64,000 bases of DNA from Drechmeria coniospora (lineage: Eukaryota > Ascomycota > Sordariomycetes > Hypocreales > Ophiocordycipitaceae): the NCBI RefSeq assembly GCF_001625195.1, contig NC_054390.1, positions 248,001 through 312,000 of the forward strand. The letters are read 5' to 3'. Shown here piece by piece: positions 1-64,000 of the stretch. Both the position numbers and the translations under genes were made by a program. The notes under the pieces are model-generated. The model did not search any database. It worked only from the letters and a program-made list of their open reading frames with translations, and was not told the DNA's origin. Each line of letters starts with the position of its first letter. The first letter of the stretch is position 1.

Positions 1-50
1 CCGTGGGCCACCGGTGCATGTTTGGTGCCCCTCGCGTGGCCATCTCCTTT

Positions 51-1929
51 CTAGCCAAAGATCCTGTCCAAGACTCTCTCGAAACGATTTCTGGTCACGT
101 CAGCGATGCCGTTGAGCGGGGGCAAGGCGGGAAGACGCACGAGGGCGGCTGCGGCATGAAGTTACGTTCGTACTCCTCTATCGACGCCATGTCTTTTTGC
201 AGATCGACTTCGACGGGCTTGTGCATGCGCGTCTTGTGGACCAGCTTCCAGCCGAGGTACAGGGCGGGAAAGACGGGAATCATGGTGTAGCTGCGGGCGT
301 GTTAGCTCTCCGACAACAAAGGGCAGCGAGGGGCGGCGACGCACGAGAAGAGGAAATCCGGCACGCTCCAGCGGCCCGGCAGGGGCAGGAAAACGGTGTA
401 GCCGCCGACCAAGGCCATGACCGAGGTGCACACGAGGCCGTACCACGCGGCGTAGGGCATGAACCTGGCCTTGTACGGCAGCGTGTCCCTGCTGATGCCC
501 TGGGCGGCGAGGGCGCGGTGGAAGCACAGGTAGGTGGCGCAGACGACGGCGAAGTTGATGAGCTGGGAGGCCGTGACGAGCGAGACGAACCAGTCGAGCA
601 CCTTGGCGGCGTTGCCCTCGAGCTGCAGGAAGGCGAGCAGGGCGAAGAGGAGGACGAAGGCGACGCAGAAGACGGGCACGCCCGCCTTGGTGCAGGTGGT
701 GAGGAACTTGGGCGCCTTGCCCTCGAGGGCGAGGCCGTAGAGCGAGCGCGAGGCGCAGTAGACGTACGAGTTGCCGGCGGAGAAGGCGGCGGTGAGGACC
801 ATGGCGTTGACGACGTGGGGGAGGACGCGGATGCCGAGGCGGTTCATGGCGACGACGTAAGGGGAGGCGGCGGCGCCCGGGGCCGAGTCCCGAAAGGCCT
901 TGGTGAGCTCGGCGTCGTCGAAGGGGACGAGGATGCCGACGCAGAGGGAGCCGAGGACGAAGAAGGCGGTGAGGCGGTAGAAGACGGCGTTGTAGGCGCG
1001 GGGCATGACAACGCGCGGGTTCTCGGCCTCGCCGGCGGCCATGGAGACGTAGTCGGGTCCGGCGATGGTGAAGGCGGCCTGGATGAGGCACTGCAGGAAG
1101 CCGAGCCAGCGGCCGAGGGCGCCGGCGTAGTAGAGCTCGGCGAAGGCGCCCGGCTCGGACCAGTGGCGGAAGCCGATGCGGTCGCCCGCGGGGTTGCCGC
1201 CGAGCATGACGACGACGGTGAAGACGACGAGGCCGACGGCGAGGACGACCTTGCCGACGGCGGCCCAGAACTCGGACTCGCCGTACCAGCGGACGGCGAG
1301 AAGGTTGATGACGGCGTAGAGGAGGATGATGGAGACGATGACGGCGGCCGTGGGGACGACGTCGGTCCAGAAGTGCAGGATGACGTTGCAGGCGACAATC
1401 TCAAAGGGCACGAGGGCGGCCTCGAAGACGAAGAAGTTCCAGCCGGCGGCGAAGCCAAAGGCCTCGTCGACGTAGCGGCCGGCGAAGCGGATGAAGGGCG
1501 ACGAGATGGGCAGGTGCGTCACCATCTCGGCCATGCAGAGCGTCACGGCGAAGATGACGGTGCACCAGAAGCTGAAGGCGAGGAAGAGGCTCGCGGGGCC
1601 GCCGTTGAGGAGCCCCTTGCCGATTTGAACCTGGTCGTCCGTCAGCAGCCTCGGCCATGCGTCTCCGGCCCCTCGCCCTCGCGTGGGGCGGACGAGAGAA
1701 GACGAAGGGGCAACCGTCACTCGGCTGCGGGGGAAAGGCGTACGTAGAGGGCCGTTCCGATGGTGCCTCCGATGCCGATGAGCTGGATGTGGCGCGACTT
1801 GAGCTTCCGGTGCGTCGCGTCGCGGCCGGGCGTCGTCGAATCGACCTCGACCGTCTCGACAACTTCACGAGCCTTGCCCTTTTCCCCATCGGACGCATAG
1901 GTCACGGGCGGTTCGTCGAGGGCGACCAT
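51..1929 (-). CDS. Amino acid permease, YAT/AAP type, 4 exons
   Basis: Plasma-membrane proton-coupled amino acid permease (APC superfamily, fungal YAT branch). Reconstructed exons are 1744-1929, 345-1630, 141-290 and 51-90, giving 553 aa, the usual size for the family. Exon 1 encodes a hydrophilic N-terminus ending in the family motif LIGIGGTIGTALY, which joins VQIGKGLLNGGP in exon 2 across a 113-nt intron. Exon 2 carries most of the roughly 12 membrane segments. Exon 3 restores the conserved tail IPVFPALYLGWKL and VDLQKDMASIEEYER. A 13-codon last exon encodes NRFERVLDRIFG and a stop. All introns are GT-AG and phase-consistent. I chose the ATG at 1929 because the open frame upstream of it is low-complexity and unlike the family. 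Substrate specificity cannot be read from the sequence. Confidence 0.93.
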
Positions 1930-4624
1930 GATGCTTGCCGGCAGGTCACGAGGAGATGATTCGTGCGTTGCGGCCACCGTCGGGAGGCACGCCGAGCGGT
2001 CGAGGAAACGGGCAGGCTCGAGGAGGACGATGCGGCAAAGGGAAAAAAAAAAGAAGGAGACTCGAGCAGTGCAGGTCGACGATGAAGCGAACGGAGCGGG
2101 TCTGCCGTTCGAGGTCAACAGCGTACGAGCACTTGCACAAGCAGACAGCCGCTGCACCGTCGTCGCGCTGGAAACGAGTACATGTGCTTGCAAGTAATAA
2201 TGCTGCTTGTTCCGTTTCGCGTCCCGCAGCTGCAGGACTTTTGATGACGACTTTGCCGCCCCATAGGGTGCTCCACATGGGCAGGTCGGCAAGGAGGTTG
2301 CAGCAATACGACGCCGTGTTATGACGACGACTCCATCGGTTTCGTCGTCGACGATTTGCTCGGCATGCCACCCGACGCAAGCCTGTCTGCGTGAGGACGA
2401 TGATCAGCACACTCTGTGCTCCCGCGGCGAGTCTACTTGCTCTTTCTCGTACGAGCGAGCAATAGCAGGCAATAACGGTAATGCCTCCTGGTACGCTGAC
2501 GGCTCGTCGGTTCTCGTGCGCGTCCTCGTCGTCGGTTCTCACGTTTCCCGCATTCAGGGCAGCATGGTAATTTTTGCCATTGTTCGTCGGTCGTGCGGTG
2601 CAGGCACCGACTACGCTTTCGACTCGAGATTCGTCGGATGCCAGCTCACGGCGAAGCCTGCAGGGACCGAATGGGGACGGCAGAGGCCACGCCACGCATG
2701 CACTCGTGTCGCCGTGCACGTGTGAGACGATGGCGGGTGAAGATGAGACTCGCACGACGCGGTGCCTTGGGGGCCAGAGAGAGCGAGCTCGGCCATCGAA
2801 TGGGCCATCGGACGGCGGTGCGTGGGAACGGTGGAGGCGAGCGTTGGGCGTGGGCGTGAGGATTCGTCGAGCGGAAAACAGAAGCGGGGGAGGGAGGGGT
2901 TGAGGGAGGCTGTGATGCACAGTGAAAAGTGCGGGCGACACTGTTCGGAGCAGCGGTTATCGCGAGTGCCGTGCTTCGGCTTGCTCTCTGTAATGCAACG
3001 TAGCAAAGGTGCCGTAAGTGCCGTAAGTGCCGTACTGTATGTACATGTACATGATGCGCTCTGCACGGAGTGCTGTACGTGCAAGTACATGTTCTTGAAA
3101 GGAATAGGTTCTCCGTACAGAGGTTTGCCAGCTGGGTACAGTACGGAGTACGGAGCACGTACTGTAGTACCAACTTGAGGCATTTTCTGCCCGTACAGTA
3201 TACAGTGAAGTAAAAGAACTTGCGCATGTCGGCCCAGGTGTAGTTGTATTTGTTCGCGCCTGTATTACTTACATGTAAGTATTAATGTATGTACAGCAAC
3301 AGTCCATAGCCCTTTGTCCCATAAGCAAGATGGGGACCAACAACTGACTATACGGAGTCAAGTACGTGTAATGCTTGCTCGTGTACATGTAGAAGCTCGT
3401 TCATACGCGTACGGACTGGAAATGACGGCGCTGCCTATTATTGCTACAGGGGATCCTGTCTGTTGTGCATGTACTTATATCCCGTTGCCGTTGCCAGATG
3501 TAGTAATACTAACCGATTACTTGTACAAGCACTTGGGCACCGAGCTTGCTATTGTTGGCCCATGCTGTATTATATTGTACCGATAGCTACCTAGCAGGTA
3601 TTATACCTAGTACCAAATGGGGCGCCTGCTGCCGCTCGCCAACCTGAAGCCTTGTCTCCCAGGAAAGGTGCTCTATGGAAGTACGCAACGCGCCCGCAGA
3701 ATCCGCGCCTTTATTCGGACATTCGAGGGAGCCGTCGAGGAAAATGGCCAGAAACAGCGATGGATATCGCATATGCATTCCTTGGGTACGTATTGCTGCG
3801 GATTCTTGCAAGGAGGTAAGTATTATACGAGTACCTAGTAGGTACGTTGAGGCACCACTGAGACGCAAGTCACAGGACACCAGCGCGCAAGTATGCGTAC
3901 CTAGTACTTACTTGTAGAGGCGACAATGCATGCAAGTACAGTCCAAGGGTGCAAAGTACAGAGTACGAATCCGTGCTGGTAGAGTACGTGCGATTGTACG
4001 TGTACGGTCGTTGCGGTACAAGTACTCTGTACGGAGCAAGTGCGCTTGCATGCAATTCGGACCAACAGAACGGAGTACCGAGTACTTACGGAGGGTTTGC
4101 TCTGTACTTACTTACTCCGTAACAGTACATTGCAACTAGAATACACAAGTGTACAAGCACAACTTGCGTGCAGCTGTACATGTAACTGCAGGCAATTACG
4201 CAATTACGCTTCGCTGCACTCCGTACACTTGTACTGTAGGCATCGTTGGCCCGTGGTTGTACAAGTGCATTGCTTTGCAGATCGCACGCTGAACCTTGTA
4301 CCCCCAAAGGTCATCGAAAGGCTGCCCTTGTGACAGGGCCTTGGGCGGCCTTGACCGCACTGAACGGTGCAAATATACTTACCACGGTAGTTGTGCAAGT
4401 ACCGCATATAAGCACGCCTACAGCACTGCCAGCAGGCACTAAGGTGCCTGTAATAGGTGCTAGTACTTGGTGCACTTGCTGTACAGCTACGGGTGCTAAA
4501 GCACCCAAGTACAGTACTAACCAGTAAGAAAGGCACCTACTGTACGGAGTACATGTACTCCGTACGTAGCATCCACCTAAATTACATGTACCGAGCACTG
4601 TACTGTACCAAGGTAACTGCTAGG

Positions 4625-4708
4625 TACAGTGACTCGACAAAAGTGACGATTCAGCTTTGGTGGTGCTACTGGTACAAAATGAATCGATATTTTTGCCACC
4701 CCACTGTA
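4625..4708 (+). mobile_element. ~84-bp TA-flanked MITE-like element, copy 1
   Basis: The copy is bounded by TA dinucleotides and begins TA-CAGTGACTCGACAAAAGTG and ends TTTTTGCCACCCCACTG-TA. The two ends form an imperfect inverted repeat sharing the core CAAAAATGNCGATTCA. Ends that start CAGT and are flanked by TA resemble Tc1/mariner/pogo insertions. The assignment to that superfamily is inference, since there is no coding capacity. Orientation + here means the arm with CGCTTGAC comes first. Confidence 0.75.
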
Positions 4709-5908
4709 CTTACCTATGTTACGGTACTTATTCACAACTCCCGACCTACTAGGTACTTGGCATTACTGTACTTTGTGGGTACAAGTTGTGTTACGGCGCT
4801 GCCCTGCTTCTACATGTACTCGCAAGTACCCGCACTTACACCTGCAAATGCATCCACATCGCATCGCCTCCGTATTTGCAGGCCTCGGGCTCCTACGTAG
4901 GCATGCATGCACCTCCATGAACCATCCGGCACATAAAGGAGCTCCTGTCGGAATAGCACTTGTACCTACGGTGCTCCGCACTTTAATCATGCTCAGGTGT
5001 GCATGTCCATGGGCCTGCCCGTCCTTGTCGTCGGTCTGGGCCTTGCGATCAATCACTTGGTCGAGGTTGGTCGCATCTTGGCGTGAATCCTACGCCCTCA
5101 AGGCAACTCGGCGCAGCTCGCGACGAATACGTGTGCTTTACGGAGTACTGTATATGCAAGTACATGCACTTGCAACTGCCCTTGGACGACACCGAGTGCA
5201 TCCAAGTGTTGACATCGGTCTTGATATAGGTATTCCGTGCTTGCGAATGCAGGCAACCTCATCCTTCCCCCTCCGTCCCACGCACCCACAGCCATTGCTT
5301 CCCTGTACCTGCACGGGAGGGACAACGTGCAGTCTCCCGAATCTTTGGTGTTGATTGTGCATGTATTTCTGTGCGAGTGCTTCTACATTTATTCCCAATG
5401 AAATTGCCCGTACCCTACCTGCTGTGTGGGTGGTAAAAGACGCCTCTCACTTCGCCCTGGTCCAGCGCTGGACGATTGTGACGTTGGTTGTGTGCAAGGA
5501 TCATCATGTCTCCTGCGCACAGCGAACTGCTTCATTGTCAATTATTTATTAATATTATTTACTTGCCCAAGTAGGCACGGAGCACGGAGCAGATCTATCC
5601 GAGTCTGTCGTCAGGTCATTCCGTCGTCACACGTGACAAGGGCCGTGACAAGTAGGGCCAGGCGACGAAACACTTTTCGCTTGCCATCGACGCTTCACAG
5701 AGGCACAGTCACGCTTTGCATCGAGCTTCCGACTCAACTCTTCAACCCTCCGCAAGGTGCGTATGGACAGTTGCACGCACGCACGCACAAGCCTACTTGG
5801 GTGTACTTGAGTATTCCTTGCCATGCACGTGTTACACACATGTGCAATGGTGCAGGCAAGCATCGTTACTCCGCAATGACTGCACAGCTACCAAGCACCC
5901 CTACTCGC

Positions 5909-6066
5909 AGCGATGTCGACGATGGTAGGGAACCTACTCGCAGCGATGTCGACGGTGGTAGGGAACCTACTCGCAGCGATGTCGACGGTGGTAGGGAACC
6001 TACTCCCAGCCATGTCGACGGCGGTAGGGAACCTATTCCCAGCCATATCGACGGTGGTAGGGAATA
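5909..6066. repeat. 33-bp minisatellite, about 5 copies
   Basis: The unit GATGTCGACGGTGGTAGGGA plus 13 bp is repeated head to tail. Later copies diverge (CTCGCAGC becomes CTCCCAGC, then ATTCCCAGC). Because 33 is a multiple of three and the unit has few stops, both strands stay open, which explains the long spurious reading frames here. Confidence 0.9.
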
Positions 6067-6380
6067 TCGACAGGGATCGCAACCCTCGTCGACCCAGTCC
6101 GCGTACGAGCTCGTGGCACATGCCGCGAGGTGGTCATGCCACTCGTCCGTGGGCGGATACGAGTGGCGAGGCAATGTGCCCGGGCCAAAATCGTGCCAAG
6201 CCCGCCTCGCGAGTGCGGGAAGCTCCCATCCCATCGTCGTCCGTCACGGCCAAGGAGAACGCGGCGTTCTCGGCACGCATGGCCGGAGACGGCCTCGTTG
6301 CGCCTTGCCCCCCGCCGGCGCCGTCGAGCTCTGCAGGCGCACCCAGCTATCGCCGGTGTGCCGTCGTGCTCGCCTCGGAC

Positions 6381-7270
6381 AAGGTCGGCGTGGCAATGAT
6401 TCGACAGGATGCCAAGCTCCCGGCTCCAACCGGATCGACGCTCATCAGCCATCCACGGCATCATCTCGGTTGCTGCACCGCCGGCACGCAGGTGCCTGCT
6501 GGGCGTACACGTACATGCTACGGAAGGTCGGCTTGGCAATGATTCGACAACATACCAAGCTCCCGGCTCGACGCTCATCGTGGCAGCCATCCACGGCATC
6601 ATCTCGGCTGCTGGGCGTACACGTACTTGCTACGGAAGGTCGGCGTGGCAATGATTCGACAGCATGCCAAGCTCCCGGCTCCAACCGGCTCGACGCTCAT
6701 CGTGGCAGCCATCCACAGCATCATCTGCTGCTGGGCGTACACGTACTTCTACGGAAGGTCGGCGTGGCAATGATTCGACAACATACCAAGCTCCCGGCTC
6801 GACGCTCATCGTGGCAGCCATCCACGGCATCATCTCGGCTGCTGCACCGCCGGCACGCAGGTGCCTGCTAGACGTACACGTACTTGCCACGGAAGGTCGG
6901 CGTGGCAATGATTCGACAACATACCAAGCTTCCGGCTCGACGCTTATCGTAGCAGCCATCCACGGCATCATCTCGGCTACTGCACCGCCAGCACGCAGGT
7001 GCCTGCTGGGCGTACACGTACTTGCCACGGAAGGTCGGCGTGGCAATGATTCGACAACATACCAAGCTCCCGGCTCGACGCTCATCGTGGCAGCCATCCA
7101 CGGCATCATCTCGGCTGCTGCACCGCCGGCACGCAGGTGCCTGCTAGACGTACACGTACTTGCTACGGCAGCATGCCGGCACGCAGGTGCCTGCTAGGCG
7201 TACACGTACTTACTACGACAGCACCCGGCACGCAGGTGCCTGCTGGGTGTACACGTACCACGGCAGCACG
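6381..7270. repeat. ~120-139-bp tandem repeat array downstream of the ABC gene
   Basis: Starts of the shared segment GGCGTGGCAATGATTCGACA recur near 6387, 6530, 6643, 6761, 6899 and 7037. The full unit is about 139 bp. Shorter units lack an internal block containing CCGGCACGCAGGTGCCTGCT. The array ends in ~50-bp sub-repeats containing GGCACGCAGGTGCCTGCT. No gene is evident. Confidence 0.85.
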
Positions 7271-7564
7271 GCCCTCAAAGTGCGGTGACGAATACTTGTA
7301 GGTGCTCATGGTGGCTATCCACGATGAATGCAAGTGTGTATGTACAGGATGGTGGCACGCGACGCGGCGTGCCTCGACGTGGAGTGTACATGCTAGGGGT
7401 ATCCAATATTGACCTCGCCAGCTCTCGCCGACAAACAGTCGTCGCCATGTCCGGCGACATCACCCGTCGCCGGCCGCCGGCCGGTAGCGTTGAAGATTCG
7501 ACTCGGGAGGGGGAAAACGGGGATCGCGCGATGCGTCGTGCGCGCCCGAGCCTTCGCCCCGAGG

Positions 7565-10500
7565 CTATCGCGACGCCGACTCGCCCGCCGCTGGTCCGCA
7601 CTCGACCACCTTGCCGCGCTCCAGCCGCAGGCGCCAGGTGGCATCCTCGACCGCCTCCAGCCGGTGCGCGATGGTGATGACGGTGCTCTCGGCGAGCTCT
7701 TCGCGCAGGATCCGCTGCATGAGCGCCGCCGTCCGCCGGTCGATGGATGCCGTCGCCTCGTCGAGGATGACGAGCCCGCTCCGTCGCAGCACAGCCCGGC
7801 CGATGCCGACGAGCTGGCGCTCCCCCTGGCTCAGGTTCTTGCCGCCCGCATCGATGGCTGAGTCGAGCCGCCAGATGGGGCCGAGGACGCGGCCGACGAC
7901 GCGGAGGCACGCGTCGTCCGAGAACTTGCCCTCGGGGTCGAGGTTGTCGCGCAGCGTGCCCGGGAACAGCGTCGGGTCCTGCTGGATGAAGGTGACGCGG
8001 CTCCGCAGCGCCGTGCGGCTGACCGTCGCGAGGTCGGTGCCGCCGATGCGCACGCGGCCCTGGTGCGCCGTCTGCGTCGCGAGCAGCGCGTTGGCCACCG
8101 TCGACTTGCCCGACCCCGTCCGGCCGAGGACGGCGCACGTCGACCTGCCGGGGATCTCAAACGTCACCTCGTCGAGCACGTCGGGTAGGCCGTCGGCGTA
8201 GCGGAACGACACGCCTTCGAATATGATGTCGTCGCACGGCCGCGGCCAGTCGTCGGGCGGATCCTCGTCGCCCGTCGGCTCCATCGGGATGCGGTCGAGC
8301 GCCTTGACGCGCTCGAGGGACACGGCGTCGAGCTGCAGCTGCGCAAACTTCTCGCACAGCTGCTGGACCGACACCATGGCGATGACCGTCTGCGTCAGGA
8401 CGAAGCCGATGGCGCTCGCCGGCGTGCCGCGCCAGATCATGAAGAGGATCATGGCCGCCCGCGTCGACGCCGACGACATGCTGAGGCGAAAGTCGAGCCA
8501 GAAGGCCATGGACCAGAAGAAGTGGTCCTGCTTCTGGAAGTCGTCGACGGCCTCGAGGTGGCGGTCCTGGAAGTGCCCCTCGACCCGGAGCGCGCGGATC
8601 GTCACGAGGCCGTCCTGCATGACGCCGATGTTGGCGATGATGGGCGTGAGGTAGCGCATCTCCATGCGACGGAGGGAGCGCGACACGGGCACGTAGTAGC
8701 GGAAGAAGTGCACGTACAGCAGCGCGACGGCGCCGACGAGCAGCAGCAGCTGGGGCTGGTGCGTCGTTATGGCCACCATGCTCAGCGTCAGCGCTATGAG
8801 GCTGTAGACGAACGACTCGAGCGGCGCGAGGATGCCGCCGTCGACCATGCCCATGTCCGAGATGAGCCGGTTCTTGAGCTGGCCCGTGGGGGTCACGTCG
8901 TAGTAGCGAAACGTCGCGCCGCTGACGCGCTCGATGGCCTTCTCGAAGAGCCCCTGGGCCGCGTCGACGCTGATCTTGGCCAGGAGCAGCTGGGCCACGG
9001 CGTAGGCGGCGACCTGGCCGAGGGAGAGCGCTCCGAGGACGAGCAGCCAGACCTGGGGATGCACGGCGGGGTTGGGGAGCCCCCAGTAGCCCCCCAGGGC
9101 CGTCGCCGGGTAGGCCGTGTCGCCGCCCCAGGCCTCGAGGAGCCGGGCCCTCGCAATGTCCAAGCATCGAGAGACGCCGTAGAACAGGGCGAGCAGGATC
9201 CACATGTGCCAGCCGCCGGCTCTCATGTAGCCGAAGTAGACGGACAGGGGAACGCTGCCGGTCTCGGGCGCCTCCTCGGGCGCCTCCTTGACGCCGGGCA
9301 CGTGTTCCTCCTCGGGGAGCTGCTCGTGCGCCGATTCCGTCGCGTCCTCGCTGTCGCCGGGCCCCGCGACGGGGGCGTGCATCGGGTGCGCGAGCTCGAG
9401 CTCGACCTGCTCCTTGGACAGGACCGAGGCTCGACCGTCGGCCATGTCGACGACCTGGTCGGCGATGCGAAGGACCAAGTCGTCGCGGTGCGTGACCATG
9501 ACGATGACCCGACCCTCGGCCAAGGGCCCCCGGAGGAAGCGGCGAACGATGGTCGTCGCCGTGTCGTGGTCGAGCGGCGCGAGGGGGTCGTCGAGGAGCA
9601 GTATCCGGCACGAGCTGTACGCGGCGCGGGCGAGGGAGACGCGGGCCTTTTGCCCACCCGACAAGCCGACGCCGCCCTCCTCGAGCTTCGTCTGATCGCC
9701 GTAGGGGAAGCCGGCGAGGTCCGTGGCGAGGGCGCAAGCGTGCACGACCTCTTGGTACCGCGAGGAGTCAAAGGGCTGGTGGAAGAGGATGTTTTCCCGG
9801 ATCGTCTTGTTCTGCAGCCAGGGGAGCTGCTGGGCGTAGCCGACGGGGGCGTCGGGCCGCAGCAGCTCGCCCCCCTGGAGCTCCATCTCGTTGAGGGCGG
9901 CGAGCAGGAGGCTCGACTTCCCCGCGCCGACCTCGCCGCGGACGACGGTGAGGCCCTCGCCGAGGCTCAGCGTCACGTCGCGGAGGACGACGTGGCCCGT
10001 CGACGGCCAGGAGAAGGAGGCATTCCGGAACTCGACGCGCATCTCGTCGCGGGCGTCGGGACGAGACACATCCCGGTCGGGCTCGGCCATGTACCTGTTG
10101 ACGCGCTCGATGGGGATGGTGGCCTTCCAGTAGGCCGAGGCGAGGCTGAAGGCCTCCCTGACGCTGGCCTCGAGCTGGCCGAACAGCTGCAGCGACGGCC
10201 AGATGACGTCGTTGGGCAGGCCGCGTCGGAGGACGAGGGTGTAGAGGCAGATGCTCGCGAGGGGGTAGAGGGCGCCGCCGAGGACGTTGGTCGTGGAGAT
10301 GACGGCGGCGACGCGGGCCATCTGCAGGCGCTTGCGCATCTCGAGGGCGCGGAAGCGCATGATGCGGCGGCTCCAGGAGGCGGTCCAGCCGTTGAGCTTG
10401 AGCGGCCGGCTCGCCTCGACAAAGTGCGAGACGGCCTGGGCGCGCTTGTCGGAGTGGGCCGTCCTCACGCGCTCCATCTTGATGGTCTCGCGGACGAGGA

Positions 10501-11971
10501 GCGAGTTGGTGGTGAGGAAGACGGCCATGAGGGCGAAGCCGACGGTCGAGGGCCAGCCCATGATGTCGACGAGGAAGTAGAGGGTGAAGAGGACCTTGAC
10601 GGGCTGGGCGACGAGCTTCGGAAAGTCCCAGAAGCGCTGCGAGATTTCGTACGTGTCCCCGCGCACGAGGTTGACGACCTTGGCGTTGGAGGCGGGCTGG
10701 TGCGGAGGCTGCACGGGCGGCCTGCTCCGGCGGCGGCCGCAGCACCTCGCGAGGAGGCCGGCGGCGGCGCGGCGGCGCGACTCGGGGGGGTTCCCCGGGA
10801 GCACGTCGTCCTCCGCCGGCCCCCGCTCGGTCACGTCGGAGCCCGGGACGGCACGGGTCAGCAACTTGCCGAAGAGGCCGATGAAAGTTTCGCCGCGCGA
10901 CCGTTCGTAGGCCTTGCGCGAGTACCACGACGACGTCGTCTTGGACAGCTGGCGGAGGAGGTCGATGGAGAGCATGACGAGGCACCAGAAGTAGGCCTCG
11001 TCGGTCAGGCCGCGATCCAGGGCCGCGTAGAGCATGCTCGTGAGGCGGATGTTGGTGACCTCGGCCACCCTCTCGACGACGGCGAGGGCCGTCGAGATGA
11101 CGAGATCGAGGCCGTTGGCCTCGACGAGACGAGGGATGAGCCTGCCCCGGAGCTCGCCAAAGGCCGTGTAGAGGCGCGTGTGCTGAAACTCGAGGGGCAG
11201 CTGCCAGACGTCCTCGACGGCCAGCTCGGCGCGGCGGGCGGCATCGGCGAGGGGGAAGACCCAGGACATGGACCAGAAGCGAAAGAGGCTGAGGTTGTCC
11301 TCGGGGCTGCGGACGTGGTGCGAGGGCGGCAGGTGGGGGTTGCCGATGTCCTCGGCGTCCCACGACGGATCGCGCAGCGGCATATTCCCGATGGCCACGA
11401 CGGCGGCGAGGCAGAGGCCGAGGCCCGCGAGCTCAAAGGCGTCGAGGGCGCCGACGGCGTGGTCGAGGAAGCGGACGGCGTAGGCGGCGAAGCCGGCGCC
11501 GAGCATCAGAAAGTACTGGAGCAGGAGGATGCGAGGCGTGCTGGTCGGGCGACCCGAGGCGGTGATGAGGGCGACGGAGAGCCAAGGGACGAGCTTGACG
11601 AAGGCTCCGGGCCGTCGGGGGCGCAGGCAGGCGGACACGGCGGCGACGACGAGGCCGGCGAGGGCGACGAGGGCGAGGACGAGGGTCCAGTGCGTCCACC
11701 ACCTTCGCTTCAGGCCCCAAGGAGGAGCCTCCTCGGCGGCAAAGGGCCGCGCCCAGGGCGGGAGAAGGCGGACGAGGCGGCCGTGAGAGGCGTAGAGCAG
11801 CAGGACGGCGAGCGAGAGGGCGGTGAGAGCCCAGCCGATGGACGATTCCGTCGGCGCCAGCAACGACGCGCGAGCGCCGGGCACGGAGCCGCCCAAGGCG
11901 TACATTGGCGCGTCGGGGTAGAGAAAGAGGTCGCTCGAGAGGCCCCCGGGCCGGCTGCCGGAAAGCTCCAT
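7565..11971 (-). CDS. ABCC/MRP-type full ABC transporter
   Basis: A 1468-aa single-exon ATP-binding cassette transporter, expected to export conjugates, bile-acid-like compounds or toxins from cytosol to vacuole or outside. Order: about five N-terminal membrane segments (TMD0-like, residues ~43-215), first membrane domain, NBD1 with Walker A GEVGAGKSS (~680), signature LSGGQKAR (~770) and Walker B ILLLDDPLAPLD, second membrane domain, then NBD2 with Walker A GRTGSGKS (~1285), signature LSQGERQL (~1380), Walker B LVILDEATASID and H-loop TIAHRLEAV. NBD1 has D where the catalytic Glu after Walker B is usual, the typical ABCC asymmetry, while NBD2 is consensus. Length and TMD0 fit fungal Ybt1/Bpt1-like proteins. 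The start ATG at 11971 follows a 24-bp tandem repeat in the leader. The substrate is unknown. Confidence 0.93.
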   Translation of the reverse strand: MELSGSRPGGLSSDLFLYPDAPMYALGGSVPGARASLLAPTESSIGWALTALSLAVLLLYASHGRLVRLLPPWARPFAAEEAPPWGLKRRWWTHWTLVLALVALAGLVVAAVSACLRPRRPGAFVKLVPWLSVALITASGRPTSTPRILLLQYFLMLGAGFAAYAVRFLDHAVGALDAFELAGLGLCLAAVVAIGNMPLRDPSWDAEDIGNPHLPPSHHVRSPEDNLSLFRFWSMSWVFPLADAARRAELAVEDVWQLPLEFQHTRLYTAFGELRGRLIPRLVEANGLDLVISTALAVVERVAEVTNIRLTSMLYAALDRGLTDEAYFWCLVMLSIDLLRQLSKTTSSWYSRKAYERSRGETFIGLFGKLLTRAVPGSDVTERGPAEDDVLPGNPPESRRRAAAGLLARCCGRRRSRPPVQPPHQPASNAKVVNLVRGDTYEISQRFWDFPKLVAQPVKVLFTLYFLVDIMGWPSTVGFALMAVFLTTNSLLVRETIKMERVRTAHSDKRAQAVSHFVEASRPLKLNGWTASWSRRIMRFRALEMRKRLQMARVAAVISTTNVLGGALYPLASICLYTLVLRRGLPNDVIWPSLQLFGQLEASVREAFSLASAYWKATIPIERVNRYMAEPDRDVSRPDARDEMRVEFRNASFSWPSTGHVVLRDVTLSLGEGLTVVRGEVGAGKSSLLLAALNEMELQGGELLRPDAPVGYAQQLPWLQNKTIRENILFHQPFDSSRYQEVVHACALATDLAGFPYGDQTKLEEGGVGLSGGQKARVSLARAAYSSCRILLLDDPLAPLDHDTATTIVRRFLRGPLAEGRVIVMVTHRDDLVLRIADQVVDMADGRASVLSKEQVELELAHPMHAPVAGPGDSEDATESAHEQLPEEEHVPGVKEAPEEAPETGSVPLSVYFGYMRAGGWHMWILLALFYGVSRCLDIARARLLEAWGGDTAYPATALGGYWGLPNPAVHPQVWLLVLGALSLGQVAAYAVAQLLLAKISVDAAQGLFEKAIERVSGATFRYYDVTPTGQLKNRLISDMGMVDGGILAPLESFVYSLIALTLSMVAITTHQPQLLLLVGAVALLYVHFFRYYVPVSRSLRRMEMRYLTPIIANIGVMQDGLVTIRALRVEGHFQDRHLEAVDDFQKQDHFFWSMAFWLDFRLSMSSASTRAAMILFMIWRGTPASAIGFVLTQTVIAMVSVQQLCEKFAQLQLDAVSLERVKALDRIPMEPTGDEDPPDDWPRPCDDIIFEGVSFRYADGLPDVLDEVTFEIPGRSTCAVLGRTGSGKSTVANALLATQTAHQGRVRIGGTDLATVSRTALRSRVTFIQQDPTLFPGTLRDNLDPEGKFSDDACLRVVGRVLGPIWRLDSAIDAGGKNLSQGERQLVGIGRAVLRRSGLVILDEATASIDRRTAALMQRILREELAESTVITIAHRLEAVEDATWRLRLERGKVVECGPAAGESASR

Positions 11972-12042
11972 GGCAGGCCGAGGGAGGGCTGCCTCGTCAG
12001 GACGTCGGCGTGGGGCGGCGGCGTGGCGGAGGGTAGCAGACG

Positions 12043-12122
12043 GTCGACGACGGCGAGAGAGGTCAGGTCGACGACGGCGAGAGATGCGAGGTCGACGACG
12101 GCGAGAGATGCCAGGTCGACGT
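12043..12122. repeat. 24-bp tandem repeat in the ABC transporter leader
   Basis: GTCGACGACGGCGAGAGATG-type units start at 12043, 12067, 12091 and 12115, an exact 24-bp spacing. The array sits 70-150 bp upstream of the ABC transporter start codon, so it is probably in the promoter or 5' UTR. Confidence 0.85.
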
Positions 12123-12860
12123 GGGGAGACGCAGGCCTGCTCGTGCTTGCCCTCGCACGGGCACGACGGGCACGAGCGACTCGCTCGAGGCGATGCTCCA
12201 GCCTGCCAGGGCGAGCCCGACAGAAGGTGCCACGGGGCGGGCTCAGGTGCGGCTTGGAGGGAGAGTCGGGGGCGAGGCGGCCGAGGAAGGCATCGGCTGC
12301 GAGAGCAAAGGAACGACTCGGTTCAAGGGCCACACTCCATGCCGATTCGAAGGCGAGCCGATGCCACGGGTGGATGCTGACCGCTTCGACGGGCTCGAGG
12401 CGAGGCGTGCCGAGGAGAGGTCGAGACGACGGGGACGGGACGCAGGCCGGCCGTCTTGGATCCGACGGCGAGGCGAGAGATGAAGGCTGCAGGCGGCAAG
12501 GAATGGCGAGAGGGGTGTCGGTCGAGGAGGAGGAGAGGAGAGAATGTGCATGGTGCAGGGGAAATGGCCAAAGTGTGCCGTTGGCCTTTGTGGGTAGATT
12601 CAAGCTCGACGACGTTTACGGAGAGCGTCGCAGGAAGGAGGGGCACGTCCGATTCCGGCGGCAAGAGCGCAGCAAGGATCGATACTGCCGCGGCCGGTAC
12701 ATGTGGATGTGCTGCGCAGCACTGTGCGGAGTACTTTGGTCGGTATACGGAGTACAAGTAAGCACATTATCCAGCTTCTGCTCGCCACACAGAGCAAGTA
12801 CAAGCAGGTACCTTTTCCTTCTGGTGGACGCAAGTAATGCCTGCAATGACATGCAGCTCG

Positions 12861-13125
12861 CCTACGGAGTACTGTACGGAGTACATGTACAAGTGCATGC
12901 AGAATTGCCTGGTGGAGTACGGAGTACATGTACAAGTGCATGTAGAATTGCATGGTGGAGTACGGAGTACATGTACAAGCGCATGTACAATTGCTTGGTG
13001 GAGTACGGAGTACATGTACAAGTTGCATGAACATTGCTTGTTGGAGTACGGAGTACAGTGCTTGTTCGAGTACGGAGTACATGTACGCATGTACAATTGC
13101 TTGTTGGAGTACGGAGTGCCCTGCT
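12861..13125. repeat. 43-bp minisatellite built on the GTACGGAGTACATGTAC word
   Basis: GGTGGAG recurs at 12911, 12954 and 12997 (43-bp period), each followed by TACGGAGTACATGTACAAG and then a variable AATTGC segment. Two or three shorter, diverged units follow. The core word is itself rich in palindromic GTAC. Confidence 0.85.
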
Positions 13126-13921
13126 CCTACTCATCACCCTCTGCGCAGCACTCCGTACTCTGCAGTTGTACCTGTATTATGCTCTATGCTTGCTTGTATG
13201 CTCTGGCCATGTTGCACAGGTACATTCATGTATGCAAGTAAATTTGCATGTTGTATAGGTGCAAGTACAAGCACATTTGCAATTGTACAGTACAAGTACA
13301 AGCACATTTTCACGTGTACAAGTACATGCAAGTGCCTTTGTACATGGAAGTATTATGTAAGTACGCAATTACGGAGTAAGTAGGATTGATTAGCTGTAGT
13401 TGTACAGTACCCCGTACAGTACGGAGTACTTGCCAAGTAGTTACGCGTACTTACCTACGGAGTACATGTACTTACAGTACCGAACTTGCAGAGGCGACGA
13501 TATCGGGCGGGGCTGCCAACGAGACCATGTACAGGTACTCGCACTTGCTGTAATCATTATCATTCCAGGTACAACCAACTGTTATTAAGTACTCCGTGCA
13601 GTAAACTCTGCCAACTGTTTTCAGGGTTGGTGCTGTATACGAGTACGGTACTTGTATTTCCCACGGCGCGGCATGCGACTAATAAGTACCTACCTGGTAC
13701 TCTGCGGCTTTTGCCCATCTCAACAGCCACGCTGGGGCGGTCCGAATCTCGGGGTCTCGCGGGAGAAGAGTACATGTAGCTAGTAGTTGTAGCTACAGTT
13801 CTTACGGCACCCAAGTATTACTGGCACCTAACAATTGGTACCTACGGAAATGCTTGGATGTGTCTCTTGCGGTATGCTTGCAGCACGGAGTAGGTGTACA
13901 TGTTGTACAGTCACTGCTAGG

Positions 13922-13998
13922 TACTGTGGACAAAAGTGACGATTCAATTTTGGTAGCGCGACCACTATAAGGGAATCGACACCTCTGCCACCCCAGTA
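13922..13998 (+). mobile_element. MITE-like element, copy 2 (diverged)
   Basis: TA-bounded copy reading TACTGTGGACAAAAGTGACG through CTGCCACCCCAGTA. It retains the CAAAAGTGACGATTCA core and the GCCACCCC arm. It shares its right-hand TA with copy 3, so the two are directly abutting. Confidence 0.65.
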
Positions 13999-14079
13999 CA
14001 GTCACTTGACAAAAATGACGATTCAGTTTCGGTGGAGCTACTCCTACAAATTGAATCGACATTTTGCCACCCCACTGTA
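13997..14079 (+). mobile_element. MITE-like element, copy 3
   Basis: Begins TACAGTCACTTGACAAAAAT and ends TTTTGCCACCCCACTGTA, 83 bp including both TAs. It is one of the best-preserved copies and has a central CTACTCCTACAAATTGAAT segment. Confidence 0.78.
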
Positions 14080-15120
14080 CTGAGTAGGTAGTAGTACCTA
14101 GCATTACTGCACTGACAGACATCCACGGACCACGGGCACCCATTATTACAGTGCAGTACCAGCTTGTAAGCGCCAAAGTACATGCACCACAAGCATCAAC
14201 TAGCACAAAGGACGGAGTGCTGTAGGCACCTACGGAACGGGGGAGTTACACTGGCCCAGGTGCCAAAATAATGCCTAGGGTGCAAGCACAACTATTAGTC
14301 GTCCAACCACACTACCCACGGAAGCACTAATGCTAAGCCCAAGAACAACTACAGCGTCCACCTTTGGAGCACAAGTGCATGGGCTGTCGGGAGTACTCGT
14401 GCTACCTGCTTTTGTTGCGAATGGATGGGCCGTGTCTCGGGCGCCTGAGGCCTGCCGAGGCCGTCTCGAGAAGGGTCATCATCGACATGGGGCCGTCCAG
14501 TTTCGGGCACTGTAGGCGCACGGTGGGGATTACGCGGGGACAGTACTTTGCCGCCGACAAAGTGAGGTCGGCTCACAGTGCCCAGACGGCACGTGCACTG
14601 TTCCCAGCCGCAGTGCAGGCCAGCTCTCGACGCACCTGGAGAGGCAGCGCGAGTCCAAAGCACCACGGACAAGCAAAGGCAAAGGCACCGCGAGCAGACT
14701 CCCGCGGCGGGCAAGGAACGTAATGCAATTACTTGTATTTTGCCATGATGCCGATGCCATGGTGTGACGGCGTGACGATGACGCCCATCTTTCATCTTAC
14801 CAATCCGATTACCGCTCTCCGACTCATCACTCCCCACCAGCACCACCAACACCCGGCGTGCCGGTGCGCACCCGTACCGCCGCCGCCGCCGCCGCCGATG
14901 CTCGCCTCGCTCAGCCGTGCTGATATTTGACATTCTTCACCTCCGGGCCGTGACCGTGCGTACGGCCCGACTGTGTAAAGTGACACTGGATGGGCTGTAA
15001 AGGTTAGCGAGCCGCCGTGATGCGGGCACGTAGGCGCATCGGAGCTTACCGAAAAGTACTAGGCACAGGCACGTTAGCTTGTCGTCGGCAATCAACGGCG
15101 AGCGCGGGATGGGCAGGCCA

Positions 15121-16163
15121 TCACTTACACAATTCCTCGGATGCCGCGCCTTCTTCAGATTCCCCATCTGGTAGAGGTGAGTCTTGTGGGTGAGTCCTGT
15201 TGCCCATGGTCAGCATGACGTGCGCCGTCGCCGAAGGGGGCGGCCCGGCCGGCAACGAACCGTCCTCGGGCTGGGCGATCCAATCCCACAGATCGTAGTC
15301 GCCGTGCCAGACCTCGACCGATTCGGTCTTTGCCTCGTCGGGGCCGAGCCATCGATCCGGCAGCACCATGTGCTTTTCGTTCATGGCGACGAGGTTGGTG
15401 CCCGACAGTTGGTGCTCGAGAAGAGCGACCGGTACGATGCCTAGGGGGGAGCTTGGGTCAGACGCACGCTTCAGCGGCGGCGGGGGGGGGGGGGGGGGCA
15501 GCTTCTTTGCCGTCTCGACGTACTCTGGACATTCATCTGCTCGGCACCGGCGGAGAAGAACAGACGAAGCTTGTCAATCTCCATGAGGGGAAGCTTGTCC
15601 ATGCCAAAGTATTCCTTCAGATCGATGGGGACGCGCACAAACTCGCCCGAGGCGGGATTCTCGAGAAGCAGAGCCTTCTTGTGCAGCGGGTCGTCGACGG
15701 GCCTCTCGTCGAAAGAGGCGTAGATGGATCCGGTCCGGGGCCTGTGCATGCCTCCGCGCATCTTGATGAACAACGCCAGGGCGACGATGTTGTGGGTGAA
15801 GTACTTGATCTCCGACGCCGTGCTCTTCTTGAAGTAGTACTCCTTGAACTTGCACGTCATGGCGCCCTCCATGGTTTCCTGGTTGGCCGTCGTGCAGTCG
15901 ATGCCCTCGTTGATGGCCAGGGAGTCGAGGCCGGCCTTGATGACGGCAATCTTGGTCGCCTTGTCGGCGAGGTCCTGCTCCTTGCGCTTGATCTCGTCCT
16001 CGATCTCCTTTTGCGCCTGGTGCTGCATGATGTCGTCGACGTCTTCGGGTTCCAGCTCCCGGGGACTCCTCGGAACGACGCCGTCGGCGGAGGAGGCATG
16101 CTCGCCGTGCGGCACGCCATGGGCGCCGAGGAAAAGGGCGGCGAGGAGGGTGCAAGGACGCAT
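15121..16163 (-). CDS. Secreted protein of unknown function, 2 exons
   Basis: Exons 15524-16163 and 15121-15440 give 319 aa. The intron is 83 nt with donor GTACGT and acceptor CCCTAG, and it contains a C/G run of about 16 bases. The N-terminus MRPCTLLAALFLGAHGVPHG is a likely signal peptide. Residues ~40-75 are charged and coiled-coil-like (DDIMQHQAQKEIEDEIKRKE and following), then a segment with CTTANQETMEGAMTCKFKEY. I do not recognise the family. The stop codon overlaps a consensus donor (GTAAGTGA at 15128-15121), so a spliced, different C-terminus is possible. Splicing of the first intron is well supported because both exons stay in one frame with acidic, hydrophilic sequence. Confidence 0.7.
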
Positions 16164-16844
16164 CGTGGCGGTCGACGGACGGCTCGGAGGATGGAGCGGG
16201 TCAGAGGTCGGCCGTGGGAGGGAAGGGCGATGCTCCGGGGGCGTCGTCGTCGTCGTCGTCGTCGTCGACGGAGCGGTGAGCGAGCATGGTCCTTAAATGC
16301 GAGGGTGGCGAGGTCGGTCGAGGGCGCACGACGACGCGAAGGATGGCGCTAAATCCCGGGCAGCCATGGCGAGGTTTCACGTCGATGCGTCCTTTATCTT
16401 CTGATGGCACGTCGTCGAGATGGGCGGATGGACGTGGCCAAGGGCCGCCGTTGGGGGGGGGGAGGGAAGCGGGCAGGACGGGCACGATGCATGAGCGAGG
16501 AGGCCCCCGACGGCGGCGGCCAGCGCTACGGTGCTAGCGCAGGCGCCGCAGGCCGCTCGCCGAGGCGGAAGCCAGCTGAAGGCACGCCTTTGCATGAGAA
16601 AGGGCGCCGTGCCGGGCGTCGTGGTTCCCTCTGGTCGGCGTACCTTGCTTGACTTGCACCGCCACCGTGGCCGCACCGCCATTGCAAGTACCCGCACGGT
16701 CATGACTCCGTACTCCGTACCGGCGGGAACACGGGCGCGACGCCGGCCACCTTTGTACTGGTGACCTGCGACGTGCTCCAGTGTACTTGGCAGCTCGGCG
16801 AATCCTACCGACGAATGGAACACGGCCATAGGCGACACGTAGGC

Positions 16845-17045
16845 GACACTGGGTAGGTGACACCGACAGGTAGGCGACACGGGTAGGTGACACCCACAGG
16901 TAGGCGGCACAGGTAGGTGGCACAGGTAGGTGACACAGGTAGGTGACACAGCTAGGTGACAGCCACAGGTAGGTGACAGCCACAGCTAGGTGACACAGGT
17001 ACCAGGTACTTAGGTGACACCCGCAGCTAGGTGACAGCCACAGGT
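16845..17045. repeat. 12-14-bp minisatellite (AGGTAGGTGACAC)
   Basis: Irregular tandem copies of AGGTAGGTGACAC and variants such as AGGTAGGCGGCAC and AGCTAGGTGACAG. Confidence 0.85.
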
Positions 17046-17189
17046 AGGTATACGCACAAGGGAATGCATCTGCGGTGATGCTCGCAAGTACATCTACTTG
17101 GGTGCTCCGTGCCGTCCAGCACGCGCTCAGCGTTGCTGGGCGAAGCAGGCTCGAAGATGCGGGGTTCTCGGGTGCGGGCCGCGTGCAAT

Positions 17190-17330
17190 CTGAGGGTGCA
17201 ATCTGAGGGTGCAATCTGAGGGATCAATCTGAGGGTGCAATCGGAGGGAGCAATCTGAGTGTGCAATCGGAGGGTGCACTCTGAGGGTGCAATCTGAGGG
17301 TGAAATCTGATGGGTGCAATCTGACGGGTA
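17190..17330. repeat. 13-14-bp minisatellite (GTGCAATCTGAGG)
   Basis: About ten tandem copies of GTGCAATCTGAGG with single-base variants (GATCAATCTGAGG, GTGCAATCGGAGG). Confidence 0.88.
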
Positions 17331-17470
17331 CCTGTACGGAGTACAACTAGATGCGATTCCTTACCACCGCCCTGGCACCTGAGCCGAGGTATCGGCTAGT
17401 ACCTGGTAGAGTGGGCAAGTACTTGACTGTTCGTACCTGGCAAGCACCAGGACGCCAACGGAGCACGACG

Positions 17471-17554
17471 TACGGTGGGGTGGCAAAAATGGCGATTGAA
17501 TTTGTAGGAGTGGCGCCGCCAAAACTGCATCGTCATTTTTGTCAAGCGACAGTA
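17471..17554 (-). mobile_element. MITE-like element, copy 4 (inverted)
   Basis: 84 bp including TA at both ends. Reads TACGGTGGGGTGGCAAAAAT and finishes TTTTTGTCAAGCGACAGTA, the reverse orientation to copy 1. Central GGAGTGGCGCCGCCAAAAC joins the arms. Confidence 0.78.
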
Positions 17555-17574
17555 CCTGGACGGTGTGCAAGCAC

Positions 17575-18350
17575 AGGAATAACTTGCCTGCGGGTACAGG
17601 GATTGGTGACCTGCAGATACAGGGATTGGTGACCTGCAGATTCATGGATTGGTGACCTGCAAGTACAGGACTACTGACCTGCAAGCACAGGAGTTGCTGG
17701 CCTGCAAGTTGGGGAATTAAATGACAGACTTGCAAGCACGGAGCACAGGAATCACTGATCTGCACGTACAGGAAATACTGGCCTGCAAGTGCGGTAAATG
17801 GGTACTGAAATGCAAGTTCCGTCAATGCTGGCCTGCAAGTCCAGGGAGTACCTACCTGCAAGTACGGGGTACATGTACAGGAATAACTGCCCTGCAAGGA
17901 CAGGAATCACTGACGTGCAAGTATGGCAATTGAATTACTGACGTGCAATTACAGAAATCACTGACGTGCAAGTACAGGAAATAATGCTGACCTGCAAGTG
18001 CGGGAATTGATGGCCTGCAAGTACCGGAATTAAATAACTGACCTGCAGGTACAGGAAGTACTGAAATGCAAGCCGAAATACTGACCTGCAAGTACAGGGA
18101 CTACCTACCTGCCAGTACGGAGTACAGTACATGCACAGGAATACTGACCTGCAGGCACAGGAATGGAATGCTACCGACCTGCAAGTGCAGGAAATAATAC
18201 TGACCTGCAGGTACAGGAATGGAATGCTACCTACTGACCTGCAACAGGAATTGCTTGCATGCAGACGCAGGAAATACTGACCTGCAAGTGCAGTGATTGC
18301 TGAAATGCAAGTTCCATACTGACCTGCAAGCACAGGAATCACTGGCCTGC
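17575..18350. repeat. ~27-bp minisatellite (ACCTGCAAGTACAGGAAT...)
   Basis: Roughly 25-28 imperfect copies of a unit containing GACCTGCAAGTACAGGAATT and ending ACT. Variants replace AAGTACAGG by AGGTACAGG or AAGCACAGG. The array is almost continuous for ~775 bp. Confidence 0.88.
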
Positions 18351-18700
18351 AGCTCCGGTACCCGTGATGCGGTTCCGCCTCCACGAGCAGCCGCAGAACC
18401 CCCAGGGCGCCGGTGTGCCCACTCAGGCACATGGACCGCATGAAACACGGACCGCATTTCTACCCGGTACTTGGGTCGCTTGTTGTTCGCATGGGCCCGA
18501 CAGCCATCCGGGGTTATCCTGGGGCGGCAGCACGTCACGTCAGGTGCAGAGGGTGCGTCCGGAACACTTGGTGATGGCGCATTGCACGCACCTATGCTTG
18601 TAGGAGTCTGCCGCCATCGCCAGCTGCCGTAGCGGAGGGGCGCGCATCAGAGACTGACTGTGCTCGGTGCTTGTGGGTGCGCTACTCAAGTACCTACCTG

Positions 18701-19020
18701 GCAGTGGGTGGTTGTAATTGCTGTACGTGTGCTCCGTGGTGCGTCACTCAAGTACTACCTAGTACCTACTACCTGTACCGAGAACCTGGCAGTGGGTGGC
18801 TGTAATTGCCGTACGTGTGCTCCGTGGTGCATTCGCATCAGACTGACTGTACTTACTCTGTGCTTGTCGGTGTCACCTAAGTACCTAGTACCTACTACCT
18901 GTACCGAGTACCTGGCAGTGCGTGGTTGTAATTGTTGTACTTACAGTACGCGTGCTCCGTGGTGCGTCACTCAAGCACCTACTACCGTACCGAGTACCTG
19001 ACAGTGCGTGGTTGTAATTA
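18701..19020. repeat. ~86-125-bp tandem repeat, 4 copies
   Basis: GCAGTGGGTGGTTGTAATTG or variants start at 18701, 18790, 18915 and 19001. Units contain GTACGTGTGCTCCGTGGTGC and a CTACCTGTACCGAG spacer. The second unit carries a ~40-bp insertion. Confidence 0.82.
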
Positions 19021-19938
19021 CTGCAAACAAGTACTGACTTACTCTACTGTACTCCGTACGCCTATGCGTGCTCCGCCGTGCAGCTGAGCTTGCGGATGGA
19101 ACCACGGATTGGCCCTGGTGACGTAAGTAGAATGCGCACCGCCACGGCTAGGCCACAATGCAAGCACCACCGCTAGACACAATGCGAGTACCGGTACCCG
19201 TCATGGCCGGCGTCACCGTACGGGAAAAGTACCTGTACGTGCAGATGCCGCCGTCCAGGTGCCTGCGCATGCACGCGGGCGGCCGCTGGCGCTGCCTAGG
19301 GGATGGGCAGTACTTGAAATCGGCGGGCGCCCGGTACAGGTACACGCTCGGTAACGGGGCATGAATCGGCGAGCAGAGCGCTACTTGTCGTGCTGGACGG
19401 ACGATGAAATGAAGGGGATGCCTATTTTCTGCCTCACTCTCGTGGGCGTTCATGCGGGGCGGTAACGTGACCGTCGCCCCATGGTAGGACTGCCCAGCCC
19501 TTACTCGCGCACGGTGGCAAACCACGGTCAACCGACGGTCCTCCAGACGTCCTCCTCCCAGCCGTCATCGCTCGCCGCCCGTTCGACCCTCGCCTCCCAG
19601 CCGGCTCGACCTGCGACCCTCGACGGCGGGGCGGAACCTTGGCCGCGGGACGGCATCCACGGCGTGCTGCTCGCCCGGCCCCCTTCTGCGGCGGCGGCGA
19701 CGGCGACGATGACGACGACGGCAACGACGACGACGACGGCGGCGGCCTCTCTCGGAGCCGAGCATCGTGGGCTCGTGAGCGTGGCACCCGCAGCGGCGTA
19801 CATCCTTCTCCGCCGCCCGCTTCTCCGCCGCCGCCTGCTGTTCATCTCGGCCGCCCGATCGAGCGAGTCGACCGACCCCCCCTGCTCTTCATCTCGCCCG
19901 CCCGCTCGAGCGAGTCGACCGACGCCCCCCGACTCGCG

Positions 19939-21618
19939 TCAGTTGGCCGCCTGCTTGGCCTTGCGCCTGCCGACGACGTCCTCGAGCTCCGTCCTCGGCC
20001 TGCAGCGCTTCATCGGCTTGACCTTTTTGCGCACGTTGGTCGACCGCTCAAAGGCGTAGGCCATGCCGATCAGCGTCTCCTCGCTCCACGGCGCGCCGGC
20101 AAAGGAGAGGCCAAACGGCATGTTCGGCCCCTTCATGTTGAGCTGGGAGAATTCGTCAACCTCGACGGGGAAGCTCTCCGACGTGGCGCCCAGCGGCACC
20201 GTGACGACGGGCGAGCCGAGGATGCCGGCGATCTGGAAGGAATTGTCGGTGTGGAAGACGAGGGCGTCGAGCTTGTGCTTGGCCAGCGCGCCCAGCAGGC
20301 CGAGGTCGCCGGCGATGCGGGTCAAGTTTCTGGCGAGCACGTCGACGGCCGGGTTGGTCTTGTTCAGGCCGTGGCCCAGGATGACGTCCCAGTAGCTCGT
20401 GTCGTGCTCGGGCCAGCGCTCCGACGGCGTGTTGCGGGTAAAGGTGAGCAGCTGCTGGAGGGACGTGATGTTGTGCGGGTTCCTCACGAGACGCGACAGG
20501 TACTCGGGCAGGTTGGAGCCGAAATCGGCGAGCATCACCATCTCGTTGTCGTTGACGTGCTCGTCGCCCTGGAGGATGTCGATGGCGTCGAGGGTCAGGT
20601 CGTCGACGATCTCGGCGCCCTCGTCGCGCATCACCTGCAGCGCCGAGGCAAAGGCCTTGAGCTCGTCGGAGCCGTCGACGAAGCTCGGGTGGCGCGGCAC
20701 GCCGATGCGCTTCCCCCGGAGGCCCGTCCTGACGCAGGCGCGGGCGTAGTCGCACAAGGCCTCGGGCAGGATGGCGGCCGTGGCCTCGTCCCTGGCGTCG
20801 ACGCCGGCGATGGCGGTGAGGAGGTGAGCCGCGTCCTTGACGGTCCGCGCCATGGGACCGACGGTGTCGCGCCGGTCCGAGACGGGGACGACCATGTGGC
20901 GCGAGGTGAGGCCGACGGTCGGCTTGATGCCGACGACGTTGTTGCGGCCCGCCGGCGCCACGATCGAGCCGTACGAGTCGGTCCCGAGGGCGGCCCAGGC
21001 GAGGCCGACGGAGACGGCGACGGCGCTGCCCGACGACGAGCCGTAGGGGTAGTGCTTCTCGTAGTAGGCGCCGACGGTCTGGCCGCCGGTGGCCGACCAG
21101 CCGTCGGTCGTGTTGAGGCCGCGCATGTTGGCCCACTGCGACATGTTGGCCTTGCCGAGGACGACGGCGCCGGCGCGGCGCAGCTTGGCGACGACGGTGC
21201 TGTCGCTCGCCACCGTCGCGCCGACGAGCGCGTGCGAGCCGGCCGTCGTGTTCATGGCGTCGGCCGTGGCGATGTTGTCCTTGACGAGGATGGGCACGCC
21301 GTGGAGGGCGGGGCAGCCGGACGCGCAGGTGCCGTTGCCGTGGCGCCGGTCCTCGTCGAGGCGGCTCGCGATGTCGACGGCGTCGGGGTTGATCTCGACG
21401 ACGGCGCGCAGCTCGTCGTTGACCTCTCGGATGCGCGCCAAGTAGGCCTCGACGAGGTCGACGCTCGTAAAGGTGCCGTCGCCGAGGCCTCGCTGCAGCT
21501 GGTTCAGCGTCGCGTGCAGCAGCGGGGGAAAGGCGGCCGAGGCGGCCAGGGCATGCAGGGGGGCATGCAGGGCACAGGCGACGAGGAGCGCCCGGCCGAG
21601 GCCGGCGGACGACGGCAT
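19939..21618 (-). CDS. Secreted amidase (amidase signature family)
   Basis: A 559-aa single-exon amidase of the Ser-Ser-Lys amidase signature superfamily, which hydrolyses amide bonds of small amides or peptides. N-terminal MPSSAGLGRALLVACALHAP plus LHALAASA is a likely signal peptide, implying secretion. VPILVKDNIATADAMNTTAG contains the catalytic Lys. The Gly/Ser-rich motif appears as YGSSSGSAVAVSVGLAWAAL, slightly unlike the common GGSSGGS form. GTDSYGSIVAPA supplies the nucleophile-region serines. NMSQWANMRG is typical of fungal extracellular members, as is a potential N-glycosylation set (NTT, NMS, NKT, NLT). The start at 21618 was chosen for the signal peptide. The frame stays open upstream but is low-complexity. 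The substrate is not predictable. Confidence 0.9.
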   Translation of the reverse strand: MPSSAGLGRALLVACALHAPLHALAASAAFPPLLHATLNQLQRGLGDGTFTSVDLVEAYLARIREVNDELRAVVEINPDAVDIASRLDEDRRHGNGTCASGCPALHGVPILVKDNIATADAMNTTAGSHALVGATVASDSTVVAKLRRAGAVVLGKANMSQWANMRGLNTTDGWSATGGQTVGAYYEKHYPYGSSSGSAVAVSVGLAWAALGTDSYGSIVAPAGRNNVVGIKPTVGLTSRHMVVPVSDRRDTVGPMARTVKDAAHLLTAIAGVDARDEATAAILPEALCDYARACVRTGLRGKRIGVPRHPSFVDGSDELKAFASALQVMRDEGAEIVDDLTLDAIDILQGDEHVNDNEMVMLADFGSNLPEYLSRLVRNPHNITSLQQLLTFTRNTPSERWPEHDTSYWDVILGHGLNKTNPAVDVLARNLTRIAGDLGLLGALAKHKLDALVFHTDNSFQIAGILGSPVVTVPLGATSESFPVEVDEFSQLNMKGPNMPFGLSFAGAPWSEETLIGMAYAFERSTNVRKKVKPMKRCRPRTELEDVVGRRKAKQAAN

Positions 21619-21773
21619 GGCGACGGCACGCACGAGTCTGCGCCTTGACGGCGAAGAAAGGGCAAAGGTTGTGGCCGGTCGAGGCGCGCGCGTCGTGGTC
21701 GGTCGGACGAGCGTCGGACGAGAGTTGCGGAGGCGAGCATGAGCACGGCCGCACTCTGCCGCATGCCCCGACG

Positions 21774-21803
21774 GGGATATATATATATATATTGTATATC
21801 CCC
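21774..21803. promoter_or_regulatory. AT-repeat inside a GGGGATAT/ATATCCCC inverted repeat upstream of the amidase
   Basis: A run of AT dinucleotides is bracketed by GGGGATAT on the left and GTATATCCCC on the right, about 155-185 bp upstream of the amidase ATG. It could serve as a TATA-like region or simply be a microsatellite. Function is inference. Confidence 0.4.
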
Positions 21804-22392
21804 ATCCGACCACGACATGCAGCACGCGCCGGCACCGCGGATACGAGCACCTTTGGTACAGCCACCGGCCATACGTCTGGCGCAAACGCTGGGAGAAAGG
21901 GCACGACGACGACGGATCCCGCGCGCCGTCGGGCAAACTTGCTCGCACCGTCGGGTAAATGCTGGACCTCAATGACCTCGACCCTCGGCACGCAGAGCAG
22001 AAGTGCACCCTTACGAGCGCCGCAAGAACGTGCTCGTGCCCATCCCTGCCCGTACTCGTCGTGCTATTGCGCAAGGAGCGATGCCGCCACGGCGTGCTCC
22101 GTACGTTTGCGGGGGCGCCCACGGCCGAGGCCATCGCCGAGCGATCTCGGGGCGGCCGGCACTGCGGGCGCAGGCGATGGACGCAGCAGGCATCGGCACG
22201 ACCGAGCATACGAGGCGTGCGTCACACGGTCCGTTCGGGTCCTCGTCCTGCGCATGGCACGCGGCGTATTATGTAACTTTTATCTACATTTATTGCAGGC
22301 ATCACGACCAGGTGCTGGCACGACCCAGCACGCTTGCATGGGTGATCGGAGCCGTTCCAGGGGCTCGCGGGACGAGACCCAGCAGCTACAGG

Positions 22393-22483
22393 TACGGTGG
22401 GGGGGGGGGGGGCAAAACTGTCGATTCAATATGTAGGAGCAGCGCCACCAAAGCTGAATCGTCATTTTTGTCAAGCGACTGTA
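22393..22483 (-). mobile_element. MITE-like element, copy 5
   Basis: TA-bounded. The GGGGTGG arm is expanded to a long G run. The central AGCGCCACCAAAGCTGAATC and the right arm TTTTTGTCAAGCGACTGTA are conserved. Confidence 0.75.
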
Positions 22484-22578
22484 CGGCGCCGTGGGCTCGG
22501 TGCGGAGCTCCGCACAGGAACAGGTAGCGCCTGTAATTACAGCACATGCTGTATGCCGCAGGCCCAAGTACATGTGGC

Positions 22579-22661
22579 ACGGCGGGGTGACAAAAGTGTC
22601 GATTCAATCTGTTGAAGCAGCGCCACCAAAGCTGAATGGTCATTTTTGTCAAGCGACTGTA
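22579..22661 (-). mobile_element. MITE-like element, copy 6
   Basis: Second copy within the 178-bp tandem duplication. Its left end is degraded (CACGGCGGGGTGACAAAAGT) and the right end TTTTTGTCAAGCGACTGTA is intact. Confidence 0.72.
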
Positions 22662-23122
22662 CGGTGCCGTGGGCTGGGTGCGGATCTCCGTACAGGTACA
22701 GGTAGCGCCTGTAAATACAGGACACGCGTATGCTGTAGGCCCAAGTACTGCACATGTAGTTGCAAGTGTGGGCGTGCATGTACCCTGTAAGAGGCACACG
22801 TGTGTACAGCGCTCTGCACATGCAGTACTGTACACGAATGGGTGATATGTCCTTGCTATTATTACTTGTCGTCTGGGGTGGGCATCCTTGGTTCGCTGGC
22901 GGCATGCCAGGTAATAATGGGATTACGGTACGGCGTATTAGAGTACGGAGCAGCGGGAAATGACGTGGAATAATGAATACGGAGTTTTTGCACGGCACTT
23001 GGGCGGCAAGCATGTGTACCTGGGCGGCTTCATCAAGCCCTGCTGCGCGCCCAAGTACAGCGACCGCTAGGGACAGGTAATGGTGGACAACAGTGACGAT
23101 TCAGCGTCGGTAGTGCCCATGG

Positions 23123-23255
23123 TACAGTGGGTGTGCAGGTAGGTGCTGTAGGTGCCCATGGTACAGTGGGTGTGCAGGTACAGTGGGTGTGCGGGCACAG
23201 TGCGTCTGCAAAACAGTCCATGTGCAGGTACAGTGCGTGTGCAAAACAGTGCGTG
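23123..23255. repeat. ~18-bp imperfect repeat (GTGTGCAGGTACAGTGGG)
   Basis: Several imperfect copies of GTGTGCAGGTACAGTGGG, later shifting to GTGTGCAAAACAGTGC. A partial MITE-like arm (GGACAACAGTGACGATTCAG) ends just before it at about 23105. Confidence 0.65.
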
Positions 23256-24190
23256 TCCCTACGGCGCAGTACAGCCGCATACAGCACTTGCTTCGGCGCA
23301 CTGCTCTCGCACGTCGGCCACCTGTAATTCCTCCGTACTCCGTATGCACTCGTGCACGCATACTGTACGCAGTTGCAGCACCATGGCCAGGGTGACCCAT
23401 CCATGGACAGTGCCTTGCTCGGCGGATGGTAAAAGTATGCTGTAGGATCAAGCAGAAATGGACCGTCTCGAGGTGCATTTCATCTCGCAGGGATCATCGT
23501 GCATGCATACGAACATGCAGCATGTAGAGATCACGGCCGTATACGAGCATGCAGCATTTGTTTCCGTACAAGTGCACGCAGCAATACATGCAAGTACTGT
23601 AGTCGCATGCACTGTGAGGAATGGCTCCGACTACAGTACAGTGACCTGCATGTGCTGTACCTGCATAGGTGCCCACTACCAAATGAGTGTGCAGAGGCAC
23701 TCGCCTGTACCGCATGTGCTTGTACCTGTACCTGCTCGTGCTTGCCGGCACGGAAAAGCACCAACAACGCGCCTTAATTATAGTGCCGACACCTATATTC
23801 TACAGTGCGCTACAGGCGCGGTACCTGCTCGTGTACATCTGCTGCAATTACGGAGCAAGCACTTGCGGTCCTCGAGCACCAACACCTCTTTACTTGCACT
23901 CGTCGCTACCGAACCTCGAATTGTGCCGACGGCCATGCGCAAGGTGCCTTTTCCGACGGGTGCTTTTGGCCCGCTGCGCAGGTGCCGAGCTGCATCCGAG
24001 CAGTCGCCGGGCGCCGTGACCGCCGCGCCATGACTAACGAGGCCACCGTGATGGGCCGCTACGGCCACTGAAGGACGGCCGTGGATGGCGGCGGCCCTCG
24101 TGGTGTCGGCGCCCCTCCATCCTTCCAGGGCGCCCTGCGGTGGGGGCGCGGGGGCGAGTTCGGGGGTCGGTACGCAGCAAGTGCTCGTGC

Positions 24191-24700
24191 ATTGGCAAAA
24201 GTGCCGATTCGCCTTGTTTCAGTATTGCTTGCCACGGCGTGCCTCTACCGAAATTGAATCGTCACTGCTGTCCGGCGACCATTCGCCTTGTTTCAGTACT
24301 TGTCACGGCGTGCCTCTACCGAACTGGAATCGTCACTGCTGTCCAGCGACTGCGCAGAGCACCGACACGGTAGGCCGCCCGGCGTGCTGGGTGCGGTAGC
24401 CGGACAAATTTAACCATTCAGCCTTGGTGACCCCACTCGTACAAGTTGAATCAACAATTTTGCCACCCCACTGTATTCGGTACATGCCTACGGCGGGGGG
24501 CAATTCAACTTGTAGGAGCGGCGCTACAGTGGGGTCGCAGAAATGTCGATTCAATTTGTATGAGTAGCAACTGAATCACCTCTGTCAAGCGACTGCAGGT
24601 AGGGAACCTCCGTAGGCCGCATGCATTTCTTCTGTAGGTGCAGTCAGCAGTCACTTGACAAAGGTGACGATTCAGCTTTGGTAGCGCTGCTCCTACTTGC
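24191..24700. mobile_element. Cluster of five or more degraded MITE-like elements
   Basis: Recognisable pieces: 24191-24280 and 24281-24350 (degenerate, sharing GGCGTGCCTCTACCGAA), 24397-24475 (right end TTTTGCCACCCCACTGTA intact), 24489-24524 (partial), 24525-24597 (TACAGTGGGGTCGCAGAAAT ... CTGTCAAGCGACTG) and 24648-24697 (one arm only). Clustering suggests nested insertion or local duplication. Confidence 0.65.
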
Positions 24701-24769
24701 ATATTGTAGGTGCAGTCCCGAGTACGCCGTGCCTCGGTGCCGCTTCCACTGCCGTGTTGCTGCGGCGCA

Positions 24770-25240
24770 CTGCTGCGGCGCCGGAGCTGTTGCTCGCACG
24801 GATCCGGCACACGGCTGCGGCGCACGGCTCCGGCACTACTGTGGCGCACGGCTCCGGCACACTGCTGCGGCGTACGGCTGCGGCGCACGGCTGCGGCGCA
24901 CGGCTCCGGCACACTGCTGCGGCACTGCTGTGGCGCACGGCTCCGGCACGGCTCCGGCATACTGCTGCGGCGCACCCCTCCGGCACACGGCTCCGGCACA
25001 CGGCTCCGGCACTGCTGTGGCGCACGGCTCCGGCACACTGCTGCGGCGCACCCCTCTGGCGCACGGCTCCGGCACGGCTTCGGCACACTGCTGCGGCGCA
25101 CCCCTCCGGCACACACCTCCCGCGCACGGCTCCGGCACGGCTCCGGCACACCCCTCCGGCACGGCTCCAGCACACCCCTCCGGCACGGTTCCGGCACACT
25201 GCTGTAGCGCACCTCCGGCACACCCCTCCGGCACGGCTCC
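24770..25240. repeat. 12-bp-based repeat (CGGCTCCGGCAC / CTGCTGCGGCGC)
   Basis: A dense mixture of related 12-bp units CGGCTCCGGCAC, CTGCTGCGGCGC and CCCCTCCGGCAC over ~470 bp. The unit length keeps all frames open on both strands. No start, codon bias or domain argues for a gene. Confidence 0.85.
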
Positions 25241-25306
25241 GGCAATGGTCGAGCACATGTACATGCATGTACCAGCTAACGGACCACCCATCAACAACTG
25301 CCGCCC

Positions 25307-27345
25307 ATCGCCGTGGATGCGAAAAACGCCAGGACGGTGCCAACACTGATCGTGGATGGCATGCATCGAACTTCAACTTGCTTGGCTCATCCCATCGCCA
25401 ATGGTAATGGCTTGGCTTCTCCGATTGATTGGGAATGCTCCCGTAGCACCATCGTACCTACTGTATGGTGGCTGCATCCATTGCCGACGTGGCGACCACG
25501 CAGTGTGATTGAGCTGCACAATCCAAGTGCTTGCCCTGAAACGCAAGCAAGTATTGCCCGGCATCCGTCATTTAGGTGCCCCGTACGGAGTGTGCGCCGT
25601 CGAGAAAATCTACCATGCTTTAGTCACATCGTCAACAGGGGTTCAGCGCAGGTAATTCCAAGCCGCCACTCCCACTCAACCTGTAACCTCCCACGCCATC
25701 GTCCCCAATCATCTTCCTCCCACCACCTTGTTCTTCTTTTTATCCTCTAGAATCGTCCGTGTCGGACTCGACTGATCCGTGCTGCATACATGGCTGCATG
25801 AGCAAGCAGATACAGCAGTCCTGGGCCCATATCTGTTACAGTGTTCTCCAAGTTCATGTTTTGTATTTGTCTTGTGCTGTAATAATGTCGATCCCCCATC
25901 ATTGTGCGAAACAAATCGCTTTGCTCATGGCACGCACTCCCTAGATTTTGCACGACTGTCTGGATCGAGAGGTAAATATTTAGTCTACATAAGGAGCCTT
26001 GCAGACAGGTGCATGGCGACAAACGCTGTTCCCCATCTACCGAGTGCTGGTACAGCATACCCGACAGTTCCTCCTCAGCCTGCGGTGGAACGTATCCATC
26101 ATGTTACTCATCTCATCCCTCTTACTTTTTCTATCGGTCCGGTCGACCATGGCTCTTGGCGCAAACGAAACCAGGATGCCTTTCTGTGCCACCAAAGAGC
26201 CTTCCGAGGAACTTGTAAAATTCCATCAGTATTTCTCCAAGCATGAGGGTATGGCCCGCCGCAGCGAACCTCTGTCCGAGATTGAAGTTGGCGTCTGGGT
26301 GCACGTTGTCGTACCGGCCCGTGACAACAGTAGCAACGTGGCCTACATAACTGTAATTGAAATCCCGCCGTTGGCACCACTATAAATGCCATTCAACTAA
26401 CATACCTACAGAAAGATAGAATCCATCAATAGTTGAAAGTCCTCAATGTCGCTTTTGCTCCAGCTGCCATCTCCTTCCACCTGCTGGGTGCCGATCGGAC
26501 GTATAATGCCGGTTGGGCAACCGGACACGACGGTCGCTCCATGAAGAAAGCCCTTTATAAGGGAGGTCAGGATCGTTTGAACATATATATTGTTGAGAAG
26601 CCATTTGCTAACGAAGACGATATTACTGGTTATACCATATTACCCTCTCATCTCTGGGGAACTCACGATGGCATTGTTATCCGCGCGAGCACTATCCCTG
26701 GTGCAGTTCATGAAGATATAAATACTGATGGTAAGAGTTATCTTTGGGATGGCTACAGAGCCGGCGTCGTACTTGTCCATGAGACTAGTCACTGGTTTGG
26801 CCTATTACATACCTTTGAAGGCAACGACTGCGACGGTCCCGGCGACTATGTCGACGATACTCCAGCTCAGAAAGAAGCTACTGGCGTTTGCGGGATTCGT
26901 AAAGATTCGTGCCCTGGTTCGCCTGGACAGGACCCTGCGAATAACTACATGGATTATTTACCCGAGTTTGTTACCCCGACAGAGAGTGAAAGAAAAAGTA
27001 ACTAACGAGAATGATAGCTCATGCAGGAACCAGTTTACGGCTGGTCAGATTGCTCGTATGCGAGATCTATGGAAGGTATATCGTGGGCCTGATTCGAATG
27101 CATGGTATTACCGGTTGCTTAATCTTGTCCAATATATCCTTCCTGGAAATAACAAGGGAGCTGGCGAATGTTATCGCACTTTGCATGCACATGGGATATT
27201 TCAAGGCATCACAGCAGCGCATCAATAGTTTTAGCTTTAAATGATTATTTTCCTGCGCGGTTCCGAATAGTATGTGGACCAGTACAACTATTGTTGTCTG
27301 CTCCTATACGCACAGCAACCCTTGACTGCATCCGGGCATGGAAAA
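25307..27345 (+). repeat. Left copy of a ~2-kb direct duplication (metalloprotease copy 1)
   Basis: Shared landmarks with the right copy: GGACGGTGCCAACACTGATC near 25335 and 27885, AAGCCGCCACTCCCAC near 25659 and 27941, the full metalloprotease gene, and CAGCAACCCTT near 27314 and 29693. The left copy has about 290 bp (25357-25645) absent from the right copy. The region is AT-richer than the neighbouring genes. Confidence 0.82.
26101..27228 (+). CDS. M43 pappalysin-like zinc metalloprotease, copy 1 (possibly defective)
   Basis: Secreted metalloprotease of the fungal MEP1-like, pappalysin (M43) group. Exons 26101-26352, 26433-26965 and 27018-27228 give 331 aa. The N-terminus MLLISSLLLFLSVRSTMALG is a signal peptide. 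The zinc motif is HETSHWFGLLH (HExxHxxGxxH) and the Met-turn region NNYMDYLPD is intact. Splicing of intron 2 with donor GTTTGT and acceptor GATAG joins LPD to SCRNQFTAGQIARMRDLW, the expected family tail. The better intron-1 acceptor (CCTACAG, exon from 26412) brings TAG at 26430-26432 into frame after IHQ. The right copy has CAG there. The gene is intact only if the acceptor at 26432 is used, which loses seven residues. The start at 26101 was chosen for the signal peptide. Confidence 0.65.
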
Positions 27346-28393
27346 CAACAAAGGAAGAAGAAACTTTACAATGCAACTACGGTATCGGCCCTCCTCTCTG
27401 CCCAGCTACAGTTGACCTGTTGAGGTAGGGTAGTCAAGGCGAGGGGCAGGCTCGTTAGTTACTGAGACTAAATCGACCACGTAGTGTAAGCCATACAATG
27501 TGCTTGCTCTGAGACGCAAGTACTCGGTGTTGACAATACTAGTATTTGTTTCGTAAAACTACCCCCCCACCCAAAACATAGGACACTACCCTACCTGCTA
27601 AGCTGCTACGCACGGCGACTGGCTGGCCTGCAGTGCTCCTGACAGCCAGAATGCTACTATTATACTACTGCTAGTACGGAGTACAGGGAGTATCTAGTCG
27701 ACCAAGTATGTACCTCGTAGTAAACCAATCGTATTGGCAATACAATCCTACCTTGCTGCGACTTGCAGCTACTGGCCTCGGTACCGATGCCACCCAGTAC
27801 ACTGCTATAACACTACCAAGGGCGTCTCTAGGGCGGGCCGCCAACGTACCAGCCATTAACGCCGTGGATGCGAAAAAACCGCCAGGACGGTGCCAACACT
27901 GATCGTGGATAGGCCGTGGTGGGGTGCAGTGCAGCTCAATTCGAAGCCGCCACTCCCACGCAACCTGAAACCTCCCATCGCCATGCCATTATGCCCAATA
28001 AATCTTCCTCCAACCATTCACCCCGCACTTCTCATTGTCCTCCAGAATCGTCCGTATCGAAATTGACCGATGAATTATATGTATGACGGTACGAGCAGAC
28101 ACAGCAGTCCTGGCCCCATATTTGTTACAGTGTCATCTAAACTCATCATGTTTTGTATTTCTTCTGTGTTGTAATGTTGTCCATCCTCCATTATTCTGCG
28201 AAGCAACTAGCTTTACTCACGGCATGGAGCCACTAGCTTTTGTTCTGTTTCTGGGCCTCATCCATGCCAAACGAGTCGACGATCTGGATGGAGAGGTGCA
28301 AATTTTATATATATAGACGCTGTTCCCATCTACCGAGTGCCGGAACGCCGTATTCATCAATTCCTCCTCGGCCTGCGGTAGAACGTATCCATT
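27229..28393. other. Spacer between metalloprotease copies
   Basis: The downstream flank of copy 1, unique sequence around 27.35-27.85 kb, then the upstream flank of copy 2 from 27861. No open frame with recognisable content. Confidence 0.6.
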
Positions 28394-29730
28394 ATGTTAT
28401 TCTTCGTCTTATCCCTACTGCTTTTTCTATCGGTCCGATCTACCTTAGCTCATGATGAAGCCAGCATGGCTTTCTGTGCCACCGAAGAGCCTTCGGAGGA
28501 ACTTGTTAAATTCCATTAGTATTTTTCCAAGAATAAGGGTATGGCCCGCCGCAGCGACCCTCTTCCCGAGATTACAGTCGGCGTATGGTATGGGTGCATG
28601 TTGTTGTACCATCCCGTGATAATACTAGCGAGGTAGCCTATGTAACTGTAATGGAAATCCCGATATTCGTACTGCTATAAATGCCATTCAACTAGCATAA
28701 CAATAGAAAGAGAGAATCCATCAACAGTTGAAACTTCTCAATTCTGCCTTTGCTCCAGCTGCTATCTCCTTCCACCTGCTGGGTGCCGATCGGACATATA
28801 ATGCCGATTGGGCAACTAGCCACGACCGCTTATCCATGAAGAAAGCCCTTTACAAGGGAGGCCAGGATCGTTTAAATATATATATTGTTGAGCAGACGGA
28901 TTATACCGATGAAGCCGTTGCCGGTACTTCCTTTTTACCCTCTCATCTCTGGGGAGCCCATGATGGCGTCACTGTGAGTGCGAGAACTGTCCCTGGCGCG
29001 GTTCATAATTATAAGAATCACCATCGGGACAACTATAGAGCAGGCGGGGCTCTTATCCACGAGGTCGGTCACTGGTTTGGCCTATTACATACATTTGAAG
29101 GCGGGAGCTGCAACGGTGCCGGCGACTACGTCGACGATACTCCGGCTCAACTAGAACCTACCCATGCTTGCGGGGTTCGCAAGGACTCGTGCCCTAATCA
29201 GAGCGGACAGGATCTCGCGAATAACTATACGGATTTTTTACCCGAGTTTGTCACCCCGACAGAGAAAGACAGAGAGAGCAGAAATAGTAGCTAACTGGAA
29301 TTGTAGTGCATGTGCACTGCGGTTTACGCCGGGCCAGATTGCTCGTATGCGAGATCTGTGGAGGGTATATCGTGGTCCAGAATCGAACGCATGGTATTAC
29401 CGGTTGCTTAACCTTGTTAATTACCTCCATCCTGGAAAATAAAAGGGAGCTGGCCAAGGTTGTATGGGTATGGATAGCATTGCACTTTGCATGTGCGTGG
29501 GACACTTTAAACCGTCACTACGGCGCATGAGCCATGACCGTAAACGATTGTCATCTTTGCCCTGCATGATTTTGAACAGCGTGTGGATCGGCATAGCTAT
29601 CACTGTCTGCTCCCTACTGTCTGCTCTCTACTGTCTGCTCTCTACTGTCTGCTCCTTACTGTCTGCTCTCCTTGCGACACTTGTGCCCATAGCAACCCTT
29701 CTTTCGATCGACCGCATCTGGGCATGATAA
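27861..29730 (+). repeat. Right copy of the ~2-kb direct duplication
   Basis: Homologous to 25307-27345 through upstream flank, gene and downstream flank. The downstream part has expanded into a TACTGTCTGCTC-type microsatellite at about 29605-29665 that is absent from the left copy. Confidence 0.82.
28394..29442 (+). pseudogene. M43 metalloprotease, copy 2 (broken)
   Basis: Exons equivalent to copy 1 are 28394-28647, 28707-29245 and 29307-29442. The signal peptide MLFFVLSLLLFLSVRSTLA and zinc motif HEVGHWFGLLH are preserved. Exon 1 has an in-frame TAG at the position of the glutamine in FHQYF of copy 1, and a 5-bp TATGG tandem duplication near 28586-28595 that shifts the frame. The Met-turn Met is replaced (NNYTDFLPD). 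The reading is otherwise collinear, including both introns and the CALRFTPGQIARMRDLW tail. A C-to-T change at a CpA fits repeat-induced point mutation. That mechanism is inference. Confidence 0.82.
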
Positions 29731-30730
29731 GCACAAACGTATAAAAACAAAAGGAGAAATAGACTTGACGGGCCACGCATGTTGTATTCTTCAACCTACC
29801 GATCCGGCTGCCTTGAGTACTCCAAATTAAAGTATCTGTGTATATATATTGACCGAGGCAAGTCGGGACATATTGTAGGTAGAATCACCCAGACAATGAT
29901 TACGTAATCGAACAGGGTGTGATTACGTAAGGGATCAATAGGTCGCGTCAATGCAACCTGTTTTTTCTCCCTTTGTACCAATTTGATTCATTGAAAGCAA
30001 TCTCTTGTACCAATTTGATACATTGAAAGAGATCTCTTGTTACCAGTTTCCCCCAGAACCGAATCAACAGTATCAAAATACGCAGGTTGGTAGGTTGATC
30101 GAGTGCAACACGTGACCCGAGTGCAGGGAAGCAAAATCCAGCTGCATCGGCCGGCCTGGCTGTCCGGCCATTGCGGTTGACCTACGTTAGATTGGCACCA
30201 TGCGCGGCGTCGGCTCGTTACTCGTCGAGCCCCGGATATAAAATGGCACGGGCACCTTGAGGATGTTTATTATCGGCGGTTCCAAGTCCATGATTTGGCC
30301 CGCCGTGTGCGAGTGCCCGACGGCGACGCCGTGATGACTGCCGAGGCCACGGTGACGGGCTGCAGCACTGGAGGAGCACTGCTGTAGGTCGGGTGCCTAC
30401 AGCGGGCAAGTACCTACCAATGCACGAATACAGGCGGGCACAGAGCCTTTGGCACAGGCACTGTCGGGCGCCGGGCCGTGACCGCAGGCCTGATGGTGCC
30501 GGCACAGTCCATCCTTCCAGGGCGTCCAGCGGGGGTTGTACGCCCAGGCGCTCCCCCGTCGTGCCTCGATACCTACCTGGTACCTACAGCACTCACCTAG
30601 TACTTGCAGCACTCGATGCCCTAACAAACTCTACACGTACGCTTACGAACAGTGGCACCAAGGCACGGTACCGATTGCTACGGCGCACCAGGTAATACGT
30701 ACTGGTGGGAGTGCACGGGTACTCTGCAAG

Positions 30731-30826
30731 TACAGTCGCTTGACAAAAGTGACGACAAAAGTGACGGTTCAGTTTTGGTAGTGCCACTCTTACAAATTGA
30801 ATCGACATTTTTGCCACCCCGCTATA
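30731..30826 (+). mobile_element. MITE-like element, copy 7
   Basis: Begins TACAGTCGCTTGACAAAAGT and ends ATTTTTGCCACCCCGCTATA. The left arm carries an internal 11-bp duplication (AAAAGTGACGACAAAAGTGA), which makes this copy longer than the others. Confidence 0.76.
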
Positions 30827-30867
30827 CTGTGCTCGCGCTGTCAAGTGCAGGTAATACGTTGGTGCCA

Positions 30868-30967
30868 TCTGCTGCCATCTGCCACCATCTGCTGCCATCT
30901 GCCGCCATCTGCCGCCATCTGCTGCCATCTGCTGCCGTCTGCTGCCATCTGCTGCCGTCTGCTGCCG
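30868..30967. repeat. 10-bp minisatellite (GCTGCCATCT), 10 copies
   Basis: Perfect 10-bp period with variants GCCACCATCT, GCCGCCATCT and GCTGCCGTCT. Confidence 0.92.
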
Positions 30968-31004
30968 TCTGCCACGGCGCCGCTGCCACCATTGCTGCGG
31001 CCGA

Positions 31005-31460
31005 CTGCGAGGTGCCGGCTAACGCGTGGAGCAGCAATCAACCAGCGTTGCGAGCCGAGGAGTACCAGCCAGCGAACGGCTGGAGTAGCAATCAACCGTC
31101 GTTGCGAGCCAACGAGTACGAGCCAGGCACCAAGTGCCGGCTAACACGTAAAGCAGCAATCGACCGGCGTTGGCAGCTAACGAGTATTACCAGCGCCAGC
31201 TAATGCGTGGAGCAGCAGCCAACAAGTACCAGCCAGCTACACCAAGTGCCGGCTAACACGTGAAGCAGCAGTCGACCAGTGTTGGCAGCTAACGAGTACC
31301 AGCCGGCTACAACAAGCAAGTGCTGGCTAACACGTAAAGCAGCTATTCACCAGTGTTGGCAGCCAACGAGTACCGGCCAGCTCCCTAGTACCGGCTAACG
31401 CGTAATGCAGCAACCGACCAGTGTTGGCAGCTAACGAGTACCGGCCCATGAGTACCGGCC
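31005..31460. repeat. ~55-66-bp imperfect tandem repeat
   Basis: Units contain GGCTAACGCGTGGAGCAGCA or variants, then AATCAACCAGCGTTG and a CGAGTACCAGCC segment. About seven diverged copies. Confidence 0.8.
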
Positions 31461-31807
31461 CATGAGTACCAACGAGCGAGTGCTTGTGGTCGATGCGGCG
31501 ACGGGGCGACGCAACGCTGGTCGTGCTCGCCTTGGAGAGTCGCGCCGGCGAATATACTCCTTCCCCTGGCGGAATATTTTTGCCCATTCCCTCGCATCTC
31601 ATGTCATGGCAGTTGAAGGGCAGCACGACATCCCTCGGAGCGCTCCCTACACGGCACGGTCGTCGCCTGGTACGTACCAAGAGTCGCACGTATTACTGCA
31701 CTTGCCTTCCTAGGTGCTGGCCATCGTGGCACCTTCCCCGTGTAGGGGTCCGTCCCCTAACCCATGCCCGACGACTACAAAAAGCAGAATCTCTGGCTCG
31801 AGAAGCA

Positions 31808-32530
31808 TCTCCTCAATTCAACCCAGTCTCCAATTCATCGCAGTCTTCAATTCATCGCAGTCTTCAATTCAACGCAGTCTTCAATTCAACCCAGTCTCGA
31901 GTTCAACGCAGTCTCTAATTCAACCCAGTCTCCAATTCACCCCAGTCTCCAATTCACCCCAGTCTCCAATTCAACGCAGTCTTCAATTCAACGCAGTCTC
32001 CAATTCACCCCAGTCAATTCACCCCAGTCTCGAATTCAACCCAGTCTCGAGTTCAACCCAGTCTCGAATTCAACCCAGTCTCGAATTCAACCCAGTCTTG
32101 AATTCAACCCAGTCTCGTATTCACCCCAGTCTCGAATTGAACCCAGTCAATTCACCCCAGTCTCGAATTCAACCCAGTCAATTCACCCCAGTCTCGAATT
32201 CAACCCAGTCAATTCACCCCAGTCTCCAATTCAACCCAGTCAATTCACCCCAGTCTCCTCCAATTCACCCCAGTCAATTCACCCCAGTCTCCAATTCACC
32301 CCAGTCAATTCACCCCAGTCTCCAATTCAACGCAGTCTTCAATTCACCCCAGTCTCCAGTTCAACCCCGTCTTCAGTTCAGCCCCGTCTTCAATTCAACC
32401 CAGTCTCCAGTTCAACCCTGTCTTCAATTCAACCCAATCTTGAATTCAACCCAATCTCCAATTCACCCCAGTCTCCAATTCAACCCAGTCTCCATTTCAC
32501 CCCAGTCAATTCACCCCAGTCATCAAGTTT
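31808..32530. repeat. 17-bp minisatellite (AATTCAACCCAGTCTCC), >40 copies
   Basis: The array alternates 17-bp units with 14-bp deletion units AATTCACCCCAGTC. Since 17 is not a multiple of three and the unit lacks stops, several frames stay open for hundreds of bases, giving spurious NSTQS/FNPV-type proteins. It ends about 60 bp before the amidoligase-like start codon. Confidence 0.92.
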
Positions 32531-32587
32531 CAACCATCAAGAATCAAGATTCCATCACTCTCGAGTTCAAATTCCACTCCCAACACG

Positions 32588-33368
32588 ATGATTCGCTTCG
32601 GCGTGGAGTTTGAAATGATTCTGGTGCCCAAGGAATCTACCTTTGCCATCCTCGAGGAGTATTACGAGTTTCAACAACTTCGGCCGATTGAATAGAATTC
32701 AAAACGGCCGTCCGACAACCAGCCGAGTATCCCCGTGAACCTTGGGGAGCCAGAAGGCGCCGACGACACTAATGTCGACCGCTTACCAGTCGGCATCGAA
32801 ATCTCGACGCCCATCCTTTCGTCCACTTGGTCAGACGAGCTGACGAGACGAAATCTGAACGGCCGGCACCCTGGAAAGAGGAGGTGATGAAAGTGTGGAC
32901 TGTTGTCGAGACTATACTTCGATATCGTGACCGAGTACCGGCACAAATGCGGCACTCACGTCCACGTCAGTCCACCAGACGGCTTTACGGCTGAACCAGG
33001 TCGGCCAGTTCGCTCGCTTCCTAGTCACGAACCTGGACACAATTACCAATCACATCCCGCAAGAGCGCTCGGCTGTACAATACGCCCAGCCAAACTTCCA
33101 AGTGCGGCCACCGCCGGACCTGGTGAGGCTGCATGGCCAGCGCTCTGTCGAGGATCTGGTTGAGATGATGATGCCCAGAGAGGAGGACGTCAATCCCATG
33201 ACGCTTCCTGATCCGAGGTACGTGGCATGGAATTTCTTGCCACTCCTGGATGGGAGGGGAACGATTGAATACCGACAGCCTCCCCACGTCACGACTCTTG
33301 CGGAAGCTGAGTATTGGATCCAGACGACCTTGCACCTGTGCTTTCGTGCTCTGAACGGAATGCATTAG
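32588..33368 (+). pseudogene. Amidoligase-like pseudogene
   Basis: Fragments match the order of fungal putative amidoligase (ATP-grasp-like Amidoligase_2) proteins: MIRFGVEFEMILVPKEST at the start, LPVGIEISTPILSSTW in the middle, KCGTHVHVSPPDGFT, then LNQVGQFARFLVTNLDTITN, and VRPPPDLVRLHGQRSVEDLV through GTIEYRQPPHVTT to the end at 33368. They lie in different frames: a TAG follows RPIE near 32692, another shift occurs near 32900-32925, and an extra G separates GFT from LNQ near 32992. The intact gene would be an ATP-dependent amide-bond-forming enzyme of unknown substrate. Family identification rests on remembered motif patterns. Confidence 0.65.
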
Positions 33369-33825
33369 GCGGCGTCTGGTCCCTCACCGGCATGCCACAG
33401 TTGCGCCATCCCATCAGGGCCATCTCATACGGATGCGTGTGACGGAGCCGCCACGATGAAGTGTCGTTGTCCTGCTAGACAGCTTGGAGTCCGCCCTGTG
33501 CATGGTCATGGCGGCGACTCGGCGGCGAATACATTTTGGATAACCCTAGTCTTTTCGACTGTCGACTGTGCGACGTGATGGGCCCCATCCGTGACGGAAA
33601 GCTGCGCCATTCTTTGCCCGCGCAATTGCCCCCCTCTCCCCTCGACATGTGCACGCGATGCGCACTTGGTGATGCTTTGTAGGTATGGTTGGAACCTTTG
33701 TTTCCTTTGTTGGGAATCCTCTGCCCCGTCTGCTCCGATGCTGTAACTGTACGTGACGACCGTCATGGCGCCGCCCGTTGGGCCCAACACGTACCTGCCG
33801 GCGAGTATTATATACGCGCTCACGC

Positions 33826-34068
33826 ACGCACACAATCACGCACGCACTCACTCACGCACTCACTCACTCACGCACTCACTCACTCACTCACTCACGCACT
33901 CACTCACTCACTCACTCACTCACTCACTCACTCACTCACTCACTCACTCACTCACGCACTCACTCACTCACTCACTCACTCACTCACTCACTCACTCACT
34001 CACTCACTCACTCACTCACTCACCCACCCACCCACTCACTCACTCACTCACTCACTCACTCACTCACT
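33826..34068. repeat. (ACTC)n microsatellite, ~240 bp
   Basis: Almost uninterrupted CACT tetranucleotides with scattered CACG and a CACCCACC patch near 34021. All three frames read as THSLTHS-type nonsense. Confidence 0.97.
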
Positions 34069-34500
34069 GCACTGACTCCATACACTGACGGAATGGTAAA
34101 ACTATACTTACTCCGTACGGAGTGTTTCTTATTATATTGATGCCCGTCAACAAGCACATCCTCCTTTGACAACAACGGAGCAAAATGTATTCGCAACGAT
34201 ACGCCAACACTAATTCGCACCGTGAGAATGTTTGCAACACAGGCACCCACTATCTGGCACGGCGAACGAGTGCAGCCATGGGATTTTCGTGCAGGATTTT
34301 GTCGCATGTCCATGGGTGAGAGCGGGTACTGCGCAGCGTGCCATGGCAGCCTCCATGAGCATCGAATGGCTCTATTACGGGACTGACTCGTCCAGGTCCT
34401 GCCTGCGATGGTGGGAGCATCTCGCCAAGCCGCGCCCTCGATTCCGACATGGCGGTGATGACGTTGGTGCCGAGGCCTCTGCGACACGTCTCATTGCTGT

Positions 34501-34598
34501 CCAGAGTATTTCCCGTCCAGAATATTTCCCGTCCAGAATATTTCCCGTCCAGAATATTTCCCGTCCAGAATATTTCCCGTTCAGAATATTTCCCGTCC
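34501..34598. repeat. 16-bp minisatellite (TCCAGAATATTTCCCG), 6 copies
   Basis: Near-perfect 16-bp units. The first copy reads GAGTATTT and the fifth TTCAGAAT. Confidence 0.94.
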
Positions 34599-34984
34599 AG
34601 CTCCGCATCGTTCACGGCGCAAGGGCTTGCAATACGATTTCCGAAACCGTGGCGTGGAAGAGCAGGCAGGACTTTGCTCCGAGTGCTCCGAACAAGTATG
34701 ACATGGAATCTAGGTCGATGACCATCGTACAAGGTGGCCACCGTAGGAACGGAGACACGGCTGGTAGAAATCCTCGCATTGCTGCCGTGGGCAGGCAGAG
34801 CTTCTAGCTAATACTAGTAGGCATAACCATCCAGAGTGCTTTGCCAGTGCAATCCTGCAAGGTAGGTCAGATCCTCCCATCGGTTGGGCCCATGCTGATG
34901 CCCCTACTGTAGCGGCAACCATGATCTAGGTAGCCATCGTCGGGTCCGTCCAACGACGACGCGGCGGATTGCCGATACCTTGCA

Positions 34985-36565
34985 TCAAGAAGCAGGCGAA
35001 TCCGCCAAACGGCCCAGTCCCCTTTCGATGGCCGCTCTGATCAAGGTGCTGTTGATCCTGGGACGAGTCTCGTCCAAAAAGGAGTGCAGGTTTTGGTTGA
35101 TGACGGGTACCGTTTCCTCGGCCGTCGCATTCTTCTCGAAAATCTGACGGATGACCGTTTGCGCCGTGACGTTCTTGCCGACGTCGAGAAGAACATTTTT
35201 CACGCCCTCTGCCGCCAAGTCGAACAGCTTCTCTCCCATCGCCTGCGCCGGCAGCCCGTGGGCCTCGAGACAATCCCACGTGCTGGCGTAGTTGTCGCTG
35301 CCGAAGTGATGAAAGCACCACGCCGCCGATCCTTTGCTCTCCTCCGTCGCCTTTACCTCGTCGCGCTTGCTCCTCGTCGCACCGTCGGGCTTGCGAAAGT
35401 ACCACGGGGCGGCGAGTCGGCTCGCCAAGCAAGCCTTCCTCAGCGGCCTCGGCACGTCCTTCATGCATACCCTCAGCGTTCCTCGGCACCATTCGCTGGC
35501 GGATCTGCAATCGGCCCTGGGCAGTCGCCATTCAAAGATCTGTCGTGGCGGGTACTGTCGTAGCTTCAAGCACTCGGCTTCCGAGCCGTACAGTTTGATG
35601 GACGCTGGAAGCTTGCAGAATGCATGCGATCCCATGCAATCTTCCGTCGACATCGCACCTCTGCAGCGTGGGGAGTATACGATGGAGAAGGGTCGTTTCT
35701 CTCGCCTGGCGAGGCACTTGACCGTCTCGTTGTAGTAATGCTGCAATGCAACCGTTGCCGCCTCAGGAGCGCTGTCGCTCGCCTTGTTCTCCCTCGCCAA
35801 TTCCAAGAAGGCGTTCCTGTCCTCCTTGTTCAAATTCTTGGCTGCTGCGCCCTTGGCAACCTTGTCGCAATACTCGACAGTTCCCACGCAAACCTCCGTG
35901 ACATCTCCATTGCATTTGTCGGCGGCAAGCGGAAAAAACCAAGGCGTTCTGCCCTCCACTCCGTTTGCTTCTTTTTCTCGTCGTGCGAAGCAATCCGGCA
36001 TCGATCCGTAGATGGCAACCTGAGCTAGCTTTCGGCACCATACCTCGGTGCCCTCGCACACCTCCGTGTTTCTTACCTGATCCGGGCATGGCGGATAATT
36101 TTGCTGTCGAAGGTAGGGTCCTTTCTCTCGAGATTCGAAGCAGGCCATTCTGATGCTTCGGTTTTCGATGCGGCCGCAGACGCCCTCGGTGCCGGCGCAA
36201 GGTTCGGATTCGGGCAGCGTGTCACCTAGGTGTTGGCAATCTATCTTGACCGACTCCCAGTCGAGAGTCACGTTGGCCGGCCGCTCCTCGTAGGCATTGA
36301 AGCAGTCGTCCTGGCTGGAGTATTCTCTGGCGAAGAACGCTCCGCAGTAGACGTCGGTTCCCGCGCAGGGTCCGTCAACCTTGTTGCAGTTGTTGCGTCC
36401 GAATTGCCATTGCAGTTTCGCCTGCATCTGAAAAGGATGGTTAGCTTTTCCGTCGCCGATGAGTCGCGCCCCGGATCGACGGTTGCGTACCTCGGCCGTC
36501 GCGGCGGGAACCCAGAGGAACACGGCCGGGACCAGCAAAGCTGGACGAAGGTGCGAGAGATGCAT
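34985..36565 (-). CDS. Secreted cysteine-rich modular protein
   Basis: The open frame encodes 526 aa. MHLSHLRPALLVPAVFLWVP plus AATA is a signal peptide. A 63-nt stretch (36428-36490) looks like an intron: donor GTACGC, branch GCTAAC, acceptor TTTTCAG. It keeps the frame, so the mature mRNA probably encodes 505 aa. The body has about six copies of a module C-x-G-[TS]-x3-C ... C-[FL]-x2-R, for example CAGTDVYC, CAGTEGVC, CEGTEVWC, CVGTVEYC, CMGSHAFC and CRGTLRVC, each followed 8-60 residues later by CF/CL with an Arg. A seventh, shortened unit (AAWCFHHF ... DCLEAHG) follows. The C-terminus is helical and lacks Cys. I do not recognise the family. An extracellular, disulfide-bonded repeat protein is the likely form. 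Confidence 0.8.
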   Translation of the reverse strand: MHLSHLRPALLVPAVFLWVPAATAEVRNRRSGARLIGDGKANHPFQMQAKLQWQFGRNNCNKVDGPCAGTDVYCGAFFAREYSSQDDCFNAYEERPANVTLDWESVKIDCQHLGDTLPESEPCAGTEGVCGRIENRSIRMACFESREKGPYLRQQNYPPCPDQVRNTEVCEGTEVWCRKLAQVAIYGSMPDCFARREKEANGVEGRTPWFFPLAADKCNGDVTEVCVGTVEYCDKVAKGAAAKNLNKEDRNAFLELARENKASDSAPEAATVALQHYYNETVKCLARREKRPFSIVYSPRCRGAMSTEDCMGSHAFCKLPASIKLYGSEAECLKLRQYPPRQIFEWRLPRADCRSASEWCRGTLRVCMKDVPRPLRKACLASRLAAPWYFRKPDGATRSKRDEVKATEESKGSAAWCFHHFGSDNYASTWDCLEAHGLPAQAMGEKLFDLAAEGVKNVLLDVGKNVTAQTVIRQIFEKNATAEETVPVINQNLHSFLDETRPRINSTLIRAAIERGLGRLADSPAS

Positions 36566-39124
36566 CGCGAATCGATGCTACGTCGACGCACGGTGAAGGG
36601 TGACGGCGGTGAAGGGTGACGGGGGTGCGGAAGGGATTTTGGAACAAGGCCGGTCTTCATATCTGCGGACGCACCTTCACCTTTGGTAATATGAACGCCT
36701 ACGCAGAGTATATCTCTAGCCCGTCCCAACGGGAGCATTCATCTTTTCATGACCTCGTCAAGCTATTCAAACCTGCCCCCTGCCGACTCCATCAAGCCCC
36801 GCCACTACGGAGCAGAGTTTGGAGCAAAAATAGTCGTGACACTTACACGTACACCTACTCTTGCATGTCCTTGCAACCTATTACTTGCTAATTTACAAGT
36901 ACACTGCAAGTCGGTGCAGTACGGAGCACGAGGATCTGTATCCATGTGCCGAAGCAAGTACGCTATGGGTGCATTATTACCTACAAGTAATCATACTCGT
37001 ACCTGTACGGTCACATCACCTACCACACTTATAGGTGTACTCGTACTTTTATGCGCAGGCTCTACAGGCTCTAGCATGGGCATCATTATCATTATCACTA
37101 GAGTACTGCTGTGTATGGATGCTTACTTGGGTACGTAACGGAATACGCACTTATATGTACAGAACATGTAGATGGTTGAGCAGGTCCAAGTAAACCTTGG
37201 TGTGCTGTCCTGTACTGTAAGGGGTTTGTAAGTAAGTAGGTGTGTGTAAGTAGGTGTAAGTAGGTTTATTTAGTTACCAATACTTATCTACGGCGTCCTC
37301 CGTACTACGAGCGGCAATAGTCACGAGGACCAGATCACGAGCTACTATTGCTATTACTTGACGAGAATGGACCGACGCAGATAGGTCAGCTCAATTACGA
37401 AATGAATTCGTCGCCTACTGTAGAGGTAGTGTACAGTAGAGCTGGTGCAGATATGCGGCCTATACCCATGGATTGGCTCCAAACGATGGCCAACATTAGC
37501 TGAGCCCCTGATACTTGACAGTACAGCAGCGCACTATTATTAAATAATAGTCACCAGTCGTCCTCCTCATCCGGCAACTGATATTTCAGCCATCTGCGCA
37601 TTTACAACTACATGTACGTAACAGATGCCAACCGCAAGCCAGCACCAGCCCCACTGACAGGGGCCGGGGCCGTTTTTTCAATCCACCCCTGTGAATAGTA
37701 TAACATAACCGAATGCTAACGAGCGATGCATGTGCTGTAAGTAGTTGTATTACTTGTACTTTCCAGCAGTCATGCTCTTGGTTGTACTAAACCTGTACAA
37801 GTGCTTGTCAGTGGATCGAGTAAGAGTTTACTCCAGACTCCGGGTGTATTTGTACTATCTTGCCCGGAGAAATTACGTGGAACTATAAAAGTAAGTACAC
37901 CATAGTACTGCAAGTACTGCAAGTAAGCAAGTACTTTGTCCTGTAATAGCTAGTTATTACTACAAGCATATTGGCACACAGTTATTACAAGCATATTGGC
38001 ACACAGTTATTACTACAAGTATTTTGGCACAGAATTATTACTGCAAGTATATTGGCACATAGTTATTACTACAAGTACAGTATATTGGCACAGTTATTAC
38101 TACAAGTATATTGGCGCAGAATTATTACTACAAGTATATTGGCACACAGTTATTACTACAAGTACAGTATTTTGGCTCAGAATTAATACTACAAGTATAT
38201 TGGCACACAGTTATTACTACAGGTACAGTATATTGGCACAGAGTTATTACTGCAAGTATATTGGCACACAGTTATTACTACAAGCATTTTGGCACAGAGT
38301 TATTACTACAACTATATTGGCACACAGTCATTACTACAAGTATGTTGGCACACATGAAAGATGGAAGACGCCAACTCTACTTGTACGTTGTGCACAGGTA
38401 GAAATTCATGGCCATACTCGTCATAATTATTATCACGCCTACTGCAAGTACTGTATAGTATCATATGCTATAATACCTCACGGGACCGTAGCTTCATCTA
38501 CAACTACCTGTACCCCTACTACTCCTACAAGCACTCTTGTCAAGTATTTGCTTCGACATGTACTGTAGAGAGCCATAATACACGTACCTACATCCGCAGT
38601 ACCTTCACCTGCAGTGCAGTTCACTTCGATACACCCATCGTACAATGTGCGTGTGCAGTGCTTGTGCTCCTTTCTGACAGGCCCTCTACGGCCTACGTGC
38701 TACCCACGGCAGAGTAGTCCTTCTCCGCATCATGTTACATACCTGTAGCATACTCAAAACTCAAGTACACCTTCACCTGTGCTTGCCATCATCATGTACG
38801 TAATTGATAGACTAGTAAGATATGAGAACCAGAAAGAGAGAACGGGTTAATACCGCGACCTCTATACCTTTCTGGAGAGGACCGTGGATCTGCGGATGGC
38901 CCAAGCACGGCTGCCATATCCACGCGGGGCATAATAATACAGCATGTGGTTTCTTACGTCGACCGATTTTCAGGTCACACGGATTGCTGCGAGTGTTAGC
39001 TGACCCCTTTCTCGCCGACATAGCAACATCCTGCTATTATATCGGCTTCTCCCTCGCGCAGATACCGATCCGAGGCCGGCCCAACTTCAACCCTGAGCTG
39101 CGCTGCAAGCGTCGACTCGCCACC
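36566..39124. other. Gene-free AT-rich region upstream of the enterotoxin-like gene
   Basis: AT-rich, GTAC-rich DNA without a supportable gene, including a 28-bp minisatellite. A TATTATATCGG sequence lies about 85 bp upstream of the chosen start of the enterotoxin-like gene. Confidence 0.65.
37955..38350. repeat. 28-bp minisatellite (AGTTATTACTACAAGTATAT...), ~13 copies
   Basis: The unit is AGTTATTACTACAAGTATAT followed by TGGCACAC. Some copies carry a 6-bp insertion (ACAGTA) or lack two bases. No spacers separate the units, so it is not a CRISPR array. Confidence 0.93.
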
Positions 39125-41104
39125 ATGCGCCCTTTCTCATCACTGCTCGTCTCCGCGCTGCTGCTCTTTCAGCAAACGAGTTTCGTCTTTGCCGTTCCGC
39201 CACCAGCCTCGTCGTCTGGTGGCCTCAAACCTCGCGCAGGACCCGCGGCTGGCCCAAAATTAGTCTGGGTCGTCACCACTCTCTCCGTCGGCGATATCAA
39301 GGGGGCCGGGGGGGTTCTCCCTCGTGGTAACACGGGATGGAGTCTTTGGGCTCATTACCATGGAGCAGAGGACAGCGTCTGGGTTTCTGCAACCGCGAGC
39401 GAGGAAGCGTCCAGGATGATACTTTCCGGCAAAGCACGAACCGTCATGCTCGTCCACGCAGGGCCGAACTGCATCTCGGATCTCGAGACACTAGGCCGGC
39501 ACGTTCCTGTCGACGCCGATGCGTATTCCTTTCTCGGAGGCGTCCGCTCAGGGCAAATAATTCGGTACATGACCATGTCGAAAAATAACGAGGTGATTCG
39601 GACCGTCGAAAATGAGTTCTACACCCCCGGGTTCTACGAACCCTTGCGCGCGTCCGGCGGGCAATACGGCCTAGCAGGATTCCCAATCGACCACGTCGCC
39701 TTGACCGAACTCCCATGGAGCGCCGCCATTCTGCAAACGGGCCCGGCGGCTCTCAAGCTGTTCATGGACAGCATAGCGGAAAGTGTGGGGTGGCACGGCG
39801 CAATGCCATTGATTGACAAACCTGGACTCGTCTTCACCGCAGGAGTTAACATTTTCAAAGACCTTGAAGTGATTGAAAAGGCCGAAAATGTTGCCTTGAG
39901 AGCCAGCAAGTCAGCAAAAGCCTTTGACCAATTCGTAACGGCTCAAGACGCGTACAAATCAGCCGAGTCCAACCTTTGGAGAGTGGCTCGCCTGGTCTCA
40001 GATACCACTTTTCTTTCGAGAGAGTACTATGATCGCGCATGGCAAATGATGCTCACGGCGGCAAAGGCCATGACGAATATCCAGTGGGGGGCCAACACGC
40101 AGCAGGCGGCGGAGCTGCTGGAAAAAATCCATTCCGATTCCAAGGAGCTGCAAAAGTTGGCAGAAGAGCACGGCATGGGAGAGAAAGCCACGGGAGAGCG
40201 AGCGACTTCGTTGACTTCCAGCGTAATGACGAATGTTCAATCGCTCGAAGAGCTTCTGGACAGGTTGACGGACGAGAATGAGAAAAATACCATGCAAGTG
40301 GAAGAGCTGCAAAAAACGCTGCGTTTCGGAAAGGATTCCCCGCAGGTGCGGAGGCTAAATGAAGGCATTCAGTGGCTAGGAAAATATCGCGAGGGCAAGG
40401 AAAAAGCCATCGAGCGAGCCGTGGCCAAACATGATGCCATCATACAGGTTCAGAATCCGTATTTGGAAAAGCTCAAGCCAATGGTTCACGAAGCCAGAGA
40501 GGTCGTCAAGGCCATCGATGCCGAAGTGCAGAGCAGAGAGACGTTTGCGCGCAACATGGAGACGCTCAAACACCTAGCACCCGAAGGCTCCTATGTTCAA
40601 ACCGGTGCCTTGGTGGCACTGAGTCTGCTGTCGTCCATCGCCGTCGGAGGCGCCTTGACCTTGGCATCGTTGAAGCAGGCCGGGGTAACCATGTTGGGGT
40701 CCGGAACCATGGCGCAGCGCATCGTTTTATTGGCTCATCGAACTTTAACTTCTTCGGCCGACGAATTTCAGCGACTTGTTCTGAACGAGATGGGCGTCGC
40801 CGTCGAGGATGTGGCCCCGGACGTCCCGCAGGTGAGAGGAAACACACGTCTCAACCTAGCAGTTGGCCAAGTCGAGCTGGGAGCAGCCTCGCAACAGCTC
40901 AGCCCAGAAAGTCCGCAGGCCGAGCTGGCAAAGAGGACCAAGATTTACAGGTGGCAAGACGACGATGAAGACGGGAAAATAGTTTCGCGGGCGGTCTCGC
41001 TCGTGATGGAACAAATTCTGGCCGAGGCTGGACGTCATGGGTTCGAACTAGCTCGTCGTGGAATGGAGTTGGCACAAGCAAAGAAGGGGCACACGAGCGG
41101 TTGA
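39125..41104 (+). CDS. Heat-labile enterotoxin A-like secreted protein, probably enzymatically inactive
   Basis: A 659-aa single-exon protein. MRPFSSLLVSALLLFQQTSF plus VFA is a signal peptide. Residues ~45-205 resemble the enterotoxin A (ADP-ribosyltransferase) domain expanded in insect- and nematode-pathogenic Hypocreales: IKGAGGVLPRG and an ENEFYTPGFYEP region align in order with the family. The usual N-terminal YRGD-type arginine motif reads WVVT, the STS motif reads VSATAS, and no clear ExE pair is seen, so catalysis looks lost. Residues ~290-480 are long, charged and coiled-coil-like, and ~494-516 (GALVALSLLSSIAVGGALTL) form a hydrophobic segment. The frame is open 101 codons upstream, but I chose 39125 for the signal peptide. 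The domain call is by pattern only. Confidence 0.72.
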   Translation: MRPFSSLLVSALLLFQQTSFVFAVPPPASSSGGLKPRAGPAAGPKLVWVVTTLSVGDIKGAGGVLPRGNTGWSLWAHYHGAEDSVWVSATASEEASRMILSGKARTVMLVHAGPNCISDLETLGRHVPVDADAYSFLGGVRSGQIIRYMTMSKNNEVIRTVENEFYTPGFYEPLRASGGQYGLAGFPIDHVALTELPWSAAILQTGPAALKLFMDSIAESVGWHGAMPLIDKPGLVFTAGVNIFKDLEVIEKAENVALRASKSAKAFDQFVTAQDAYKSAESNLWRVARLVSDTTFLSREYYDRAWQMMLTAAKAMTNIQWGANTQQAAELLEKIHSDSKELQKLAEEHGMGEKATGERATSLTSSVMTNVQSLEELLDRLTDENEKNTMQVEELQKTLRFGKDSPQVRRLNEGIQWLGKYREGKEKAIERAVAKHDAIIQVQNPYLEKLKPMVHEAREVVKAIDAEVQSRETFARNMETLKHLAPEGSYVQTGALVALSLLSSIAVGGALTLASLKQAGVTMLGSGTMAQRIVLLAHRTLTSSADEFQRLVLNEMGVAVEDVAPDVPQVRGNTRLNLAVGQVELGAASQQLSPESPQAELAKRTKIYRWQDDDEDGKIVSRAVSLVMEQILAEAGRHGFELARRGMELAQAKKGHTSG

Positions 41105-42206
41105 GTTTCGTTTTAGGGAGGACGAGAGGTAGCCGGAGCCCTCGTTCGGGAAGGTGTTGTCTCCGAGGCCGATGGTGATCAGTGTCGTCTCTGCCTTGGC
41201 AGCATGACCAAGATGTATACAAGTAAATGGAGAACGAAGGGTCGTGTCGAATTTCTTGCCTTGGTCGCTCGGCACATTATGACTGCTCCGGGAAAGTGAC
41301 TGACTGGTGTAGCGTCAACATGTCCCTGCCAGCTCCATGGTCGAAGGAGAAACGACAGATGGCGAGTAGCGAGGATGTATGCCAACGAGGCGCGGAATCC
41401 TGCTTTAAGTATTGTAAACTAGTACGGCTAGTTGTAAACCATTTGCTCCTCGAGCCTAACGCATGCCGGCTTGAGAAGATTATATAGAAGCCGTTTGGTC
41501 CAGAAGACGGTAAAGAGCATCTAGGAAAGTAGAATAGCGAGGGAGTATAAAGAGCATCTAGGAAAGTAGGAATCGCGAGGGAGTTGGTATGCCTATGGCA
41601 TACATGCTGTGCGAAACGCGACATGATGACACCTAGAAGCTGCAGGCTGCGGCAGGGTTATGCAAATAAAGCATCCAGTCTTGAGATGGCACTAGTTGTC
41701 GCAGCCAAACGACGAGGCAGGAGTATTTCTTGGACAAAAGATGACGCAACAGAAGTGTATACGGACCATTTCCGTCCCGTCTAGACGTGCCAGGGGTAGG
41801 TGCACAAAGGCATCGTAAATGCATGTGAACTAGACTGCCCATTCAGCAAAGCACGTTCCAGAACTGCTCGACAAACTGAGAGGGGCCAAGGCACATTGGT
41901 GAGGAGCGAGACGGTGCTGTCATCAACGACGAGCCCATGCATCGATACATGATTCTCCATTTTTTGCTTTCTCTCCTTCCGTACATGGATGGTATCACGT
42001 GAGATGAAAAACAAGACAAAGGAAAGATGTGTCGAGGAAAAGCCAAGTTCGCCATGGTCGTTTGTGACGACGCGAAATGCATGCATGCTCGTGACAAAAT
42101 TTCAAACGCCAATGCCCATACGCCGCTTCCGTGTCAAGAAAGAAAAAAAAAACCAGTCGAAAGTAGAGGCAAGGGAAAGGAGCGCGGCGACATGTGCCTG
42201 TGGCCA
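41105..42206. other. Gene-free spacer
   Basis: 3' flanks of two convergent genes. A 36-bp segment containing AAAGAGCATCTAGGAAAGTA is tandemly duplicated at about 41511-41583. No gene is supported. Confidence 0.65.
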
Positions 42207-43256
42207 TCACTCCCATCGGTAGACGCCGTCGTCGTAGAGCACGCGGTGGCGGCGGCTGCCCGGTCCGACCGTGGCCCTTCGTCGCGGCACCGCCCTCTCG
42301 CGGAGATTGGCCCGGCGCGCCAGCTCCTCCTCCCGGCGTCTCTCGCGGTCGTCGAGCCGGCCGAGGGAAGCCATCAGCTCGGCCTCACGGTCCCGGCCTT
42401 CCCGGGCGGCAAACGAGGAGGCACGTCTCGGCATCGACGGCATCGGCACGGCCGGACGGCTCGCAATCTCGGCGTTGGCCTCGGCGATGCGCTGGCGAGC
42501 GCGATCGTCGGGAATCACCCTCTCGCAGGCTTCCCTATCCTCGGCCTGGCGCTTCCGACGCTCCTGGCGGATGGCCTCGCGCTCGCGCCGCCGTTGCCGT
42601 GCGTCGTCCTCGGCGGCGCCAAACGATGGCCGGCCCTGCGTGGCCGCCGACGGGTGTCGAGAGTGCTTGCCCCGCGGGCCGTCGACCACCTCGACGTGGG
42701 GTCGCGGACGCTCGTCGACGATGACGGGTCTTCTCGAGTGCGACTCGCGCGGCACCGCTTCGACGATGTGCGGCGATAGCACGGGCGACGAGGGGGCCGT
42801 GTGAGGAAAGCTGAAGACCTGGGGCGGCGTGCTGGGCGTCGGCGGGTTTTCAACCACCACGATGCGCTCCCGGCGCGCGTGGCGGTCGCGCTCCCGGCGG
42901 TTGATGTCGAGAACGCGCTGGCCGTTGACGTAGACGCCGGGAGGCCGCCGGCCGCACGGGGAGCTGCGGCGGGACCGGTCCGATTCGTCGGCCGACCGAC
43001 GGTTGGGCGTTCTCGAACGCCGCCTGAACGACGGCGCCGGAGGGAAGCACCCGAGGAAGGACGACGGGAGCGGGGCGGATGCCTGGAAGGACGACGGGGT
43101 GCCGTCGGGGTACTGCACGTACTGGGCCGAGTGCCGGAGGAGGACGTTGTCGCCGCAGACCTGGCCGTGGCGGGAAGCGTGGCAGAGGACCGGCCGACAG
43201 GCCTGCTCGACGCGGCCGTCGGGGTAGCTGTAGGTGCAGACGTGCGTGGTGCACAT
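42207..43256 (-). CDS. Conserved ascomycete protein beginning MCTTHV, function unknown
   Basis: 349 aa, single exon. I recognise the conserved Pezizomycotina family from its two ends: MCTTHVCTYSYPDGRVEQ at the N-terminus, with SRHGQVC, and RRRATVGPGSRRHRVLYDDG with YRWE at the C-terminus. Other family-like segments are GVYVNGQRVLDINRR, NPPTPSTPPQVFSFPHTAPS and VDERPRPHVEV. Residues ~225-330 are Arg/Glu-rich and likely a charged helix. No enzyme motif or membrane segment is visible, so it is probably cytosolic or nuclear. The start at 43256 was chosen because MCTTHV is the family start. The frame is open further upstream only because it runs into a tandem repeat. Function is unknown. Confidence 0.87.
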   Translation of the reverse strand: MCTTHVCTYSYPDGRVEQACRPVLCHASRHGQVCGDNVLLRHSAQYVQYPDGTPSSFQASAPLPSSFLGCFPPAPSFRRRSRTPNRRSADESDRSRRSSPCGRRPPGVYVNGQRVLDINRRERDRHARRERIVVVENPPTPSTPPQVFSFPHTAPSSPVLSPHIVEAVPRESHSRRPVIVDERPRPHVEVVDGPRGKHSRHPSAATQGRPSFGAAEDDARQRRREREAIRQERRKRQAEDREACERVIPDDRARQRIAEANAEIASRPAVPMPSMPRRASSFAAREGRDREAELMASLGRLDDRERRREEELARRANLRERAVPRRRATVGPGSRRHRVLYDDGVYRWE

Positions 43257-43690
43257 GGTCAGGCTGATGGCCGGGCGGCGAGGCGAGGGTGCTGGACGCG
43301 GCGAGGCGTCAACGGGCCGACGTCTGATGACGGGGACGGCACAAGATGCAAAGGTCAGGCTGGTGGCCGGGCGGCGAGACGAGGGTGCCGGAGTCAATGG
43401 CCCGGCGTCTGATGACGGGGACGGCGCGAGATGCAAAAGTCAGGCTGATGGCCGGGCGGCGAGGCGTCAACGGGCCGACGTCTGATGACGGGGACGGCAC
43501 GAGATGCAAAGGTCAGGCTGATGGCCGGGCGGCGAGGCGAGGGTGCTGGAGTCAATGGCCCGCCGTCTGATGACGGGGACGGCACGAGTTGCAAAAGTCA
43601 GGCTGATGGCTGGGCGGCGAGACGAGGGTGCTGGACGCGGCCAGGCGTCAACGGCGCGGCGTCTGATGACGGGAACGGCACGAGAATCGA
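43257..43690. repeat. 73-97-bp tandem repeat at the 5' end of the MCTTHV gene
   Basis: GTCTGATGACGGGGACGGCA starts at 43322, 43407, 43480, 43564 and 43661. Each unit also contains CAGGCTGATGGCCGGGCGGC. One unit lacks a ~12-bp GAGGGTGCTGG block. The array begins directly at the start codon and covers the probable 5' UTR and core promoter. Confidence 0.88.
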
Positions 43691-46600
43691 CAGATGGGCG
43701 GGAGAGGACAGAGCCGCTATCGACGGCGGCCGGGCGAGAAAAAGGCAACGTGACGATGGAAAGGTGGTCGTTGGTGTTGCTTGCGGGCGGGGGAAGCAAG
43801 TGTCGTCGATGGCGGCTTATTGCTTTGCCACTGTGCCACCTCGTCGTCGGCCGGTTCCCTCGCGTGTCTTGAGAGGAGAATGAGCCAAGGAGAGGGCAAG
43901 ATGGATCGATGTGTAGAGGGTTGAGTCGGAGGGAGAAAAGGTGGACATGGCGAGAGGCATGGTCGAGGTTAAGTACGATGTGTGCGCGTGTAAGTGGAAG
44001 GCAGCACGGAGTACATGTGTACGCTGTCGATGCATGGCAAGTACTGTACATGAACGGCAAGAGGTACGGAGCTCTTGGACGTGGCGCCGATGACTGCTTG
44101 CACGGCCACTCGTGCTGTACAGGTACCTGCGAGGCCGGGGCAGCAGGCCGGACGGAAAGTGGCCGGCCAGGCCAGCGCCAAGTATCTGTACTTGCCGCCA
44201 CTACCACGGGATGGCAAGCACCGTGGCGTTGGACGGCGCCATTGGCCGGCAGCGCCTCCGCCCCCCCACCCTCGCCACCCTTTCACTTCCGTTGCACTTT
44301 CCCTTCCACGTCCCTTGCCACTTCCCCTTCCACTTCCCTGCCCATGGTCCCACTTGCCTTGCCTCTCCTCGCCACAGCCGACGAGCGGCCGTGGCACATG
44401 CTGGGCCTGACCAGGGTAGATGCCGTTAGCGAGCCGCGGCGACGACGGGAGAGGTCCCTAACGCGCTGTACATGTACTTGCTTGCCTGTGGCGCACCTGC
44501 AAGTGCTTGCGAGTGCAAGTACAGTACGGAGCACCGTGGCCTCGCTCGCCTTGGTTGGTTCCGATCCATCAAGCCATCGATGTGCCTTGCTTGCGCCGTA
44601 GTTGCACAGTCGGTGTAATTACTCTGTACCGCACAGGTGCCCTAATTATTACTAGATACTCTGTATCAGAGTGCCTTCTGTAAGTGTACTTGCGGCGCAC
44701 CCACACACCACCTACCGGCTTACCCCCCTGTCGAGGTGCCCCGGCTAGCAGGCCCCCTGGCGCTGGCACCCCTGCAGCTTGCTTGCTCGTGCCCCCGTGC
44801 CACCGCCGCACCCGCCAGGGCTCTCGTTTCTGCCTGGCCGGGCAGCCTCGTCATGCCGGCGGGCGACAGGCGAGGGCGTGCGACGGGCCCATCCGCCGAT
44901 GACTCCCGTCGCCGGCGCAGCGGGGAGCGTGGTGCCGATGGCGCTGCGGCTGAGTGAGCGTCACAGAGGCCCAGCGGCGGGTGCGGCCCTGCCGGCGACG
45001 ATGGGCGTGCACGGGGGGGGGGGGGCGCGGCGCGACGGGGAGGGCATCGTGTCGTGGACCGAAATCCACGACGACGGACGGCACGACGAGTCGTCCTCTC
45101 TCTCCCCGACTATGGCCCCGGTCAGAGGAGGGAGCCGGTTCGAAACGGGCGCACACGCCTGGGTCGCCGATTCGGAGGCCTCGCTGCCGACCTCGTCGCC
45201 GTCGACTTGCCTCGTCGTTGCCTGCCTGCTGGTCCCCTGGGGGGGGTCGGCGCCAATGCACAGGCACCACCTTGGCAGCCAGCGGCGGCCGTAAGTACCT
45301 GGTACGCAGCGACCTCGCCGTCGCCGGTGTGGCCGTCGCGCAAAGTCCTCCCCGCACGTCGTACCGTGTACTTGCTTGCCTCGATGCGAGGACCGGCGCG
45401 AGCACCGACGGAGCATTGCACGCCAGCACCGCACGGAACGTGCTGTTCGTCCTTTAGTGCTCGAGCACCCACCAAGGCACCACTGTAGGTGGTGGGCACT
45501 AGGTGGTGGTGATCAATGTACGGCGCACGCTTCGGTGCTCTGCATACGCTGGTTGGTGGTGCCTTGGCCCACGACGCCCACGCCCACGCCCACGCCCACG
45601 CGCCCGCGCCCACCACGGCGCCTGGCATCGGTGCTCTGGGCTCCAGCGCTTGCCGCCCCCCTAGGTGCATGCACCGTCGCTGCAGAGGCCCCGGATGCGA
45701 CCGAGAGTTGGTTGGTGGCCATGTGCCGTGCAAGAAGCCCAAGGCTCGACGGAGTTTCAACCACTGGTGCGAGCGCGAATGTCGACGGCAAATAGATGCA
45801 GGTGGTCTCGCTCGCCTTTGTTGGTTCCCATCCATCAAGGCGTCGGCGTGTCTTGCTTCGAGGCCCGCCGTCCAGAGCACCTACAGCAAGCGGCAGGCTT
45901 AGGTACCTGTACGTGCTGTAATGATTAGTGCTAGGTACCTACTTAGGTGCCTACTGTTAGTAGTGCTCCGCACCTATCCTATCCCACTCACCTCACCTCT
46001 AGGGAACAGTCAATACACGCTACCGAGTGCAGAGCGAGGCTGGGCGTTTCCCCTACAACTACACCTGACACGGAGTCCATGTGTCGCTGCAATTGTGCAG
46101 GCGTAGAAGTTTTCTTCCCCCATGTGCCCTCGAGGTTCCTTTGCGCTGCACTCGCCGAACGAGGTACGTCTAGACACTGGCGCGACCGCATGCGCGACGA
46201 CTCGACATTACTACTAGGTACCTATAGTAGGTGCCTTGTCAGCCATCGCCCGTCCCTGAAGCGGCAGAGGCAGAGCGTAGCGGTCGCGTCACGCAACGAC
46301 CAGCAGCGATTACATCTGCATGTGCCGTACGGAGCACCGGGTATGTGTACACGCACAGGCAGCAGGTTCGTGCCGTGTACAGAGTGCTCCGTGGCCAGCA
46401 GTTGTATTTCGACAGACTTCACGAGCCGACGAGGGACCCAACTGACCAGCCGGTGCTGACTGTACCTGTCGAGTTCCTGCGAGTTCAAGTAGTGCATGTG
46501 CATGTTGACTTCCTGCAAGTTCAAGTAGGTGCCTGGCCTTTGGCAGGTGTTCATTGCTTACCAGGTACTCACAAGTGGGTGCTGCTTAGAGTCCTCCGTC

Positions 46601-47867
46601 GTACTCCGTACTCCTTCAACCATCCGTCGTCGCCAGGGTGCCTGCGCGGACACGTGCCGTCTTTGCTCGCCCGAACCCTGGCACCGAGGTCCTGGGAGCC
46701 CATGGTAGGCGGCGACAGTTGCTCTCGGATGGCCCCATGACATCACTGCCTCCTCCACCCGTTCTCGGGACGCGATGCACGTCATGGGAAAATCTTCACA
46801 GAGTGTCTCATATGCCGTGTCTGCAAGCATGAGCATGCGTCTGGGGGCAGGCCCATGCTTTGCGACGAGCCCACGCACGTGCTTCCCTGGCCGTCGAGCA
46901 TGGCGCCGATGCACGCCACCGGCATTGCTCATCGTGTCTCTCGTCGCCCGCACGGGGCAGCCGGGGGCCGTCGGGAAGACCAAACTCGAGCGGATTCCCC
47001 TTGGTGATTCGACGCCGCATGACTGGTGACGCATGCCCTCTCGCCCTCCCTTTCCGTGGTGTGTGTTGCGACCTCGCCGTGCCGTCGTTCGGTGGCCGGG
47101 ACGTGGACCTGGTCGCTCCCCTCGAAGCCTCCAGGCCCTCGGTGTGCATGTCCTCGGTGTGGCCGAAAACGCCTCTCTCGTGGGACGCTCGCGATGATGA
47201 TGATGACGACGACGAGTCGCGACATCAACCGCCGCTGGCTGCGCCTACCGCCGAGCTAGAGTCCGAGTCGAGTCGAGGCGTGACCTCGAGAGCCCCGGAC
47301 GCCACGGGTAAGAAGCGTCCGGCGTCGACGCGGGACCCTCAGAGTTTTCGGCATCGTGGCGGGTGCGTTTGTCGACGGCGGCCTCATCCGTTCGTGCTCG
47401 AGCCCGAGATAAAAAAAGAAAAAAAGGTCAGACATGCTGGCAGGGTGGTCCGGCCCCCCCCCGGCAGTGAGGCCTCAGGTGTCAGCGCATTCCGTCCGTC
47501 TCGTTCCTGCCGTTGGTGGGGCCGGCTGTCGGCATGGGCGAATGTCGGAAGGCTCAGTGGCTGCGCCTTCCGCCCATCTGACGCCGTTCCTCACTGGTGC
47601 ACCCAGGTGCCGCCCGCAGCATGTACATGACGAGCCTGCGGTACATCGACGAGCCTGCGGCGGTACTTGAACGAGTCGAGGTATGCCATCGTCGCAAAAG
47701 TAACTCGCGCCGGGGACGGCCCGGTAAAGGTACTTGCGTGGCGATAGGCACCTTTTCCGCTCCTTGTACCTCGTCCGAGACGTCCAAGTACCGATTGTAC
47801 AGCCAGTACTTATGCTACGAGACTCGATGGGGGCCAATTGCTTTGTCATCAGCTCGTGGGCAAGGTG

Positions 47868-47980
47868 TCTTTTCCTGTCTTGCTTCCTGTCTTTTCCTGT
47901 CTTGCTTCCTGTCTTTTCCTGTCTTGCTTTCTGTCTTTTCCTGTCCTGCTTTCTGTCTTTGCCTGTCTCGCTTTCTTCCC
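47868..47980. repeat. ~22-bp minisatellite (CTTTTCCTGTCTTGCTTCCTGT)
   Basis: About five copies of CTTTTCCTGTCTTGCTTCCT plus GT, with TTCT and CCTGC variants, giving a pyrimidine-rich plus strand. Confidence 0.88.
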
Positions 47981-48540
47981 CCCCCCGGCTGGCCGTCATC
48001 CCAAGGCACCAACTGCCACTTCGATTCTCCATCCCTTCTGCGTCACGCTCGTCATCGCCACGTCGTGGGCTCTCTCGCAACCGGAGCCGTCGCCAAAATG
48101 TCCGGCAGCCTTCTCGCACCTTGACCGGCGCGTGCCCGATTGTCATGCATTCTAAATACACGCCGCCCCCGAAACGAGACTTGTGCAGCCAACGTTGGGC
48201 GATGCTCACCAACTCTTGTGAAACGGCCTCCAAAGACGGCCGGCCTCACTTCTGACGCGCGCGCGTCCCGAGGCCACGCTGCCCGTTCTTGCTACGCAGC
48301 GTTTCACATCCGCCAACTTCTGCACGACCTGCATCCTCGCATTCGTTGACCCGTGCCGGCAAGAATCTGGCATGGAATTAAAGTCTTTGCTGTCAACCCA
48401 CGATGCCCCGTGCTTCTCCCCTTTGCGGCGGCGAGTGGGTGGCCTATCCGCCCCAACAGCCCCCCCTACGTGCCGTGCTTGGATTGTCGAGCTTACCAGT
48501 CGAGCGTCTAATTTCCTGCCACTAATTCGGGCGCCCTGCT

Positions 48541-48652
48541 CCCCCACACCACCCGCTCTCCTCCTCCGCTCTCCTCCGCTCTCCTCCTCTCTCCTCCTCT
48601 TCTCTCCTCCTCTCCTCTCCTCCTCCGCTCTCCTCCTCTCCTCCTGGGAGCT
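48541..48652. repeat. CT-rich pyrimidine tract
   Basis: Runs of CTCCTCCGCTCTCCTCCTCT-type sequence over ~110 bp. It gives arginine/glutamate-rich nonsense on the minus strand. Confidence 0.88.
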
Positions 48653-49464
48653 GCCTAAACTTCGGACTGTCGGCTGACGTTTGATCGTGCGGCCGACACC
48701 ATAGGCCGCAAAAGGACGGAGCTGCCAATGGAGTGAAAAGGCTGCTCCGGGCGTGCCTTTCCTGTTGGGCCCTTCATGCTCGGCGACGGCACCTTTCGCT
48801 CCAATCGAGCAATGGATCATGGGCGAGCGAGCATCGCCATCATGGTGCTTCCCGTTCCTCGGGCATCCGCCAACGGCGATCGGCAGTATGACGTGTGGCG
48901 TACGAAGCCCATGAACGGGATGCAGACTGCCTCAGCGCCGTCATGATCTCCTTGATTCCTCTACACGCGGTCATTCCCACCGACTGTCTGCGCACCACCT
49001 CTCCCTCGCCCCCTGCCGATCTAGGGGTATTCGCTCGTCGCCTCTGTCAAAGATCGGAGCGTGGGCACCGCTCTCGCGCTTCGCCAATGTCGAGACCAGA
49101 TGTGTGCCCGCTTTGGGATATCATCTCACGCACTTGAACACGGCTTGCCTTTAACGTGTACGCAGATGGATTGTCCGCAGACAAGTTCGACGCATGTGTG
49201 CAATGCTTGCGGTGGAAATCATGACAGGATCACGCACAGCCATCTATACCTGCTTACGGATATTCCTGCCATTGCGAGGACTGTTACTTTCGAAACCATT
49301 CCACCCTTCTCTTCCACTAGGCGGCATCCCTCGGAGGGGGCGCCTTTGCGCAGCGCTCGACAGCTTCTGGCCTTGGCCTTTGCTTTTGCCATGATCCGCG
49401 CCTGTGGGGTGCGCATCGAAACAAGGCAAGATTCGTTCACCATTCATTACGAATCGAGCAACGA

Positions 49465-51298
49465 CTACACTTTGGTCATCCAATCGCCCTCAGCCTCGTA
49501 GAAAGCAACCGGCACACCGTCGCCCGGACAGCCCACAATGTCCGCCTTGTGATATTGGGCACCCCGGTCTCCCCGGTACTCGACTCTTTCGAACTTTTGC
49601 AGCAACCGGACGACTGCAATTGTCAGCATCGGTCGCGAGGAAACAAGGTTGACATCTTCTCACGTGTATAGGCCATCTCCGTCATGGCAAAGTTCTGTCC
49701 GATGCAGATCCGGGGTCCGCCGTTGAACGGCACGTACTGCCACGGCCGTGGTGTCCAACGCTCCCACCGCTCGGGGCTGTACACGGCCGGATCGGCAAAC
49801 TCGTCCGACGCGGCGGGGTACAGGTCACGACGCCGCTGCATGGATATTGTGCTGTAGAAGATGATGTCGCCCGACAGCGTCGTGATGTCTGGCTGCCCCG
49901 CCTGGCCCGGCAACGTCGAATCTTCCACTGCATCCGTCAGCCCATCGGAGCGACAAAATCGTCGAGACGACAAGGCCACGGCGTACCGCACGCTCTCACG
50001 TTGTAGGGAACCGCGGGGTACAGTCGCAGCGTCTCGTTCAGCGAGTGAGTAATATAGGTCAGCCCTTTGAGATCCTCGTACGACGGCGATCGGTCCGGGC
50101 CGATGAGCTCGAGGACCTGGGAGCGAAGCTTCTGCCAGATGGCCGGATGGCCGGACAGCTCGTATACGGTCCAAGACAGCGTCGATGCCGTCGTGTCCCG
50201 CCCGGCGAGGAGCACGGCAATGATCTGGTCCCGGATGACCTTGCGGTCGCGAGAAAACAGTGCAATGTTGTGCAGGAAGGTGAATTCCTTGTCCGACTTG
50301 GAAAGGTCCTCCAGCTGGCCGGGGGTTAGTCGCAGCGTCGCCTCGATGAAGGGCTCGATGAACTGCTCGATGAACCGGATGCCCTCGCTGTACTTTCTCT
50401 TCGGGAGAATCCTCTGGATGGGACTGGGGAGGGGTCAGAAGCTGTCACGCGGCGTGTGGCGGCAAACGTACGACAGTATGGTGAGAATCATTTGCATCCG
50501 CTGCACTTCCATAAAGACCGAAGAGAACTCGCCATGGACGCTGTTGAGAAATCGCGTCAGTGGACAAGGTCGCAACCGCAGCGGCAACGCGGCCGTGTAC
50601 GAACTTGTCAAGAGCCCCGACGCTCTGCCCTAGCAAAAAGTCCGTCGTGACATCCAGCGTCATTCGATAGAAGAGGTCGCAAACATCCACAGTCTGACCG
50701 GCAGTTGGCAGTTTGGACACGAGACAATCCGTCCATCGTTCAAAGATGTTCAGATCGCGGATCCGCTCCTTGGTGAACATGGGCCGAATCAGCGCTCGAC
50801 TGTTGTGCCACAGCTGCCCATCCGTCGTGAATATGCTGTCGCCGAGGAATGGCCGCCATGTGTCGTGAAAGACGGGTCCTTTACCGTACTGCGAAAACTT
50901 GCTGGTGAGCAGCGTTTTGATGTGGTCAGGCTCCTTCGTGAAGATGATTCTTCGGCTGCCAAAGGCCAGCTCCGAGGTGTTGGGGCAGCCTCGAGCGTGG
51001 TGGGAAAACAAATCTTCAAAGTACTCGAGGAGACGGTTGTTGGCTTGTGCGCGAGCACCCTTGATGGCGATCATCAACGCTATCGGAGCTTAGCTACGTA
51101 CGCGCAGTCAAGGAGCACGGCTCGTGCTCGATGGCGATGGGCATTACCGCTGAGATAGAAATGGGCGAGGATGGGCGCTCGCACCCCCGGCCGCTTGCTA
51201 AGGCGATACCGAAGAACAACTTGCTGACATAGTGAGAAAATTACCAAGAGGCATGGAACTCCAATGACGATGGAATACATGTCCAATGATGGGAGCAT
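49465..51298 (-). CDS. Cytochrome P450, CYP52-like, 6 exons
   Basis: A 514-aa haem monooxygenase, ER-anchored, resembling fungal CYP52/CYP539-type alkane or fatty-acid hydroxylases. Exons: 51148-51298, 50605-51088, 50472-50540, 49987-50414, 49664-49927 and 49465-49613. All five introns are 47-64 nt, GT-AG and phase-consistent. The N-terminus MLPSLDMYSIVIGVPCLLVI is the membrane anchor. Motifs: FGSRRIIFTKEPDHIKTLLT, the I-helix LLAGRDTTAS, ETLR (ExxR), WERWTPRPWQYVPFNGGP and haem-binding FNGGPRICIG with Cys ~452. The tail reads VRLLQKFERVEYRGD and DIVGCPGDGVPVAFYEA. The donor of the third intron could also lie 3 nt earlier, changing one residue. The substrate is unproven. Confidence 0.92.
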
Positions 51299-52567
51299 AT
51301 TGCTTGCAATTGCATTCCGCAGTCGAGGCGAGAGATGCGATACACTTGGCGAGATGATGGCCAGGTTCTTCGGCCAACAACGTGCAGCATGTCGCCGGGA
51401 CATTTCTCTCCTTTTAAAATACGACGCAAACAGAGTTTGCATTCATGCCAATCATCCCAAACCGTTCCTGTGCCGTGTAAGCTTTAATCAAGAGGGTGAT
51501 GTGCAGACCAAAGCGTCCGTCAGTCTTGTGATTGGCCCCCAGGGTAAGAGAATCGACTCCCATTACCCCGATGATGTAAAGAAGCGTCGACAGTCAGATC
51601 AGTATGCGACCTTGACTGTGATCTGCCCGGCGGAGCGGGGAAACAACGGCGCCCGGTCCATGACCGGATGCCATGACTGGATCGTTGCCATGACTCGGGG
51701 CGGATGCTTGGACCCTGGTAATCCTCCGAGTCCGTTCAGCATCCCCGGCTTTCACATTCTTTCGCAGTTTGTTCGCTTTTCCATGCATCGGAGAAATCCG
51801 CATCCGAGTCAACGCTGCTGCGCCGGTTCAAGTCGTTGGGATCGCGAAATTTTGCAAAGGCTGCACCCCTCATTTCCCAATGAGCCATTTATGGATGATC
51901 GGATGACAGGTTGGGGTGGATGCATACAGCTAGTAGTCGCCGTGGATGAAGTATTGTCACATATCGAGAAGCATGGACAGGTCGTTCATCGTAGCGGACC
52001 CGCTGGAACGACCTGTTTTGTCTTGGGTTGATGCTCGCCAAGCCGGTTTCGCATCGCGGTTTCGCATCGTCCATATGCCATAGCGTCACCGTGAGAACGA
52101 GGTGCAGACTGTCGCATTGTCATCGAAACTCGCACGAGAATGAAAAAAACCGCCCTGGATATGTCAGCTGCGCCAAGACCGATCGCAAGGCGACAAGGCC
52201 GACTGCAGCCAGCCTCATCCCAACCGCTCGTGATAATTACCCATCACATATCTGGCCCCATGTTAGCAGGCGATTAATCTCACCCATCGTGTCCATAGCC
52301 GACGAAGAATATCAAACCCGGGAGCTGATGGAACTCGAAGAATGAATGGCACGGCACATTCACCATGGAGGGGCAACAACAGCGAACAAGAGTGAGCCAA
52401 AGGACTTCCATGTTTCTCTGCAAGAATATAAGGATCTTGAGGATGGGACATCCGCGTGATGAAGATGCTGAAATTGGCTCGGAATTCGACCTAGATGTGG
52501 TCCAAGTTCTCGGCAGCTCGGATTTTCTAACCCCAACCTCTTACTCGCGTGCTTCTGAGGTGGCTCC
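51299..52567. other. Spacer between P450 and argininosuccinate synthase
   Basis: The P450 promoter and the argininosuccinate synthase 3' flank, both minus-strand genes. A plus-strand open frame at 51264-52031 has no family resemblance and overlaps the P450 start, so it is not called. Confidence 0.65.
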
Positions 52568-55263
52568 TCAGAGCTCGATGCCAGCCTCAGCCATCTGCAT
52601 GCCGTACTGCAGTCGAGTGAGCGTCTGCTTCCGCACCGAGGCAAAGGTTGCTTACCTTCTTGAGGCGAATCGCGTTGATGGTGATGAAGCCAGACTATGT
52701 AAAACCTGTGAGCAAACCGACATCAACGAGAGCGTCCAACCATGACTTACAGTCTCGGAGGGATCAAAGGTGGTGAGAGAATCCATCGACGCATCCTCCT
52801 CCGAGTAGAGCTTCTCCTCCGAGGTACGGCCCAGAACGTAGGCGTTGCCCTTGTACAGGAGGAGGCGAACCTCGCCATTAACCTGGTAATCGGGTCAGCG
52901 CACGCGCGCTGTTTCCAGCCAGCTCTCAAACGTACGCGCTCCTGAGAAAAGTCGAGGCTCGCTACAATCAGGTCAGCCGAGTCATTCCTCTACTAACGAG
53001 AGCGACATACGCTGCAAGAAGGCCCTTTCGGGCGAAAAGTAGAGGCCGTTGTAGAGCAGCTCGGACCACTGCTTGCTCAAGTTGTCTCGAAGGGAGCGAA
53101 CACGGCCGTCGAGAACACTGGTGCCATCAGCACAGGCAACAAACGGCGAGGGGTGCTCGCATCACTCACAGGCCCTCGATCGAAATATGAGCAAGGCGAA
53201 GGATGGTCATGCACGGGGCGTCATCTATAGATCTGTTAGCAGTTGACATTGGCAGTTCCGAGAGCACCGATGACATACAGCAACCACGGCTCTTGAGGCC
53301 GATGAACCTGACAAAGCGTGCAAAGTCAGCTGTGGGAAGACTGTCATTGTTCCCGGCAGTGTCGGCTGTACCTGTTCTCGACAATGTCCTGCCATGACGC
53401 GTTAGCCCGAGGGCACGAGGCCCGTTTCCACAGACAAGACTCACGATTCGGCCGATGCCATGCTCCTTGCCGAGAGCATTGAGAAAGTTGAACAGCTCGA
53501 GGGAGCCGGTGACGGTCTGCTTGGGAGTCTGAACCTTGACCGGAAGGCCCTTCTCAAAGTGGACAGTGATTTCGAGAGGTGTATCAGGCGCCTTGAGCGG
53601 GCTCACGGTGCGGGTCCTGCCGCGTGCTTAGCACGTTCTGTGCCACTCATTCGGGACGGGTTTCGCTTACCACATATCCTCAGGCGGAGAGGTGTTTGGG
53701 TCCTCAAGCATGCCGGCCTGTACCTGTCAGTATCAAGGTTTGGGTGCAGGCGCCAGTTCAAAGTACCTCGTAGGAACAATGGGCCAGGTTGTCGTCCATC
53801 GAGTACTTATTTTCCATCAGCAACGACATCTGGATCAAAATGCGTCAATGGACCAACCGGCTTCGCGCGAGTCGACGTCACAGGGATGCCTGGAATAATT
53901 TAGCACATTTCGCAAATCAGGATGAAACCAACGGTGAGCAGTACCCTTCTCGGCGGCGTAGTCGAGGAGATCGTTGCGTCCCTGTGAGGTCTTGTCAGCC
54001 AATGCTTCAACAGTGGCATCGTGAGAACAAACCTGGAAACGCTTATAGAAAAGAGGATCGCGCCTGGGCCAACATTGTCAGCCTACAGCCGGCACTCAAG
54101 CTTGGAGGTTGACGGGTCGTCGTACCATGGGGCGATGACCTTGATGGCGGGGTTGATGGTCAAATATGCCAGCTGCTCGAGTTAGTACCCCGAGGACATG
54201 CAACTCTCGTCGATTGGGTGTCGAGGAGCGGTGTCTCAGCCGGGTAATACGTGCCTCGAATCGAACCTGATCATTGCTGAGGATGGTGTTAGCCACATCA
54301 CATCATTTGAGCGTTTCCCAGCACACCGCTCACCCTTTGCCGGTCTACGGTGATGATTAGCCAATCCCAAGTCAAAAAAGAGGCGATTGGGTATCATGCT
54401 CAAGACTCACGCAACCGTGGGACACGAAATGGCAACTATACATTCCGTGTTAGCGCGGGCTCATGTTAGGCCGCCCCGAACGTCATGTACGAACCCCTCC
54501 TTCTCGGCGGCCTTCATCATGCCACGGGCAATGACGGGCCGAGCCAAGCTGGTACCTGAAATGGCGTTAGCAAGAGTCCAGGCCCTCGTGAACAGGGCAT
54601 GCTGACCCAAAAGATACTGGTCTTCGTAGATGGCATTCTGCGCTGGTGGCGTAAGTGGGAGACAAGGGATCCAACTGGAGGGGGTCGACGGACGCATTGC
54701 ACAGCCTTCCAGCACAGCTCCCTGCCATCAAGTCAGCTCGTTGCAGACAGCGGACGGGTTTCGAGGCCGTACTCGACGAAAACCTTGCAAAGGTCATCGA
54801 TGATCACTATACGATTCGTTCCAAGTTCAGCAACGCTGCGTCATCGACAATCTCGAGTTGGTCAGTCGGGTCGTACTCTTAGTTGCACCGATCTTGAGAG
54901 CTGCACTCATCGTGTTAGCGCCGGCGTCATCTACGACGATGGATCAGGGAGGGGACCTCACCCTTGGCCTCCACGGCAGCCCAGTCTTCCTCCTGACCAA
55001 CATTGGCCAGGTAGCAGCTTGGAAGGTGTCAGCATAGCTTCCTTTGGTCCGAGTAGAAGAAGCGGGCTGGCTACTGACACAACTTCGTAATCCTGCTCGA
55101 GCAGCCAAGCCAAGATGGTGCTCGTGTCGAGTCCACCGGAGTAGCTAAAGTACGATTAGTCGGAGCAACAAAGACACGCCAATAACGTCGACGGTCCATC
55201 ATGACGCCGGGCGGGGTTCCGTCAGACTCACGCCAAGCACACCTTGCCCTTGCTGCCGGCCAT
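52568..55263 (-). CDS. ARG1: Argininosuccinate synthase, 26 exons
   Basis: Ligates citrulline and aspartate with ATP to argininosuccinate in arginine synthesis (cytosolic). The spliced protein is 412 aa, the normal length, collinear with the family: AYSGGLDTSTI (pyrophosphate-binding loop, residues 11-21), TSLARPVIARGMM, HGCTGKGNDQVRFE, RFQGRNDLLDYAAEKG, SMDDNLAHCSYEAGMLEDP, APDTPLEITVHFEKGLPVKV, FIGLKSRGCYDAP, ending YGMQMAEAGIEL. Exons: 55232-55263, 55079-55144, 54962-55017, 54877-54900, 54773-54806, 54694-54721, 54607-54637, 54495-54555, 54411-54435, 54334-54344, 54255-54276, 54126-54172, 54033-54063, 53945-53981, 53858-53889, 53767-53805, 53671-53717, 53445-53616, 53372-53388, 53279-53307, 53170-53224, 53011-53117, 52936-52961, 52751-52882, 52656-52694, 52568-52606. 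Introns are 49-87 nt with CTAAC/CTGAC-type branch points. One is GC-AG. Confidence 0.95.
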
Positions 55264-57298
55264 TGTGATGAAGTTTAAGCTGTCGGGTGGTTGGATCGGA
55301 GAGGTTGATTCGGACGCCACGGTCAGGATCGAGGTCAGTCGGTATCGAGCGAGTGATTACCAGAGGTGAAAGCAAGCAGACTTTTTTTCGTGATGCTGGC
55401 TGGAGTGGAGGAGGGAGCGGAGGGGGTGCATCCGGCTTCGCAGTGAGGGGAAGAGTCATTGGCCGCTAAGATAAGGTGACAGGTACGCAGATAAAGCGGC
55501 AAGTAAAACAAAGTACCCTATATTACGCCAAGCTACCTGCGTCGCTATCGCGGGGTTAGCAGGTACTCGGTTGGTACGTAGGAATTGCTCACGGCTGATG
55601 TGTGGCGCTAAAAATTCCTACTTCGGTAGTCGCACCGCCACAAACCACCACAAGCCGCCATTGTTGGTGAAGCCAGTGCGGGATGAGGAACAGCAAGTAC
55701 AAGTACAATGGTCGTGGCCACAACAGGCACCCGGTCAAGTTCCCGTACCCACCCATGCACCTGCCGGAACCTAGGCAGCACTTGCATGGCCCTTCAAGGT
55801 ACCTAAATTTGAGCACATCATCACTGTCCTAATCGACCGCAGTAGGTACCCTGCATCACGGCGGATGTATGCACCATGTAGTAGCCTGGTGGTGCGGAAG
55901 TACAGGCTACATGCTGCGTAATGAGTTGCTAGTACAAGTACTTGAACTAGGTAGGGCCAGGTTGACGACGAGTGACTGGTCCTGACTGGACTTGCAAACG
56001 TTCACCGCAAGTCTGCAGCAGCTTTGCCATGCTCCCCGACCACTGCATCATCAATCTTTTGCCAATTCCCATCTCTGGCTGCTGTGTTGGCAGTCTTCGC
56101 CGTGCGGAGGAGCTCGCTATGGGTGTCTTGCCGCATTTCCCCCTTCGCCGGCCGAGGCCGAATCCGATTGTCTCGCCGCGTCGTCGTCCAAGCCGTCTCG
56201 GATATATCCTCGAGTCACGATGCCATCAGGTTCCCGACGCACGTTGCGGCACGTCATCGAGACCCGCGAGGGGCAGGTCGAATCGCAGGCCTCGTTTTCT
56301 CCATGCCCTAGCAGCATCACGATGCCGCAAGAATCAGACACACAAGTGGATGACCAGCCATGGCGTGTCGTGGTGTTGCCGTTAGGCTGCCGCCGTCGCC
56401 TAGATCACATGGAGCTCTTGCGCTCTCTCGATGACGGCTGGGTGGGCCATCGGACATCAATGGCTGCCTGCCGATTTCGTTGCACAACTTGGTAACTGTC
56501 ACATCATTTCCATCGGTTCACCTAACTGTAGAAGCTTGTTGATGCATTCCGAGGCATGCATCGGAAGCTTGAATGAGGAACTCGACACGCACCAGCCTAC
56601 GTAGAAGCGCTTCCCGTGGCGAATGCGAGTTACTACCACCACCGGCTATGACCAAAAACGAGATTCTTTTCTTGTCGTCACTGTCAACTCGCAATGCTGC
56701 CATGCGAAATGCCCACACCCGCGGCCGTTGCGTCGTGCTGGAAAGACAGCCACCAAGGCCAAGCTCACGGCAGCAATATACGAAGCAAACCTTAAAGTCG
56801 AGCAGCGTACATCAGTTCCTCGCATTACTGTGCATATGCAGTTATGTAAACCTGCTTGTACTCCGTACAGTACGAGGCTCCGGCTCGGGGCACGTTTCCG
56901 CCGCAAGGGTCGTGTACGACTGCAATCAACCATTCTGCCTACGATCCGTCTGCAATGACAGTTGCCCGATGATGCCTTGAGCCTAAGGTTTCGATTGGTA
57001 GAGCAGTGTGCGGAAACTCAAACATTCCCCATGGGCCTACGCACTGATTTGCATCACCATACATTGCAGTTTGCACCTCTCCTCAATCCATTAATAATAC
57101 AACCCACACGACTACGAACCACATTTGACGTGTGCAGCCACACGAAAGCAGCACACGCAGCTGATACAATCCGCAACAGTATTGCCAAGCCGTTAGACCA
57201 TTACATTTCCACCATCTTCTTGGAGAGAGATAGCTTGCAAGAGAACCAATTCCCTCCTCCAAGTTGCAGACATAAAAGCGCCTATCGGCGGGCCGTCC
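55264..57298. other. Divergent intergenic region, argininosuccinate synthase / OPT transporter
   Basis: This ~2-kb head-to-head spacer holds both promoters. Short open frames show no family resemblance or splice-consistent structure. I saw no clear repeat array. Confidence 0.6.
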
Positions 57299-58690
57299 AT
57301 GGCGCCTGGCAACAGACAGTATACAACGCCTGGCAACAGGCCAGCCATGGCGCCCGGCAACAGACCGTATATGGGGCCTGGCGATAGGCCAGCAACAGGG
57401 CCTAACAACAGACAGGCCATGGCTCCTGGAAACAGACAGGCCGTGGCGCCCGGCAACAGACAGGCCATGGCACCTGGCAACAGACAGACCATAGCGCCTG
57501 GCAACAGACAGGCCACGGCTCCTGGCAACAGACAGGATATGGCTCCTGGCAATAGATCGGCCATGGCTCCTGGCAACAGACAGATGGCGCCAGGCAACAG
57601 ACAGGCCATGGCTGCTGGCAACAGACAGGATATGGCTCCTGGCAACAGGCAGGAGATGGCGCCAGGCAACAGACAGGATAGGGCGTCTCGCAACAGACAG
57701 GATATGGATCCTCGCAACAGACAGGATATGGCTCCTGGCAACAGGCAGGATAGGGACCCTCGCAACAGACAGGATACGGATCCTCGCAACAGACAGGATA
57801 TGGCTCCTGGCAACAGGCAGGATAGGGATCCTCGCAACAGACAGGATATGGATCCTCGCAACAGACAGGATATGGCTCCTGGCAACAGGCAGGATAGGGA
57901 CCCTCGCAACAGACAGGATATGGCGCCAGGCAACAGACAGGATAGGGCGTCTCGCAACAGACAGGAGATGGATCCTCGCAACAGACAGGATGTGGCTCCT
58001 GGCAACAGGCAAGATAGGGACCCTCGCAACAGACAAGATGTGGCTCCTGGCAACAGGCAAGATAGGGACCCTCGCAACAGACAGGAGATGGATCCTCGCA
58101 ACAGACAGGATGTGGCTCCTGGCAACAGGCAAGATAGGGACCCTCGCAACAGACAGGATGTGGCTCCTGGCAACAGGCAGGATAGGGACCCTCGCAACAG
58201 ACAGGATATGGCACCTGGCAACAGGCAGGATAGGGACCCTCGCAACAGACAGGATACGGATCCTCGCAACAGACAGGATGTGGCTCCTGGCAACAGGCAG
58301 GATAGGGACCCTCGCAACAGACAGGATATGGCTCCTGGCAACAGGCAGGATAGGGACCCTCGCAACAGACAGGATACGGATCCTCGCAACAGACAGGATG
58401 TGGCTCCTGGCAACAGGCAGGATAGGGACCCTCGCAACAGACAGGATACGGATCCTCGCAACAGACAGGCCATGCCTCCTAGCAGCAGACAGGATATGCC
58501 TCCTGGCAACAGGCAGGATAGGGACCCTCGCAACAGACAGGATACGGATCCTCGCAACAGACAGGCCATGCCTCCTAGCAGCAGACAGGATATGCCTCCT
58601 GGCAACAGACAGGCCATGGCCCCTGGAAACAGACAGGCCATGCCTCCCGAGAACAGACAGTCAATGGCGCCTGGCAACAGATCATCTACC
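57299..58690. repeat. 24-bp coding minisatellite in the OPT gene
   Basis: Units such as CAACAGACAGGATATGGCTC plus CTGG, and the variant ending AGGGACCCTCG, repeat about 57 times. Unit length is a multiple of three and free of stops on both strands, so copy-number change would alter protein length in 8-residue steps. The early units (57299-57520) are more diverged than the centre. Confidence 0.95.
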
Positions 58691-61327
58691 ATGCCGGAGA
58701 ATAGGCCAGCTACAACACGTGAGACCAGACCATCTGTGGTGCGTGGCAATGGGCCAGCCTTGGCGCGCGGCAACAAATCATCTTCAATGTTTGGCAAGAG
58801 GGCATACATGGCGCCTCGCCATTATTCTTCAAGCCTCACCTCCAACGTGGACATGTTCAATATCAGAAATCCATCCATGATTTCGACAACGTCACAGAAG
58901 AACACTACCATAGCTTCCTTGGAGCAGTTCGTCGACATGCACAAACACGATCCAAACTTTCCGCAAGATATCCTCATACGGGCTCGTCAATTTCTGGAGG
59001 AGAGACGGTCAGTTCCTCTTGATGGTGAAATCGACATCGAGTCTGCTCAATTCATTCTGGATTCTTTCGAAGATTTCAAGCAGCTCGCCATACACAGCTC
59101 CCCCTACCGGGAAGTCCGCGCCGTCGTGGACAACGTCGACGACCCGCTGCTTCCCGTCGGCACCTTCCGAGCACTCTTCATTGGCACGCTCTTTTCCATC
59201 CTGGGCACCGCCCTCCAGCAGCTGTTCTCGTTGCGGATGCCGAGCATAAATGTGTCGACCTACATGGTTCAGGTGCTCTCGATGCCGCTCGGCATGGCCA
59301 TGGCCCGATGGATGCCGGCGCACGAGTTTTCCTTGGCCGGTTGGAAATTCACGCTCAACCCGGGTCCCTTTAACCAGAAAGAACACCTTCTCGTCGTCAT
59401 GATGGCAAATGTGTCGTTTGAGGGAGCGGCTTCCGGTGCCTACGTCGTCAGGATCATCCAGCTTCTGAAGCTCGATCGCTTCTACGGCGAGCGAGTCCTG
59501 TCCGCCAACCTCCCCTGGCAGTTCATCACCCTCCTCGCCAGTCAGTTCATCGGGTACGGCTGTGCAGGACTGACGCGCCGCTTCCTCGTCTACCCTCCCG
59601 CCATGATATGGCAGAAGCCGCTCGCGAACATGGCCGTCACGAAGGCCTTGTTCGCCGACGAGGAACAGGCGGAGACGTTGCCCGCCGTCCGAGGCTGGTC
59701 CATGACGCGCCTCCGGTTTTTCCTCATCTGCTTCGGCGCCATGTTCGCCTGGTTCTGGGTTCCCAACTACCTCTTCGATGGCCTCGCCTTGTTCAACTGG
59801 CCGACCTGGTTCTCCCCCGGCAACGTCACCCTCGCGCTCATCGCCGGCAGCACGTGCGGTCTCGGCCTGAACCCGGTGCCGACGCTGGACTGGAACATTG
59901 CCGCCCATCTCAAGGACCCCATCGTGACGCCCCTCTTCAGCCTCATGAACTACGCCGCCGGCATGGCCGTCGTCGGCTTCGTCGCGGCGCCCATCATGTA
60001 CATGAAAAATGTCGGGAACGCAGGCTACCTGCCCATCAACAGCAACAAGGTGTACGACAACACGGCACAGCCCTACGACGTCCGCCGCATCCTGAACGAC
60101 GACCTGACGATCAACGAGACGGCCTACCGCAACTACAGCGTGCCGTGGCTGTCGACGACGCAGGTGCTCAACCTCGCGGCCGCCTTCGCCATGTACGTCG
60201 CACTTCCAATCTACATCGGGCTCTGGTACGGCCGAGACATCGTAAAGAGGCTGCGCTCCATCCTGAAGCGGCAAAGGCGGGAGGAGCAATTCAACGACGT
60301 TCACAACCGGCTCATGTCTGCCTATCCAGAGTGCCCCAGCTGTTGGTACCTTGCGCTGCTCGCCATCTCCATCCTGCTGGCCTGCCTGTCCGTCAGCCAG
60401 TGGCCGACGGACACGCCCGTCTGGGCCATCTGGGTGGCCGTCAGCTTCACCCTGGTGCTGCAGATCCCCGTCGGCATGCTCGCAGCCATGACGAATGTCG
60501 AGATTCCGGTGAGCATCCTTTCGATGGTCGTGGGCGGCTACGTCCTCGAGGGCAAGGTGATTCCGAACCTCATCTTCCGCATGTTCAGCTTCATGTCGAC
60601 GTCGCAGTCGCTCAACTTTGTGAGCAACTTGAAAATCGCCCACTACGCCAAGATACCGCCTCGCTGCGCCTTCAAGGCCCAGGTCTACGCGACTCTGATC
60701 GCCGGAATCGTTGCGCTCGGGGTCAACAACTGGGCGCTGGACAAGATCGACGGCGTCTGCGTCGAAGGACAGCGGCAGGGGTTCACCTGTCCGCAGGCGC
60801 ATGCCCACTTCTCGTCGTCCTTGCTGTGGTTCGTCGTGGGACCTCGGCGACTGTTTGGAAATGGCGGTCCATACAGGGCCATAACCTACTTCATCCCCCT
60901 CGGCGTCGTTCTTCCCGTCGTCGTCTACCTTGCCGCAAGAAGGTGGCCGATGTCTTGGTGGCGCAAGGTCAACGTACCGATCTTCCTCGCCGGGCCCATG
61001 GTATTTGCACCTTATAACTGGTCGTACATGCAAGGCGCCGTCGTCATTGCCATCTTCTTCAACTTCTTCGTCAGGAGGCGGTACACGGCATGGTGGGAGA
61101 GGTACGCATACGTCATGTCCGGTTCGTTCATGACCGCCATCGGCATCGCGAGTCTCATCATTTTTTTGGCGTTGCAGAGGAGGAATATTCGTCTTGATTG
61201 GTGGGGAAACACCATCTCTCACAGCGGAATTGACCAGGGCGGTTGGAAGGACGATCAAGGACAGACGGTGCGATGCGCCAATCTGAAGCTTCCAGCAAGC
61301 GGTCGTTTTCCTTCTGGGTTCAGATAA
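57299..61327 (+). CDS. OPT-family oligopeptide transporter with long repetitive N-terminus
   Basis: A 1342-aa single-exon proton-coupled oligopeptide transporter (OPT family, plasma membrane). Residues ~1-465 are a tandem array of about 57 eight-residue units NRQDMAPG / NRQDRDPR. Residues ~500-600 are a normal hydrophilic N-terminus, with the acidic VRAVVDNVDDPLLPVGTFR motif just before the first membrane segment, as in OPTs. The membrane core (~610-1310) carries family segments including SINVSTYMVQVLSMPLGM, FNQKEHLLVVMMANVSF, WFWVPNYLFDGL, NWPTWFSPGNVTLALIAGST, NYAAGMAVV, SLNFVSNLKIAHYAKIPPR and FAPYNWSYMQGAVV. Typical fungal OPTs are ~750-900 aa, so the N-terminal extension is exceptional. 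The start at 57299 lies at the array edge. A start near the later ATG at 58809 is possible. Confidence 0.9.
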   Translation: MAPGNRQYTTPGNRPAMAPGNRPYMGPGDRPATGPNNRQAMAPGNRQAVAPGNRQAMAPGNRQTIAPGNRQATAPGNRQDMAPGNRSAMAPGNRQMAPGNRQAMAAGNRQDMAPGNRQEMAPGNRQDRASRNRQDMDPRNRQDMAPGNRQDRDPRNRQDTDPRNRQDMAPGNRQDRDPRNRQDMDPRNRQDMAPGNRQDRDPRNRQDMAPGNRQDRASRNRQEMDPRNRQDVAPGNRQDRDPRNRQDVAPGNRQDRDPRNRQEMDPRNRQDVAPGNRQDRDPRNRQDVAPGNRQDRDPRNRQDMAPGNRQDRDPRNRQDTDPRNRQDVAPGNRQDRDPRNRQDMAPGNRQDRDPRNRQDTDPRNRQDVAPGNRQDRDPRNRQDTDPRNRQAMPPSSRQDMPPGNRQDRDPRNRQDTDPRNRQAMPPSSRQDMPPGNRQAMAPGNRQAMPPENRQSMAPGNRSSTMPENRPATTRETRPSVVRGNGPALARGNKSSSMFGKRAYMAPRHYSSSLTSNVDMFNIRNPSMISTTSQKNTTIASLEQFVDMHKHDPNFPQDILIRARQFLEERRSVPLDGEIDIESAQFILDSFEDFKQLAIHSSPYREVRAVVDNVDDPLLPVGTFRALFIGTLFSILGTALQQLFSLRMPSINVSTYMVQVLSMPLGMAMARWMPAHEFSLAGWKFTLNPGPFNQKEHLLVVMMANVSFEGAASGAYVVRIIQLLKLDRFYGERVLSANLPWQFITLLASQFIGYGCAGLTRRFLVYPPAMIWQKPLANMAVTKALFADEEQAETLPAVRGWSMTRLRFFLICFGAMFAWFWVPNYLFDGLALFNWPTWFSPGNVTLALIAGSTCGLGLNPVPTLDWNIAAHLKDPIVTPLFSLMNYAAGMAVVGFVAAPIMYMKNVGNAGYLPINSNKVYDNTAQPYDVRRILNDDLTINETAYRNYSVPWLSTTQVLNLAAAFAMYVALPIYIGLWYGRDIVKRLRSILKRQRREEQFNDVHNRLMSAYPECPSCWYLALLAISILLACLSVSQWPTDTPVWAIWVAVSFTLVLQIPVGMLAAMTNVEIPVSILSMVVGGYVLEGKVIPNLIFRMFSFMSTSQSLNFVSNLKIAHYAKIPPRCAFKAQVYATLIAGIVALGVNNWALDKIDGVCVEGQRQGFTCPQAHAHFSSSLLWFVVGPRRLFGNGGPYRAITYFIPLGVVLPVVVYLAARRWPMSWWRKVNVPIFLAGPMVFAPYNWSYMQGAVVIAIFFNFFVRRRYTAWWERYAYVMSGSFMTAIGIASLIIFLALQRRNIRLDWWGNTISHSGIDQGGWKDDQGQTVRCANLKLPASGRFPSGFR

Positions 61328-62263
61328 TGGGCCGCGGAGCTCGAGTAGATGCCGCATTCGATCTGCATGCCGCCAGCGAGGGTAGGGCGATGACACTGTT
61401 CCGCGATATCATGATCGGTTGCCATATAGGGTTGGGTCTGACGGGAGATTTGCTCCGCCGACATTCCGACGTCAAGGGGTGATGCTCCACCATGGAGAAG
61501 CGGTGATGCTCTACCATGGAGTATGACAGGTGCCTCTTTCACTTGCGACCAAATGCATGCCAACCTTGCGCTGGACAGCAAGCTAGTAGGACGGAAACGA
61601 TGATTGTAATAGCTTCAAGGTAATAATAGCACCCTAGGCAGTCATGTCAACCATATTATCAAGCGTGGCAGCGCTATGTAACCAGCTTTGTACATCTGAA
61701 AGCAACAGGCCAGGTAGGATTTGAACGAGACGAGCATACGCGGGCATCTCCTTTACATTCACGACCTCATCGCCTCCTGGAAACTGTAGAACGTCTACCT
61801 TGACCGTCATGTGCTCGCACTCCGGGAGTCCCTTGATTGGAGCACAAAGCACAAAGAATGCAGACAAACTTTCTCGTAGGATTGGTGGGGATGTCGTTTG
61901 ATGAGTGCGGCCTGCTGTCGTGCTGTTTTCCAGAGACCCGATCGACTTGGTCAACTCCTCTCCACTCCTGGCCTTTACCCTTTTCACTTCCTTGTTGTCA
62001 ATCTCGGCCCCTTGTGCGGAGCAGGTATGGTTTGCTTCCGCCGGGATTCCTCAAGCCCATCGACGCAGACCTCACCGTCGCGGACAAGCTGCGGCGCTCT
62101 TCGCACTGAGCCCTGGATTCGTGCGGCCGACGTCGGATTCCACTGAATTCGTGCCGAATCTTTCTGATCTTGTTGGTCACGTCTGCATACTACTTCCTGG
62201 CCATCACCCCTGCCCTTCTGCGGCCGCTTTGCTTCCAGGCAACGGCCAAAGATCCCATGGCAG
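61328..62263. other. Spacer 3' of the OPT gene
   Basis: It contains the 3' ends of convergent genes. One minus-strand frame (61634-61987, ending VQILPGLLLSDVQSWLHSAA...) looks less biased than a shadow and could be the last exon of an unrecognised gene. No upstream exon could be joined to it with confidence. Confidence 0.45.
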
Positions 62264-62970
62264 TCAGTCCGGCCCTGGATCTCGCATGTTGCGCCGCCGA
62301 ATCCGTTGGGAGAGAACAGTTCCGTAGAGATGCAGCATATAGTCTACCGCGGCCCAGACGACGAATAAAGATCGCCAAATCCTTGGCATGTTAGCATCGC
62401 TCGCACCTAGAGGATGTTTATTCGTCGGAAGATGCCTGTGCCAAGTGTCGTGTCGAGAGGATGGCTTACATGACGGAGGCCAGCGTCCACATGCACGCCA
62501 TCAACATGGCTTGCCTGCTGTAATAGGGTCGGACCGGAGAAGAGTCGGCCAGGGGCTCACCGGCGTCGATTTCGTCCGTTTCCTGCAACTTGGCGAGTCT
62601 GATGAGGACGCCGCCGCCGACGCAGACACAGAGGGAGACGAGATCGTGAAAGGTGGCCCGGGTGGGGGAGAGGATGGGAAAGTCGGAGCCGCCGCTGGTG
62701 AGAGCGACAATCTGCCAACTGTCCGTGATGAGAGAGACGGTAGCCTGCAGTTGGTCCGTCAGTTCATGGTTGCTCCAGCCCACGCGGCGGCACGACGCGG
62801 AGCGAAAGTCTCACCCCCAGGATGCCCGACACGGCGGCTCCGGATAGGTCGGACCATTGGCTCGCAAGAAAGGAGAGTACGACGATGGCGATGAGCGACG
62901 TCAACCAGCCGAGTGCGCGACTAAGAACCCGGCACAAGATTGGCCAAGGGGGAAAGCGGCAGGAGGCCAT
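62264..62970 (-). CDS. Small multi-pass membrane protein, 3 exons
   Basis: Exons 62815-62970, 62470-62744 and 62264-62381 give 182 aa. Both introns are GT-AG, and the second has GCTAAC before CCAAG. Four hydrophobic segments are visible: LTSLIAIVVLSFLAS, a segment near TVSLITDSWQIVAL, HDLVSLCVCVGGGVLIRL and LFVVWAAVDYMLHLYGTVL. The overall pattern resembles the many small four-helix membrane proteins encoded in ascomycete genomes (MARVEL-like in spacing). I do not recognise the family and predict no enzymatic role. The last exon is supported because it extends the frame into an amphipathic, then basic tail RIRRRNMRDPGPD. Confidence 0.68.
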
Positions 62971-64000
62971 GGTACCTCGGAGCGCGCAGCGGGTGGACTG
63001 AAGTGGTGGCGATGCCTGGGTGGGAGCCGAGGGACGTCGGCGATGGTGCTCATGCAGTTGCTGTCTATCCTCGAGGCGTCAGGTCATGCTGAAATGGACA
63101 GGTTCCGAACGGTTAGTATGCGTTTCCTTGGGGGGGGGGGGATTGCCAACGGCTTCGAAGCACCGAGTAGGACCGTCGAGCAGGACGGCGGACGGACGGC
63201 AACGGGGCAAGGCAAGTGTTTTTCGGTAGCTGAGCACTGCCTACTGCTCAAGTAGCCGTCTTGGATGGGTAATCATGCTGCCAGAGTGCATGGTCCAGTG
63301 CGAGCGGGCAGTCCTTGTCGTCATTCTCCGACGCAGTCGTGGGAGGGAAGCGTAGAGGAGGCAGTGCAGGTGCACTGTGCCGTGGTAGCAGGTACCAGCG
63401 GCTGCATGGCTGTAGCATAAATGAGCGTGCGAGGTGCGTATTCGTGGCAGCAAGCTCGTGCATGACGCTGATCCGTGTCGCCGATCCGCGTTGCTCGTCC
63501 TTCACCCTCGTCGTCGTCGTCGGTGGCTCGACGCTCGTGACAACGCAAACGAGACAAGCTCTGCAAGACTGACATTGGCCGGGAGAAGCTCATGGAACTT
63601 GATGGAACCGACGGTACGTCCATTCGCCATGGTGCCTGCCAAAACTGCCATGACGGAAAGTGCAGGCAGGAGCTCCCAAGTACAAGTACAGCACGAGAAA
63701 TGCAAGTACGCATACATGCATGAGCGGATGTATGAAGTACATGTAGATGGTCCTCGATCATGCGTATGCCGAGGTCACTGATACATGCACCGATGTCCAG
63801 GGGCACATGCATGTACTGGGCATGCATTTATGCGAAAGGACTCTCATACTGCTGCTTAGCTATGTGTGTCGGCAATGATGCTGCGAATAATGCTGCGTAA
63901 CTACAGAGAATGCGTGTCGGTAATGATGATGTGAATGTATGCGTGTCGGTAATGATGGTGTGGATGTATGCGTGTCGGCAATGATGGTGTGAATGTATGC
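62971..64000. other. Gene-free right end of the window
   Basis: It contains the promoter of the membrane protein, a short G run near 63.13 kb, and a 29-bp tandem repeat at the very end. No gene is supported, though a gene starting beyond the window could have its flank here. Confidence 0.6.
63855..64000. repeat. 29-bp minisatellite at the window edge
   Basis: TGCGTGTCGGTAATGATGAT-type units start at 63911, 63940 and 63969, an exact 29-bp period. A diverged unit begins near 63865. The array probably continues past the window. Confidence 0.9.

Follow-up and report, generated by a model that had tools for sequence, protein, structure and literature searches.

How does a conserved metabolic gene come to be divided into 26 exons in an ascomycete whose genes carry a mean of 2.0 introns, as the available part of PMC4792172 gives for Drechmeria coniospora? 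The question is raised by the argininosuccinate synthase (ASS) gene of this fungus, located in a 64-kb stretch of DNA (the window, C2:248001-312000) that was analysed in its entirety, alongside searches of the complete genome of 32.83 Mb in 28 contigs.

Structure and identity of the gene

Spliced protein alignment to the window places the gene on the minus strand at 55263-52568, with 26 exons and 25 introns encoding 412 residues, and the identical structure was recovered with all three guide proteins (Dactylonectria P0001, Claviceps P0002 and Colletotrichum P0015), without any indel relative to the guides. The start codon lies at 55263 and the stop codon ends at 52568, the coding sequence of 1236 nt plus TGA amounting to the same 1239 nt, or 412 residues plus stop, as in a previous sequence-only reading of the locus. 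The 26 exons averaging 48 nt of that reading proved correct to the base (mean 47.7 nt, range 11-172 nt, with 13 of the 26 at 36 nt or below), and the gene is, as it had stated, more than half intronic (54.0%). The introns measure 49-87 nt (median 56 nt), are distributed as 10, 6 and 9 over phases 0, 1 and 2, and display GT-AG ends in 24 of 25 cases, with GC-AG in intron 11 (54254-54173).

Following the minus strand, exon 1 (55232..55263, 32 nt) provides the start codon and exon 2 (55079..55144, 66 nt) carries YSGGLDTS. They are succeeded by exons 3 (54962..55017, 56 nt), 4 (54877..54900, 24 nt), 5 (54773..54806, 34 nt), 6 (54694..54721, 28 nt), 7 (54607..54637, 31 nt), 8 (54495..54555, 61 nt) and 9 (54411..54435, 25 nt), and by a microexon of 11 nt, exon 10 (54334..54344), which was recovered by spliced alignment as well as by the gene finder described below. 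Intron 11 separates exon 11 (54255..54276, 22 nt) from exon 12 (54126..54172, 47 nt), beyond which are exons 13 (54033..54063, 31 nt), 14 (53945..53981, 37 nt), 15 (53858..53889, 32 nt), 16 (53767..53805, 39 nt), 17 (53671..53717, 47 nt) and the longest, exon 18 (53445..53616, 172 nt). The remainder is formed by exons 19 (53372..53388, 17 nt), 20 (53279..53307, 29 nt), 21 (53170..53224, 55 nt), 22 (53011..53117, 107 nt), 23 (52936..52961, 26 nt), 24 (52751..52882, 132 nt), 25 (52656..52694, 39 nt) and 26 (52568..52606, 39 nt including the stop codon). A very short coding exon between introns is also described for Trichoderma Xlr2, with a microexon of 20 nt in the excerpt of PMC11121469, whereas here half of the exons of a single enzyme gene stay at or below the 36 nt given above.

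Judged by sequence comparison, the product is an argininosuccinate synthase orthologue, collinear over its full length with solved and annotated forms: residues 3-403 of 412 align with residues 3-405 of the human enzyme (2nz2, E 1.8e-143), and the identity to the Claviceps orthologue is 94%. A Pfam profile run against the genomic DNA matched the gene over 28 model positions (E 6e-4). No second close ASS was detected by protein search of the genome (E <= 1), from which an equally fragmented distant copy could escape. The sole other match, 26% identical and situated in a 594-aa frame on C3 (L001:859-2607), in turn matches a solved nitrile synthetase (9leh, E 3.7e-158), and it was on this ground rejected as a second close copy; this divergent ASS-family protein has one predicted intron. 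Considering that the search returned nothing beyond the gene's own exons and this protein, the gene is probably the single ASS of the genome.

Splice signals and intron density

A two-strand gene finder was written for this analysis, with models for coding sequence, donor, branch and acceptor sites, and lengths. Trained on 234 kb including the ASS gene and seeded with the ASS introns, it returned 52568-55263 exactly, with 25 introns and the 1239-nt coding sequence. In an ASS-blind form, for which the training set was limited to other sequence of the same genome and the seed introns were invented, the finder again yielded the same gene ends and 25 introns, 24 of them identical to the homology model, with intron 7 (54606-54556, minus strand) differing in its ends. 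When the intron prior of the ASS-blind finder was tightened from 1/120 to 1/400, 22 introns were left, 19 being identical to the homology model. Exons that result from chance or over-fitting are ruled out by this ASS-blind prediction.

Compared with 121 other predicted introns, the 25 ASS introns do not differ in the scores of their donor (p=0.28), acceptor (p=0.33) and branch sites (p=0.70), while they are shorter (median 56 vs 69 nt, p=2e-5) and of lower G+C (0.55 vs 0.60). By their ends, donors and branch sites they are predicted to be ordinary spliceosomal introns of the U2 type. As the introns are short, their signals ordinary and the exons as small as 11 nt, each intron would be recognised as a unit by intron definition, and a normal spliceosome would remove all 25 to yield the 412-aa enzyme. 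Simulated retention of single introns caused a frameshift or a premature stop for 22 of the 25, and splicing errors should thus be removed or harmful. Coupled to the lack of a close second ASS in the genome search, this suggests that the accuracy with which the gene is spliced should be of consequence for arginine synthesis, in line with the previous claim that correct splicing is critical for it.

To place the gene in its genomic context, genes were sampled from the 64-kb window and from further stretches of 90 kb and 80 kb, with 11 of a set of 20 stretches left aside for their low G+C, some of them also having withheld bases. Among 45 confident genes including ASS (score of 30 or more, CDS of 600 or more), ASS holds 20.2 introns per kb of coding sequence, while the 44 others have a mean of 1.15 per kb and of 2.1 introns, the densest reaching 4.2 per kb; the ASS gene is exceptional for its genome. 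Outside the confident filter, a 420-nt prediction (score 35) displays 9.5 introns per kb and a 627-nt prediction (score 0) 6.4 per kb. The ASS-blind run assigned 121 introns to the 90,723 nt of coding sequence in 53 other complete or partial predictions, equivalent to 1.33 per kb with at most seven per gene. These densities are the predictions of a simple program, and agree with the published 2.0 introns per gene. Within the window, 10 other predicted genes (one partial) have 0-4 introns each, fitting the 0-5 previously given for the neighbours.

The window has further peculiarities. A tandem repeat with units of 72 and 120 bp makes up the first ~460 residues of a long open frame at 57299-61327, and over this repeat five of six frames are open for at least 250 aa. 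A multi-pass membrane protein, which by eye resembles an oligopeptide transporter, is fused to the repeat in the same frame. Minisatellite arrays with periods of 13-158 bp are many in the 64 kb, at 5900-7258, 24795-25244, 31814-32507, 37952-38354 and 43298-43635.

Is ASS the only such gene? The housekeeping genes that were checked had been picked after a Fusarium paper (PMC5677156), and thus represent a non-random sample. Argininosuccinate lyase, the next enzyme, occupies a single unbroken frame (positions 8-452 of 455), a probable ornithine carbamoyltransferase has two predicted introns, CTP synthase (C3:1197277-1198834) is covered by one frame over positions 74-526 and one small piece, and matches resembling asparagine synthetase consist of few long pieces. 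Adenylosuccinate synthase (C1:1001091-1003048, outside the window) appears as six pieces over 1,958 bp with stops inside four, the search returning an additional single piece elsewhere on C1. GMP synthase (C2:10126914-10128520) was found as four pieces with gaps in the genome profile search; for NAD synthetase (C3:9035906-9036419), TIGR00552 had no match in the genome and another model gave two weak pieces. Based on its pieces, adenylosuccinate synthase looks fragmented, as if also intron-dense, or else it may, like the genes for GMP synthase and NAD synthetase, be broken or poorly conserved. Extreme as it is, ASS may not be alone among the housekeeping genes of this genome in being intron-dense, and the one-gene framing of the sequence-only reading, while right about how exceptional ASS is, may in this respect be too narrow. 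A rule by which only genes of PP-loop ATP pyrophosphatases are dense was rejected for the same reason, adenylosuccinate synthase presumably not being a member of that group.

Dense genes have been reported from related fungi. In the accessible portion of PMC5677156, CTP synthetase with 15 introns and glutamine-dependent NAD+ synthetase with 12-14 are at the top of the list of Fusarium core genes (n=226). Similarly to ASS, they are conserved Hypocreales metabolic genes far above the average of 2.53 introns per CDS, with an intron number that is identical or almost identical across four species, and the median length of the core-gene introns (57 nt) is close to the 56 nt observed here; ASS differs in having 25 introns in 1.24 kb. 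CTP synthase, mostly one open frame in our genome, has 15 introns in the four Fusarium species according to the same portion, and the identity of the dense genes consequently differs between Hypocreales genomes. It is even conceivable that ASS stands at the far end of a small group of old genes for nucleotide and amino-acid ligases that are intron-dense in Hypocreales otherwise poor in introns, with adenylosuccinate synthase and perhaps GMP synthase and NAD synthetase as further members. The introns of this group would have been gained early and kept because splicing itself would set the enzyme supply, for example through nutrient-dependent intron retention and decay; we regard this idea as speculative and rather improbable.

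The type A lineage and the gene models of relatives

ASS proteins were analysed in two trees with hand-picked rows, one of 57 rows (56 of 161 proteins) and one of 31 rows (28 proteins together with human and Thermotoga), with types B to E defined through identity to a single reference per type. Type A, the lineage of the gene studied here, has members from Hypocreales, Colletotrichum, Truncatella, a Hypoxylon and one Xylariaceae, the assignment of these taxa to orders being our assumption. It forms a clade with support of 100/100 on a stem of 0.29 changes per site, and in the 31-row tree, with the midpoint root between human/Thermotoga and the fungi, it is nested inside Pezizomycotina. The fork that joins type A to its neighbours has moderate support (94/90 with 57 rows, 88/91 with 31 rows). 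In type B, Ophiostomatales and Microascales group with Dothideomycetes and Lecanoromycetes, and Neurospora pairs with Anthostomella, apart from types A and B. The Sordariomycetes are in this manner split over three ASS lineages, which we take to be at odds with the species tree, and either an old duplication with loss or a transfer could explain the conflict. Trichoderma, Metarhizium and Beauveria are absent among the matches listed (120 cluster representatives per list), where Fusarium is represented by one species, F. sarcochroum. All four genera are well sequenced, and the models of those missing are perhaps badly broken or clustered away.

As a proxy for the introns of relatives we exploited errors in their protein models, mapped on the intron positions of this ASS gene, considering that shared tiny exons lead automatic annotation to skip exons or to retain introns at the same positions. 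Sixty annotated type A models were counted, the other six of the 66 type A proteins being from unannotated contigs and excluded, and the boundary count takes in neither indels that are terminal or below 3 aa nor two differences that recur at the N-terminus. The 60 models contain 48 distinct internal indel events (at least 3 aa) with 77 boundaries. Of these, 44 are no more than 1 aa from an ASS intron position, for an expected fraction of 14.6% (binomial p=7e-18, a value that is too small as the events are not independent, many coming from Colletotrichum and Claviceps models that are close relatives of one another), and 33 are off these positions. In total 19 of the 25 introns are touched by such errors, several by one model only, leaving six without support among the type A models. 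In the 98 other ASS proteins, 2 of 25 boundaries coincide with ASS intron positions (Fisher p=1.5e-5 vs type A, with non-A events not de-duplicated and their ends trimmed differently). Internal indels are also more frequent in type A (35 of 60 proteins) than in type B (13 of 53, a set that includes unannotated contigs; p=3e-4).

Individual models are instructive. In seven Claviceps models the residues that are lacking, 179-192, are precisely those of exon 16; the Claviceps africana model, which belongs to these seven, is also missing exon 25, and exon 2 is absent from the Epichloe bromicola model; all three skips keep the frame. Insertions resembling retained introns of the right phase are present at the phase-0 intron 9 in Colletotrichum (V...Q) and at the phase-2 intron 10 in Hirsutella (W...S), while a 22-aa insertion at intron 24 has an initial V and ends in a codon that is not one for AG, some insertions thus being unlike whole retained introns. 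Errors on the same positions recur in Claviceps, Epichloe, Hirsutella, Neonectria and Colletotrichum, the latter with two type A copies, the models of both of which break at ASS intron positions. None of the models from the three type A Xylariales was informative. Six type A proteins from one source (lgn) are 410-418-aa frames on contigs, the longest of which measure 1,360-1,564 bases. A 2.7-kb gene would not fit on these, in the way expected of spliced mRNA.

Judging from where the gene models of relatives break, the intron set seems common to the clade of Hypocreales and Colletotrichum, and the errors in other lineages hint that ASS genes outside type A may be intron-poor. The sequence-only reading would have considered the structure unremarkable if most Pezizomycotina had the same intron set; the 2 of 25 boundaries in other lineages point away from such sharing.

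Origin of the introns

We think it likely that this working, probably single-copy ASS acquired most of its 25 ordinary U2-type introns in the type A lineage, on or near its long stem and long before the species arose, and that they would have been kept ever since. Some of the 25 may be ancestral, yet gain rather than retention is the likeliest reading, and gain on the stem the best explanation, as 20.2 introns per kb exceeds the 7.6 reconstructed for the fungal ancestor and the 0.98 of the Pezizomycotina ancestor (with a mean of 0.47 today; 1,444 ortholog sets, excerpt of PMC8476143), as well as the 6-7 per kb of vertebrate genes (excerpt of PMC3174169). Alternatively, the dense gene could be the remnant of an intron-rich ancestral gene, from which the other lineages lost introns. 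Such retention agrees with fungal ancestors that are reconstructed as intron-rich and with loss as the dominant process across fungi, as presented in the same part of PMC8476143, and in one lichen model (P0133) an insertion falls on the position of ASS intron 10. We nevertheless find it unlikely, with a density 2.7 times that of the fungal and about 20 times that of the Pezizomycotina ancestor, with type A nested inside Pezizomycotina, and with so few non-A model errors on the ASS intron positions.

A burst of intron gain that was recent and limited to this species or genus, driven for instance by introner elements, is in our view very improbable. The extreme density beside intron-poor neighbours and the shortness of the ASS introns would suit it, as would a mean similarity between the introns (6.95) above that of all 60 shuffles (mean 6.29, maximum 6.49) and a best intron pair with 12 exact shared bases (E 0.003). 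Shared branch sites, which are lost on shuffling, would however account for the small excess of mean similarity, and the best pair score of 15 is within the shuffled range of 10-16. Furthermore, no part of the gene has a second genomic match (simple repeats and common words skipped), the direct repeats across the junctions (1-5 long) resemble those of other introns (mean 2.2, maximum 6), and the models of relatives break at the same places. It is on these shared positions that a burst confined to the species was rejected. The similarity search proposed in the sequence-only reading for introners came out negative, with no family found by the genome match search or among ASS intron pairs compared with the 60 shuffles, and an introner origin was accordingly dismissed. 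Introner-like elements of fungi are, in the excerpts of PMC4457414 and PMC9860276, also a route to many new introns, from which our case differs by the lack of clear similarity among the ASS introns and of other genomic matches. An origin by tandem duplication was likewise abandoned in view of the ordinary junction repeats; old introns would have lost the repeat that marks such an origin. Of the two origins previously offered, burst or ancestral retention, the former is thus unlikely as a recent, species-level event given the shared error positions, and the latter unlikely as the sole cause given a density above that of the ancestors, with old gain on the stem being favoured.

Gain on the type A stem is compatible with an added cause, namely that it followed a horizontal transfer or an intronless retrocopy, which we deem possible though doubtful. 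The distribution of Sordariomycetes over three ASS lineages and the long stem of type A are congruent with this, and there is a precedent in the alpha-amylase of Agaricomycotina, of bacterial origin, with 8-22 introns (mean 13.3) against 3.8-5.7 per gene in the excerpt of PMC3584928. On the other hand, no donor lineage is seen in the trees, old duplication with differential loss explains them equally well, and the fork linking type A to its neighbours has the moderate support noted above. As in the alpha-amylase, a single gene is far denser than its genome (20.2 vs 1.15 per kb for ASS) and the origin of the introns is not identifiable, but in the excerpt the hosts are basidiomycetes rich in introns and a transfer was inferred, and here the host is an intron-poor ascomycete. 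Our literature search for ASS introns and intron-rich genes returned nothing on this ASS structure among the matches listed. Gene-specific massive intron gain and dense Hypocreales genes are already known, as far as the excerpts of PMC3584928 and PMC5677156 extend, and ASS adds a new extreme case.

With roughly three times the intron density of vertebrate genes, by the range in PMC3174169 cited above, in a genome that averages about two introns per gene, ASS allows causes of intron density acting on a single gene to be told apart from those acting on the whole genome. If the intron set is shared and as old as the models of relatives suggest, it would explain the internal indels in 35 of the 60 annotated relatives, and also why genomic profile searches nearly miss the gene, as with the 28 positions matched by Pfam. 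The gene would then offer a natural test of why introns persist against a general trend of loss.
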